In this document: positions 1 through 64,000 of the stretch, one piece after another
Position numbering within the stretch: position 1 is the first letter of the stretch
How the letters are laid out: every line of letters starts with the position of its first letter
Translations under genes and position numbers: made by a program
Source: Alentia gelatinosa
Lineage: Eukaryota > Annelida > Polychaeta > Phyllodocida > Polynoidae
Length of the DNA: 64,000 nucleotides
Reading direction: 5' to 3'
Assembly: GCA_950022655.1 (NCBI GenBank)
Contig: OX465587.1
Location: forward strand, 29,081,716 to 29,145,715
Notes under the pieces: generated by a model
The model's database searches: none
What the model saw: only the letters and a program-made list of their open reading frames with translations
Told to the model about the DNA's origin: nothing

Positions 1-534
1 TACAGGAGGTCAGGGGGGATACTGTTGTAACCTAGTCAGACTCTAACTTAGTCAGAGCCGCACTTTATAGGTGTATTTCTAGATACAGGAGGTCAGGGCA
101 GAATCCTACCGAGTCAGACTCTTAAGCCTGATGCCCATCTACCGATTTAGGGTTGAGCGATTAGTTCCCAAATCATATAGGAGTCGGTGAACTTGTCGCA
201 GGCAAATTATGTAACCCTTCTTTCGACCGGCGGACATTGAGGAGAAGGGGTGGTGGATATTAGTCCTAAGCAAATCGGTCTACTAATCATGGCTCACCCT
301 TGCCTAGCTGTCCTACATCTACCGACTACAGCCGACTCCGTTAGGATGTCTTGGGTGTGACAAATTACCGTCCGTTTGTCGCCGACAAAGGTACATGAAT
401 TTTCCGAAATCGGTAGATGGGCATTGGGCTTAACCTAGTCAGAGCTGCACTCTATAGGTGTAAATATATCTAGATACAGGAGATCAGGACAGAATATTGT
501 TGTAACCGAGTCAGACCCTAACCTAGTTCAGTGT
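1..534. repeat. About 84-bp tandem repeat split by a family A MITE
   Basis: The motif 'TACAGGAGGTCAGG' followed by 'CTAGTCAGACTCTAAC' and 'CACTTTATAGGTGTA' occurs at 1, 84 and about 475. The middle unit is broken between 121 and 434 by a MITE. Comparing the units gives the empty site. Confidence 0.7.
126..429. mobile_element. Family A MITE, TTAA-flanked
   Basis: Inverted ends with the core ATGCCCATCTACCGATTT (left) and its complement AAATCGGTAGATGGGCAT (right), flanked by TTAA at 122-125 and 430-433. The neighbouring tandem unit shows the uninterrupted site, so TTAA is the duplicated target. That points to a piggyBac-like mobilising transposase. No coding capacity. Confidence 0.8.
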
Positions 535-884
535 TAGCTGCTCTGTGCATTCCGAGTAGCTCTGATCGGAATTCTAGCATACGAATGGTGAGTTTCTGAG
601 TAGGATATCCCTGGAGTTGTCCTATCTTTCCGCAGAGAATTACCGGCGGTATGCCGTTTATACCATCCTTGGAAGCTGCCTCATATTGGCTTTGCTAATT
701 GTGTCTTTTTACGTTGGTTTAACCTACGTTTGTATGGAAGAGCGATTTGTAATCGAATTCAAACGTCTAAATTGAAAAAGAAGAAATCCCTGAGAGCAAA
801 TAAGAAATAGATTAAAACTGTCCGGTATCATTTTCCTCAAACCTTCAGAATATAGTAGATGTATAGTACTACACATCTAAGTTT
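535..884. other. No supported feature
   Basis: Mixed sequence with no long frame and no repeat that I can match inside the window. Confidence 0.5.
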
Positions 885-1625
885 TAAAGTTTCTAGGTAA
901 CATTCCTTGTTTTCGAAAGAATCGCAGAAAACCATATTTTTCAGTACATTTCCTCTGCAAATCAAACAAATGTAAATGGCTCTATTTTACCTATTAAGAT
1001 TGGATAAACTGGACAAAACGTTAACTCTACGCAATTGGCATAATAATGAACCAAAAGGAACCAGTTTTGACTGGTAATTTACAATATTTCAAAATCGCCA
1101 GGTGGCGTCACAGTAAATTGTAGGATATGCCTTTAAAGGCAATTGACGGTGGCGCCAACTGGTGATTTTCAAATGTTCTGATTCATCCATTAAAATTGGT
1201 GGGTTTTGGCACATTCCAAACTAAAAAGACCTAGATTTGAGTTTTGTCTACTTTGATCTAATCCTATAGGCAAAATAGGCCCTTTTTCATATGGCTTTAT
1301 TTATGTAGGAAATGTACTGAAAAATTCTTTCAAAAACAAGGACGGTGACCTATGATTCTTAAAACTAAAATAGGTAGCACTATACATATACTTTATTCTG
1401 TGAAAGTTTGATGAAAATGACATGGGTTTTACTATGTGAAAAACAACTTTTTAGAATTTCTATATAATCTAATATAAAATGATCATAATATTGATCGCTA
1501 AATCAAAATCTAGCATGGTGACCCCCGATTTTTAATCCAGAAATGTGCACTACGATACGTAGAGATCATTGTATTCAATTTTTAGAAAAATGACATGGGT
1601 TTTAATTTTCACGCCAAATCGACCG
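885..1625. mobile_element. Family G foldback element
   Basis: The left part (885-1130, with 'CATTCCTTGTTTTCGAAAG' and 'AGTACATTTCCT') reappears inverted at 1190-1358. The centre is 'GATATGCCTTTAAAGGCA'. An AT-rich tail to about 1625 carries 'ATGACATGGGTTTTA' twice. One-arm or partial copies lie at 46555-46830 and 50815-51360. Confidence 0.55.
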
Positions 1626-1636
1626 ACATGCTTTAA

Positions 1637-1952
1637 ATCCGGATGCCCATCTACCGATTTAGGGTTGAACGCTTAGTTACTAAATTGTATAGGAGTCGGT
1701 CACCTTGTCGCAGGCAAATTACGTAACCCCTCGCTCGATCCGCACACTGATAGAATAGGTGTATGGTCCACTAATCGCTGGGGGAGGGCAAAAACCAAAG
1801 AAACCGAGTGTTCACTAATCGCTGGGTAGCCTTGCCTAGCTGTCCTACATCTACCAAATCCGTTAGGATGGCTAGGCTGAGACAAATTACCCCCCGTTTG
1901 TCGCCGACAAACGTACATAAATATTCCAGAATCGGTAGATGGGCATTGGGCT
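1637..1952. mobile_element. Family A MITE, TTAA-flanked
   Basis: About 316 bp with the same inverted ends as the copy at 126, and TTAA at 1633-1636 and 1953-1956. The interior has 'CCACTAATCGCTGGG' and 'GTTTGTCGCCGACAAACG'. Short open frames across it are repeats, not genes. Confidence 0.8.
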
Positions 1953-2154
1953 TTAACATCTGGTTTGTGAGTTCTACCCAATATTTGCCTTGCCGTTGAG
2001 TGTGTCTTGAGCACCCACAGCTCCTGATCTAATAGTGGGTATTTGCACAGTGTAATGGCTGGGTTTGGGTTAGACTTGGGTGTCCTCAGACTAAGCACAC
2101 ACTCCTGTGAGACTTGGAGTGGGGAGACCTGGACCATGGCCAGATTCACACGTT

Positions 2155-3009
2155 ATAAGGCCCGTTTTCATTGGTCAACGAAAATGGTGTAGACAAAGTT
2201 TTCATTATTACTATATACCCATGCCGTATATACTGTAAATACGTACCGTTTTGGCATATGACGTAAAAATACTGTACGGACCACCCAGCCATACACATTT
2301 ATTAAAATTTTGGTTGTTAAGAAAAATGAAATAGATTTTTTAATTTTAATTTTCGGGTATATAGTAAATATATAACGTCCAACCATGCTTGTACAAGTCA
2401 CAGAACTTGATGCTACTTTACCGTTTGTACGGAACTCGGCATAAATGCCTCGGTCCGTATAAACGGTAAAGTAGCATCTCGTTCTGTGACTTGTACAGCA
2501 TGGTCAGGACGTTCTATATAATTACATACCTTTGGCCGAACGTCTATGAAATACTACCCGCTATTAGGGATACAGTATAAATAATGTTCGGGCGCACTGC
2601 GCCTGTAGTAAATATTCGGGCGCACTGTGACCATCGGGTCAATTGGTACATATGATAAGTTTATAAAATGGCCGTTTTTTTATATTTCGGTATGTAATAA
2701 TAAGAAAACGTAGTGACTGAGTCCGTAGGAATGCCATTCTCGGCCTTATGATGCCATGAATACGTCCCTCTGCCTGCGGCATCGGGACATATTTATGGCA
2801 TCAAAAGTCCTCGAACGGCCATCCCTTCGGGCTCAGTAACCACGTTTTCTCTTAGTATTCCTAATAGCCTATTTACATTGGCCCTCACCGATCTTCAGTC
2901 AGACACCACCGACGGACCTTTAGCACTGCTGAGGCAAAATGGAAATGGGCTTTTATGAAAATTTGAAAAACCTACACCATTTTTGTCGGTCGATGGAAAC
3001 GGGCCTTAT
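2155..3009. mobile_element. Family H element with long inverted ends and nested hairpins
   Basis: The ends 2155-2192 and 2972-3009 are inverted copies (AAGGCCCGTTT.CATTGG and CTACACCATTTT cores), about 38 bp with few mismatches. Inside lie a hairpin at 2383-2510 with arms of about 50 bp (TACTTTACCGTTTRTACGGA core) and, at about 2520-2880, a second foldback with copies near 28560-28920 and 34680-34925. Confidence 0.65.
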
Positions 3010-3111
3010 AAGACATTTTCCACTGGCTGACCAAACGCCACCATTCATCGATCTGGCGTCGCTGGTTCCCCACTGCAGATCGGTGGTGAATAGTTGGCCA
3101 GTGAAAATGGC

Positions 3112-3823
3112 TTATGAAGCCCAATACAGATCTACCGATTTCCCAACATTGATGTACCTCTGTTGGCGACAAAGGAGCAGTAATTTGTCTCAGGCGAGGC
3201 ATCCTAATTGAGTCGGCCCTGGGACCTGTTTCACTAGTTTCGTGACATGTCTAGATGGCGTCTGTGACACCATATGGACAAATCAACACAAGTTGCGGCA
3301 CTTGGGACAAGACAGACCCCAAACACGGTGTGTCCAGCTTCAAAAGTATTAGACAGTGTCACTCACCTTCCGTGAGAATTAAGCAATGAAACTATAACAC
3401 GAGTAAGGGACATATAACCTACAATCGTACCAAATGTGAGGTGAATCGGTGGTTCCAAACCGCTGATATTTGACATCAACTGTGACATGCGTTTTGAAAC
3501 CCGACAATAAATTTCAGCTGTTGCTTGCACTGTTGGTGCCACTGTTGATGTCTGTCTAGCTCTAATGTCACAAAACTACTGAAACAGGTCCCAGGTCGGT
3601 AGATGTAGGACAGCTAGGCAAGGGTCAGCCAACAATTAGTGAAACCACCTCATTGAGATGTTCTTTAGTCTCCGACGATTGTCCTTTGATGTCCCTAAAT
3701 CATTCACCAAAAGTTTATCAACATATTGTTAAATCTAGCCGCCGACTTGGCCCAGGTGTTATGTAATTCACCTGCAACAGGTTCACCGACTCCTTTACGA
3801 TTTGGGAACTAACCGTTCAGCCC
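3112..3823. mobile_element. Diverged family A MITE, split by a family J MITE
   Basis: Left part 3112-3217 (CAGATCTACCGATTTC, then 'GTTGGCGACAAAGGAGC'). Right part 3595-3823 (GGTCGGTAGATGTAGGACAG, then 'GTTTATCAACATATTG' and an 'ACGATTTGGGAACTAA' end). The interruption matches intact sequence in the copies at 15084 and 63619. The right end runs into the family B element. Confidence 0.65.
3218..3594. mobile_element. Family J MITE nested in family A
   Basis: Inverted ends CCTGGGACCTGTTTCACTAG and its complement, followed on both sides by GTGACAT/ATGTCAC; 377 bp. The empty site GGCCCTAGTCGG is seen in other family A copies. A lone right end lies at 6509-6532. Confidence 0.75.
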
Positions 3824-4113
3824 TTTATCCTAACCCTAATATGAAATCCTATAGGGTTCTGTATGCCACGCTGACTGGCATACAGAGTTTTATATGCCAC
3901 TAGTGGCATACAGAATCGTTATCACATAATATTCCAAAATACAGGAGATAGGGTAGGATAAAATAAAAACCTGATTCGTTTTAATCGTGGCCACCGCATT
4001 CCACTCCTGGAGTTTTGGCTCCGGACTTCACTCGGCTTTGCCTCATGAAGTCACTATGTCAAACTCCAGTCATGGCATATGGTGGCCAAGATTAAAACTC
4101 ATCCAGTTTTACG
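3824..4113. mobile_element. Family B MITE (TTTATCCTACCCCTAATA ends) with hairpin
   Basis: Starts TTTATCCTAACCCTAATA and reaches GGGTAGGATAAA at 3952-3963. It then continues as a long hairpin (AACCTGATTCGTTTTAAT at one end, ATTAAAACTCATCCAGTTTT at the other) whose tip contains CACTCGGCTTTGCCTC. Near-identical arrangements lie at 21938-22380 and, inverted, at 41195-41515. Confidence 0.65.
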
Positions 4114-4887
4114 ATAGAATCTCTAGATGTGTATTGGGCTTAAGGAGGCTGGCAGGACGAGGACCACACCTAGAAGTGTCCGCTCCGGAAATCAATGTTT
4201 GCTCTGGGGTATCTGCAACGTGGCAAGCCAGAAATCACTTACTGGGCTTTCAGTATAATCCACACCTCTTTCTTCTTTTTCCTTTTTTATCATCCTTGTG
4301 GGTCTTTCACAAAGCTCAAGTTGGGCCAGCCTTTTCGTCGAGTTCGCTAGAGTGTAAGAGGAAATAGATGGTAGTTAGTCTGCATTCAATATGTCTATGT
4401 CTTAATCATGATTATTTACATGAAATCAATGATAGGAATTGTGAATGGGCCCATAAGGTGGATTCCTATGTAGCAAGAGCACTATCTATTCATAGGATTC
4501 TGATCTTAATTATTATAATGATAATAATAACTTAGTTATGATAATTTTTTTTCTATAAACATACAGTTCTAACACCTGTAAGGAGCGTCCACATTCAACA
4601 TTTATAAATTCCTTTTACATACGGAAATGCAAATTATAAGGATATACAAAATAAACAATACAAATACATGAGTTGAATGATGATGATGATGCTTATCTAC
4701 TACAAACTGTCCAGTCATATACAGAATACATTAACTTCGTCTTTTGTTTGAACTCTTTAACTGATCCACTTCGTTGCGTAGCTTCACTCAACCTATTCTA
4801 GAGCATCTGCCCCCTATAGTATGGGGAATTGGTATAGTTACTACAGTTTACCCTCACAGATTTGAACTTAACATGCGAGTCGCTTCT
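4114..4887. other. No supported gene; AT-rich DNA
   Basis: After the family B hairpin the sequence is unassigned. It includes a short (TGA)n tract near 4676-4691. Open frames here are short and show no family pattern. Confidence 0.45.
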
Positions 4888-5292
4888 TTTATTACCCACT
4901 GATTACGGAGTCTCCATAGGAAATGTATAGGGTACCTGGAAACAACTACCCGCAGATTCTGGCATGTCAGAATCTCGTGCAGGAGATTCCAGAAAAATGG
5001 TCCTGTCCATAATGAGGTCAAACCATCATGAACTTCGAAATAAGTTTCTTGAATGTTCATTCTATGTTAGTTATTTAGAAGCAATCATAATTATCTCATT
5101 TATCATCCAAAATCATTGTAATAACACACTTTGCATGCTAAAAGTACAGGTTAATGGCGAACTATATTATTGATGTAAGTCTACACCGAATTACTGCCAT
5201 GCTTAACATTGCTGTGGTGTCTGGAACTAAATGTATTACAGAAACATTTTTATTGCAATAGATTTGTTATTAATCTTGTAGGTGGGTTATAA
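4886..5292. mobile_element. Family K element, copy 1
   Basis: Begins TTTTATTACCCAC and ends GTAGGTGGGTTATAAA, short inverted ends. The interior (GGAGTCTCCATAGGAAATG, 'TCTACACCGAATTACTGCCA') is repeated at 6726-7085 and 40443-40822. Each copy is followed directly by the same hairpin. Confidence 0.65.
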
Positions 5293-5448
5293 ATACAATA
5301 ATGACTGGTTTTGTATACGAGTGACCGTAATCTCCTCGCAGTTGACGACGTAATATCCTCGCAAATCGCTCGGATATTACTACGCATCAACTACTCAGAG
5401 ATTACGGCCACTCATATACAAAACCAGTCATTATTGTGTATGTATTCC
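5293..5448. repeat. Long hairpin next to family K, copy 1
   Basis: The arms start ACAATAATGACTGGTTTTGT and end with its near-perfect complement at about 5423-5442. The tip holds ATATCCTCGCAAATCGCTCG. Copies lie at 7086-7232 and 40823-40975, with weaker relatives at 11645-11792, 21460-21612 and 35430-35582. Confidence 0.7.
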
Positions 5449-5487
5449 GAATTCTTTGGTCTAAATTCCCATGATCACATGACAGTT

Positions 5488-5850
5488 TTTATCCTACCCC
5501 TAATAAAAAAACGCCATAGACTTAACATAGGGAAATTTTATGTGGCAGGCCGTGACATAAAGTGTTTTTTATGCCACTAGAGTAATAACAATATTGACCA
5601 ATCAGAGAGCAGGATGTCAGCTACTATGAACACAAGTTCTCTTGGTCATTGACTCAATATTTATCTTTTAGTGATACAAAAGCATAGACGAGGTAGGGTA
5701 AATATGAAACCAAACTCGAGTTAGACTTGTCAATGTCTATGCCACTCTGGTCAGGTCTGCTCCTCACTACACTTGGCTACGCCTCGTGTAGTAAACGCGA
5801 CCTTCCCGTCGTGGCATAAACATTGACAAGTCTAACTCTCGTTTGGTTTC
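5488..5850. mobile_element. Family B MITE variant plus hairpin
   Basis: The TTTTATCCTACCCCTAATA end at 5487 and the TAGGGTAAATA end near 5690 enclose an AT-rich core. A hairpin follows (5703-5850; ACTCGAGTTAGACTTGTCA arm and its complement) with tip CACTTGGCTACGCCTCGTG. It abuts the LINE relic. Confidence 0.6.
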
Positions 5851-5990
5851 TACTAAATACATAACTTTTAGTAACTGTAGATTTCGTCTCGAGTCGAGAT
5901 AGTCCATCTTACAGGTTTGATGCAACACTTGTTCTGTTATCCTCAGAGCTCGGTTCTGAGTTACCTGCAGAGCATCCCCCAACTTTATAA
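5851..5990 (-). pseudogene. LINE reverse transcriptase C-terminal relic
   Basis: A minus-strand frame reads KLGDALQVTQNRALRI and then RRNLQLLKVMYLV, the usual thumb-region pattern of CR1/Jockey-like RTs (LQ..QNrALRi, followed by a leucine-rich LLK.MY segment). Only about 45 codons survive, cut at 5851 by the hairpin element and on the other side by unrelated DNA. Confidence 0.55.
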
Positions 5991-6037
5991 GAAGATTTTA
6001 CATTCTTGTCGGTCCAAGCTATGAAAATGGCACTTAA

Positions 6038-6467
6038 AGCCGGATGCCCATCTACCGATTTAGGGTTGAACGATTAGTTGCCAAATCGTACAGGAGTCGG
6101 TCACCTTGTCGCAGGCAAATTGCATAACCCCTCCTCGACCCGCAGCCCTCGAGGAGAGGGGGTGGAGGGTATTAGTCCTAAGCAAATCAGTCTACACTTA
6201 CCGACATGTATACCATTATGCACCTCGCCGACTACATTTATCAAAATGTTGATAAACTGATCCCCACCGATTTTGGAACATTGAAACCAAAACTTGTCGG
6301 CGACAAAAGGACGTCGGAAGGAGGTGGTTCACTAATCGTTGGGTAGCCATGCCAACTGTCCTACATCTACCAACTCCGTTAAGATGCCTTGGCTGATACA
6401 AATTACCCTCCGTTTGTCGCCGACAAACGTACATAAATGTTCCGAAATCGGTAGATGGGCATTGGCT
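6038..6467. mobile_element. Family A MITE, TTAA-flanked, long subtype
   Basis: Flanked by TTAA at 6034-6037 and 6468-6471, with family A ends. The interior carries the extra palindromic 'TTTATCAAAATGTTGATAAA' segment also seen in the copies at 15220 and 63910. Confidence 0.78.
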
Positions 6468-6471
6468 TTAA

Positions 6472-6535
6472 GCGGACACACCATCTAGACGACATCTGGT
6501 CATGTCACAAAACTAGTGAAACAGGTCCCAGGAGA
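6472..6535. mobile_element. Family J MITE end fragment
   Basis: Carries ATGTCACAAAACTAGTGAAA followed by CAGGTCCCAGG, the right end of the family J element of 3218-3594. No matching left end is nearby. Confidence 0.5.
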
Positions 6536-6725
6536 CTGAAATAGTCAAAAGAACACGAGCAGGTGCTCAATCGGAATTCATAGTAAATTTATATTGATTG
6601 CTTTCATGTAGGAGCCTCTCTTAAACGTATCTATTCATACTTGCTGATGCTCGGTTCTGTACGAGTGAATCTTCCCCTGTCTCATTCCATATGTTTCCCT
6701 GAATGTGTTGTATCGCTATTGCATT

Positions 6726-7232
6726 TTATTACCCACCCAATACTGAGTCTCCATAGGAAATGTATAGGGTACCTGGAAACAGCTACCGGGAGATTCCGGA
6801 AAAATAGTCCTCTCCATAATAAGGTTGAATCATCATGTACCCAGGTTTCTTGAATGTTTATTCAATGCTAATTATTTAGAATCAATCAAAATAATCTTAT
6901 TTATCATAAGAAAATACACTTTGTATGCTAAAATCCAAGGTTAATGGCGAACTATATTATTGGTGTCAGTCTACACCGAATTACTGCCACACTTAACAGT
7001 GCTGTGGTGCCTGGAACTAAATGGCTTACACAAACATCTTAATTGCAATAGATTTCTGATTAATCTTGTAGGTGGGTAATAAATACAATAACGACTGGTT
7101 TTGTATACAAATGACTAATCTCCTCGTAGTTGACGACGTAATATCCTCGCAAATCGCTCGGATATTACTAGGCGTCAACTACTCGGAGATTACGGCCACT
7201 CGTACACAAAACTAGGCATCATTGTTTATGTA
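6726..7232. mobile_element. Family K element and its hairpin, copy 2
   Basis: Same order as at 4886-5448: TTTTATTACCCACC start, GTAGGTGGGTAATAAATACA junction, then the ACTGGTTTTGTATACAAATG hairpin ending in CACAAAACTAGGC. That K and the hairpin stay together in all three copies suggests they are one composite element. Confidence 0.65.
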
Positions 7233-7407
7233 AAAATTAATGATACCGCGTGAATATAAGGATACGGTCAGATATTACAGGAGCAACGCTTTTCCAGTCG
7301 GATCGTTAAAGTAATCGTAGATATGAATTTGAGATCTGATTATAGCCAAGGATATCACAAAAACAGGAGAAATGGCCCACCTGCATGGGATTAGGGTGCA
7401 GAGACCA

Positions 7408-7640
7408 ATTGAAAGGTACATTTCCTGAAATTGAAAGGTACATTTCCTGAAATTGAAAGGTACATTTCCTAAAATTGAAAGGTACATCTCCTAAGATTGA
7501 AAGGTACAGCTCCTAAAATTATAAGGTACAGCTCCTAAAATTGAAAGGTACATCTCCTAAAATTGAAAGGTACATCTCCTAAAATTGAAAGGTACAGCTC
7601 CTAAGATTGAAAGGTACATTTCCTAAAATTGAAAGGTACA
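7408..7640. repeat. 22-bp minisatellite
   Basis: About 10.5 head-to-tail copies of ATTGAAAGGTACATTTCCTAAA, with alternating ATTTCC, ATCTCC and AGCTCC variants. The array is contiguous with no unique spacers. Confidence 0.9.
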
Positions 7641-7982
7641 AAAGTAGCACATTTAATAGTACAAGGCATCTCATTCAATGACAGTAATTAAGGTGATAAC
7701 ATCACATAAAGACCATTTACAAGTATAAGTGGACTGTAATTCCACGTATCTGATGGATACATATCGAAAGTTTTGATATGTCCAAATGACTATAATACAA
7801 ACTGAGACTTGAACCATAGTATAGTTATAAGTCTATCCCTCAACTTCAGGAGGGTCACAATTTATGTAAATATATATATTGAACGACACCAAAAGTGTAT
7901 TTAATTGCTGTGGGGGTGAGTTGAACCGTTTATCCGCCAATAGCCTCCCAGGATGAATATACAACAACAGGTGTGAGTGATT
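7641..7982. other. No supported feature
   Basis: AT-rich sequence. The segment ACAACAACAGGTG near 7961 is mirrored by CACCTGTTGTATG at 8631, across the MITE at 7983-8602, so an older element may surround it. Confidence 0.4.
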
Positions 7983-8602
7983 CAGGGGTCTGTTACATAA
8001 ATTTTGTAAAGGTCATGTAAAAGATCGTACAATGGTCGTAGTGTGCATATCATTACATTCATGGTTTTGGTCGTACACATAAGACACGATCAAATGAGAA
8101 TGGCAAATATCGTTACATAAACATTGACCTACATCGTGCAAATGGTCTTATATCGTCCAAAATCGTCCTAGCATACGACACATCTAAAGGGGGTCGTGGG
8201 TGTCGATTCATGTATTAATTTAATTTATTCAGAACTAAAATTAAAATGTATAGTTGCATAAAGCATATAAGACCATTGGTAATATAAGAAATAAACAAGA
8301 TATAAGATACAAGCTACATATATCATATCATATATGGGTTGAATACCAGAAGGCTGAATGATCATTAACACTGGAACCCAATACATCATAATCAGTGTGT
8401 GTGGATGGGGAGGGGGGTGCATAGCTTCCACATAGTAGACCTATGACCCCTTACGATCTATGTCAAAGATACAATAGTTTGTACTCCTGATTCATGTGTC
8501 TCCCTGCGATACATTTTATGTAACCAGATTGGACAAGGATCGTCAACGAGATCGCATCGTACAATTGGTCGTATCGTTCAAAATTTATGTAACAGACCCC
8601 TT
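7983..8602. mobile_element. Family L MITE, hAT-like ends
   Basis: Inverted ends GGGGTCTGTTACATAAATTT (from 7985) and its complement (to about 8600). The left end starts CAGGGG, as in many hAT elements. The 8-bp flanks GAGTGATT and GAGTTAAT agree at 6 of 8 positions. The interior has many ATCGTAC/GTACGAT-like words. No coding frame. The hAT call is tentative. Confidence 0.6.
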
Positions 8603-8829
8603 GAGTTAATTAGCCTCTCGTGGTATACACACCACCTGTTGTATGGATCAGACCATTGTACCTGTGGCTTAACGTGAGGAGCGGCGGTCCCTTCAACCCC
8701 TGTACATGCACCCTGTGTGTTCAGTGAACTATTTAACGTGACAGACAAACGTCTGAACCTGCCGCTGTAAACAACTCCATGGAGCGGGCGCGGAGCCCAG
8801 CACTAGTTCCCTGTACTGGTGTGTGTTAA

Positions 8830-9523
8830 CCCTTTAAACAGAGCATGATGCCTCTAGGTATTCACCTGGCTACTGCAGCATGAGGCCTCTAGGTATTCCC
8901 GTGGCTACTGCAGCATGATACCTCCGGGATTTCCCGTGGCTACTGGAGCATGATGTCTCCAGGCATTCCCCTGGCTACAGCAGCATGATACTTCCAGGCA
9001 TTCCCCTGGCTACAGCAGCATGGTGCCTCCAGGATTTCTCCTGGCTACAGCAGCATGATGCCTCCAAGCATTCCTGTGGCTACAGCAGCATGATGCCTCT
9101 ATAGGTATTCCTGTGACTATTGCAGCATGATGCCCCCAGGCATTACCCTGGCTACAACAGCATAATGTCTCCAGACATTCCCCTGGCTACAACAGCATAA
9201 TGTCTCCAGACATTCCCCTGGCTACAGCAGCACGATACCTCCAGGTATTCCCTTGGCTCCTGGAAAAATGATGCCTCAAGGCATCCCCATGCATATTGGA
9301 TCATGATGCCTCCTGGTATTCCTACAGAAATTAGGGTCTTTGTCTGAGACAAATTCGTCTTTACTAGAACACTGAGACTGGTTTATCTCCTGTAATTATT
9401 GGCGAAATTTACCCCTGAAAAGGACAGAATCTTATGAGATTTTTAACCCTGTGAGACATATGAATCCCACCGTGTGAATTGCACTCAATGATGTACATTG
9501 AATCGGGTGCTGCAGAGAAAGGG
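8830..9523. mobile_element. piggyBac-like MITE filled with a 35-bp minisatellite
   Basis: TTAA at 8826-8829 followed by CCCTTTAAAC, and GAGAAAGGG followed by TTAA at 9524-9527. CCCTTT ends on TTAA are typical of piggyBac-type elements. Most of the interior is the array at 8845-9330. Compare the smaller relative at 14481-14872. Confidence 0.65.
8845..9330. repeat. About 35-bp minisatellite (GATGCCTCCAGGCATTCC)
   Basis: About 13-14 diverged copies of a unit containing AGCATGATGCCTCCAGGCAT and TCCCCTGGCTACAGC. Each unit holds a short palindrome (GCCTCCAGGC). Confidence 0.88.
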
Positions 9524-10054
9524 TTAACTAAAGGCTTGGCTTTTAATCCCAGGGACCTTTGACCGCTTCCATGAAGCTGGTTATAATCCGCCAAACCCAC
9601 CAGAATCTGGATCAATCCAGCGGAGATTATACAGTCACTCATATCAACCCCTAGTTTGATATCCACACGGACTTTAAAATCCCCTTCTATATTCTACGTG
9701 AAGGGGGGTCTTTGTGGCGAGGAAAAGGAAACACGAGAGGATTTCTATTGACGCTGTTGAGAGGATAATGGAATTACGTGCTGGATCTTAGCGCGGGACG
9801 TCGCAGAACGGAGCAGAGGGAGTAAGGTAAGGGATCAGAAGAACGGGGCTTGAGTGGGATTGACAAGGTGGTATTCATGTATTTCACAGGGCGTTTGTCT
9901 GAGACAAATCCTGTTAAGATTCTGTACCCTGTAAAGCGGGATTCACAAGGTGGGATTCATGTACTTCAAAGGGTGTTTTTCTGAGACAAATCTTGCTGAG
10001 ATTCTTTACCCTGTAAAGCGGGATTTACACGATGAATTTCATATACCTCGCAGG
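9524..10054. other. No gene; start of repeat-rich tract
   Basis: After the MITE the sequence is unassigned to about 9880. It then has two to three diverged copies of a unit with GTCTGAGACAAATC and CCCTGTAAAGCGGGATT that lead into the next array. Confidence 0.5.
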
Positions 10055-10722
10055 GTGTGAAGTACACCTGTCTCAGGTACATTAGTCTTTGAAAGTGAAT
10101 GCTGCCTTAGACTGGGGAAAGTTTTGAGGTATACCTATCTGAGGTATATTGGTCTCTATATGTGAATCCCGCTTTAGATTAGCGGAAAGGTGTGAAGTAC
10201 ACCCGTCTCAGGTACATTAGTCTCTATGTGTGAATCCCGCTTTAGTCTAGGGAAAAGGTGTAAAATACACCCGTCTCAGGTACATTAGTCTCTATGTGTG
10301 AATCCCGCTTCAGTCTAGGGAAAAGGTGTAAAATACACTCGTCTCAGGTACATTAGTCTCTATATGTGTATCCCGCTTTAGTCTAGGGAAAAGGTGTAAA
10401 GTACACCCGTCTCAGGTACATTAGTCTCTATGTGTGAATCCTGCTTTAGACTGGGGGAAAGGTGTGAAGTACACCCGTCTCAGGTACATTAGTCTCTATA
10501 TGTGAATCCCGCTTTAGACTAGTGAAAAGGTGTAAAATACACCCATCTCAGGTAAATTAGTATCTATGTGTGAATCCCGCTTTAGTCTAGGGGAAAGGTG
10601 TAAAATACACCTATCTCAGGTACATTAGTCTCTACGTGTGAATCCCGCTTTAGTCTAGGGAAAAGGTGTAAAATACACCCGTCTCAGGTACATTAGTCTC
10701 TATGTGTGAATCCCGATTTAGA
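10055..10722. repeat. About 63-66-bp minisatellite
   Basis: About ten copies of a unit with ACACCCGTCTCAGGTACATT, AGTCTCTATGTGTGAATCCC and GCTTTAGTCTAGGGAAAAGG. The first copies are more diverged, the last ones nearly identical. Confidence 0.9.
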
Positions 10723-11093
10723 TATGCTGTTGAAGGATTATAACAACCCCTCTGACTACGAACATTGCCTGAAACAAAATATTGCTATTTCTGTTTTGGA
10801 GTTAAGCACAGAACAGCGACATCGTCACTGCGTTTTAATTTCAGCTTGAATGTGAGTGGAATTGAAACAACGTCTGGGAGAATATTGGTCCTTGTCTCAT
10901 TATCTTTGTTTTCCAAACATCATTGCAAGTACCTAGGTCCAAATAGAAATGTCGTGCGTCTATGGACTTGGTCCGATTATTCAGTATCTACCCTGAGCGA
11001 TTTAAAGGGGTAGTACTTGGTTATTATTATAAGATTACATGGAATAGATCTGTAACAAAGCCAGGAATTGTAAATGTTTTTATTATCCATCTG

Positions 11094-11545
11094 ATACACC
11101 ATTCCCAGAGTGTACAGATGTAATACACACAAAGTGTCTGTTGAAAACACATAGAGAGTGTGTGTCACCATACCCAGAGCATACAGATGTATCAACCCAA
11201 TACAAAATGTCCATACAAAACACACAGGGAGTGTGTATCACCATACCCTGAGCATACAGATATATCCACCTAATACAAAGTGTCCATAGAAAACACATTG
11301 GGAGTGTGTATCACCATACCCGGGGCATACAGATATATCCACCTAATAGAAAGTGTCCATAGAAAACATATAGGGAGTGTGTATCACCATACCCGGAGTA
11401 TACAGATATATCCACCCAATACAAAGTGTCCATAGAAAACACATAGGGAGTGTGTATCACCATATAATCGGAGCATAAAGATATATCCAAGTGATACATA
11501 GAAAACATATAGGCAGCGTGTATGTACATACCCTGAGCATACAGA
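11094..11545. repeat. About 78-82-bp minisatellite
   Basis: Five to six copies of a unit with CATAGGGAGTGTGTATCACC, ATACCCGGAGCATACAGATA and CAATACAAAGTGTCCATAGA. The overlapping minus-strand frames are repeat translations. Confidence 0.88.
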
Positions 11546-11644
11546 TGGCTTTATCTTCCGGGACGGGGGAATATTGACAAATAGTCCTTATGAACAAAAT
11601 AGTGTGTACCTAAAATTAACTAATGTGGGTACCCCACTTGTCAG

Positions 11645-11792
11645 GAAAATGCTGGATAATAAATACAATATAGACTGGTTTCAGAAAATAGCAGTTGTAT
11701 ACTCCTCGGAGTTTCCTCGATATTACTACTTGACAACCTGTTGGAGCATATCTGAAGACAGTCATTATTGTGTATTTATTCAAAGATCAATG
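11645..11792. repeat. Degenerate hairpin related to the family K hairpin
   Basis: Starts TAATAAATACAATATAGACT and ends GACAGTCATTATTGTGTATT, the same outer sequence as the hairpin at 5293, but with a decayed stem. Confidence 0.5.
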
Positions 11793-11934
11793 AACATAAG
11801 GGATAGAACACTACTGATCCAAAGTACCCTCAGGATGTTACATGAGAACCTACCTTATTGCCTCGTTAACCTGAGCGATATTAAATGAAAATACAAGATC
11901 TGACACTAAACCTCCATTCCTAATGTGCTTAATG

Positions 11935-12214
11935 TAAGGCCGGGCGTCCACCTACTACAATAGAAATTTAGACATACCAATATGGCACCGATACAAAAAG
12001 CAAATATCGGACACACATATCTGGAAGGTGCAAAATTGTAGACATATGCCAGTCTACCCCACATTGTATGTTTTTTTTATCGGTGTCTAATCGCAGGAAC
12101 GTGGTCAACTGCCCCGATATTAGGTGACCTTCCGACGCGATTTTGATTTTTTATCGGAAGGTGCATGGTAGACCATATCGGAGCCATATCGTTGTAGATG
12201 GACGCCGGGCCTTA
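11935..12214. mobile_element. Family M MITE
   Basis: Inverted ends TAAGGCCGGGCGTCCACCTA and its near complement GTAGATGGACGCCGGGCCTT; 280 bp, rich in ATCGG words. A second copy in the opposite orientation is at 36871-37159. The 104-codon frame starting at 12143 begins inside this MITE and is not a gene. Confidence 0.75.
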
Positions 12215-13140
12215 AATAACAGAAATAACAGAGTGACAGATGAGTCTTTAAAGAAGAGCATAATGCAGATAATTCTCATGGACACAGGGGGGATAGGGGC
12301 TATGTTTAATTTAGCTGGTTTCCATGGTAACCATTCGGACAAACATAGGGGCACACCTGCGCCATTCTACTCACATGTGGCGTTCGTCATGACATCTGTC
12401 CGCTGTACACTTCCGGTGCCGGGAAGCCTCGTTCTGAGATCATGTTTCTACAGATGATAGGCACGTCGACTACGCATGCGTCGATGTTATAAACACAGGG
12501 GGAGGTTTGTTATTGAACAACAAACAAAACATGCTGTACAAGCTACAAAATGAGAAGGGAATTAGTTTTGTATGGAATAAGGCCAGCCATAAACTCCCAT
12601 TGAGTTTTGTAGCTTTTATTAACGTAGTCTCCATAGGAATAGCATTGGGTGTGAGTTTTGTAAACAGCAAGGTGAGGTCGTCCTATACCTGTCATATACC
12701 GATAATAAATCTTACCATGAATTGGTCTAGCAACTAATGTTTTTGTCGACGCATACAGAACAGATGGCTATATAACAAAAACATGGAAGGGTAATTGCCT
12801 CGAATATAAGCAATTGGTGCAGCACATATATTTTCTAAAGGGTGTTTAAATAAAAGAAACCATCGAGTAAGTATACATATATATACACAGTGAGAAGCGT
12901 TGGGGGTAAAATTATTGGCATTCTTTTTGCATATATATGGTCCTTCTTTCTATTGCGTTGAAATTTTGCATACGTATACTTTATGGATAGCCCCTAAACA
13001 TGCCATTCTTACATTTTCTATTAATATATTTGAGATGTTAGTGTCTCCATTATGAAATCAATAGGGTTATATCGAATGCAGTTTAATGTTAGTGTAGCAA
13101 TCACCGGGTTAGGTTATTTTACCTGGTTGTGATCTCAACC
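12215..13140. other. No supported feature
   Basis: Overlapping short frames on both strands at 12500-12740, none with a recognisable family pattern, then AT-rich DNA. An inverted pair of about 15 bp (GTAGCTTTTATT-type words) is too weak to call. Confidence 0.45.
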
Positions 13141-13456
13141 TAAAGGCCCGTTTCCATTGGCCGATTTCCTGTCACCGATCGACAGTCAGGAACCACCGAC
13201 GGACTTTCTGCACTGCTGACCCGAAATCACTCAATGGAAATGACCCAGTTCGTGAAATGACCCAAAACTTTTTCTGCTATTATGCAATGTGGCACCACCA
13301 ACCACTGAGTGAAAGCTTGGTCACTGAGTGAAATCCACTACACTCACCAAATCGTCTATACTGACGCAGTCAGCGGCACCATCGACAGACTTTCTGGGTA
13401 ACTCAAGAATCTCTGCCGGTTTTTAGCTAGGGAACAAACAATGGAAACGGGCCTTA
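13141..13456. mobile_element. Family H MITE
   Basis: Ends AAAGGCCCGTTTCCATTGG and CAATGGAAACGGGCCTT. With TAA taken as the target, the ends are AGGCCCG and CGGGCCT with TAA on both sides, which would fit a PIF/Harbinger-like element. The superfamily call is tentative. Confidence 0.6.
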
Positions 13457-13666
13457 AGGGGGTTTTCCACTGGACCGACGGTCGCCGATTTCATAACCAG
13501 ACACTCGCCGATCATTATCAGAGGCCCTAGAATTTCTTGTTGAAAATGGTCATTTATTAAAATATTATTAGCAGAATTGAATAAATTACAAAATGTGGGC
13601 TTCCTCTTACGGTCCCAGGAACAATTAATCGGATGAGAAATCGGCCTGGTGGAGGACCCCCTTTAG
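13454..13666. mobile_element. Small MITE with AAGGGGGTTTTCCACTGG ends
   Basis: TTAAGGGGGTTTTCCACTGG on the left and CCTGGTGGAGGACCCCCTTT on the right are inverted. GTCGCCGATTTC and GAAATCGGCC lie inside the ends. It adjoins the previous MITE without a gap. Confidence 0.55.
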
Positions 13667-13839
13667 CCCGACTTCGGTTATAAGCCCACCTACTCACACA
13701 AAGACAAGAGAACACACAAGTAAATATAAAGAGTAGATTATTTAAGCGCGCATGTAACTACAAGCTGTTTGTTCCCTAGCTGAAGCTACGAAACTCACAG
13801 TCAGATTAGTTACAGGCAACATACACTAGGAGAATCCAA

Positions 13840-13990
13840 ACTCGAGTTCGTCGAGTTGTTGTTCGTCGCACAACGGCAAGGTCGCGTATTACTGCTTGAG
13901 GCAAAGACGAGTGCAGTGAGGAGCAGACATTGCCAGCGTATGATAAACAAGACTCGACTAACTTGAGTTTGGTTTAGAACTTATCCTACC
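13840..13990. repeat. Degenerate family B hairpin
   Basis: CCAAACTCGAGTTCGTCGAG on the left and CTCGACTAACTTGAGTTTGG on the right, with tip GAGGCAAAGACGAG, the degenerate complement of the CTCGGCTNNGCCTC tip of other hairpins here. Confidence 0.45.
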
Positions 13991-14480
13991 CATCTATATT
14001 ACTTCAGAATATTAAAAAATAACATAAAACTCACCGAGATCTAGTGGAAATTGTGTGACACTCCATGATGTGTGCTTGTTGATACTCTTGATATCGCTCT
14101 TGTCTTGCTCGCTCATTGGTTATTTTTCACACCACGTCATTTCACAAATGGATCCCACTAGTGTGATAAATTTCATTTTTCTGCATACTCGCCCGAATAC
14201 AGTCGGCTAATGCTAAGCCTATGGAGTTTTTTATTAGGGGTAGGCTAAAGTCAGGTTACATAACAAAGGGTGAATGTGTGGCACTTCCATGCACGGGATC
14301 GGTTCTGTTACTCAGAGTCAGGGGTGGGCACAACACATCCTCTACTGAGAAAGACGCAAACCATCACTCGATCCCCACAATAGATAGTTTCAGTCATAGT
14401 TGAACTCTTACAAATGAGGTTTCCTCCCTCTGACCAATATTTGTGTCGTGTATTTTGGACTCACATTCAGTTATTTTTAA

Positions 14481-14872
14481 CCCTTTAAGGACGGCTGCAT
14501 GGGGCCTAGCTACTCCCATAAGGACGAGCGTTGGTGGCAGTCTGTTTGGCTAGAGGACGGCCACATAATAGTTAAAACTGATATCCAAGTTTTCAATCAT
14601 GCAATATGGTACATAATCATAAATATTTTATTTTTATAGAAATACTAAATATGATGTTATATCTACATTTTCTGAAGATTTCATGAATATTGCTCTATTA
14701 TTTCTTTGTTAAAACATTTTTGTTAATATTGGGACAATGATGCCTCCAGGCATCATGTGTCTTTAGTGCGGTGATGCCTCCAGGCATCATGCGTCTTTAG
14801 TGAGGTGATGCCTCCAGGCATCATGCGTCTTTAGTGAGGTGATGCCTCCAGGCATCATGCATCCTTAAAGGG
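14481..14872. mobile_element. piggyBac-like MITE with 34-bp palindromic repeats
   Basis: TTAA at 14477-14480 and 14873-14876. Inverted ends CCCTTTAAGGACG and CATCCTTAAAGGG (12 of 13 match). Near the right end (14739-14860) are four head-to-tail copies of a unit containing the palindrome GATGCCTCCAGGCATC. 392 bp, no coding frame. Confidence 0.75.
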
Positions 14873-15081
14873 TTAAAACCCGATGTCCCAATCAGTGATG
14901 TTGATTTATACTTCAACTAAGCCAAACATCGAGATGAAGGAAACATACAAAATATTATTACAATTACGCATATAATGTACAGGAATCACACACAAAACAA
15001 TGGACTGGACGAAGACACAAAAATGTAACTACTCCTGTGGTATTCGGATTCAAATCTGTGATATACTACCTGAAAGTCGGC

Positions 15082-15362
15082 CCTAGTCGGTAGATTTGGT
15101 ACAGCTAGGCAAGGGTCAGCCATGATCAGTGAAACCACCTGCTTGAGATGTTATTTTGTCACAGACGAGTTGTCGTTCTATGTTTCAAAATCGGTCGCCA
15201 AATGTTTATCAACATGTTGATAAATACAGTCGCTGACAAAAGAAAGTGGGTAAATGGTCTTTGATTGGGTGGCCCACATGCGCTGAGGGGTTACGTAGTT
15301 TGCCTGTGAGAAGTTCACCGACTCCTATACGATTTAGGAACTAATCGTTCAACCCTGAATCG
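15082..15362. mobile_element. Family A MITE, one-ended copy
   Basis: From GTCGGCCCTAGTCGGTAGAT to ACGATTTAGGAACTAATCG. It includes TTTATCAACATGTTGATAAA, a perfect palindrome. It gives the empty site for the family J insertion at 3218. Confidence 0.6.
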
Positions 15363-15366
15363 TTAA

Positions 15367-15680
15367 GCCTGATGCCCATCTACCGATTTAGGGTTGAACG
15401 ATTAGTTCCCAAATCGTATAGGAGTCGGTCACTTTGCCGCAGGCAAATTACGTAACCCATCGCTCGACCTGCACACTACTAGAATCGGTGTATGGTCCAC
15501 TAATCGCTGGGGGAGGGCAAAAAACAAAGAAAACGAGTGTTCACTAATCGCTGGGTAGCCTTGCCTAGCTGTCCTACATCTACCGACTCCGTTGGGATGG
15601 CTTTGCTGAGACAAATTACCCTCCGTTTGTCGCCGACAAATGTACATAAATGTTCCGAAATCGATAGATGGGCATTGGGC
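15367..15680. mobile_element. Family A MITE
   Basis: Left TTAA at 15363-15366; right flank TTTA (15681-15684), so one side has drifted. Ends and interior match the copy at 1637-1952 closely. Confidence 0.75.
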
Positions 15681-15699
15681 TTTAGATGTGTATTTGGCT

Positions 15700-15830
15700 T
15701 AACACTATGTAAGGAGGTCAGGGCGAAGGTTGTGGTTTGCTATAACTGCAGTCATTATATGCTGGGTCTACTATATTCCTTATATGGCAGTGAAGGAAAA
15801 GGGACAACTCCATGCACCACCGAGCGTTCT
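15700..15830. repeat. Family F dispersed repeat, uninterrupted copy
   Basis: CACTATGTAAGGAGGTCAGG, then a GGTTTGCTATAACTGCAGTC segment and ATTCCTTATATGGCAGTGAA. Other copies: 39669-39796, 40330-40440 with 40979-41030, and 49230-49425. Confidence 0.6.
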
Positions 15831-16296
15831 GACCCCACTTCGGCTGGCCCCCTGGCGGGAAACAGGCACGAGAATCCCTCATTACCGCTCGGCGATGTGT
15901 CAGTTCTCGGTCCGGACACGATGTAATTTCCACCAAATTACCGTTTCTTAAACTGCTGTTTTTTGTGTATTTCTGCTGTTTTTTGTGCATTTTATGACGT
16001 GACAGGCTCGCCATAAGGTAAGATGAGGAGGGGAGGTCGGGCCACCCGGGGAACAGCTTTTATAAGCGTCTGATTGGCTTTCACAACGTGTTTGCCAACT
16101 ATCGTCTCTGATTTTCTTTTGGTTCCCTTACAGCTGATTTAAAAAAAAAATTAACGTCCAATAATTAGACATGAATCATGAAAAAAGAGAATTAATCGTG
16201 AAATTGGTGCGTGTCGAATGGTGCTTCATTTCAAGGACACGCTTATTTCTCAAGGTTGTCATCTTGAATGGGGAATATTGGATTAAACTTATCCCG
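15831..16296. other. No supported gene
   Basis: Overlapping frames on both strands (15718-16014) fall over the end of the family F repeat and show no family pattern. CTGCTGTTTTTTGTG occurs twice near 15953. Otherwise unassigned. Confidence 0.45.
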
Positions 16297-16870
16297 ACGT
16301 TTACATTACAAGATTATAGGCGATTCTTGAATTTAGCACCACCTGACGACTTACCCATGGTTTACACTAGACGATTAAAGGCGGCGATTCTTGAATTTAG
16401 TACCACCTGACGACTTACCTGGTGTTTACACGAGACGATTATAGGCGGCGATTCTTGAATTTAGCACCACCTGATGAATTACCCGGTGTTTACACTAGAC
16501 GATTATAGGCGGCGATTCTTGAATTTAGCACCACCTGATGACTTACCCGGTGTTTACACTAGACGATTATAGGCGGCGATTCTTGAATTTAGCACCACCT
16601 GATGACTTACCCGGTGTTTACACTAGACGATTATAGGCAGCGATTCTTGAATTTAGCACCACCTGATGACTTACTCGGTGTTTCCACTAGACTATTGCAT
16701 GCAGCAATACTTTAATTTAGCACCACCTGACGACTTTCCTAGTGTTTATACTAGATCATTATAGGCGGCGATTCTTGAATTTAGCACTGTGTGACGTTTA
16801 CCAGGTGTTTACATGAGATGATTTTAGGCGGCAAATCTGGCATTTTACACCTCCTGAAAACTTTCAGCAG
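16297..16870. repeat. About 64-bp array built from family C ends
   Basis: About nine units with GGTGTTTACACTAGACGATT, GGCGGCGATTCTTGAATTTA and GCACCACCTGATGACTTACC. The first words are the terminal sequence of the family C MITE, so a transposon end has become a satellite. Confidence 0.88.
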
Positions 16871-17215
16871 TAAAAAGCTAGAAATCGTCTAACGTAAACG
16901 CCAAGCGGGTGGCGACTGCAGATTGTCTGATTCTGTCCGATTACGCAATTTCGCACCACCTGACGACTTTTGAACATACTCTGACGCCAGCGACTATTTC
17001 AAGCCGCCTTGAATTAGTCGTCTATAGAGTGGCAACGACTCTGTGTCGTCAGTGTAAACACTCAGGTACATTCTGAGGTTGACGACTTTTGCGGTGGACA
17101 TTACCACCACCTGACTACTGGCTTGAGGATCTCCAGTCGCCACATATTTAGTCGTCTAGTGTAAACGCCGGGTTACCTAGCGTTTACACGAAACAATTAT
17201 AGGTGACGATTTTTG
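16871..17215. mobile_element. Family C MITE remains
   Basis: AAATCGTCTAACGTAAACGC on the left, and TAGTCGTCTAGTGTAAACGC followed by an inverted GCGTTTACACGAAACAATTA on the right, in a GC-richer body with repeated GTCGTC/GACGAC words. Confidence 0.55.
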
Positions 17216-17699
17216 AATTTCCAACAACAGTGTGTTTTTACACCAGTCTAAAAGCCAGTTTTCATTCGATACAGATATAATTACATAGTTCTCCTATAAT
17301 ATAAACGGAATGTAACAATGGTAATTATATAAGCAATTTTGTGTAGTGGTAGTGTAATGTAAAAAAGTTAAAATAGAGAGTGGGGACCTTAGTTGGAGTT
17401 ATACTATTGAATCCTTTTTTTTTAAAGCAAGAGCTTGAACATGACCACATTGTTTTCGGGTGCCTAATGAGAAGGCAAGGAATGTATACTGTGTATGAAA
17501 TGTACGTGTGTAAGTAAGACTTAAAGCGAAAAAAAATTACAGAGAGTGAGGCATTTCCGCTTAAAAATAACATACAATTTACAAATAAACGGCCATAACA
17601 CACTGTATGATTTCGGAACATGAATGTTCCTGTCCCATTTTAAATAGGTGTTGGTGTGTGGGAATATTGGTGGTATATATACAGTCCTGAGTAGAAGTA

Positions 17700-18000
17700 T
17701 TCTGCTTTCTCACACCTGCTATTTTTTACCCATAGACTTAATATTGAGAACTCATACTCAATGCCCATTGAGTATTTCGAAGAAAGTACTCAATGGAGGA
17801 TTTTATCACAATATTTAGCCAATTAGTCAATGTGAGGAGTGAGATAAATTCAGGAACTTAAATAAGTTTTCAGTAAGAGCTTGATGCCATCTCATTTGAA
17901 TCTCCGTGTAATTCATTTAGCTTCGCATTGCGAATTATTATGCTATTGAAACTGAACGGAGTACAAGATCGTAAATTTTCATAGGTTTCTCCTATAATGT
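17700..18000. mobile_element. Family E repeat
   Basis: CATAGACTTAATATTGAGAACT, 'ACTCATACTCAATGCC' and a hairpin tip AGCTTCGCATTGCGAATTA. It matches 30752-31060 (ACTCATACTCCACGGCCG, GAGTAATTCACTCAGCTTTG). Confidence 0.5.
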
Positions 18001-18280
18001 AGTGAAATGAGGTGAGTGGATAGTGTGAGCGATGCAGTGTAGGGGGTCATGTAGTGAAGTACACTGCAGCGCTTAATGACCAACAGAGGCCAACTTCTTT
18101 GAAGGACCAATTAAAAGTCTGCAGGCGGTAAAGAAACTTCACAAGTAACTATACAATAATTGGCGAGACGAGGGTGTAAACATATATGCAACAAACCGGT
18201 TATGTCAGCGTCTCCTATGACTCCTTATTATCATGATTCATTTTACTATAAGCCAGTAAGGATGCTTGTTTGATAAAACT

Positions 18281-18720
18281 GTTTTATCCTACCCCTAATA
18301 AAGACGCCCTAGGTTTAACATTGATTCAGTGTATCTGACTGAGCTTTGAAGAAAGTGTTATTTATGCACTGAGGTGAGGTAAAAAAACCGGACCAATCAG
18401 GGACAAGACAACGAAAGTAGATCTGGCAGCATTGATAAACACAGCCATCTTCTGACGAGAGAACATGGATAATTACACAATCTTTTCTGTATATCGGTTA
18501 GTGTTTGCGTATTTGCTAATATTGGTAAGTCGTTAAAAAGGGGTAGGATAAATAGTAAACCGAACTCCAGCTAACCTGGTCAGCTTCATCTCACTACGGC
18601 CAGGTCTGCTAAATTACTTCACTCTGCTAAGCCTCGCGTAGTAATATGTGACCTGGTGTCATTCTCTATTCCCATACACGTATTGCAGTTCGTTCTCCAT
18701 GGTCTATATCCTGTGTATGT
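18281..18720. mobile_element. Family B MITE variant plus hairpin
   Basis: GTTTTATCCTACCCCTAATA at 18281 and GGGGTAGGATAAATAG near 18540, then a hairpin with tip CACTCTGCTAAGCCTCGCG. Same layout as 5488-5850. Confidence 0.6.
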
Positions 18721-19114
18721 ACAAGGGTGAGATGAATACAGTTAGAGCAACTTGTTTTTGTCAAAGTTCTCCAACTCATTTGAATGGTACTTGATATTCA
18801 CTCCGCATCAAACCCTTGGAGAATGACGACTTTGACCAAAACCTGTTGGTTTCCTCTTTAGTATCTACAAAACAAAACAACAGATACAATGCTTACTCTC
18901 AAAAAAGTATGTAAAACGGATTGGACTTTCTATGTCTGGATCTAGATGTACGCCAAGTGATGACAATACATTCATGGAAATGAACACTGGAGATATGTAA
19001 ATGTATAAATAGAATACCTGTGATGTGAGATGTAATCTTCCGGGAGTGCTAAATCAATTATATGGTGAATACATATTGTATTTCCAACAGCATGGTCAAG
19101 GATAAGGCTTTTTT

Positions 19115-19312
19115 TCTCCATTGGCCGACAACCACGGTGTAGATTTTCTGTGTTCTCCTAATAGCCTATTTACATTTTGCGTCAGTAGTGCTAAAGGTCC
19201 GTTGGTGGTTTCTGACTGTATATCAGTGATGGCCAATGGGAATAGGTTATTAATCGAACACAAAAAAATCTACACTGTGTTTGTCGGCCAGTGGAAACCG
19301 GCCTATACAATG
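19115..19312. mobile_element. Family H MITE
   Basis: CCATTGGCCGACAACCACGG with TGTAGATTTT on the left, AAATCTACACTGTGTTTGTC with GGCCAGTGG on the right: inverted ends of about 30 bp. Confidence 0.6.
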
Positions 19313-19727
19313 CTTGTGAATGATGTAACAGCATGTAAAGTTGAGGAAGTAGAAGTTTTTTGTTGTTGTTTTTTTTTATTCGTTCTTTATTCTGGAAACT
19401 CTACTAGGGTTAAGAATAACCCTATTTTCAGTAGGCTCCAGGGCCAGTGGTTCAATGTTTCAGTGTTTCATTCATAATATGGGCAACATATATACAATAT
19501 AGGTGTGCATATTTGCACAACAGACATCATACGACAAGCTAGATTGGTTGTATACAATAATAATATATGATGGTATTTACAATGAGATATCAATGGAATC
19601 ATCATATTCACCTCATAGCCTATGTGGGTGGTGGTTGGTTGGGGATCCCTCTTATGAGACCAGATAGTACCATTTATTAAATAAGCTAATCTAAGGGCAA
19701 GGAGACCTTCTTTTGAGTAGGCCTTAA

Positions 19728-20075
19728 CCCTTCAAGAGCCACACATCATTCACCATGTACCCATACTACAGCAGGCACCAGAACCAATTGTGGCCTTTGT
19801 ATGGCCGACTTTTGTAGTCAATGTTGTTAAACAAAACCACAAATTTGAAACTTCCAGTAAATCTGTATCTTTATCAGAACTTCCCGATATATTAAAGAGT
19901 TACTGGCAACATGTAGCCAAATATGTCCTTTAATTTTCATAATTCTGCGATAATTTTTCAAAAAGTTACAAAGGACCAAATTCAGCATTGTTCTTCCATG
20001 CCCACAAGAATGCCATATGGCATTGTCCTGCCATGGCCAGGGGAATGCCATATGGCATTAACCTGCCAGAAAGGG
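19728..20075. mobile_element. piggyBac-like MITE
   Basis: TTAA at 19724-19727 then CCCTTCAAGAG; CAGAAAGGG then TTAA at 20076-20079. Near the right end the palindrome AATGCCATATGGCATT occurs twice, much as GATGCCTCCAGGCATC does in the elements at 8830 and 14481. Confidence 0.65.
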
Positions 20076-20199
20076 TTAAAGTCATTATAGCTTCCTATTT
20101 CTCGTTTCTCAGCAGGGAGATTATTCCAGTAATAGGTGGTTTTATATGGTTCCATGCAAGCTTTGTATAACAAGAAGAATCATCCTCACTACAAAGAAA

Positions 20200-21010
20200 G
20201 GTTATCTATAAGTCACTGGTCGACGAAAATCGAACCGATTTATTGAATCCACCAAATAGTCAGTCGCAGGTGGCCAACGACTGCACGTAGGTGTAAAAAG
20301 ATTGGTGAGGGTGCAGTGTATGCCTTGTTTCTGCTGGATTTGACAGGTCCATACCAACTGAAGTCATTCATTGGCCTCATTGCATAATCTATGCACAATT
20401 AATCGGTGAACACTTCTCTGCATGTCTGTTTCCATTCACCGATCTTGCCTTGGTGGTTCCCGACTGCAAATTGGTGGCGAATAGTCGGCCAGTGGAAAAT
20501 GGCTTTCTTGCAATACATTTCCTTTCAGAAGGCAAATGCGGCGTTTCCACCTGCCCACAAAAACTGCATCAATTATGTGCACCCTGTACAAAAGTTGGTC
20601 GGTCCTTGAGAATTTGTCTATGCTAACAATCGTTAATCCCACAGCACACACTCTGTTTCCACCTAACAACTGATTATATATGCCTATCATATCATCTATA
20701 TATGATCTGACGAGCTTGGAGATTAGCCCTCCACAAATTAACATGGAAACCAGTGGTTTTCAGAAAAGATCAATTTTTTGTCACCACCACTTACTAATTC
20801 AACATGGTTTGATTTTGTTTGTGGTCATAAACGTTGGTCGGTGGTGCCATATTGTGTAATAGTGGAAGGAAATTTATTGCCACTTTTTGTTTCCACTTGA
20901 CGATTATTGCACGAGAAGTATCAGTCGCTGGTGCTAAGTGCAATAATCGGTGGCTATAGTCAGCGGTAAGCGCACATGACTGACAGTCACAACACCATCT
21001 TCAATGACAT
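20200..21010. repeat. Family H-related repeat patches
   Basis: Several short blocks with family H words: GACTGCAAATTGGTGGCGAA, GTCGGCCAGTGGAAA, CCACTTGACGATTATTGCAC. Similar blocks occur at 29100-29340, 31975-32530, 42030-42620 and 60040-60300. Boundaries are unclear. Confidence 0.45.
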
Positions 21011-21229
21011 ATGAGAATACTCAGGTACAGAAACTGAATAAAGATGTGCATCTAATTCCCTGATTAAATCATGCTGAAAAAATGAGTAACATATAGATGT
21101 CACTTCTCATTGGACAGTCTTTCGGCACCGATCTGCAGTTGGGAACCACCAATAGACTTTTTTTAATAGTGTGCCATTGTGGGACCGTTATTGGTACCCC
21201 AAGTAGTCTTTTATAATTGTTATCAACAT

Positions 21230-21612
21230 TATCATCAATCATATACAAAGCCCCCATTTAAAATGTACGGATACTCAGTAAAACCACGACCCGTTGTATA
21301 AAACCTGTCAGATACCATAACTGTGGTATACGGATTCAAACCTGTGGTATACGACCTCAAAACCATGGTATACAGCAAAAACGGTCCATTAGGGCAAGGG
21401 CAGGGAAATAGGCCCTATTGTTATACCCTTTAATATGGCAATTACTGGGTTTAATTTATTTGAAAACAAACAATGATTTTGTAGACAGGCAGCTCTGTAA
21501 ACCACTTGTGGTTGAGCTCGTAATACACTCTCTAGTGCTCGTGTATTACTACGCGTCAACCTTTCGTGTTTTTAGGCCGCCTGTCCACAAAACATCGATT
21601 ATTGACTATGTA
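21230..21612. repeat. Family D repeat followed by hairpin
   Basis: Family D has CAGTAAACCACGACCCATTG-type sequence and repeated GTGGTATACGG words. A hairpin (21460-21612) follows with tip ACTCTCTAGTGCTCGTGTAT. Sister copies: 34405-34690, 35183-35590 and 37545-37770 (no hairpin in the last). Confidence 0.6.
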
Positions 21613-21814
21613 TTCCATGTCCATGGCTGAATATTTCTTTAAATCTAATATCGTAATCATCTTGTTATATTAAAAGTATGACATAGTCGGTCGGCTGAGC
21701 TTAATTCCCCAATTTGTTTTCATAGTCAGCTACCAGATTAAGAATCTATTAAGAACTATATTTCCATTATCTGCTCACTTAAAGTATGTCTGGTTAATAT
21801 CCAGAATTGTCACA

Positions 21815-21935
21815 ATATTTCATATGATTGTTTGTATGGCATGAGTTGTCTTTGCAGAATGATATCACTGAGCTGAGTGATATCTGTGGAGGAAGACAAC
21901 GAACGTCATATAAACAATTATATGAAATTGAATGA
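21815..21935. repeat. Hairpin (CATATGATTGTTTGTATGGC)
   Basis: TTTCATATGATTGTTTGTAT on the left, ATAAACAATTATATGAAATT on the right, centre GATATCACTGAGCTGAGTGA. A second copy lies at 43820-43945, also followed by a family B element. Confidence 0.6.
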
Positions 21936-21937
21936 TG

Positions 21938-22380
21938 TTTTTATCCTACCCCTAATATAAAATCCCATAGGCTTAACATTGGGTTTCCGTATGCCACGCT
22001 GACTGGCATACGGAGTTTTATATGCCACTAGTGGCATACAGCATTGTTATCACGTTATATTCCAAAATCGAGGAGATAGGGTAGGATAAAATCAAAACCT
22101 GATTCGCTTTAAACTTGGCCACCGCATTCCACTCCTGAAGTTTTGGCTCCAGACTTCACTCGGCTTCGCCTCATGAAGTCACTTTGCCAAACTTCAGTCG
22201 TGGAATACGGTGGCCAAGATTAAACCTCATCCAGTTTTACGATAAGATTTTATCCTACCATGTCACATATTTTAAATTTCATATCATACCAGTGGTATAT
22301 AAAGATTTTATGGCATAACCGTGGCATACCATCACACCATGTTCGGTCTATGGAGATTTATATGAGGGTTAGGATATAAA
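21938..22380. mobile_element. Family B MITE composite
   Basis: TTTTATCCTACCCCTAATAT at 21940, the GATAGGGTAGGATAAAATC junction, a hairpin with tip CACTCGGCTTCGCCTCATG, a second GATTTTATCCTACCATGTCA end and a final GAGGGTTAGGATATAAAT: three end sequences, so two elements fused or one nested. Confidence 0.6.
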
Positions 22381-23890
22381 TAACAATCCATGAGAAGCAT
22401 AAACTTATTATAAGTGGAACAAGAGAAAATCTGTCAAAGTGTATCAGACATCCACATTTGTAATTCTCGTGTGGTTACATCAGATTATACAATTAGGCTA
22501 ACCATTATTGGACACCCTCTGAGGCCACCACTTTTTCAGGCAGCCTTGAATCAGTCGTCTAGATAGGTGGCGATTCTGTGAAAGCTCATAGTCGTCAGTG
22601 TAAACGCTCGGGAACATTCTGAGATTGGTGACTTTGGGGGTGGACATTGCCACCACCTGACGACTACTAGCTTGACGATCTACAGTCGCCACATATTTTG
22701 TCATCTAGTGTAAGCAGTGGGATAGTCGGTCGGCAGTAGTAAATTCCATAATAAAAAAAACCCAACATTTTTTCTCGACTCAGTTGGCACAAGACCAAAA
22801 CTGGGGTAGAAGGACAAAATGTTTTTCAAACTACTAAACCTCATGATCGGTTGTCATACCCGGCGTTTACACTAGACGACTAAATATGTAGCGACTGTAG
22901 ATTGTCAGCCAATAGTCGCCAGGCGGTGGCAATGCCAACCGCAAAAGTCATCGACCGTAGCATATAGCTGACCACTTAAACTGACGACTCTTGAGTTTTC
23001 CCAGAGTCGCCGCCTATCTAGACGACTAGATCAAGACGGCTTGAAATAGTGGTACCAAATTGCGTAATCAGACCATCTGCAGTCGCCTCGCGCTTGGCGT
23101 TTATATTAGACGATTTCTTGACTTTTACGGCAAAAAGTCGTCAGCTTCAAGAATCGCCGCGTATAATCATCTAGTGTAAACGCAGGGTATGTCAGCTAAC
23201 AGACATTTAGAACTAGTTCTATTGAGCATTATCTACAAACCTAAAATATATATGAATAAAGATAACAGATCTAAGAGAAACATAAACTTATTACAAGTGG
23301 AAATAAAGAAAATTAGTATATCAGACATCCACATACGTAATTCTCGTGTGGTTACATCAGATTATACAAATAGGCCGACGACCATTGGACATGCTCTGAG
23401 GCCTGAAACTATTACATGTGGGCTTAAATTTGTCGTCTAGACGGGTGGCGATTCTGTGAAAACTTATAGGTGTCAGTGTAAATGCTCAAGTACATTCTGA
23501 GGTCGACGACTTTTGCAGTGGACATTGCCACCACCTGACAATCTACAGTCGCCACATATCTAGCCGTCTAGTGTAAGCAGTGGGATAGTCGGTCGGCAGT
23601 ACAAAATTCCATAATTTAAAAAAAACATTTTTTTCACGACTCAGTGAGTCAAAAGACCAATACTGGGGTAGAAGGACCAACAGTTCTTCAAACTACTAAA
23701 TTCCATAATCGATTGTCATAATTAGCAAACAGGCAATTAGAAATACTTTTATTGAGCAATATGTTTCAACTCACAGTATGTATGAATAAAAAAAACAGAT
23801 TCATGAGTACCAGAAGCGTATTACAAGTGGAACTGGAGAAAATCCGTACAAGTTTACCAGACATCCCCATACGTAATTCGTGTGTGCTCT
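22381..23890. repeat. About 350-850-bp direct repeats including family C
   Basis: Blocks with CATAAACTTATTATAAGTGG, 'CAGACATCCACATTTGTAAT' and TCTCGTGTGGTTACATCAGA recur at 22390, 23275 and (shorter) 23750. A family C MITE with inverted ends CCCGGCGTTTACACTAGACG and TCATCTAGTGTAAACGCAGG lies at 22858-23188. Frames at 23189-23440 and 23752-23955 are in this repeat. Confidence 0.6.
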
Positions 23891-24224
23891 CTCGTGTTTA
23901 CACGTGTTTTATTACTGGCAGAGAATTATTTTACGATGTTTTTCTGAGTCTCTGAACACCACCCAGCAACTTCAGCACGAAGGAAAGCCGTTAATCCAAA
24001 AGAAACATGACATTTTGCCTCGCCTGTCTTGTTCCTGACAAGCATCTAAATATTTGAACGTTTGTTTTTAGCTCACTTCTTTCACTAATTTCACGCAGGC
24101 TTTTTCTGGCCATTTCACATTTCCGAGAACATTGTGAATGTATTTGACCAACTGAATAATGTTTCTACCCTTCTGTGTTGGAACTAGAACGATGGAGAGT
24201 TGAAAGAGCGAGTTGTGTATTAAA

Positions 24225-24806
24225 CCCGGCGTTAACACTAGATGACTAAAAACGTGAAGACTGTATATTGTTAGGCCAATATTCGTCAGATAGTGCCCCA
24301 ACCTGGCGTTTACACTAGACGACTAAAAACGTGAGGACTGTAGATCGTTAGGCCAATATTCGTCAGGTAGTGCCCTAACCTGGCGTTTACACTAGCGACT
24401 AAAAACGTGACGACTGTAGATCGTTAGGCCAATATTCATCAGGTAGTGCCCTAACCTGGCATTTACACTAGACAACTAAAAACGTGACGACTGTAGATCG
24501 TCTAGCCAATATTCGTCAGATAGCGCCCTAACCTGGCGTTTACACTAGATGACTAAAAACGTGACGACTGTAGATCGTTAGGCCAATATTTGTCAGGTAG
24601 TGCCCTAACCTAGCGTTTACACTAGATGACTAAAAACGTGACGACTGTAGATTGTTAGGCCAATAGTCGTCAGGTAGTGCCCTAACCTGGCATTTACACT
24701 AGACGACTAAAAACGTAACGACTGTAGATTGTTAGGCCAATAGTCGTCAGGTGGTGCCCTAACCTGGCGTTTACACTAGACAACTAAAAACGTGACGACT
24801 GTAGAT
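24225..24806. repeat. About 77-bp array built from family C ends
   Basis: About 7.5 units with ACCTGGCGTTTACACTAGAC, GACTAAAAACGTGACGACTG and TAGATCGTTAGGCCAATATT. Later units are closer to each other than the first is. It ends at the LINE relic. Confidence 0.9.
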
Positions 24807-24965
24807 GTATTAAGCCAGGGTATTAGACTCTGGAATCAACTTACAAAAAATAGTCAATGCATGATAAGTAGAGAATCTTTTTAAAAAGCTATTAAGCCGT
24901 TCTTATTTCGGGACGACATCTACAAACAGTCCTGTTATGACCGCTACAAGGAAGAACGCCAATAG
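24801..24965 (+). pseudogene. LINE reverse transcriptase C-terminal relic
   Basis: The plus-strand frame contains SQGIRLWNQLTKN and SRESF, then one stop codon, then KAIKPFLF and a charged tail ending at TAG 24963. The G..LWN.L and F...K...F pattern is typical of the extreme C-terminus of LINE RTs. It abuts the tandem array ending near 24806. Confidence 0.55.
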
Positions 24966-25152
24966 GCGATTGTATGTTGTCTATTATGTTTTGAATTAAA
25001 AAAAATAGTCATCTGTCATGTTTTCATGGTGAGAACTATGAAATTATTTATCAAGTATCACTACAAAGGTATTTTACATAATCTCTAAAAAAAATTATAA
25101 AGATCTATGCTGAATCAGCTGAGATAAATAACACTTTAACAAAGAATGGAAA

Positions 25153-25222
25153 ATGATGCCTTGAGACATCATTTGCTCTAGCCGCAGGAGTGACTTGAGG
25201 CATAATTAGTAAGGAAAGGGTT
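25153..25222. mobile_element. End fragment of a GATGCC-type MITE
   Basis: ATGATGCCTTGAGACATCAT and AAGGAAAGGGTTATG: the palindrome and AAAGGGTTA end of the elements at 8830 and 14481, with TTAA decayed to TTAT. Confidence 0.4.
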
Positions 25223-25391
25223 ATGATAGTTTCTAGTTTTGTCAATTGTTATATAGCTTCTTTTTTTAATATATTGATCTGTTCACTTTTTACAAAAGTG
25301 GTCTTCCACCGGTCAGCATATTGTGAGCATGGAGTAGGTGCAACACATTTACATACACATTCCTGGATGGTGGGTTCACGGTTTGGCTTAA

Positions 25392-25573
25392 GGGCCAAAT
25401 CCGCTAAGGCGACCAAGCAAATGCGTCTGCGATCTGTGCGGCTGTGCGAATCCCATGCGATAATATTCAATATATTAGATATTGTCACAAGACGTTCGCA
25501 TGTCCATGCAAACGTCTGCGAACGTCTGCGAACCCAAATTCGCATGGAAAATCGCCTTAGTGGATCTGGCACT
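25392..25573. mobile_element. TTAA-flanked MITE
   Basis: TTAA at 25388-25391 and 25574-25577. The inverted ends GGGCCAAATCCGCTAAGGCG and CGCCTTAGTGGATCTGGCAC agree at most positions. The interior is rich in GTCTGCGA and TTCGCATG. The frames of 127-138 codons on both strands across it are not genes. Confidence 0.65.
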
Positions 25574-25577
25574 TTAA

Positions 25578-26409
25578 TCACCATCGGTGCAGACCGGTTG
25601 CTGGTAGAAGCACGGCTATTCAAAATAGCCACATCGTAAATCTAAACTGTGGGTCATATAGCAAAGATATATTCCGGAATTTACGATACCTGGTTTATGC
25701 ACGGTCTTTGATTAAATGTACAATGAAATGTCGGATCGAACAACAATATCACACTGGAAGTGTTTCTCAGTATGATATTTAGAGTATTTCCTTTCTGTAA
25801 TGTGAAACTCATGAGACAATTCCCTGAGATAAAATGGGGGCTGCATTCACTTGGGCGAATTTGTCGTAATAAAACGAGGCGTCAGCTATTCAAATAGAGA
25901 CCTTTTTTATTGCACAAAAGGAGGTGTACATGTTCAGGCCTCTACAGAGCAGATCTTACGTCCATCCGATGAATAATAGTCCCCCGGCCAATCTGGAAAA
26001 GGGGCTTATTTAAGGAGTTGGCTGCCCCCTCCCTGGAAACATTTGTTTTATTGTTTTATCTTGTAGATCCATCCTTCTAGTTAATATTTCTACTTGTTGT
26101 CGCTTTGGCAAGTGGTCAGATTGCCATGACAACAACTGTTGAGGAAACCCCCCGTAAAATTGCCTGAACGCCTGTAATTCTGAGTGCTGAAAATCATTAC
26201 TTGGTTCTGTGTTCTTTTAAGTATTACAATAACTCATTGGATTAAACTTTGGTATTGGACAACATAATCTGGTCCTTTGTAGACTCAGTACAGCAACCAG
26301 AATCAAAATATGTCATCTCAGTAGCCTACAGCAGCAGTTTCTATGTGTGGACTATAAATGCCCCCTTTACACTTCAGCAATTTTCAACATATTTGTTTCT
26401 TAAATGATT
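25578..26409. other. No supported feature
   Basis: Unassigned DNA of mixed composition with no repeat that I can match within the window. Confidence 0.45.
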
Positions 26410-26820
26410 TAAAGACTATAAAATCTTTTCATATGCAGCTTTTTTGCTATGTGACCATATTATGGCATCCCTTAGGAACATTTTGAGCTATTTTTAGTGT
26501 TTTGTGGCAATCCAGGTGTATTACCGATTTTGCTACCCTGAGACATCTAGTGTCTTTAGACTTTAGGACCTTTTTATATGCAGTTTTTTTGCTATATTGC
26601 CATGTTCTGGCATGACACATTTTAAGATATTGTTTAGTTTTCTGTGATTTCAGGATCCAGTTATATAACCAATTTTTCTAGTACTACTGACACCGTTATT
26701 TGACAATTTCGACAGCCAGTTCCAATGACATAGTACCTGAAGGCTATTAAATCTTTTCAAATGCAATGTTTTGCTATGTGACCATACTGTGGCATCCCTT
26801 AGGAAAATTTTGAGTGGAAA
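26410..26820. repeat. Diverged tandem repeat, three units of about 150-180 bp
   Basis: AAATCTTTTCATATGCAG with TTTTTTGCTATGTGACCATA and TGGCATCCCTTAGGAACATT at 26420, again (altered) at 26565 and 26745. Confidence 0.6.
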
Positions 26821-27399
26821 TGAAAATTTGGGGTCTTGACCCAGGGACTATAATTACATACAGGTTTGTCCCATAAACAAATTCTGTTGAATCTGCATAC
26901 AGAATATACAGGTGAATAAGGATAATGATAATTATAAGGCAACAACAGAATTCCAGGTAAAAGGATCTTATTTTTATCATTTGAGACAACTTTTAAAATA
27001 CCACATATGAAGATTATGTAAACTTTTAGTATGGTATCATCATCATCATCATCATTGTAACTAAATCAATGTTTGTCTTATTTTCACATAACTTCATTAT
27101 ACAATTATTTACAGTTATAACAGTAATCACAAATGCGGGACTGCCGTTTTAAAATTGTTTTATTTCACAATAGTTGTAGATATGAATATAAAAGCCACAT
27201 GAGTGTGGTATTTTGAAATGGTAAGATATAGGTTAAGAGTAAATTCTGCATAAGCAGTAATAAATAATGAATGTACAGATGATAATAATATCGTATCATA
27301 GTGTGTCTGTGAGACATCTACATTAGATAAGATTTGCGAGTCTTGTGGACATAGGTATAGTCATTGTTAAGGACGATACAACATTTAATTTATCGATGT

Positions 27400-27860
27400 T
27401 GCTGCTCCGGCGACTGCTGACCACGTTTGAAAGCCCTAGGGATGATGGTGTTCTTTACCCATGGGAGTTGGTGGGCGGGTTGCCGTTCTGAGCGTGGCCC
27501 AGAGTGAAGTGAGGCCGGTGTCTCATGTGTGACGTGGGAGGTCACGTTCAAGTCTCGCGAGTGTGTCTGTAACGAGACCTTAAAAAAGGAATAAAGGAAT
27601 AAGGTCTGTTTGTACAGAGTTTGATACGGTAGAATGTGTGTGGCATTCCCGCAGTGAAATTAATGACAATTTACAATTATCCGTATTGTATTGACCTTCT
27701 GTAGGGATGGTGGGTGGGTAACGGTCGTGCTGCGTGGTCACGGACTGAGTGGAGAGAGGTGACGCTTGTAGGTGCGGGTCCGGTTATATAACGACCGCAG
27801 CATGCTTGCCTCGCGAGAGATTCTGTTTCAGTTGCCTCAGAATTAACCATCAATTTAACA
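27400..27860. promoter_or_regulatory. CpG-richer patch with two TCTCGCGAGA-like sites
   Basis: GC- and CpG-richer than its surroundings, with TCTCGCGAGT at about 27556 and CCTCGCGAGAG at about 27809. TCTCGCGAGA is a known vertebrate promoter element (BANP/CGCG box). The two halves also share GGGTGGGT and GACTGAGTGG-like words, so an old duplication is possible. No transcript can be inferred. Confidence 0.3.
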
Positions 27861-28600
27861 ACTAATTTACAATGAGGACAATTTTGTATATACATATTCA
27901 ACTTGTGAAATAGTCACGAGTCCATATCTCTTATTATTTACTCCTCCCTAATATTCAAAAGTCAGAGGAAATCAAACACACATCCTTATAGTTTTTATCT
28001 TAAAAAGTTTCTTATATCGATCGATAGTTTGTAATCCTACCAGTTTGGGTGTTTTCCTTGTGTCTTGTTTGCCTAAGGCTAGAATTAAATAATGCTGGAA
28101 TTACTTTAAATTTCACATCATCCAGCACCCCAACCGTTTGCTTCAGGGCAGCATAATCGTCAGACCTTGATGAATACAGAGTTAATTTCTGAACTATCTT
28201 GTTTCATTCTTTACCAATCCCAAGAACACTATTCATTATTTCTCCAGAGGTGGTTTCAGAAAAGAAACCCGAAAATATTTCCGAAAAGTTTCCGAGAAAG
28301 TTATACAACTTCTGGATCCTGAGGGTCTGTTTTAGGGCAACTATTTATGGTCTTATCTTTATTTTATTTTTTTTCAAATCAGTAACATAATTTCTGCACA
28401 ATATTACAGATTTAAAATTTGATGAGCACAACAAAGGGGCAGTAGCCTCAATTCCCCAAGGAATTGTTTTTCATGGCTATGCCTTTAAATGCATACAGTG
28501 TCCACTTAAATTGTAAAGAAGTATATATCAGGCTACCTTTCAAAGAACAATAGGTGAGCACCAGCTGATATACTTTTTCGCGTCCATTCTTAATAAAAAA
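27861..28600. other. No supported feature
   Basis: AT-rich DNA; the 63-codon frame at 28199 has no family pattern. Confidence 0.45.
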
Positions 28601-28604
28601 GATA

Positions 28605-28770
28605 ATATTGGGAAACGTCCTTACTGTAGGCGAAACTTTTATTGTTTGTGGTCATTTTTGGTTTTTCGTACGGCCTGATGCCGTAGGCATCAGGCCGTAC
28701 GAAAAACCAAAAATAATCGAGAACAATAAAAGTTTCGCCCACAGTCAGGATGTTTGCTTATTATTATCTA
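28605..28770. repeat. Long near-perfect hairpin
   Basis: Arms of about 75-80 bp: GGCGAAACTTTTATTGTT on the left, AACAATAAAAGTTTCGCC on the right, centre GGCCTGATGCCGTAGGCATC. Flanking words CGGGCACGAACATTATC and GCGGGCAGTATTTGATA match the elements at 2520-2880 and 34830-34925. Confidence 0.8.
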
Positions 28771-29481
28771 CCTTAAGATAATTAAAAGCTCCATTTTAAT
28801 GACTTATAAAGTCACAGTCACAGCGGGCACGAACATTATCATTACCGCACCCCTAGTAGCGGGCAGTATTTGATAGACATTCGGACACAGGTATACAATA
28901 ATATAAGATCACAAAGAATTTTCCTTAAATGTCTACTCATCGGAGGCACATAATTAATTCAATACATAGGGGGTCTCATTGATCTTTCTAGCATTATCTT
29001 AGATAGTAACCAGGTAAGCAAGCATTATAAGGGATTTATGGTAACATTTTCTTTATTGAGCACATTCATCATTGTTCTTACAGTTATATGGCCATATCGT
29101 CTCTGTCAAAATTGTGTCGCAACCTCTGTGGTCTATAAACCACTCTCCACATGCTGACTATTCGCCACCGAGATGCAATCGGGAACCACCGATCAATCTT
29201 TAGGTTATACCGATGCTAGATGGGTGAATGGAAACAGACAAGCATAGAAGTGCTCACCGATTGATTATGCATAGATTATGCAATAAGTTCACCACTTGAT
29301 CAACGACTGACAGAATCAAAGGGGTTGGAAACGTTGGTGATAGTCATTTTGTTTGGAGGACATTTCTGTTGGAATCGGCTGTGGAGTATGAGTTCCTATA
29401 TAAAGAAAAATGTCGAAAGCAGTTGAGTTGTACTTGTCGACCAATTCAAAATTTTAAAAATATGATTTAAAAAATATGATA

Positions 29482-29832
29482 ATAATACTAGAATAATAAA
29501 AAAGAAACGATAATAACAATAATAACAACAATAATAATAATAGCAATAATAACAATAATAACAACTATAACAATGATAACAATAATAACAATCATAACAA
29601 TCATAACAGAAATTACAATAATAACAATTATAACAGTTATAACAATAATTACAATACTAACAATAATAATGATAATAATAATAATGATAATAATAACCCA
29701 TTTGACAAATTTATATGTCTTGACGCCAGGAGTCATCGCTCCAAGGCTCTCGATAATGTCAGCAGCATATAACAGTAACAATAATAACAACAAAAACAAC
29801 AATAACAATAATAAGAATGATAATAACCCATT
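29482..29832. repeat. AAT/AAC-rich microsatellite
   Basis: Imperfect AATAATAACAATAATAAC runs, in two blocks split by a more complex stretch at 29700-29770. The frames on either strand are low-complexity I/T/V/N strings and not genes. Confidence 0.9.
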
Positions 29833-30640
29833 TGACAATTATATATGTCATATGAGGCCAGAAGTCATCTTTCTAAGCCTCCTGATGCTGACAGCACCAT
29901 GGAGAGGCCATTAATCAGTTCGTAAAGTATCTCACACCTATTGAGACGAGTAAATGGAGTCATTGTTAACAGTGACAGTAAATCGATCCCTATTATGCAG
30001 GGCAAATTGGCAAAGTGTAATTCACACCTGGCAGTCACCACTTTCATTATGGACTTTATGGTAAACTGCCCACATGCTGAATTGTCTGGGTGGGGTGGGA
30101 ACATAACGATGGATTATGGCCATTACTGAAATGTTAATGCCACCAGTGGAAGCCCCCTGTCTCCTGTAGCGATATGATGCATGCCTCACCATTCAAAGCG
30201 TGGGACATATCGAAATAGACGTCCTAATTAGACAACTGGAAATGATGTGGGTGTTAGAAATCCGGACAAAACAACATATTTCTGATATGGGAAGACTTTT
30301 TTTGGACACTTGGCCCGATTCATGCATAACCGGTTCAGCCCGTAAGGGATACAACAGATGTTATCCACGACAGGTTATTGTGAAAGATCTTCTGTTGAGT
30401 GAAATTTTCATTTGCATTGTATATACCATATTGTTTTGTTTGTTCTGCACGAGCAGTCATGCTCTTTGTAGTTATACTGATAAGTTAATCAAAGACTAAA
30501 ATCCTGGAAAATTGTTAGTCCAGGTGTGAATCAACGTATTTCAATCATGACGCCTTCTGTGGCCACAGGAGCCTATCGAAAACAGGGACTTGCTCCAAAG
30601 TAGATTCTCCAGGATGAATAAAAACTTAAACAAAATACTG
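29833..30640. other. No supported feature
   Basis: Frames of 60-99 codons at 29865-30499 lack recognisable patterns. No repeat seen. Confidence 0.4.
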
Positions 30641-30644
30641 TGAA

Positions 30645-31372
30645 ACCCGGCTTAAGGGGACACCCTCCGTTCCGATCAAGGTGACCCCTTAAGCCGGGTG
30701 TCTCCTGAACTGAGGTTTCCAGCTTTTCGATGGTTAGGTTATGTAATATATCTTATCTCATCCCGGTATTTTTCTCCATAGGCTTAACATTAGGAACTCA
30801 TACTCCACGGCCGTGAAGTTCGTGTACCCAATACTCAATGGCTAATTGGGTGATTTTAGTTTATCAATAAATAATGTTATATGGGGTGAGATAAAATCAG
30901 AAACCTAGTCAATGAAAATAACTTAGTCTGCATTCCACCTCGTTCGACCGCAGAGTAATTCACTCAGCTTTGATCCGTGAATCCTTCTGCAGTTAAACTC
31001 GATGGAGTACGGACCAAGCTGTTTTCATCTCGTAGGTTTCCTTCTAACTACTTAACAGAGGTGATACTATGGCATAGAGACACTGTCATAACGACACAGA
31101 CACCCAATAGTTACCTGCCTGATGCCTACGGGAGCCAACCCAGGCCATTGCCTGGTGTCTGATTGTCTAGGCACCAGTCTACCCACCTCGCACACAGACC
31201 ACAAAAAACAATCAAGATAATTTAGAGTGTTGTCCACAGACTGTCCATCAAACCTAATAAAGTGTCTCTCCAAAGTGTCCGCTTAACTAAAATTAAGAAG
31301 CATTCTGTACAGAAAACTCCCCCCTTAAGCGGGGTGTCCCCTTAAGCGGGGTGTCCCCTAAAGGATATTTCT
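30645..31372. mobile_element. Element with CCCGGCTTAAGGGGACACC ends, containing family E
   Basis: TGTGAAACCCGGCTTAAGGG at 30650 is mirrored at once by CCCCTTAAGCCGGGTGTC (30684-30702). Related CCCCTTAAGCGGGGTGTCCC occurs in tandem at 31320-31360. A family E copy lies between (30752-31060). Boundaries are uncertain. Confidence 0.45.
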
Positions 31373-31974
31373 GCATCATATGACCTTGAACGGCCATCGG
31401 TACCGGCTCAGTAACCAGTTTTTTTGGTTTTTTTATATTTTTTTATTTAGAAAACAACAACATACACTGTCGTCCAGGGACGTTCTTCCCAGCGATGGTA
31501 AACATGAGACAAGACAGGACACACATTCATCCTACAGACACACAAGCAAATATCATGATTAGAAAAAAAAGAAAAGAAATTTACCTGGTTTCTCCTATTA
31601 CAATTAAACCATAAAAATGATTGGTATAAGGCCCACACAGCATTCCCCATAGGATCCCTACAAGGTTTCAGGCAGGACATACATTTTAGTTTCCTTAAAG
31701 ATTATAGAAGGGTGACAGTTATATGGATATTTCATCGATGACTCCGCAACTCCTGAAGTCCCTATAGTTCACAGTACCTCTTTGATAAATAAATATGATG
31801 AATTCATTTGTTTTGACACATTTTCTGATATCAGATGAGCCTCTAATGGACAATCCTTGTCACCTTAATCTGAGATTACTCTGAGATATCTCAGTCGCTT
31901 TAGAGCCCACATAGAGATAAACTTATGGTATTTATGCCAACTGCGATATCAACAAAACAGTGACTAGAGAAATC

Positions 31975-32530
31975 CATGTTTTATGAGGTGTTTCCAACGA
32001 CCGATTATCGATTATTACAACCGATTATGGCATTTCACACCACCGACCGATTATGCAACACATTCAGCGCAATAATCGTGGTGGAAACAGAAATGGTCAA
32101 CAATCTTTTCTCCCTCCTTATATAACATGGCACCACCAACTGATTTTGAACCTATCGATAAAACCGAAAAGGCTTGATGTGCAACCTACTTTTCACAAGG
32201 AGAACCACCAACCTACTTTTTTTTACAGCGTGAATATTATCGGTTAGTTTTTAGTCGGCAGGTTGGAAAACGCATTACAAGGTTCTTGCTCTAGTCGCGT
32301 ATGCTATCAACAAAGCAGTGACTAGAAAAACACATTTGTGATGTGGTGTTTCCACCTGTGGATTATGACCACCGATTACGGCATTTAGCACCGCCGACCG
32401 ATTATCTGGTACTTCTGTTTCAATGTTCCTCAGATGGAAACTAATAAGGTCTAGGATCTTTTCATAAACATTATCCACCGACTGACACTATTTTTTCCAC
32501 CGACGAAATGTGTCCATGTTGAATTAATCG
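31975..32530. repeat. Family H-related repeats, two diverged blocks
   Basis: TTATGAGGTGTTTCCAACGA with CACCGACCGATTATG at 31980 is repeated as GATGTGGTGTTTCCACCTGT with CACCGCCGACCGATTATC at 32340. Confidence 0.5.
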
Positions 32531-32729
32531 GTTGTGAAATCCTCTGACCAGTGGAAATGACAGATTACATGAAAAGAATATTGTACCATGATGTTGTTTT
32601 GACGTTGTGGAAACCATCGCTCACACAGATCCAATGGATTCTGCCCCCCTCCCTCCCTCCCCCTGGCAAGTGTGTGTGGGGGGATTCGCCACTCCCCCTC
32701 CCGGCACTTCAAAGTAGGGGTTAGTAAGC

Positions 32730-32744
32730 CCCCCCCCCCCCCTG
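32730..32744. repeat. Poly-C run
   Basis: A short C homopolymer inside a C-rich patch (32640-32760). Confidence 0.8.
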
Positions 32745-32917
32745 AAACCCCCTGCTCGATGACAGACTGTCTGTAGGGTTGTAAGCGTGCCAATCTAAAT
32801 GCTAATATAATAGGCCGCCGTGCGCCTTACAACCCAGTATTTAGCCAAGGACCTGCCCGGTCCCCTGCCTGGACCCCCGCCTGGACCCCTTTAGGCCCAT
32901 ACACACTCTCCCAGCAG

Positions 32918-33910
32918 ATCTTACCCGGCATTTGTGCTTGCCAATCTCTGCCTCAATCCTATACTGGTTCCTCGGGTTTCCACTAAAGACCCAGTGGGAA
33001 ACAGTCAATATTTCGGATTCAAAACAAGGGAACTGTGGAGAGTTATAAAACTCAAACAAATCATGTATTATGAGTTTGGAAATACTGAAATTGTTAGATG
33101 AGCTTTACAGACAATCCAGCTGGGTTTTTTCCGGCTCTAAACCACTTCATAATGTGAATCCACAGTTGATTAGACTGTTCCTTCGAATGACCACATGTTG
33201 ACAATCAAACCCTGCAACACATTTGGTGCTTCCCACTGAAGGAAGTAATCCTTATGACTATGTCTGGCTTGACATAACAAATATCAGATGTAAGTATATA
33301 TTAATATGCATATAAGTATGTACATCTCTATTTACAAGTTAAACACAAAATACTCTTCAAAGTGTTCAGAATTTAGGATATTTGAAAAACTGGCAGATGG
33401 GATAGATTGTGTTCCAAATAGACGAGTGGCGAGAGGGGCTGAGGTATAAGAAGACTGGTTCCCTGCCCCATTAAACAATGGGACAGGTAACGCCCAGCGA
33501 GAGCAACGTGTGATCGACCTAGAACCTTCACTGGTACCCTGCTGATTTGCAAAGGCAAGAAGAACCAGCAGAACCTCTCACCCTCACAAGGTTCCCCAAA
33601 TAACTTACTAGTACTTGTTTATAATGCACCATGATATAAAATGAAGTAATGTCAACCTTTCAAAAGATAACTTATTAGAATGTTTCTTTTAGAAAATATC
33701 GGTTTTCGTCACGCCCTCTAGTGGGTAAACAATCATAAAAATGGCGGCTTTTACCCATGATGCACCACAAAAATGGCGGGCGTTATCCATAAGGCACAGA
33801 AAAATGGCGGCCTTTACCTGGCCTTATATATATGAGTGAACACATAGGCCAGAATTCCAGGCTATCGCAGGAAGTTAGAGCGCAGGATCTCTTCTAGGAG
33901 AGTGAAGCTC
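32918..33910. repeat. Family N repeat, copy 1, with insertion
   Basis: CCAATCTCTGCCTCAATCCT, TTCGGATTCAAAACAAGGGA, TCTCTATTTACAAGTTAAAC and AGGATATTTGAAAAACTGGC all have counterparts in order at 47850-48445. After about 33440 this copy has roughly 420 bp that the other lacks, then both share GCAGGAAGT.AGAG.GCAG and TAGGAGAGTGAAG. Frames do not correspond, so it is a non-coding repeat. Confidence 0.6.
33738..33832 (+). promoter_or_regulatory. Three YY1-like motifs and a TATA-like run
   Basis: AAAATGGCGGC or close variants at 33741, 33773 and 33804, each in a 30-32-bp unit with TTTACCCAT-type flanks, then TATATATA at 33825-33832. A further ATGGCGGCCCAAT lies at 33958. AANATGGCGGC is the YY1 consensus, often near transcription starts. 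A short ATG frame of 46 codons follows at 33949-34089 with no family pattern. Confidence 0.3.
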
Positions 33911-34089
33911 GCAGACACCCTCCCCCCGGATCTTCTGAAGTTTGGGCAATGAAGAATATGGCGGCCCAATCATCCGGGGAATTACAGATATCGGTGGATC
34001 ATGGACAGAGGCAGCTGGAGGTTGGGCATAAGAGGAGATTTAAAAAACAAATATTTCTCTTGATTTTCTCGAATTTGCTTCTTTATTAG

Positions 34090-34404
34090 CAAAATTGGTA
34101 ATATTTGCAAGGAGAGTGAGATAAAGCAGTTATCCTGATGTTCAGACGGTAAGGTGAGAGGTGTGAAAATGAACGCTATCAGGATGAGAGTAGGGCAGTA
34201 TAGTGACGGGGTTAGATAGAGGGTTATGAGAGGGTAATTGAGTGAGTGGTTAAGGGCATGAGTCAGCCCGAGGTGGTGCTGAGAAAATGAAGAAGGTGTT
34301 CTGGGATATATGCTTATCTGCTGATGATAGGTGAGGGATTATACAGGACCTTGGGAGGCAGAGTCTGGTTCATGGAGGTGAGGGGGGGGGGGGGTAAGTG
34401 ATTT
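34090..34404. other. No gene; ends in poly-G
   Basis: Purine-rich DNA with many GAGAG and GGTGAG words. A G run of about 12-14 bases lies at 34382-34395. Confidence 0.5.
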
Positions 34405-34690
34405 ATTATCCATGGTATACAAAGACCCCATTGAAAATGTATTGGGACTCAGTAAACCACGACCCATTATATAAAACTTGTCAGATAACTGTGGTATACG
34501 GATCCAAATCTGTGGTATACGGCCTCACAGCTGTGGTATATGGGAAAATAGTCCCTTTGTTCTATAGAGCAAAGAAATAGTCCCTATTGTTATATTCTTT
34601 AATATGGCAATTACTGGGTTTGAATTATTCGAAATGATGGATAATAAATCCAACAAACGATGGTTTTGTGGACAGACGGCTCTGAGTCAA
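34405..34690. repeat. Family D repeat, copy 2
   Basis: CCATGGTATACAAAGACCCC and CAGTAAACCACGACCCATTA with repeated GTGGTATACGG words, then the first arm of the hairpin (GTTTTGTGGACAGACGGCTC) only. Confidence 0.6.
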
Positions 34691-34969
34691 AAGACCAAGA
34701 ACGGCCATCGCTATGGACCCAGTACCTACGTTTTCTTATCACTATAAACCTCCTAATTGTTTAAAACGCCGTTTTACTAACTATTCTGCTACACGAAAAC
34801 CACTGCCATTCACTGCGGCCCACTTTCACAGAGGGCATGAACATTATTTATACTACATCCCCTAGCAGCGGGTAGTATTTCATACATGTTTGGACATAGG
34901 TGTATAGTAATATACACCTATGCCTGTTTATTTGGCATTTATTTTTGTTTTGTTTATGTTTCAGTCAAG

Positions 34970-35180
34970 CTTTATTGAGAGAGAGAGACAGAGATAGGGA
35001 GAGACAGGCAGGGATAGAGAGACAGAGATTGGCAGAGACAGAAATGATATAGACAGAGACAGAGGGACAGGGATAAAGATAGAGACAGAGAGGGAGACTG
35101 AATGAAAAAGAGACAGACAGAGAGACAGAACGATGCAGAGACACAGAGACAGACAGAAAAGAACAGAGATAGAGACAGAG
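34970..35180. repeat. AGAGAC-type simple repeat
   Basis: Imperfect (AGAGACAG)n purine tract. Another follows at 35626-35712 together with two copies of CTGTAGAGTTTTCAGAAGAA. The S/L-rich minus-strand frames over it are artefacts. Confidence 0.88.
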
Positions 35181-35182
35181 AC

Positions 35183-35590
35183 TTTATCATCAATCGTATA
35201 CAAACCCCCCATTGAAAATGTACGGGGACTCAGTAAACCACGACCCATTGTATAAAACCTGTCTGATCCCATAACTGTGGTATACGGATTCAAACCTGTA
35301 GTATACGGGCTCAAAACCATGGTATATGGGGAAAATAGTCCCTTTTGCTATAGAGCAAAGAAATAGTTCCTAATGTTATATCCTTTAATATGGCAAATAC
35401 TGGGTTTAATTTATTCGAAAAGATGGATGATAAATGCAACAAACGATGATTGTATGGACAGGCGGCTCTGTAAACCACTCGCGGTTGACCTCGTAATACA
35501 CTCGCTAGCGCTCGTGTATTACTACGCGTCAACCTCTCGTGGTTTACGGCAGCCTGTCCACAAAACCATCAATTATTGTCTATTACTTGG
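35183..35590. repeat. Family D repeat, copy 3, with complete hairpin
   Basis: CAGTAAACCACGACCCATTG and GTGGTATACGG words, then a hairpin 35440-35575 (GGACAGGCGGCTCTGTAAAC left, GTTTACGGCAGCCTGTCC right) with tip ACTCGCTAGCGCTCGTGTAT. Confidence 0.65.
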
Positions 35591-35875
35591 CTAGCAGAGC
35601 CTCCTGCCTATAGAGTTTTCAGAAGAAGGGACAGAGATAGAGACAGAGACAAAGACAGACAGGGAGACAGAACGAGACAGAGAGAGGAGAGGGACAGAGG
35701 AAGGGACAGATACCCTCAGTCCAGCAGAGCCTCCTGTCTGTAGAGTTTTCAGAAGAAGGGACAGAGACTCGTACCCCCTGATGGCACCAAACTCCTCCCA
35801 TCTCTCTACCACTAATCCCAGGATGCCCCGCGATTTATGTGACAAGCCTCGTTCTCAAAAGACAGATTTGTCCCG

Positions 35876-35920
35876 GTCACGTGAGTGATGACGTCATAGA
35901 TTAGCCCATATACCACGTGA
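35876..35920. promoter_or_regulatory. E-box / CRE / E-box cluster
   Basis: GTCACGTGA (CACGTG at 35878-35883), TGACGTCA (35889-35896) and CACGTGAC (35914-35921) lie within 46 bp, followed by a GC-richer stretch with GAGCGCGCC. These are consensus bHLH-Zip and CREB/ATF sites. Function is inferred. Confidence 0.3.
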
Positions 35921-35921
35921 C

Positions 35922-36870
35922 TTTAGAGAGGGCCCTTTGAGCGCGCCAGTCTGGGGGCTGTGTGGGAGATATAGGCGATGCACGGAGGTTAGAACGGCTT
36001 TGAAGAATATTGCCACCAAATTGGAGGGAGTAAGAGGCTTCATGGTGAAGAGCAAGATAGCGGGGAATGAGGCTCAGGCTGCCACATACGTTCCCCCATC
36101 ACTTTAGGAGTCACTTCATACAGAAGCAAAAGTATTCTGGAATTAACTAACTGTATCTATGCTGCGAGCTGATTAAAAAAAATCCAGCAGTTTGGGAAAT
36201 ACCTGAAAGAATATCTGTATGTGACGAACTTTTATACAAAAATCAAAATAAATCCTACAGTATATAAAAACATAGATATTTATCTGTGTATATCCTTTAA
36301 TATGCTTTATATATTTTAGATTTGTTAATTTTGTTAACTTTGATACCTTTTAAAACTGTCAATAAGTTTAATACAAAGTATACTAAGAAAAACACATATG
36401 CAGACCTGAAAACCATCGTATTATATACCTATGGAAAAACCTTAAATAACCCAACCTCTGCTATGCAAATAGGAGTTGATACGTACCATCATACTGTGCC
36501 CTCTTATGATTGTAAGATTAGGGATAACGCAGAGTAGATAGTTTTAAGAGCGAATAGAATTTGGTTACAAAAATGAGGTTGTAAACAAGGCATAAATAGA
36601 CTATCATTGTTTTGCTAAATATCTAAATAATTATCGGTATATAATACAAGTGAAACTTGTAAACCTTATTGTGACGTCTTTCCTACCTTATTTCTTTTGC
36701 TAAAAATAGTGCACCCGCTTTGCGAGCTCGTGCAATATTTCTATCGAGAGAAATTCAGTACGAGAGGCCTTCCCAATACTGCAAACATGTTGTGACATCT
36801 GGTGGTTTTAGCATAATGTCAATTATCAGTCAAAACCGGTTTCTTGGTATTCATTCCAATTCTAAATGAG
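35922..36870. other. No supported gene
   Basis: Starts GC-richer and becomes AT-rich. The 71-codon frame at 36322 is lysine/threonine-rich with no family pattern. A short ATG frame at 36042-36110 is unassigned. Confidence 0.4.
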
Positions 36871-37159
36871 TAAGGTCCGGCGTCCATCTACTATGATATG
36901 GCTCCGATATGGTCTACGATGCACCTCCTGATAAAAAATAAAAATCGCGTCGGAAGGTCACCTAATATCGGGGCAGTTGACCACGTTTCTGCGATGAGAC
37001 ACCGATAAAAAACCCATACAATGCATGGTGGATTGGCATGTCTAGACATATGTATACGATTTTGCATCTTCCCGATATGTCTCTGATATTTGCTTTTTGT
37101 ATCGGTGACATATCGGGAGGTCTAAATTTCTATCATAGTATATTTCACGCCAGGCCTTA
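36871..37159. mobile_element. Family M MITE, second copy
   Basis: TAAGGTCCGGCGTCCATCTA on the left, CACGCCAGGCCTTA on the right. The interior matches 11935-12214 in reverse orientation (AATATCGGGGCAGTTGACCA). Confidence 0.7.
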
Positions 37160-37544
37160 TGATCATCTACTTTTTGCTTTGTATCAATACAGATGTACAC
37201 AGATCCAAGTAAACTTCAAAGATGATCAATAAAGAAATCTGAAAAAAAAGTGACGACTGTAGATGGTCTAGCAAATAGTTGTCATGTGGCCTAAATTTAA
37301 CGTTATGTCCAGTTTATCTCATCCTAATAGGTAAGTATTCGATGACGGTTCTTCTACAATGGAAAATAAATTTAATTCTGAGTCACTTTGTGAATGACAG
37401 CGCTTAATTTACACTTAAAGCCCACATCCATTAGTTTAGATGGATTGTAATTGAAGCAGGTCGCCAGGCGAATACCTACAGGGAAATTACGAGGATTGGT
37501 TTACAGAGTAATGGCAGGGTACTTGGTGATATATGAGACATGCT

Positions 37545-37770
37545 TTCCATGGTATACAAAGTTCTCATTGGAAATTGATGGGGACTCGGTAAACCATGAC
37601 TCATTGATTAAAACCTGTCAGATACCATAACCATAGTATACGGATTCAAAGCCATGGTATACGGCCTTCGAAACCATGGTATACGGGAAATAGTCTCTTT
37701 GCGCTATAGAGCAAATAGATAGTTCCGATTGTGATACCCTTTAACATGGAAATTGCTGGGTTTAATTCAT
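37545..37770. repeat. Family D repeat, copy 4
   Basis: TCCATGGTATACAAAGTTCT, CGGTAAACCATGACTCATTG and CCATGGTATACGG words; no hairpin attached. Confidence 0.55.
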
Positions 37771-38249
37771 TTTCCCCCTTAATTTTTATTGTGGTCTGCA
37801 ATTAGTTCTACAAGTTTGTCAGTGGATGTAATACATCATTATTGATTAAGTAAAAAAGCCTAATCAATACGAAAATCAATAAATACTATAGCATACCATG
37901 AAACCGAATAATTGTGCATTGTAGACTACCTACATGTAGTAAGTTAGAGGACTGTTATGGATAAAATGGGAGGTGGAAGACCGCGACAATCATGTAAGCG
38001 AACCTGTGCCAATAAAAAAAATGAAAAAATAAAAAAATACAAATATAGTATGGCCTAACAGTGGCATACAGCAACACAACCTTAAGCCTATGGAGATTTC
38101 CATGAGGGGTAGGATAAAACCTCTACATTGGCCAACAACCTTGAGTACCAGTTAACCTGATTGAGTTTGGGATGTGACTGAATCAGAGGGTATGCTGTGG
38201 TGACAGGGACCGGTTTACACGCAGCTATTTCTGGTATCTTCCCGGTAAT

Positions 38250-38480
38250 GGGAAGCCTGTGGTGGTACGACACCCGGGGGTCACAGTCCGCACTGACACC
38301 TGGCGGCAGGCGGCTCAATTAACCCGGAGTATCCGCGAAGCCGGCGAGAGACGCCACACGCTGATGACGTCACGGTTTCCGGGAAGTGTAGATATCAGTG
38401 ACGTAGAGCACATGCGGGATTCCCAAGTGACGATTATTACCCCGCATTACGATGCCAAGCACCACCCACGCTCTGCCAGT
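38250..38480. promoter_or_regulatory. CpG-rich patch with a CRE
   Basis: Many CpGs compared with the flanks, TGACGTCA at 38365-38372 followed by TTCCGGGAAGTG (ETS-like). A plus-strand frame of about 85 codons spans the patch but begins with GTG and has no family pattern. It could be a promoter, an exon or a degraded repeat. Confidence 0.25.
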
Positions 38481-39164
38481 TTTGGTGAAATAATCATCAA
38501 GTGGAAATGGGGATAATAATCGCAGGTTAACCATTTCTGCCTCAAATATTATGCAATAGACATTTTTTCCATAGGCTGGCTTCGCACCTTATCTGATTGC
38601 CTGCAGCTAAACATACACCTGGCAACGTATTCTTTAGCATTGGATGAGTGAGTGTATGGGTGTAATGCGTTTATAAATATTACCTTATTTCTAGAGGTAC
38701 TAGCGACTTCGTTGAGTCAGAGTTGGCTACCACTCCCACCCCCGACCTGTCCCTCTCATATGAACACACTTAGTTTGGCAACCAACCCCTTCTACATATC
38801 ATTTTGTGTAGCTTTGGTGGCCATTGTCTCCTATAGGTGGCGTCTTTATAGACTTTACGACACCCTGTAAAACGTGCTGATATAAAGAGTACAGAACTAA
38901 ACTGAACTTTGATATTGGCCTGGTTCGAAATAAATGATTAGAGAAAAAGCATATTTGTATAAAAGAAGAGCAAATAAAGTTTTCTTCTCACGAGATTCTC
39001 ACTCTCGTGGCCCCTCAGTCTCCAAGCCTTAGTTTGGTTCACTATGTCTCTATGTGCGGGAGAATCTCCAAGCGGATCTTACCGGAATCGTAGTTTTTAG
39101 ATATAGTAGGTAATAATAACCCCACGAAAATACGTACAGATACCTTGGTATTTTGTGAGATTCT
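38481..39164. other. No supported feature
   Basis: Unassigned AT-rich DNA before the LINE relic. Confidence 0.4.
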
Positions 39165-39369
39165 AAACTAACATTTAGCGAGCATATAAGAGGTATTATA
39201 AAAGTAGTGAACTCAAAGGTATATAAACTAGGGAAATAGGCACATGTTAACGCAGGAAGTTGCTAAGTTGATTTATACCAGTACAATTAGACCTGTATTA
39301 GAGTATTGCTCTGTTCTTTTTGGTGGAGCGAACGTAGCTGAAATGGCTAAACTACAGAGAATTGACTGA
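39165..39369 (+). pseudogene. LINE reverse transcriptase thumb-region relic
   Basis: The plus-strand frame reads AKLIYTSTIRPVLEYCSVLF followed by AEMAKLQRID. The Y...IRPVLEY.S and LQ.I strings are diagnostic of the LINE RT thumb. The part upstream of about 39240 is frameshifted and full of stops. It continues at 39370 into a MITE-like repeat also seen near 31020. Confidence 0.65.
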
Positions 39370-39668
39370 GCTATTTTCATCTCGTGGGTTTCCTTACAAG
39401 TATATAATGGATGGCCCCATATGGTAACATATATATCTAGTGACCTTTTGGCCAATAAAAAGCATGGTGAAGCTGTAAAATACGCAATCAAGGACTTAAG
39501 GCTTAACCCACCAACGTTGATTCTATGGATAATTGCATTAGACCTTGTTTCTCCTGTATTTTACAGGGCCATACCAATGAAATGTTCAGACTGCCCATTC
39601 CCACTAATGCCCATTCAATGAGATGGGCAGCTACCATGTTTTATTGATGTCTGCCGCTCCTTGAGAGG

Positions 39669-41030
39669 GTGGTTTTGTCCCACTGGATTCAGGTCAACTA
39701 GAGACTGTAAATCCGTCCCAAAGCGCTATTAACATTATGTAAGGAGGTCATGCAGGGTGATATGAAGGTCGTGGTTTACTGTGAATGCAGTCGAACCCGG
39801 CGTTTACACTGGAAGATTCTGGCCGGCGATTCTGGTATTTTGCACCTCCTGACCACTTTCAGCGGTAAAAAACTAGAAATTGTCTAGTCTAAACACCAAG
39901 TGTGTGGTGACTGCAGATTGTCTGGTTACGTCAGATTATATAATTAGGCCCTACCTGAGGACTATTGGACACGCTCTGATGTCTGCGACGATTCTGGCAT
40001 TTTGCACAGCCTGACAACTTTCATCAGTAAAAAGCTAGGAATCATTTTATGTAAACACCAAGCGTGTGGCGACTGTAGATCATCTGGTTGCATCAGATTA
40101 TACAAATAGGCACCAACTGACGACCATTGGACGCCCGCGACTATTTCAAGCGGGCTTGAATTAGTCGTCTACATGGGCAGCATTTCTTTGAAAACTTACT
40201 CGTCAGTGTAAACGCTTGAGTACATTTTGATGTCAATGACTTTTGCGATGAACATTGCCATCACCTAATGTCTATTGGCTTGACGATCTACAGTCACTAC
40301 ATATTTACACCTTCATGTAAAGGAGGGTGGGTTCGGACCACTAGGTTCAGGTCAACCATAGGCCGTAGAACGGTCCCAAGGCGCTCTCAACACTATGTAA
40401 GGAGGTCAGGGTGAAGGTCATGGTTTGCTGTGAATGCAGTCTATTTTATTACCCACCGATTACGGAGTCTCCATAAGAAATGTATAGGGCACCTAGAATT
40501 AGCTACCAGGAGATTCTGGCATGCCAGAATCTACTACAGGAGATTCCGGGAAAATAGTCCTGTCCATAATGAGGTTGAATCATCATGTACTTCGAAATAA
40601 GTTTCTTGAATGTTCATTCATTGCTAATTATTTAATAATGCTATCAGTGTCATATTACACTTTGCATGCTAAAAGTACAGGTTAATGGCGAACTTTATTA
40701 TTGGTGAAAGTCTACACCGAATTACTGCCAGACTTGACAGTGCTGTGATGTCTGGAACTAAATGGCTTACAGAAACTGTTTAATTGCAATAGATTAGTTA
40801 TCAATCTTGTAGGTGGGTAATCAATACAATAACGACTGGTTTTTATATGAATGACCGTAATCGCCTCCTAGTAGACAACGTAATATCCCCGCTAATCACT
40901 CGGATATTACTACGCGTCAACTATTCGGAGATTACGGCCACTCGTACATAAAACCAGTCATTATTGTGTATGTATTCCTTATATGGCAATGAAGGCAGTG
41001 GGACACCTCCTTGCACAGGGGAATGCATGA
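39669..41030. repeat. Two family F copies broken by family C and family K elements
   Basis: Family F (ATTCAGGTCAAC, ATGTAAGGAGGTCATGCAGG) at 39669-39796 runs into family C sequence (CCCGGCGTTTACACTGGAAG, to about 40325). A second family F copy starts at 40330, is broken at 40441 by family K plus hairpin (to 40978), and resumes with TATTCCTTATATGGCAATGA. The uninterrupted order is seen at 15700-15830. Confidence 0.65.
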
Positions 41031-41194
41031 AGTAGCTTCTGATGGCTGATGTAATTAGGCCAGGAGTGTTAATGAGATCTGTCATTGTCCCTAATTAGGT
41101 CAGGGATGATGGGAGTTTGCTGGTCAAGTGACGGTAATGTGAGGTAAACAACCGACTGGGGGTGCATGAGCCCCTGCCGTAGGATAAAGTCTAA

Positions 41195-41515
41195 AGGTAA
41201 ATCCTATCGTAAAACTGGATGAGTTTTAATCTTGCCCACCATATGCCACGACTGGATTTTGGCATAGTGATTTCATTAGGCGAAGCCAAGTGAAGTCCGA
41301 AGCCAAAACTCTAGGAGAGGAATGCAGTGGCCACGATTAAAACGAATCAGGTTTTGATTTTATCCTACCCGGTCTCCTAGATTTTGGAATATTACGTGAT
41401 AACATTTCTGTCTGCCACTAGTGGCGTACAAAACCGCGTATGTCAGTTAGCGTGGCATATGGAAACTCAATGTTAAGCCTATAGGATTTTATATTAGGGG
41501 AAGGATAATACAATT
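41195..41515. mobile_element. Family B MITE, inverted copy
   Basis: CGTAAAACTGGATGAGTTTT at the left, GATTTTATCCTACCCGGTCT in the middle and ATATTAGGGGAAGGATAATA at the right: the reverse of 3824-4113. Confidence 0.65.
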
Positions 41516-42029
41516 CACTATCTTAATCCCTGAATCGAGAATATCGTAAAACTGGATGAGTTTAAATGTTGGCTCCCGTATGCAATGACTGAAGTTTGGC
41601 GGAGTGAAATCTATAGCCAAAACTCCAGGAGTATTCTATTCTAAATGAACAAATGGCGTTATGGATGGGTCTGGTTTCATAAATCACTTGTAATATTCTT
41701 TATCATGTAAGCAAACATTTGAATGGGCACTTCCAGTGCAACCGGGACTTCTTTCGTAGTAGCTCACGTTCTGGTCTCTGATTGTTCATATCCTTGGTCA
41801 GTTGTCCAATATCTAGGAGCGACATAATAGAGCATAAGTAAATTCAATGTTAAGCCTATGGTATTTTAAATTAGGAGTAGGATAAAGATAAATACAACAA
41901 TACGCTCATGATATTAGATTTAGAGTATTCTATGAAATGTTCAGCCATGGACAGGGAATAAAATAGATAACAATAATAAAGGAAAACTAAGTGTACCACT
42001 AACAGTCACACGATGGAACAATATCAAAG

Positions 42030-42620
42030 GATTCATCGGTGGTTCCCGATTGCAGATCGGTGCCGAATGGTTTGCCAATTTGAAATGACAGCTATCTTTA
42101 TGTTACTCCTTTTTCAGCATGATTTAATCAGGGAAATAGACGCACATCTAGATTCAGTTCCTGTACCTGAGTATTCTCATATGTCATTGACAATGGTGTT
42201 GTGACTGTCAGTCATGTGCCATTTCGGTCGACTATAGCCACCGATTATGCCATTTAGCACCATCGACCGATATGTCATACTTACCTGCAATAATCTTTGG
42301 GCGGAAACAAAAAGGGTCAACAATTTCCCCCCCGAGATTACAAATATCGTTCCACAAACCAACATTTGTGGCCACCAACAAAATGAAAACAAGTTCAATT
42401 AATAGGTGTCAGCCACTAAAAATCGGTCGGTGACCCACCTCCATTTCAGTCTAAAATGAGTGTCATTTCTCAACGTCACCGATTTCTATGTCAATTTAGA
42501 GAGGGTTAACCTTGTCAGATCTATACATATTGAATAGTCAGTGCACATGGCACGTATAATCAGTCGTCAGGTGGAAACAGAGTGTGTTCTTTGGGGTTAA
42601 CTATTTTTAGCATAGAAACA
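42030..42620. repeat. Family H-related repeat patches
   Basis: GGTGGTTCCCGATTGCAGAT, GCCACCGATTATGCCATTTA, GTCAGGTGGAAACAGAGTGT and similar words shared with 20200-21010. Confidence 0.45.
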
Positions 42621-42629
42621 TTCTCAAGG

Positions 42630-42978
42630 AGGACCACCGACTGACTTTAGTACATGGTGCACATGAACGGTGGGGTTTTCGTTGGCAAGTGGAAACACAA
42701 CATCAGTCAGACATAGTGCGACCACCGACTGACTTTATTACATGGTGCACATGAACGGTGGGGTTTTCGTTGGCAGGTGGAAACACAACATCAATCAGAC
42801 ATAGTACGACCACCGGCTGACTTTATTACATGGTGCACATGAACGGTGGGGTTTTCGTTGGCAGGTGGAAACACAACATCAATCAGACATAGTACGACCA
42901 CCGGCTGACTTTATTACATGGTGCACATGAACGGTGGGGTTTTCGTTGGCAGGTGGAAAAACAACATCAGTCAGACAT
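42630..42978. repeat. 87-bp tandem repeat
   Basis: Four copies of a unit with GACCACCGACTGACTTTATT, ACATGGTGCACATGAACGGT and CGTTGGCAGGTGGAAACACA. The last three are almost identical. The words belong to family H, so this is another MITE-derived array. Confidence 0.9.
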
Positions 42979-43295
42979 AGTGCGACTCTGTTTGTTCCTC
43001 ACTGGAGTCAGCAAGAGGTCACAGCAAACTTTGAGACTGATAATTTCTCCTTTCAAACACACAGCACAGTGAATTCCAGACAATAAATACATGTTTGTAT
43101 GGTGTAAACTCAACTCAATGGTTAAGTCCAATGCACATCTACTGATTTGGGGTTGAAAGATTTGTTGAATTAAACTGTTTTTTCTTTCGTGAGGGGCCTC
43201 TTCAATAATCTACCCTCCTAGAGGAAGATCCTTTTCAGTGCCTTGTACAAGGATTTGTTTGCTAAGACAGTCTTAGACAACCATGAGGTAGTCCA

Positions 43296-43598
43296 TAAAG
43301 CCGGATTCTCATCTACCGATTTTGGGTTGAACGATTAGTTCCCAAATCGTATAGGAGTCGGTCACCTTGTCGCTGGCAAATTACGTAACCCCTCATTTGA
43401 CCAGCACACTGATAAAATCTGTGTATGGTCCACTAATTGCTGGGGGAGGGCAAAGGCCAAAGAAACCGAGTGTTCACTAATCGCTTGGTAGCCTTGCCTA
43501 CCGACTCCGTTAGGATGGCTTTGCTGAGACAAGTTACCCTCCATTTGTCGCCGACAAACGCACATGAATGTTCCGAAATGGGTAGATGGGCATTGGGC
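43296..43598. mobile_element. Family A MITE
   Basis: AAAGCCGGATTCTCATCTAC on the left and GGTAGATGGGCATTGGGC on the right; right TTAA at 43599-43602, left flank decayed to ATAA. A short internal deletion removes the GCTGTCCTACAT segment present in other copies. Confidence 0.75.
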
Positions 43599-43819
43599 TT
43601 AAGTGTTCAATAAAGCTAAGCCTCATCGTCCCTGGCGTACAGAAAAGCCTCTTCATGAATGTTCCGAGATTATTGACAATGGCATCTTAAACCAAGTCAC
43701 GTGGTACGGAGGGACGTATGAATATTATTTCGTCACTCAGTGAAGAATTGGATCTGAACTCCTGCTCAGTAAATGTGAGACATTCGTTTACAGGTATTAT
43801 CAAGAAGCGCCGCGAAATT

Positions 43820-44065
43820 TCATACAATTGTTTATATGGCATGAGTTGTTTTCGTTGAATGTTATCACTCAGTGGAGCTGAGTGATATCTGTGGCAGAAG
43901 ACAAAGAATGCCATGTAAACAATTGTATGAAATTAAGTGACGTTTAGATTTTATCCTACCCTGTCACACATGTAACCTGTGGCATATAAATATTATATGG
44001 CATAACCGTGCCATACAGTCACTCCATGTTACGTCTATGGAGATTTAAATGAGGGGTAGGATAAA
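43820..44065. mobile_element. Hairpin followed by family B MITE
   Basis: AATTTCATACAATTGTTTAT and GTAAACAATTGTATGAAATT are the arms (43820-43935); TTTTATCCTACCCTGTCACA and GAGGGGTAGGATAAATTAT bound the family B part. Same pairing as at 21815-22380. Confidence 0.6.
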
Positions 44066-44243
44066 TTATAATATCCGTGATAAAACATGAGTAATAGATA
44101 ACATATATGTTTAAACATATATCATGTAACAATATGGTACGTAGATGGAAAGGACCCAAACACGACTATTCACCAGAACCCATTGTCTTTCCCGGTCAAT
44201 GCAGCATCCGCAGAACACATCCAAACAGAGGTCGTCATTCTGA

Positions 44244-44285
44244 TGACGTCACAGCGGGCAGCGTCTGACGTGGCATTGACGTCAC
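44244..44285. promoter_or_regulatory. Two CRE (TGACGTCA) sites
   Basis: TGACGTCA at 44244-44251 and 44278-44285 with TGACGTGG between. Exact CREB/ATF consensus twice in 42 bp in a CpG-richer patch. No gene can be tied to it. Confidence 0.3.
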
Positions 44286-44372
44286 AGTATTGAGACCGAA
44301 TAGACGCGGCGAAAAAGAACATTGGTGGAGAGTAATTGGAGGAGTACCTCAGACAATGTTCGCTACCAGAGG

Positions 44373-44760
44373 ACATTCAGTATATAGTGGGATCTGTGTG
44401 AGTGGTTCTACGTCTATACTCCATGCTAGGTTTGACTATCAGTATCAGACAATGTAAATTACCACAGGTGGTTCAGTATAGTGGGGTCTGTGTCTGTACT
44501 CTATGCTAGGTTTGACTGTCAGTATCAGACAATATGAATTACCACAGGTGGTTCAGTACAGTGGGGTCTGTGTCTATACTCCATGCTAGGTTTAACTGCC
44601 AGTATCAGACAATATGAATTGCAACAGTACGTTCAGTATATAGTGGGGTCTGCTGAAGTGGTCTAGGTCTATACTACATGCTAGGTCTAACTGTCAGTAT
44701 TAGGCAATGTCCGCTACCACAGGACGTTCTGTATAGTTGGGTGCTCTATGTCTATATTCC
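44373..44760. repeat. About 80-110-bp tandem repeat
   Basis: Four to five units with TATAGTGGGGTCTGTGTCTA, TACTCCATGCTAGGTTTGAC and GTCAGTATCAGACAATATGA; lengths vary by small insertions. Confidence 0.85.
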
Positions 44761-46554
44761 ATAACATATGCAACTTTTTTTTTTTTTTAGAGTTGGAACA
44801 AAATTCACCAAGGTTGATGGTCTTCCATTTTGCTTCCATATACATGTGTTCTCATAGGTTTAAAGAGCCTCCATCTGACTTCCAAACTACCACTATCTTG
44901 ACTATATCCTAGGTTATTAAACGTAGCCAGTGTAAATGAGCGTGTGGTAGAGGCTCTAAAATGCCATAATCTTAACATTGGGTGCCTCCATGTGATGGGG
45001 CGTGGTATAAAGTGCCTTTTATACAACTATTCATCTAAAATCGTGCAGACATGGTAGGAAAAATACTGAATGCCCCTCAGTGAGAATCAATATGAATTTA
45101 AGCAACTCAGACCTTACTGCTTCTATCTTCACTCGGCTGGCACCACGTAAAGATTACTATTCGTACGGGCCTTGTTGCATAAATCCAAATTGACTCTAAC
45201 TTTCTGAAGTTTTTGACTCCCACCCCTTCCTGACTTTGTACGCAATAGAACAAAGAAGGGGCATTTGCAAAATTTCTGAAATTGTTGACCCTCCTTCAGT
45301 GCGTACGTACTTTATGAATGGTCCACATGCATAGAGCCTTTTCCCGCTTGCCAAATTTGTCTTTTTATCTTTATGGTCAGACACTGGCTAATGGAATTGT
45401 AATATTGTCCCATTTATGCCTTCTATTGTAACTGCCATATTACGCCATAATCAATACAGGTGTTTCCGTTCAACGCCACCTAACAGTGAGTTCCTCACTT
45501 AGGCATTGGCTCAGACAAACATGCCCGAGTCCGGCTTCATGCCCATAGAGACATACATCATTCGCTACTTGAGTCTGAACGGTAGGTGTAACTGCAGACG
45601 TGTTGTCTTTGACGGATTAGAATGATGGAACAATCAAACTTCATAGTTGATAATTGTCATGGTTTTAACTTTGAAAAAGATAGGCCTATGATAGATAGGC
45701 CTGCCAATGTATTATTAAGTATCCAGTTTCTGGGTACCTATGTTATCTAAGAAATATCTAAAGTATTATTGAGGTGATATACATGTATGGTACAGTAAAT
45801 TGGAGCCGGAGTACCATAGAATACAGTGCAATCCTTTTTATCTCTATGGAAATAATGTACACAGGAATATGAACGTATTATGCCCATACACTCAGTGATC
45901 CAATGTTAAGATATACGTTGCCAGGGGTATGTTGGCTGCAGGCATGGCGTAACCAAGTAGATAAGGTGCGTCACCGGCCTGTGGAAGAAGGTCTATCACA
46001 ACAGGTGTATCAAATAGCTGTTTTCCACTAAATTTTAATCATTGATGTTAATCTGTTAATCCCTAAGGCACAACGCCTGGAGCTCAGACAACATCGTGAT
46101 AATAACATACCCACAATAGGTAAAACGTCAGGGCGTGTAGAGACGAGGCATAGTATTAGAGTAAGGCAGGCAGATGGAGGTTTCTATTTATACATCACCC
46201 CCCTGCTGGGTAATGGTCTACCACGACGTGCCCAGCAGCGCCGATAAGCAAAGGACGGTTAATATTTCACAATCTAAACCCAAGCAACTTTTTAAAGGCA
46301 TATCCGACAATTTGGGTAGGAAAATAACACACATGTCATTTTTCGGGATTATTGAATATGATGATTAATCAATATCATCATATTTAACTATGAAATTGGG
46401 AGTTACCCTGCTGACTTTTTATTAAGAGATCAATATTATGATGATTTTATTATAGAACATGTAAAACTTCTAAAGAGTTAGTAAAACGCATGTAGTTTTC
46501 TTTAGACTCTCGAGGAATACAGGAAATGTGGAGAACTGCACATTTATATTCTAA
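44761..46554. other. No supported gene
   Basis: A T-run (44774-44789), a family B-like fragment near 44960-45020 (CTTAACATTGGGTGCCTCCA), then unassigned DNA. Frames of 60-73 codons have no family pattern. Confidence 0.4.
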
Positions 46555-46830
46555 AAATCATAGGTCACCGTTGTAGTTTTTGAAAGAATTGGAAAAAAAA
46601 AACCTTTATTTTTCGGTACTTTTTTCCATATAAATCAATCAAATGTAAAATTGACCTATTTCAACTATTGGCTTTTAGACAATTTGGATAAAATATTAAA
46701 TCTATTAATTTATTATTAGAAATAATCGCAAGGAACCAGTTTTGACTGATAATCGGCAATATCCACCAAAAGTCACCAGCTCGCGCCACTGTGAATTGTA
46801 GGATATACCTTTAAGGGAGTAGATTTTTTC
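46555..46830. mobile_element. Family G element, one arm
   Basis: ATAGGTCACCGTTGTAGTTT, AGGAACCAGTTTTGACTGAT and TGTGAATTGTAGGATATACC match the left arm of 885-1130. Confidence 0.55.
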
Positions 46831-47089
46831 AGCATGGTTCCCAATCTCAGGAGGATACTCATCAGCATACAGAAAGCTGATAGTTTTTTTTTTTTTAAGC
46901 TGCACGCGGATCTATACTAATTAGCTTACAGGTAGTGATTTGCAAGTCTGATGATGTTCTAGATTAGTACATATAATCCATCTATAAAAAGAATCTTGAT
47001 TTTTGAATAATTTGATATTTATAGTTAATTGAGTCCCTCTATATGCAAACTCCTCAGTACACTGTTAACTGATGAATCTTAATGTGGAG

Positions 47090-47820
47090 GGTAAGACCCC
47101 GCACCCACCAACGCCGACGCGAGCCGATACAAAATGACCATATCGTAGCGCGTCGGGAGGCATATCGTAGCGCGTCGGGACGCGTCGGGACACGTCGAGA
47201 CGTGTTGGGAGGGTGCATGAAAAAGGTACCACGGTCCCGATACACCCTGATATAGCTCACGACGCAACCAGCGTGATTAACAATATTTCCTTTATAATTC
47301 CAGAAATAATGTATATTTATGGTGGATATTATACCTATAAATACAAAACAATAGTATATATGATATTGTCTAATAATATTTAATGAAAAATGAATTCCTA
47401 GTTAAAGTGTAAATTGATAGATTTAAGACCCTTATTTACCATCAACTTTCACCATTTTTACAGAACCGCATTAGCATAAAATATTCTAGGTATTCTGATA
47501 ATTTCATAATTTTCCATCGATTATTTCATATGATTTCCCGTTTAAAGTGTCATCTATACATACCGACGCGCACCGACGCAGCCCGATGCGCTACGACAAT
47601 CGATACATGATCGATTGTCATAGACCCTTTACAATATGTTTTTTTATCAGCTTGCGTCGGTCCCAACCTTGCACGTCGGGCCGCGTCGGTAGCGTTATCG
47701 TAGAAACCTGACCAACTGCCCCGATAACTCTACGATTTTGCTACGATATGGATTTTGTATCGGGAAAGCAATATCGGGACGCGTCGGTTCGCGTCGGGAG
47801 CCCGGTGGACACTCCCCCTA
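47090..47820. mobile_element. CGACGCG-rich element, copy 1
   Basis: Left end CCCCGCACCCACCAACGCCG with repeated GCGTCGGGA words, an AT-rich core, and a right part with TACGATATGGATTTTGTATC and GACGCGTCGGTTCGCG. The left 250 bp are present inverted at 53080-53348. Confidence 0.55.
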
Positions 47821-47849
47821 AAGGTTATGCTAATAAGTCTGACCACTCT

Positions 47850-48445
47850 CCTCTCAGATCTTTCGCGGAACTAGCACTTGCTAATCTCTGCGTCAACCCA
47901 ACGCTGGTTCCCTGGTATCTAAATAAGGACAGGGGAACCAGCTAAAATTTCAGATTCAAAACAAGGCAACTGTCAAAAGTTTTGAAATTCAAAGAACTCA
48001 TATATTATGAGTTGTGAAATGTGGGAATTGTTAAATGAGCTTAATAGACAATCCTGCTGTTTTGTTTTCAGTTCTAAACCACTTTATTAAGTGAATCCAC
48101 AATTGATTAGACTGCCACTTCAAGTGAGCACATGTGTCATGTTTACAAAACAAAACCCAATAACACATGAGGTGCTATCCACTGTAAAAAGTAATCCCAG
48201 AGATTCTATCTGGTTTTATACAAATGGTAACAGAAATTAGTGTATATAATTTACCAAATAAACATGTTCATCTCTATTTACAAGTAGAACACAAAATAAC
48301 ACCCAAATCGCTGAGAATTAAGGATATTTGAAAAAACTGGTGGATGGGTCAGATTCTGTCCCAAACAGGCAGGTAGGGGCAGAAATACAAGCGGCCGCAG
48401 GAAGTAGAGTGCAGAATATCTGCTAGGAGAGTGAAGTCTGACAGT
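47850..48445. repeat. Family N repeat, copy 2
   Basis: Matches 32918-33910 in order without the long insertion: GCTAATCTCTGCGTCAACCC, TTCAGATTCAAAACAAGGCA, GAGGATATTTG-like block and GGAAGTAGAGTGCAG. Confidence 0.6.
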
Positions 48446-48952
48446 GGAAGATCTTACCACCGTGTTAGAACTGTATGTATATAATAAAAAATAGGTGCGC
48501 TGAGCATGATCCTAGATTATGAGAAACAACTCGTTATAACATGATAAAACAAAATGAGGTTAGATAATCAGATAAGCGCATGTTGCTAATTATAAGAGAT
48601 AACCACTTTTTTATAATATGATAATATATAATGAAAGGGATATATGAGGTAAAAAGATATAATGAGGTTAATTATAGCACATATATAGACATAACTAACA
48701 CAGATATGTTAAGTAGTCCATATGAAGGATAAGCTATCGCATTGTTAACACTGTGAACTCTCCAAATAATCCCAACCAAGTAGCAGTATATAGTCACAAC
48801 ATAAAGTGCTTTGGACACAGTAACCAATAAAAGAACTGTAATAACAGAAATGGTGAATAAACCCTTATAAAAGCAAAAAAACCGTCCTCTGGTGAACAGA
48901 CCCCTACAATATGATAATATACAACGAGGTTAATGAATTATTACCGAACTAG

Positions 48953-49170
48953 GCTTAGAGCCTTGAGAATCCACTGGCCTGCCTCCCGTGCTAAAGACGT
49001 ACATCAATGCAACCGGCGATTCCTATAATCTCAATGATGCCACCTACTGTGGTGCCAGTGGATTCTCAAGGCTCTAAGCCTAATTCATTAAGAATTCCTC
49101 TACTATAGAGGAACCTTGTACAGAATACCACCTAGAGAGTGTGAGATCTCATGAGAGGGGTGCACCGGGA
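48953..49170. repeat. Hairpin plus a lone inverted unit of the 60-bp array
   Basis: GGCTTAGAGCCTTGAGAATC and GATTCTCAAGGCTCTAAGCC are perfect arms (48955-49079). At 49117-49170 CTTGTACAGAATACCACCTA with GTGTGAGATCTCATGAGAGG is the reverse complement of one unit of the array at 51368. Confidence 0.7.
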
Positions 49171-49229
49171 GAAGGTCCATTTGGTGGTGGTGAGGGTGGT
49201 CGGAAGCATGTGCTTGGAGAGCGTGGTTT

Positions 49230-49425
49230 TGGCCCACTAGATTAAGGTCAACTATAGACTGTAGAACCATCCCTAGGAGCTATTAACACTATGTAAGGAG
49301 GTCAGGGTGAAGGTCGTGGCTTGCTGAGAATGCAGTCATTGGCTACTGGATCAAAGCACACCTACTCTAATCCTTATATGGCAGTGAAGGGAGAGGGACA
49401 ACTCCATGTTCTAGGCCCCTTCAGG
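49230..49425. repeat. Family F repeat
   Basis: AGATTAAGGTCAACTATAGA, CTATGTAAGGAGGTCAGGGT and CCTTATATGGCAGTGAAGGG in the same order as at 15700. Confidence 0.6.
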
Positions 49426-49979
49426 CATGAGGCCAGTCTCTGTGGTCAGCGAGCATAATGGGGGCTGGTGATGACCGTTGTGCCCTCTCCCGTTTCCCAT
49501 TTGGAGCTTTATATTTTCTATATATCTCCTTAAAATACTTAATGTTTGATTATAAGAATGTACTTATTCAAACAAAAAGAAAGGTGGTTTGAATATTTGC
49601 AAATAAATGTGATTCATACGATTCAACTATCTTAGATAATAAAAAAAATCAATGTTTGTAAAAAAAAAATCATGAACTCGCACAATCATAAGATTCGGTA
49701 AAAATTGCAGTCAAGAGTTATACAAAAATGTCCGTCAATAAGGATTCTGACCAACAATTTTTTTAATACGTTTACCTCCACTTTCGAATTTAAAGTCATA
49801 ATTCTCCATGCTTTAGTTTCATATGAAGAGACGTCACGAGTTTGAGTCTGAGTTTATTTATGCCACGCATTTTGTTGGCTATATAATTTCACGAGTCGAA
49901 GACATTACAGAGCCATTACAGAGACATTACAGATCCAACAAAATGAGTTGCATAGATTTAGCTCAAACTCAAACGAGTG

Positions 49980-50515
49980 GCGTCTAGATGTTATCCTACC
50001 CTGTTTCCATATTTTTTCAGTATCAGAAAGTAGTGACATAAACGACACTTTATGTCATACCCGTGACATAAACAAATCCCATGTTAAGCCTATGGCGTTT
50101 TTTATTAGAACTGAACGAGAGTTAGCCTGATTAGTTTTTATGCCACGACGGACAGGTCGTGTTTTACTACACGAGGCGATAGCCAAGTGTAGTGAGTAGC
50201 AGACCTGACCGGAGTGGCTTGAAAACTAGTCAGGCAAACTCGAGTTCGGTTCTGTATTTATCCTACCCCCTCTCTACACTTCAGGTGTGAGTTCTATTTT
50301 TCGATTACTCTGTATCATGCTAGCAACATCTGAATGGGCATTTTGAGTGCAACCGGAACTTTTTTTGTAGTAGCTGAAATCCTGGTCTCTGATTGGTCAA
50401 TTTTTTTTATTACTCTAGTAGAATAGAAAACACTTTATGTCACAGCATGCCACATAAAATTTGCTAATGTTAAGTCTATGGTGGCTTCTTATTAGGGGTA
50501 GGATAAATATCTACG
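49980..50515. mobile_element. Family B MITEs and hairpin
   Basis: GTTATCCTACCCTGTTTCCA at 49990, TTATTTATCCTACCCCCTCT near 50254 and ATTAGGGGTAGGATAAATAT at 50491 mark ends of two elements. The hairpin between has tip CACGAGGCGATAGCCAAGTG. Confidence 0.55.
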
Positions 50516-50814
50516 CCTCACAGTTACCTCAGTGAGTGAACGCTTCAAAGCCACTTCATGTATTAGGTAGCTTCTGGAAGAACAGGAGCTCATGTTACAG
50601 GAAAAATAAAAACTGTCTTCTTTGCTAGCTGCCTGTTCTTCATGTCAAGTCTGAGACCGACTCGCTAGCAGCCATTACTGGGGCTTTGATTGGCACCTGT
50701 CCCGAGCTACATTAGAAGTCTTTTAAAAACCATTGTTGGCGTTTATAGAGTGAGGGCTATTGAAAAGCTTCCCCGATACAAAACCCTGTGTGTTTAAAGC
50801 CAAAGAAGAGCATA

Positions 50815-51360
50815 TATTAAAGGCATGTCCTACAGTACACAGTAGCGCCACCTGGTGATTTTCAAATACTGATAATTATTAAAAACCAGTCATATTGAGA
50901 ATTTTTTTTATTTTCGCGGTTACAATGATAGATTCTGGCTAGAATGATAAGCCAGTACTTAAAACCAGTCATATAGAGAAGTTTTGCTTGATAATATCAT
51001 ACCAATTTGAATCATTAAGTATCCAATACAAGTTTCAAGCATAATAATTCAGTTATCGAAGATAACACCATGATTGTAGTAACTAAGAGTTTGGTAAGTA
51101 TGTGAACCAGTTAGTTGATACTACTATCTAAAGAGACCATATGCATATAAACCAGGAATATATAATCCCGGAACTGTCATAAGGATTAATTACTGAACAC
51201 GTTGAAACATGTGTCGACATATTTTCTATGTCAATATATAGTAACATTTTATCAAGTTCAGGTAAGGGTCCTCGTTCCGTGTAGCAGTACAGTATGATCA
51301 GGTCTATATAACTACTGAAAACAAGGACGGTGACAAATGGTTTTTAAAATTCTAATGTGT
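50815..51360. mobile_element. Family G element, partial
   Basis: AAAGGCATGTCCTACAGTAC and GCGCCACCTGGTGATTTTCA at the left, GAAAACAAGGACGGTGACAA at the right, as at 1140-1358. Confidence 0.5.
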
Positions 51361-51367
51361 AGCACTG

Positions 51368-52004
51368 CACGTGCACCCCGCTCATAAGATCTCACACTCT
51401 CTGAGTGGTATTCTGTACAAGGTTCTCACTACGCACCCCTCTCATAAGATCTCACACTCTCTAAGTGGTGTTCTGTACAAGGTTCTCACTACGCACCCCT
51501 CTCATAAGATCTGAGACTCTCTAAGTGGTATTCTCTACACGGTTCTCACTATGCACCCCTCTCATAAGATCTCACACTCTCTAAGTGGTATTCTGTACAA
51601 GGTTCTCACAACGCACCCCTCTCATAAGATCTCACACTCTCTAAGTGGTATTCTGTACAAGGTTCTCACTACGTACCCCTCTCATAAGATCTCACACTCT
51701 CTAAGTGGTATTCTGTACAAGGTTCTCACTATGCACCCCTCTCATAAGATCTCACACTCTCTAAGTGGTATTCTGTACAAGGTTCTCACTATGCGCTGCT
51801 CTCATGAGATCTCACACTCTCTGAGTGGTATTCTGTACAAGGTTCTCACTACGCACCCCTCTCATAAGATCTGACACTCTCTAAGTGGTATTCTCTACAC
51901 GGTTCTCACTACGCACCCCTCCCATAAGATCTCACACTCTCTAAGTGGTATTCTGTACAAGGTTCTCACTACGCACCCCTCTCATAAGATCTCACTCTCT
52001 GTCT
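51368..52004. repeat. 60-bp tandem array
   Basis: About 10.6 units of exactly 60 bp: ACGCACCCCTCTCATAAGAT, CTCACACTCTCTAAGTGGTA, TTCTGTACAAGGTTCTCACT. Sixty is divisible by three, so the 107-codon frame here is a 20-residue repeat with no independent support. Confidence 0.95.
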
Positions 52005-52639
52005 ACGATTGGTGTTGTCAATCGCAGCCTATATCGGTATCCTATCATGGGCTATCGTAGAATCAGTCGCAGACACCTGTTCCACTGCCACGATTTTGTC
52101 TGACCTTATAATAGAATCGATTTCGTGTCAGGAAGTCAATTGTAAGGCCTATCGGGACCAGAAATGGCGTTGGTGGGGGTTAAGCGTTAACACTATATAT
52201 CACCCGGCTGTAATAAATATCATATATTAAAGCCAACCGGAAACCGATACAGAAACTGAAGCGATTTCTAGCCTCACCTACTGTGATTCCATTTACACGC
52301 TTCTATTATCACTTGTTTAAATCAGACTATGATATCACAATACACAGTAGAATGTTTGTCAGTCTTTCCATATATATTTCAACACAAGGGCTGGACAACA
52401 CAGCCCCTGAATGGAATTCTATAGAAATGCCACCTACCCCATCATATATCCCATTTAGCTGCGATTGGTGGTATTATAAAGAAACTCCTCGATGGTGTTC
52501 GCATACATGTGGGGTGAGAGTAGTGTTATATAACATGAACAACGAGGGACAGGCTTCATGAACAATGGCATTTTAGATCATGGCTCGCCAGTCACTCTCT
52601 GGCACATATGTTCTCTGTGTTCCTATTGGGTGTTCATGT

Positions 52640-52870
52640 ATGGGTGAACGAGGCTTATCTGTGTGTGCGTCTGTAACCACCGCCATGCGACCACGAATAG
52701 AGAGAAACGGGAAGCGGGTCGGCGGAAGTTGCCGGGACCTCATCTGCATAACCCGAGTTCGTTGATTTGATTGATCGAGAGGTCACGTGACCCTTGCGTC
52801 GGTTTGTTGTTGTTTCGCTGGCCATGTGCGTTTGACATCGGCGTGCCACCCGACTTCGTAGGTGTTTTAG
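52640..52870. promoter_or_regulatory. CpG-rich patch with a palindromic GGTCACGTGACC E-box
   Basis: CpG-dense stretch. The 12-base palindrome GGTCACGTGACC at 52781-52792 contains the CLEAR/USF core GTCACGTGAC. Minus-strand and plus-strand frames of about 60 codons cross it with no family pattern. Confidence 0.3.
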
Positions 52871-53079
52871 GGGGTTCTGCGTGGTATGTCACACAGTTCC
52901 TACGTAGTTTAACCATTAAAACTAAAAACAATTAACCAAAAATTTCTATTAGGTGTTCCCCCTGCTGTAAGCCACTTGTGTGTGGACCATTATTTCACAG
53001 ATGTCAGTTGGGTATGAGCAGCCTTGTTGTGTGGTGTTTCCACCTAGCGATTTACATCTATACAGCGTATACAGATAAA

Positions 53080-53348
53080 ATATCAACCTTAAATATGCAT
53101 TATTTCTGGAATTATAAAGGAATTATGGTTGATTACACTGGTTGCATCCTGAGCTATATCGGGGTGTATCGGGACCATGGCACCTTTTTCATGCACCCTC
53201 CCAATACGTTACGACGTGCACCGACCCGAGCCGACGCGAACCGATACGCTACGATATGCCTTCCGACGCGCTACGATATGGTAATTTTGTATCGGCTCGT
53301 GTCGGCTCATGTCGGCTCGGGTCGGCGTTGGTGGGTGCGGGGTCGAAG
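53080..53348. mobile_element. CGACGCG-rich element, inverted copy
   Basis: TTTCTGGAATTATAAAGGAA, CGCTACGATATGGTAATTTT and CGGCGTTGGTGGGTGCGGGG are the reverse complement of 47094-47345 with scattered changes. Frames over it (52978-53444) are not genes. Confidence 0.6.
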
Positions 53349-53573
53349 TCTATCATAATGTCTATTGGGACCAGAATCGGCTTTGATGAGTGCTATCATT
53401 TACATGTGAGCCATGACGCCCCCCGAGTTGTTGTTCTTCACTAATGGAGGTGAAAAAGTAGGAGTTCTTCACTAATTGAGGTGTAAAAGAAGTGAGTGAT
53501 AATTGGGAAGTGTCACAACTCTAGCCTTGCTGACATATTTATATAAAGTGTTCCATGTGGAAAATATCATGTC

Positions 53574-53594
53574 TTTTTTTTTTTCTTTTTTTTT
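53574..53594 (-). other. A-rich tail of the LINE
   Basis: Twenty-one bases that are A on the minus strand except for one G. Position and composition fit the 3' end of a retrotransposed RNA copy. Sequence beyond it (53557-53573) does not match the 5' flank, so target-site duplication is unproven. Confidence 0.7.
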
Positions 53595-54069
53595 CAGAAC
53601 TTTTATTTCACTGTCAACATTACGATAAGTACATTGCTTCTCGAATACATCGGGAAAGTTCCCGCATTTACAATCTTGTCTTGAACTTTGTAGTTATGAC
53701 ATTACTTTCCTCTACATTGGATTTGTTGACAATGAAATCAGGGTGGATATCAAGTTTTGTATAACTTGATTTTCATATCCTGCCACACTCCCAGGCTAAG
53801 CCAAAATCTGGAGGGGGGCTTACAATGCATCCGTCCAAATATCCTCCAAGTCTCTTAATAGTCTTACCACGACAAATACAAGGACAAAATTCAAACTTTG
53901 GTAATATCGTATGTTGTATCACATATAGTAAACAGAGTAACAACCAGGATCAGATCTGTCTGTCTTAGAATAGGGGATGGGATCAGACTGAGCGGTCATT
54001 TATGGATTTCCTAGATTTTAGGCTTTTGTTTCAGAAAAATAGTACTAGTAATAATGATACAAGGGGCAG
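53595..54069 (-). other. 3' UTR of the LINE
   Basis: About 475 nt between the RT stop and the A-rich tail, with no open frame of note. It carries the AATAAA signal near its end. I see no short tandem repeat at the 3' end of the kind common in CR1 and L2; an A-tail is more Jockey/L1-like. Confidence 0.65.
53602..53607 (-). promoter_or_regulatory. Polyadenylation signal AATAAA of the LINE
   Basis: Read on the minus strand, AATAAA lies 7 nt before the A-rich run that ends the element. This is close to, but a little nearer than, the usual 10-30 nt. It supports Pol II transcription of the source element. Confidence 0.6.
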
Positions 54070-56943
54070 TCAGTTCGGTATACTATTCCTCAATTTTAAT
54101 TTTGTGAGTTTCTTAAATGTTTCATAGTTCTCCGTGTTCCGGACTGCTGGGCCCAAGGCATTCCATTTTATAGCACCATGATGGAGTACAGACCTTTCAT
54201 TTGCTTGACAGTGAGGGGTTGTCATTTTTAAAATCGGTGCTGTCTGTGCCCGAGTAAATGCTGTTGGTTGTTGGCAGTATTCATTTTTCTTTGACCTTAG
54301 GTACATCAAGTTTAGGACATGACTGTTCATTCTCTCCGATAAATAGGGAATTCTAGATACATTGTGTAGTGTTCTAACAGAGGTATAAATGGTCGCCCTT
54401 AGGCATATGCGTAAACATTTGTTCTGGAGCTTTTGTAGTTTGCTTACATGGGAAAAATCTGACGTTGCAAAAAGTACATTTCCATAGTCGAAGTATGGCA
54501 TAACTGTCGATTTATATACCTTTAGCGCACTTTCAACATCAAGATAAGGGCGCATTTTGCTTAGTTGGTACATCCGGTAAGATACCTTCTTTACAATGTT
54601 ATTTATATGCGAGTGGTAATTCAGACTGGAGTCCAGAATTACCCCCAGGTATCGGTATTCAAAATCAGTTTGAAGAGGATTCCCACTATAAGTAATTATT
54701 GGTGTATGTTTGTTCTTTTTACGTTTTGAGGTGAAATGTAATATTTTTGTCTTGTCTGTGTTTACTGTGAGCTTATTTTGCTCGCACCAAGTGGCCATTT
54801 TATCCATTGAAGATTGTAATAATAATCCTAAACTGTCGGTATCATGGCCTGAATTAAAAAGGACAGTGTCGTCCGCATATAAGCAAATTTCTGAGTCTTT
54901 GATAGCCGCTGTTAGGTCGTTGATATACAGGATAAACATCAGAGGTCCAAGTATGGAGCCTTGAGGGACCCCACAACCAACTCAGAGTTGGGAAGAATTA
55001 ATATTGTTCGCTCTGGTAACTTGTTTTCTATTTGCTAAGTAATTTTGAACCCAATTTAGATTTTAATCTCGTATACCATAATGATTTAGTTTTTCTAAAA
55101 GAATTTTGTGATTAACCGTGTCAAAAGCTTTTTTAAAGTCTACAAAAATTGCTATTGTATCTTTACCTATATTTCTATTTAATAAGATGTGATCGGTTAG
55201 TGTAGCTATGGAGTTGGTTGTGGAGTGTCCCTTTCTAAAGCCCGATTGTTTCTGGGTTAGTATTTGGTGGTGCTCAACAAAGTTAGTGATTTGGGCATGT
55301 ACTATTGACTCAATAAATTTTGACGGTAGTGGTTCTAGGGTTATGGGACGAAGGTTGGAGACCGTTAGGTCTTCACCCCCTTTAGGTATGGGTATCACAC
55401 AAGTTTCTTTCCATGATTGAGGTATTTCTTGTTGCTTAAATGAGGTGTTTATAAGATCCTGTATTATGTTGGGGATGGCAATAAACGTGTCTTTTAGTAC
55501 CTTTGAGTTGACTCCCTCTATCATAGATTGCTTGTTAATGTTAATTTGTTTTGCTATTTTCATTACTTCTTCTGCTGTGGTTTTCAAATTTTCCATCCGA
55601 GAAGGATTTCGAGTGTCATAATGTTTGAAAGGTGTGTACATTGCTGCTGATAAATTATGTCCAACATTAGAGAAGAACTGGTTAATACACTGTGGTATGT
55701 CGGTATCTGAAATAGGGTTGCCATTTGAGTCATTCAGCAGGATAAAATTTTCCGGTTTTGATTCAGTTCCCGGGAGGATACTGCCAATCGTGCGCCAAAA
55801 TTTCTTGTGGTCACCCTGTGCTATGTTAATTTGGTTTACTATGTAAAGCTGACGGGACGATTTTATTAATTGATTTGTTCTATTCCTGTTTTCTCGAGCA
55901 TTTGCCCAGTCCTCAGGATTTCCTGTTTTTTTCGCTTTCTTTAGTAACCTATTTTTAGCATGTATCATCTCCAACACTTCATGTGTTATCCAAGGTTCTT
56001 GCTTTTGTTTTATGTAAAATTCTTTGAAAGGACACATTTTATCTAATATGAATCTGATTTTCTGAAGTATTTGCTTCCATTTTTGTTCTACTGTTATCAA
56101 GTTATTGTACTCATCCCACTTTTCTGTTTGTATTAACCTAGTGAAATTTACAGCATTGTACCTTTGGTAACTTCTGCCAAATATCTTTTTCATCCTGTTT
56201 GGTTCGCTAACTTTCTTTTTAACACAAAATATACATTGATGATCGCTTAATGTGGTTTCAAGTACACCTGACTTTCTTATGTGCTTAATATCCGTGAAGA
56301 TCAAATCAAGTATCGAGTTGTTTTCAGAATACCGTGTTATGTCTTCAACTAGTTGCGATAGGTTCAGGGAAGTCAACATTTCAAGGAAGCCATTTACAGT
56401 GTTATCCAATTTGTTCAGTACGTTAATATTTATGTCTCCCATTATTAAAATTTCACAGTTGTAATTATTTCTTACTTCTTGTATGACATACGTTAGGTGA
56501 TTTAAACATTGTTGGAGGTTACCGTTTCTTGGTCTATAGATATTTAAAAATACAGTATCTTTCTCTTTTACTTTTTCCAATAAGAGACATTGCAGCTCTA
56601 GGTCCTTGGAGCTACAATTTTTGGTTTTAAGAGCATTCGCATCACATTTCACATTTTTGTTAACAAATGTACACACACCTCCTCCTATCTTAGGTTCAGT
56701 ATCGTTCCTATTCCGTTTCCAAGATCTATCTACTCTAAAACAGTTATAGTTTGATAATTGGTAACTTAGGTAGTCGTCATTCTTGGTAAACCATGATTCG
56801 GATACAGAAATAACATCACAGGTAACATTGGAGAAATGAGCTATAAATGAGTCGAATTTTGACTTTAAACTTCTAGTATTAGTGTGCACATATAGTGATC
56901 CTTTCAGTTGTCGTATCTCTGCTAAGTTGTATAGCTTAGTCAT
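54070..56943 (-). pseudogene. LINE endonuclease/reverse transcriptase ORF with two in-frame stops
   Basis: About 957 codons in a single frame starting at ATG 56943. The N-terminal APE-type endonuclease shows NTRSL (22-26), SESW (48-51), GGGV (87-90), MGDININ (168-174) and SDHQ (233-236). The reverse transcriptase shows LRPITL (531-536), SGFRKGHST (567-575) and FVDFKKAFD (600-608, motif A). The frame then stops (TAA, 55063-55065), reopens, stops again (TGA, 54982-54984) and continues through PQGSILGP and YADD (motif C) into a typical LINE thumb/C-terminal region ending at 54070. The frame is unbroken otherwise, so these look like recent nonsense mutations rather than long decay. As it stands the copy cannot make full-length RT: the first stop falls between motifs A and B. 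CR1/L2/Jockey group is my best placement. Confidence 0.93.
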
Positions 56944-57197
56944 ATTTTAAACAAGTTACCCCAGTTCAAACCGCCTTGCATTGCTATGGGTTTAACCTCT
57001 TTTGTCACATGTAGTCTTTGCTTTAGACGAGTGCGTCCTTGTAGTCCCCACTCCAATTCAGTTCTGTCAAGTTCAGAGTTTAGGCAGATACGTAACTGCA
57101 ACTTCTTAATACTAAGTAACAAACAATTATAGAGCACAAAGACTGCAACTATGGCAAATGTGCTCCAACTTATAAGGATGGTAAGCATGTGAGTCAT
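56940..57197 (-). CDS. Small ORF with one predicted membrane helix, overlapping EN-RT start
   Basis: An 85-codon ATG-started frame; the frame is also open for 11 codons upstream, from a GTG. Near the N-terminus is a hydrophobic run (from MLTILISW to about NCLLLSI, roughly 25 residues) long enough to span a membrane, followed by a charged, basic C-terminal half. Its TGA stop overlaps the ATG of the EN-RT frame in ATGA (56940-56943). I recognise no family. It could be a real accessory protein, the remains of a longer ORF, or a leader that sets up reinitiation on the downstream frame. SART1-type LINEs are known to use an overlapping stop-start for ORF2. Coding status is inferred. Confidence 0.4.
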   Translation of the reverse strand: MTHMLTILISWSTFAIVAVFVLYNCLLLSIKKLQLRICLNSELDRTELEWGLQGRTRLKQRLHVTKEVKPIAMQGGLNWGNLFKI

Positions 57198-57564
57198 GTA
57201 CCTACCATACAGGTTTTCGTGCCACCTCACCTCAGGTTATCCATTTGCAGGTATATCGCATAATTTATCAAATTTAAGTATATGTTGTTGTTGGGAGGGG
57301 GAAGAGAGAGACAAGAAACTTGGTTCCAGTGAGTAAATGTAAGTAACAATTTTCTCCAAGGGAAACAAGCTCACAGACCAACTTAAAATTCAGGTCTTTT
57401 GGAAATAATTTTGAGTCTAATGATTTAGGGGGGAGGAAGACATAAGGGAAAAATTTTGACTTTGCCTGGGTTTGCGTTATGAGATGTTGTAAGTAACAAA
57501 CTCCTCATAGAGTACTAGTACAGGCTTCTCCAGAGTCAATTTGGTATGTTGGGTTAGAGTCTAT
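57198..57564 (-). other. Spacer between SGNH ORF and membrane mini-ORF
   Basis: This stretch has no long frame on the sense strand of the element. The only structure I see is a 12-base motif (TTGTTACTTACA read on the minus strand) occurring twice, at 57488-57499 and 57338-57349, 150 bp apart. An internal promoter, an IRES-like segment or an intron-like region are all possible, but nothing in the sequence decides between them. Confidence 0.4.
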
Positions 57565-58302
57565 CTACCAACAGTAAGCTCGAGGGTTCAGGTTCCTTTC
57601 GAACACAGTAAGGAAATCCTTGGCCCAGAGGTCCGCTAACTGGGGGGATAGATGTACACCGTCCTTTGGCGACATATAGTCTGGGCTGAAATGTAGCTTA
57701 TTTTTGCGCCATCTGTGTGTGTGGTTGGCGATCCATGGAAAACTCAGGTGCTGTTTTGCATTTATCTCGATCAGAAACTTGTTATAGTCGCATATCGCAG
57801 AGTTGACCAGGTCTTGCTGTTCAGGCGTTGAGCTTGCAATGGAGTACTTTAGCGTTGGGGCTGCTAGGGGACAGAAAACCAGCTTTGCATCAGGTCGATT
57901 TTGGTACAGCCAGTCGCGTCCTACGTCCGTATAAATGACCAAGTTCGTAGCAAGCTCATTTGCAGATTCCCAGGTTAACGATATTTGGTGTGTAGTTGGG
58001 TCTTTCGTTGTTACGTTACACACACCGCCACATACATAGATTATCGAGTGGGGATTATGTGATATGAATGTGTCGGCAAGTACGATGAGGTCTTGTATTT
58101 TGGCCCCCTTAAATGTATAAACTGCGAAGCGGTTCATATTAACATTTCGTAGGGTTATGGCTTCCTGGAGTGGTGCGACGCGTGAATCACCCAAAATTAT
58201 GTGATTCGGGCATGGTTTCCAGACTCGGGTAAGCATTCTTTCAAGTTTACTCAGTTCGGCATCTAGCTTTGTAGGGTATGTGATTCCTCGTCGTGAATAC
58301 AT
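57565..58302 (-). CDS. SGNH/GDSL-like hydrolase ORF of the LINE
   Basis: A 245-residue intact frame starting with ATG nine bases after the NADAR stop. It has the SGNH block order: GDSRV (38-42, nucleophile Ser40), Gly66 in TFKGAKIQDL, CGGVCN (91-96, with Gly and Asn96), and DGVHLS (214-219, Asp214/His217). No signal peptide or membrane segment is visible. Esterase-type SGNH domains are known in ORF1 proteins of some CR1-like LINEs, where they are thought to act on lipids or acyl esters or to assist ribonucleoprotein handling. Here the domain is a separate frame rather than fused to a nucleic-acid-binding module. Enzymatic activity is inferred from the motif only. An alternative is a structural SGNH fold without catalysis. 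Confidence 0.82.
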   Translation of the reverse strand: MYSRRGITYPTKLDAELSKLERMLTRVWKPCPNHIILGDSRVAPLQEAITLRNVNMNRFAVYTFKGAKIQDLIVLADTFISHNPHSIIYVCGGVCNVTTKDPTTHQISLTWESANELATNLVIYTDVGRDWLYQNRPDAKLVFCPLAAPTLKYSIASSTPEQQDLVNSAICDYNKFLIEINAKQHLSFPWIANHTHRWRKNKLHFSPDYMSPKDGVHLSPQLADLWAKDFLTVFERNLNPRAYCW

Positions 58303-58311
58303 GATGGAGAC

Positions 58312-58895
58312 TTACTGCATTATTGTTAAGAGTGTGCGTAGTTCCTGTAGTATTTCGCCGTGTTTGTTGTCAGAAGTAATCCGGCCATAAGAGATTTTGG
58401 CTGCCTCACCCAGGTGGTAGCCGCAACCCCATACAGTGTCATTAGTTGCTTCGTATAACTTGAGGTCCTTTGTTTCAATAAGTAATTTAGCCAGCTCCGA
58501 GTTCTGTGAGAACTTCTCTTTGAGGATGTCACGCATTACGTCAAACTTTTTGTCCTCCCATTCCTTGCTTTTCTGTAGCGTCTTGGCCAGGTACTTTGCT
58601 TCGTATGGATTTTGCGTGTTGATGATTAGGTCCGCCGCGCGATCGTCACTCGCCTCTAGCGCTGCCCTGTGCTGGTAGCACTGTTCTGCGCTGATGTATT
58701 TCTGATTATCAAAGACAAATTCACTTTCGTACAAATTTGAGAAAGGAGCTCTGGGTCCTTGATAGGCTATCCCATCTTGTGTATTCACTGTCTTAAGCTT
58801 TGATATAGACAGATCGTATGGGAGATTGTCGATGTCGTCATGGGAGTACGTACGGTTGTCAATCCGGAGCGATGTTCCGCGTATCGTGCAGTTTA
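58312..58895 (-). CDS. 5'-truncated LINE ORF1 ending in a NADAR domain
   Basis: NADAR proteins (YbiA-like) act on N-glycosidic bonds of NAD/ADP-ribose-type or riboflavin-pathway substrates, and some reverse nucleic-acid ADP-ribosylation. Counting codon 1 at 58788 (a GTG, probably internal), the domain spans about residues 8-155: FSNLY (16-20), SAEQCYQ (33-39, with the conserved Glu), W77 before VM (84-85), NDTVWGCG (116-123) and N141..G144 followed by LQELR. All the family signature positions I know are present, so it may be catalytically competent. The frame is open for about 36 further codons upstream, to the element's 5' junction, without an ATG, so the true N-terminus is missing. The stop lies 9 nt before the SGNH start. 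The family call is firm; the role in a LINE is unknown. Confidence 0.85.
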
Positions 58896-59094
58896 GGGTC
58901 TAGGATCCAAACATATCAAGCACATGTGAGTATTGAGGTATTTTGGTCTTGAATGATTAGTCATGGTCAGCTGGGCACGCCTCTAAGACACGGGGACTCT
59001 GCTCTTTTAAGCCCAATGCCCATCTACCGATTTTGGAACATTTATGTACGTTTGTCGGCGACAAACAGAGGGTAATTTGTCTCAGCCGAGCCAT
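58896..59094. repeat. 199-bp perfect direct repeat, copy 1
   Basis: Identical base for base to 59450-59648. It starts GGGTCTAGGATCCAAACATA, ends in family A MITE sequence (GTCTCAGCCGAGCCAT) and borders the 5' end of the LINE. Confidence 0.95.
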
Positions 59095-59449
59095 GTCTTG
59101 GGTTTAATCATTATGTCATCCTGCTTTGGAATGGGTGTATAGAGTCAAACGAACCATGGTTAAACATTGAAAGGCAGTTGAATTTTGTAAGAACAAAGTG
59201 CCAGAATACAGGTGTTGTCCCCCGACTACCTAGTGACTACTTTGTGAACTAACAATGGCTCTGTCCCCTATACGTTTATTTCCCATATATAAAGAAGGAA
59301 TAGGAAATATTATGTTCATCATTGCTCAATAAGCGGGCAATTATAAATGAGTAATATATATATATCAAGAGGTTTGGGTTACATTCAGTCTATCGGTCGT
59401 TTCCTTAACCCACTTGCATTTAGTCAACTTGTCATTTCTGCAACTGCCT

Positions 59450-59648
59450 GGGTCTAGGATCCAAACATATCAAGCACATGTGAGTATTGAGGTATTTTGG
59501 TCTTGAATGATTAGTCATGGTCAGCTGGGCACGCCTCTAAGACACGGGGACTCTGCTCTTTTAAGCCCAATGCCCATCTACCGATTTTGGAACATTTATG
59601 TACGTTTGTCGGCGACAAACAGAGGGTAATTTGTCTCAGCCGAGCCAT
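59450..59648. repeat. 199-bp perfect direct repeat, copy 2
   Basis: Same sequence as 58896-59094. Here it continues into the rest of an intact family A MITE. Confidence 0.95.
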
Positions 59649-59890
59649 CCTAACGGAGTCGGTAGATGTAGGACAGCTAGGCAAGGCTACCCAGCGATTA
59701 GTGAACACTCGGTTTCTTTGGTTTTTGCCCCCCCCCCCCCCCCCCCCAGCGATTAATGGACCATACACCGATTTTATCAGTGTGCGGATCGAGCGAGGGG
59801 TTACGTAATTTGCCTGCGACAAGGTGACCGACTCCTATACGATTTGGGAACTATTTTTTCAACCCTAAATCGGTAGATGGGCATCCGGCT
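59565..59890. mobile_element. Family A MITE with C-run
   Basis: TTAA at 59561-59564 on the left, TTTA on the right (one side drifted). Reverse orientation to the copy at 1637. The GGGGGAGGGCAAA segment of other copies has become a run of about 19 C at 59730-59748. Confidence 0.78.
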
Positions 59891-60039
59891 TTACCAATAT
59901 CACAGTGAATAGCACACAGATAGTGAAGGAATAGTTTTTTGCAGCACGATGGAAGTGTATATGTGACCACTCTAACCTTTAGCCAATGTATTTAGCGCAT
60001 GCAGGCATGTTCTAATAAAGTGATATGAAGTACGGTTAA

Positions 60040-60310
60040 CATAGAAATGGGTGGCCGTGAAGAAATATGCTGTTTACAGATGAAAATCGAGGTTACAAAT
60101 TTTTCGTCACCACCTTAGAATAATTCAACCAGCTTTGATTTTGTCAGTGGCCTCAAAAGTCGGTCGTTGGTGCGATATTGCGCAATGTTGGAGGGGCAAA
60201 TCGTTAATTCTTTTGCTTCCACCTGACAATTATTGTCCTAAATGTATCATATAGTTTGTCGGCGATGCTAAATGATATAATCGGGGGTAGATGGAAACAT
60301 TAAACGGCCA
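60040..60310. repeat. Family H-related repeat
   Basis: CAGTGGCCTCAAAAGTCGGT, TTGCTTCCACCTGACAATTA and GGTAGATGGAAACATTAAAC match words at 20820-20960. Confidence 0.45.
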
Positions 60311-60867
60311 GAATTGGAGAAGTTTGTCCAAAAAAAACCCACAAAGAACTTCAGAACTAGTGCACCCTCCATTCAGGGGCAATATGGTGACGCTATTATC
60401 ATTTCAACAGACAGCATATCTTAAAACCTGGTAAATCAACCTGAGAATGAACTGTGATAAAAAAAACAGGTATTTAGCACTGAAAAAGGAAAGACCACAC
60501 TTCCTGTAAACATAGAGTATTTTAAGGGTATTAAAAAGCAACATAGATATAGATGACTGATAAATTTGGTAAAGCTATTATGAGATGTGATGATATATTT
60601 CCATTTGGTATTCATCAAATTCTATTTGTTGAGAGGATCAAATTAAAGACTGTTGATAAATGTTCTCTGAATGGATTATCACAGAATCAACAAACACAAG
60701 TGTATAATCATCAGTGTTGGTATCAGTGTTTTGATTTTCACTTTCTTGAAATTTATATTTTTAAGATGAACACAACGTTTCGGCCCATTATGTTGCCTCA
60801 TCAGGTTTATTTAATTCAATTGGCAACAATTTTTTATAAATTAATCATTTCAATAGATGCTTATGTA

Positions 60868-60876
60868 TATATATAC

Positions 60877-60952
<76 letters not shown>

Positions 60953-60955
60953 CTG
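60868..60955. repeat. (TA)n microsatellite
   Basis: A TA run of about 60 bases with a few interruptions. The tyrosine/isoleucine frames over it are artefacts. Confidence 0.92.
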
Positions 60956-61304
60956 AAATGATAGTAATGAGTAAGTTGATACATATCGATTATCAAGAAG
61001 TAAACATTACATAATAATAAGTAGAGATAAGTATAAGAATATATATGCATAATAATAAAGAGATGACACAGGAATGGCGTTAATAATGTGTCTCTTTTAT
61101 TAAACACACCCGGCAAGAATTTTTTTTTTTCAGGTGTGTTCAGGTGAAAGTGTGGTAGCTTTGTGACCAATGGCCCGTAGAAACGTCTATTCCCTCCGGT
61201 ATTCTATGAGGGCGCCACCCGATGGTACAACATGGACATCTGGCGGTGACTTGAAACACTATCAAAGATCTATACTTAATATAAATCTGGTGATTTATAT
61301 TTCC

Positions 61305-61339
61305 TATATAATATATATATATATACATATATACATATA

Positions 61340-61372
<33 letters not shown>

Positions 61373-61374
61373 GG
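61305..61374. repeat. (TA)n microsatellite
   Basis: A second TA tract with ATATACATATATG interruptions, ending 17 bp before the element with 27-bp ends. Confidence 0.9.
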
Positions 61375-61391
61375 TCAATTCTCCCAGATCG

Positions 61392-62477
61392 TGATCGATG
61401 CCCACGTACGGTGACCAATAATTCAAAGAGTCGTTTTTATATGTAAATATCGTTGTAGGATATCAGAAACGATATTAGAGTATGTAGAAATGAAAGATCT
61501 GTTAGGGGAACCCCACTTTCATGTATCTATATCTTGAAAGAAAATTGGTAAACCCCTAAAATAGGCACTTTTAGCTCAAAATTCATAGATGAAACCTGTA
61601 TAACCAGATTTTGAACACCTCTTATAGTTATGTAACTATAGATATTTGTCTATCTTGAATGTGTCATACCCACAAATGTGTTGCAGAACTTATAAAACAT
61701 AATGAATGTTTAAATGGGGAAATATACATGTAGTCAAGGTGTATAAAATCAGTGGTGAAGGCTATGTCACCGTACGTGGGCAAGCCACATTAAAAGGTAC
61801 ACAAATTATAGAATAGTACTTTTTTTGGTACTTTTTAATCAACCAAACAAAGGAGGAGTATACACAGTTTATATATCATCTCTAGTGTATAAATTAATTC
61901 TGCCATCAAGTATACCACAGCTAAATGAACATCGGTGGTGAACTTTATTTGGTCACCGTACGTGGGCAGAAATTATTAGGTTTTGCTTATGTAAGGGAAA
62001 AGAATTACAATATTAATGAATAATATTTCATAGATAAATAGAGTATTATGGAACCATTAACATCTGCAATTTGCAAGGACTTCAGGCATGTTAATGCCAA
62101 GAAACATACATGTCTTTTTATTTATGTCACCGTACGTGGGTCGGTCACCGTACATGGGCATTATGTTCTAAATAATATTAATCAACTTTAATTTTCTCAA
62201 TATGATTAGAGATTCATTTTCTGATAATGAAAATCTGATTCTGCTAAAAAGTAACAACCAATATTTACCCTAAGACCTCATTGAACCCACTTGACCACCT
62301 ACGGTGACATATAGGTTACAAGGTTAAAATTATTCAGCTAAAAAAATAATTTCCAATAAAGATTAGTGTTCCCAACATTTACCCATGTAAGGTATTGTCT
62401 CCTACTATATATTTCCACTTCTTTTATCAAGATATAACTAGTTTGAATTTTTGGTCACCGTACGTGGGCATCGATCA
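61392..62477. mobile_element. DNA element with 27-bp perfect inverted ends and internal end-motif copies
   Basis: 61392-61418 and 62451-62477 are perfect inverted repeats whose core is GCCCACGTACGGTGACC. Inside, GTCACCGTACGTGGGC (or a one- or two-base variant) recurs in direct orientation at 61766, 61952, 62126 and 62144, and as a partial inverted CCTACGGTGACAT near 62298. No coding frame of note, so non-autonomous. Terminal plus subterminal copies of one motif are typical of transposase binding sites. I could not identify a convincing target-site duplication. Confidence 0.75.
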
Positions 62478-62939
62478 ATCATAGCGACAAGACAATAAAC
62501 AGAATTATTAATAGTATCAATAAAAAAGAAAACAGGGGACAACTTGAAAAGTAATCATTACCATGAACCTATCGGGAGGACAGTTGTTCTACAACCAGCC
62601 CCCATTAGTGGGTGCTTCTAGACTCTCCTCCACAGGCCTCTAACAACTGCTAATAAGGGCACAGACAAGGCGCCACTGTCTCCAGGCGGAGTCTTTGCCT
62701 CAGAAGACACAGATCTAACGTACGCTTGGAGATTGTGCCGCCTTTGTGCGCTACTAAATCTCCCCCCGTAGACTCCGTAGAGATGATAATTTATGGAGTC
62801 TTCAGAGGGAAAATGGTAGCCCACTGGGAAACACAATACAAAGACCTCGCCCCCCTCCCCTCCTCCCCCATCCTCCACCGACCCGTGTGAGGAGAATATA
62901 TCCGGCCCTAGGCAAACATGAGACGTGGGCGTTTATTGG
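62478..62939. other. No supported gene
   Basis: Becomes GC-richer towards the promoter-like patch. The minus-strand frames at 62618-63077 have no family pattern and cross the CCAAT boxes. Confidence 0.4.
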
Positions 62940-62945
62940 TTGATG

Positions 62946-63080
62946 CAGGTCACGTGGTACGACCGCAAAGTTGTTATGGCCAATCACAACCGACCTTAGA
63001 TCGAGCCATTGGATTGTGCCGTGGAAGGGCATTGGCCGAAGCGGACGCAGAACAAATAGAAGGTCCTTTCTGCGCATGCT
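62946..63080 (+). promoter_or_regulatory. Promoter-like patch: E-box, three CCAAT/ATTGG boxes, NRF1-like site
   Basis: GGTCACGTGG (62948-62957), GGCCAATCAC (CCAAT at 62980-62984), CCATTGG (ATTGG 63008-63012), CATTGGCC (ATTGG 63031-63035) and CTGCGCATGC (63070-63079). NF-Y boxes spaced about 25 bp apart plus an NRF1-like site in a CpG-richer patch are a common housekeeping promoter layout. ATTGG boxes work in either orientation, so direction is uncertain. Confidence 0.45.
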
Positions 63081-63128
63081 CTGTGCAGGAGTAATAGCGT
63101 CAGGATCTCGTATGCAGAAGTAGTGGCC

Positions 63129-63249
63129 ATGTCGGGACTGATTTGCAATCTATTAATTGCTTTCTCTGGTATAGCTGGGCACATCAGTAAGGGGAGGAGG
63201 CTTTCCCAGTGGTCTCACTCTGAATATCTGCCTCTGGTAATGCACTAAA
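63129..63249 (+). CDS. Possible first coding exon, hydrophobic N-terminus
   Basis: An ATG with G at -3 lies about 50 bp after the NRF1-like site. It opens a short frame, MSGLICNLLIAFSGIAGHI, that looks like a signal peptide or membrane anchor. GTAAGG at 63188 could be a 5' splice site (exon 63129-63187); otherwise the frame ends at TAA 63247-63249 after 39 codons. No family is recognised, and the next exon would lie beyond the window or across the MITE array. It rests on context, start site and possible donor only. Confidence 0.22.
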
Positions 63250-63960
63250 GTCCAATTCCCATCTACCGATTTCAGAACATTGATATACCTTTGTAGGTGA
63301 CAAAGGAGCGGTACTTTGTCTCAGGCGAGGCATCCTAACAGAGTGGGCCTAGTCTGTAGATGTGTGGCAGTTAGGCAAGCAAGGGTGAGCCTATAGGCCC
63401 ATACCCATCTACCGATTTCAGAACGTTGATATACCTTTGTCGGTGACAAAGGAACGGTACTTTTTCTCAGGCGAGCCATCCTAACGGAGTCGGCCCCAGT
63501 TGGTAGATGTGGGGCAGCTAGGCAAGCAAGGGTGAGCCTATAGGCCAGTACCCATTTACTGATCTAAGAACATTGATATACCTTTGTCGCTGACAAAGGA
63601 ACGGTACTTTGTCTCGGGCGAGGCATCCTAACAGAGTCGGCCCTAGTCGGTAGATGTGTGGCAGCTAGGCAAGCAAGGGTGAGCCTATAGGCCAATGCCC
63701 ATCTACCGATTTCAGAACATTGATATACCTTTGTCGGTGACAAAGGAACGGTACTTTTTCTCAGGCGAGGAGTTGGCCCCAGTTGGTAGATGTGGGGCAG
63801 CTAGGCAAGCAAGGGCGAGCCTATGATTAGTGAATGCCTTCCTTGAGATGATTTTTTGTGCCAAAGAGTTGTGGGTCCATGTTAAAAAATTACTCGCCAG
63901 TAGCTTATCAACATGTTGATAAATCCAGTTGGCGACAATAGAACATTGGAAATATGACTA
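63250..63960. repeat. About 150-bp tandem array derived from family A
   Basis: Four units with CCCATCTACCGATTTCAGAA, 'ACCTTTGTCGGTGACAAAGG' and GTGGCAGCTAGGCAAGCAAG, joined by GAGCCTATAGGCC. The last unit continues into the rest of a family A element (TTATCAACATGTTGATAA at about 63908). The units are the two ends of the MITE brought together. Confidence 0.88.
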
Positions 63961-64000
63961 AGGGGACTGTTCCAAAATCCTAACTTCGTCACGCAAGGTA

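Follow-up and report, generated by a model that had tools for sequence, protein, structure and literature searches.

The window, a 64,000-nucleotide stretch of contig OX465587.1 from the polychaete Alentia gelatinosa, carries on its minus strand a 5'-truncated LINE copy in which the end of an ORF1 with a NADAR domain is followed by an SGNH-type ORF, a small ORF, and an ORF2 encoding an endonuclease and a reverse transcriptase (RT) (Table 1). With its endonuclease-RT ORF2, A-rich 3' tail and multiple copies, the element corresponds to an APE-type LINE; the sequence-only reading of this DNA had placed the endonuclease/RT and the tail on the strand of the two upstream frames, as is indeed the case. 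That reading had also described NADAR and SGNH as separate frames nine bases apart. The spacing is exact (one TAA and 9 nt, in the same frame) and the SGNH is an ORF of its own, but the NADAR frame forms the C-terminal end (~195 codons) of an ORF1 whose N-terminal coiled coil and RRM-like region were lost by truncation. The common frame prompted us to consider a single ORF split by a nonsense stop, which was rejected: wherever both domains were found, NADAR closes ORF1 and SGNH lies in a different ORF, the fused copy L072 being the one exception, so the stop is no fresh break.

Table 1. Coordinates of the LINE copy and adjoining sequence in the window.
Feature	Coordinates	Strand	Evidence
LINE copy, 5'-truncated	53574..58895	-	Homology to L015, L016, L017, L074 and L075 ends at 58893; 3' end common to L074/L075 down to 53577-53581
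ORF1 C-terminal part, NADAR domain	58312..58893	-	PF08719 E 4.7e-27; longer ORF1 in L074 and L075; TAA stop at 58312-58314
SGNH-type ORF, 245 aa counted from ATG	57565..58302	-	Motif blocks, family alignment, kinship with the L007 SGNH ORF
Small ORF, one hydrophobic stretch	56940..57230	-	Best 19-residue mean hydropathy 2.35; L074 and L075 counterparts of 108-111 codons
ORF2, endonuclease and RT	54070..56943	-	PF14529, PF00078; single frame, two in-frame stops
A-rich 3' tail	53574..53597	-	Read from sequence; AATAAA slightly upstream
Flank, 199 bp, adjoining the LINE 5' end	58896..59094	.	100% identical to 59450-59648; outside the element

The two upstream frames are longer than base composition yields, as the longest stop-free run never exceeded 188 codons (mean 88) when the bases of the 1332-nt region were shuffled 1000 times, against 248 and 195 in the window. 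The small ORF, of ~96 codons, sits between SGNH and ORF2, and its TGA overlaps the ORF2 start (ATGA). Owing to the two in-frame stops, the whole ORF2 cannot be made by the window copy; the stop-free ORF2 of the relative L075 is 74% identical to it. In the stretches compared for a target-site duplication, no common word was longer than 6 bases, and Rfam searches returned no match.

A multi-copy LINE family in the same genome

The full plan of the family is displayed by two long relatives, L074 and L075, in the same 1.23-Gb genome: an ORF1 with a coiled coil, a LINE-1-ORF1p-like region and a C-terminal NADAR, then SGNH in an ORF of its own, a small ORF that encodes a hydrophobic stretch (read in 3 copies), and the endonuclease-RT ORF2; in L075 all four ORFs are open. 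A profile of 13 ORF1s searched against the PDB matched LINE-1 ORF1p (2ykp/2yko, E 1.7e-6) at positions 128-290 and NADAR (8bau, E 8.9e-23) at positions 326-476. Among the 150 NADAR places listed and scored in this genome, 92 were closely followed on the 3' side by an SGNH place of the same strand; an opposite-strand SGNH place was never seen, and one case showed the wrong order. The proposal that NADAR, SGNH and endonuclease-RT belong to one LINE is thus upheld in many copies: the family carries NADAR on ORF1, and in most paired copies a distinct SGNH ORF, the small ORF and the endonuclease-RT come after it.

Constant co-occurrence, which that reading had proposed to check, holds only in part. 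SGNH-less subfamilies are present (five NADAR-RT gaps of 400-444 nt, and also L081), and 31 of 72 RT matches, among the matches listed, have neither domain. Five of these 31 were read 2.5 kb upstream, showing one frameshifted NADAR without SGNH, one SGNH remnant and three stretches without a recognised feature, a pattern that fits, rather than proves, 5' truncation. The combination of RT copies devoid of both domains and a NADAR-SGNH pair that constitutes a host gene or a different element, named by the sequence-only reading as opposing its view, was not encountered as far as tested.

Between L074 and L075, identity is 94-98% in ORF2 and 72-78% in ORF1 and SGNH, with the step falling before the small ORF. 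It therefore seems that ORF1 and SGNH move as a cassette, and this half appears to have been exchanged between the two elements. Protein database searches with the NADAR, the SGNH and the ORF1 read-through gave no match, and SGNH was not found in plasmids; scans of viral_contigs and genome_contigs yielded no confirmed relative, single patterns matching 30 and 20 stretches, respectively.

A NADAR clade with a probably remodelled pocket

The domain assignment is confirmed: the window NADAR matches PF08719 with 95.7 bits against a cut-off of 35.1, in agreement with the superfamily profile, as well as PDB 8bau (E 8e-13) and NCBIfam ribofla_fusion TIGR02464 (E 5.8e-27, 94.8 bits against a cut-off of 73.7). 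The sequence-only reading had credited it with all signature positions; the domain stands, but the signature Lys, seven residues past the helix Glu, is Ala. Of 49 aligned rows, 37 lack this Lys and have A, H, V, M, Y or L in its place, never R; row counts are not independent because near copies are among them. A WGCxxH motif was present in 35/35 readable rows without the Lys and in 0/11 rows with it, the latter showing WGI or WGG instead. On a tree of 36 rows, the 25 Lys-less ones form one branch, corresponding to a single change (support 93/91). As reconstructed from this alignment and tree, the window clade shows a single loss of the Lys, with Cys and His fixed in the WGxG motif. The helix Glu is kept in 48/49 rows and a second Glu in 47/49; by our own reading of the alignment, the latter is probably the YbiA-family Glu of PMC11125620, as far as the available part of that paper goes.

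According to the accessible text of PMC11543638, the equivalent residue of E. coli C7 NADAR, K95, is essential for hydrolysis. The window NADAR lacks this feature of catalytic guanine-ADPr hydrolases, and since it is missing throughout the clade, the suggestion that the domain acts like the tested de-ADP-ribosylases is unsupported as stated.

The SGNH ORF and selection on both domains

The Ser, Gly, Asn and Asp-His blocks described by the sequence-only reading are legible as GDS, GGVCN and DGVH. In an alignment of 16 sequences, GDS, G96 and D217-G-x-H220 are invariant, and the block-III Asn is Asp in 2/16. Family profile searches with the window ORF gave no match; among the members, GDSL_2 was reached by 4/16 (best 0.0013), Lipase_GDSL by 1/16 (1.9e-4) and the unrelated ATPgrasp_ST by 3/16 (best 6.9e-4), and in the PDB the profile ranked CydC (0.048) above 4c1b (0.086), presumably the ZfL2-1 ORF1 esterase. 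Related ORFs of L007, to which the window ORF is akin, and of L013 reach the Pfam GDSL cut-off, whereas that of L008 does not. We thus use SGNH as a putative label, based on motifs and distant kinship. A single-sequence AlphaFold model was useless (pLDDT 33).

The dN/dS check proposed earlier was carried out. Pairs with dS >0.5 gave 0.06 for linker plus NADAR (3/171 pairs usable), 0.08 for the NADAR core (4/171) and 0.06-0.13 for SGNH (8/253), values that show the signature of purifying selection on both domains in diverged pairs. Young pairs ranged from 0.10 to 0.66, which raises the NADAR core median to 0.31. The NADAR looks to be selected within the element.

RT type and comparison with known systems

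The window RT carries a GVPQGSILGP-type motif, not the RQGC type. We take GVPQGSxLGP to denote Jockey-superfamily (CR1/L2-like) RTs and RQGCxLSP those of Tx1/L1 type; by this motif, the window RT is probably Jockey-superfamily. It aligns with L077 at 24% identity over 170 aa, and with L078 and L076 at 25% over 586-648 aa. Assignment of the element to Tx1 was rejected by the motif and the shorter L077 alignment. In the same genome, L012/L077 combine a NADAR ORF1 with an RT of another type, presumably Tx1/L1-like, and L012, like L008, keeps the Lys.

Published systems are compared here as described in the available parts of the cited papers. NADAR in a LINE ORF1 is already in print for Tx1 elements of Crassostrea gigas (PMC12477816). 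The sequence-only reading knew of no described LINE with the set of NADAR, SGNH and endonuclease-RT; our literature search found no description of NADAR LINEs with the SGNH pairing, a non-Tx1-like RT or a lost Lys. These three features distinguish the present family from the oyster elements. Ectocarpus Gypsy elements also bear a NADAR, but within Pol of an LTR element (PMC12477816). LINEs with esterase-type (type IV) ORF1, e.g. ZfL2-1 (PMC3905857, PMC4120745), share an SGNH-type esterase, putative in the window family, in a CR1/L2-like LINE; there it lies inside ORF1 without an RRM (none of the Repbase esterase ORF1s had one, according to PMC3905857), whereas here it is an own ORF alongside an RRM-like ORF1. 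Type II (LINE-1-like) ORF1p shares the coiled coil and RRM-like region, found in the profile of the 13 relatives and truncated off in the window; the C-terminal NADAR is an addition. DarT1-NADAR antitoxins and YbiA (PMC11543638, PMC11125620) are alike in domain family and Glu positions, and differ from the window clade in the essential Lys and the motif (WGI/WGG in Lys rows, WGCxxH here).

Proposed role of the NADAR

The reading that we favor, with a probability of roughly 0.45, is that an ORF1p-borne NADAR acts in cis against a host modification. ORF1p would coat the RNA of the element, and its NADAR would act on a nucleotide-linked ribose adduct of the element RNA or cDNA, or on an ADP-ribose-type signal, so countering the host; in the window clade the pocket may have been re-tooled, most likely for cleaving a different adduct, and, on the model of the ZfL2-1 ORF1 esterase, SGNH might help at the surface of lipids or membranes. 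Host macromolecular ADP-ribosylation has been proposed as the target of RNA-virus NADARs (accessible part of PMC9503650). A search for a Scabin-like host guanine ADP-ribosyltransferase (PF22596) gave 0 matches, its control being likewise silent. Rather unlikely, in our estimate, is the stronger proposal that the Lys-less WGCxxH NADAR arose within the LINE lineage as a new catalytic class, its target being a mark that the host puts on nucleic acids or nucleotides and that differs from guanine-N2-ADP-ribose.

The loss of an essential residue under low dN/dS in diverged pairs would also suit a NADAR without catalysis that either reads ADP-ribose-type ligands or has a structural function in ORF1p; we regard this as possible but doubtful, since both Glu and the new Cys/His pair are kept in all or nearly all readable clade rows, beyond the needs of a scaffold. 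The near-invariance of the two Glu could instead mean that the domain still removes ADP-ribose from guanine, with some other residue standing in for the Lys, and E. coli C7 NADAR retains hydrolysis in vitro when it carries K95R (PMC11543638, available text). This is improbable given that Arg never occupies the position; the Arg at Glu+6 is no clear replacement either, as Lys-bearing NADARs (8bau, L007, phage L005) have it too. A metabolic role, in which the domain would either cleave riboflavin intermediates as YbiA does or turn over NAD, to the indirect benefit of the element, would agree with the TIGR02464 match, but fusion with a LINE-1-ORF1p-like region points to an RNP and makes it very unlikely. 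The existence of L006, a host-like NADAR open frame elsewhere in the genome without a recognised SGNH, is what could be cited for a chance neighbourhood of a LINE and host genes, which the repeated order and strand and the four open ORFs of L075 refute, leaving it a negligible probability.

One NADAR clade has a probably remodelled pocket yet is conserved in the relatives examined, and should a Lys-less NADAR be a new catalytic class, its substrate would bring to light a hitherto unknown way in which animals defend themselves against retrotransposons. The oyster Tx1 NADAR is a passing remark in the available part of its source; the present family makes a testable system. Lys-bearing and Lys-less NADARs in one host constitute a natural experiment on the need of LINEs for NADAR and on animal ADP-ribosylation of retroelement nucleic acids. 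Within this one genome, elements with seemingly Tx1-like and Jockey-like RTs both have NADAR on ORF1.

Organization of the NADAR LINE

The NADAR domain of the window LINE is certain (PF08719; match to the NADAR structure 8bau), the ORF directly 3' of it shows SGNH blocks, an endonuclease (PF14529) and an RT (PF00078) are encoded by ORF2, a single frame interrupted by two stops, and the 3' end is an A-rich tail. Homology to the five other copies compared stops at 58893, which marks the copy as 5'-truncated: all that is left of ORF1 is its tail, the NADAR frame. The full plan is displayed by two long relatives: in L075 all stop-to-stop frames are open (ORF1, 490 codons; SGNH, 250; small ORF, 111; ORF2, 965), and L074 has the same order, but with ORF2 split across three frames. 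A profile of 13 ORF1s matches LINE-1 ORF1p (2ykp, 2yko; E 1.7e-6), followed by NADAR (8bau; E 8.9e-23). SGNH and NADAR occupy different ORFs wherever both were found in the copies examined, except in L072, where one 723-codon open frame fuses them. NADAR also lies within very long open frames at G000:C2:18941364-18941924 (1212 codons) and G000:C5:15169851-15170321 (1040 codons), which may be fusions of ORF1 with ORF2.

Compared in 300-nt steps, L074 and L075 share 72-78% identity across ORF1 and SGNH and 64% in the spacer; just ahead of the small ORF identity rises to 94-98%, and it stays there up to L075 position 7828. The simplest reading is that one half was exchanged by recombination or template switching; from this one element pair, ORF1 and SGNH would appear to move jointly.

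NADAR-bearing LINEs compared in the genome
Element	Window position	Strand	Content	RT motif
LINE copy	53574-58895	minus	single element, 5'-truncated	
L008/L076			ORF1 with Lys-bearing NADAR; SGNH-like ORF	GVPQGS-type
L007/L078			ORF1 with Lys-bearing NADAR; SGNH-like ORF	GVPQGS-type
L012/L077			ORF1 with Lys-bearing NADAR	RQGC-type

We take the RQGC-type motif to be Tx1/L1-like. The ORF1 of L074, of the window lineage, matches that of L012 across 472 aa (E 2e-41). To L008 it aligns in NADAR (8e-22) and weakly in the RRM-like region (1e-5), and to L007 in NADAR; the RT of this lineage is closer to L076 and L078. This hints that ORF1 may have been swapped between LINE superfamilies, a point that the NADAR tree does not resolve; such exchange is described for other ORF1s in the available text of PMC4120745.

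Copies and co-occurrence

The 1.23-Gb assembly containing the window (101 contigs) was searched for copies, and copy and pairing counts are to be read as lower bounds. The Pfam NADAR search gave 3136 first-look candidates, of which 150 were scored, all above cut-off. With window queries, 150 of 3204 candidates were scored for NADAR, 150 of 2134 for SGNH (166 matches, 150 of them listed) and 70 of 16620 for EN-RT (72 matches, a few being two pieces of one element). The sequence-only reading proposed checking whether NADAR, SGNH and EN-RT always co-occur in order, and they do so in part. Among the matches listed, at least 92 of the 150 NADAR places are followed, on the same strand and at 3-253 nt, by an SGNH place. 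In no case does one lie within 3 kb on the other strand, and the order is wrong in one case. Upstream of the 72 RT matches lie both domains in 23, NADAR only in nine, SGNH only in nine and neither in 31, again among the matches listed, where a missing partner proves little. One NADAR-only case (C3:89255300) has an SGNH beyond the 2.5-kb limit used. Five others have a NADAR-RT gap of just 400-444 nt, and in L081 NADAR precedes RT with no recognised SGNH: subfamilies without SGNH exist.

Equal-scoring NADAR copies at G000:C6 11617130, 11646902 and 11676674 are spaced by exactly 29,772 bases, suggestive of tandemly arrayed units of ~29.8 kb; similar copies lie at 11.29, 11.34 and 11.41 Mb. Five 777-codon NADAR ORFs with equal or nearly equal scores at G000:C1 91.92-92.33 Mb are possibly another array.

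The NADAR pocket

According to the available text of PMC11543638, K95 of E. coli C7 NADAR is essential to hydrolysis, with P. nicotianae K50 as its counterpart; E88A has a minor effect in vitro and E88Q is inactive, and the superfamily Glu E173 is dispensable in that enzyme. This Lys sits seven residues past the helix Glu in our alignments and is present in YbiA and 8bau; the window has Ala there, contrary to the earlier statement that its NADAR retains all signature positions. Across 49 alignment rows, which include near copies, the column holds Lys in 11, another residue in 37 and a gap in one (a phage), the Lys rows being host-like L006, the ORF1s of L007, L008, L009, L011, L012 and L013, and four phages. 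The motif WGCxxH is found in 35/35 readable rows without Lys versus 0/11 with it. In a tree built without the Lys column (36 rows, 13 omitted by hand, one phage assigned Lys by eye), a single branch (support 93/91) parts the 25 Lys-less rows from all others, and Lys presence changes once in 93% of bootstrap trees; the change is a loss if the root is assumed to lie among the Lys rows. At the search sensitivity used, no relative with the Lys-less WGCxxH pattern was confirmed in genome_contigs or viral_contigs.

Identity of the putative SGNH ORF

Family profile searches returned no family match for the window SGNH ORF. Among 16 relatives, in which GDS and DGxH are invariant, four touched GDSL_2 (best 0.0013) and one Lipase_GDSL (1.9e-4), and three also touched an unrelated ATP-grasp family (6.9e-4). 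The profile placed chance-like CydC matches first in the PDB (0.048), followed by an ORF1-encoded protein, 4c1b (0.086), presumably the ZfL2-1 esterase. Kindred ORFs of L013 and L007 attain a Pfam GDSL cut-off, and that of L008 falls short; 214 aa of the L007 ORF align with its L074 counterpart (E 9e-10), and it also aligns with that of L008 (E 1e-28). The window ORF is taken as a probable SGNH relative.

Selection and possible role

The dN/dS comparison across copies proposed by the sequence-only reading gave, at dS > 0.5, 0.06 for linker plus NADAR (L074/L020), 0.08 for the NADAR core (L024/L025) and 0.06-0.13 for six SGNH pairs; young pairs gave 0.10-0.66, and usable pairs numbered 3-4 of 171 for ORF1 and 8 of 253 for SGNH.

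Beside the architecture, linkage, conservation and pocket change of the NADAR LINE, which are direct observations, a mechanism can be proposed in which ORF1p would coat the element RNA and NADAR would target an adduct or signal of the ADP-ribose type there. ZAP is PARP13. Since ZAP restricts human LINE-1 retrotransposition (PMC4441479, PMC4423928) and clam CARP-1 modifies guanine (PMC11543638), as far as the available texts describe, a PARP- or ART-based conflict with the element would be plausible. The accessible part of PMC12477816 places NADAR in Ectocarpus Gypsy Pol and in the ORF1 of several Tx1 LINEs from C. gigas, and guesses at RNA processing as its role. In the mostly open-access literature covered, no description was found of a LINE that pairs NADAR with SGNH, or of one whose NADAR lacks the Lys.

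Sequences flanking the elements

A 199-bp perfect direct duplication occupies window positions 58896-59094 and 59450-59648, the first copy beginning exactly at the LINE 5' end; it could be filler copied while the 5' end was being joined, or a wrong join in the assembly. A short dispersed repeat at 59560-59700, in the LINE 5' flank, recurs at ten other window places (73-95% identical over at least 100 nt), and 51255-52094 is an array of 60-bp tandem repeats containing an open frame. Directly upstream of a NADAR-LINE ORF1 in L024, an open frame (3-458) presumably resembles a tyrosine recombinase.
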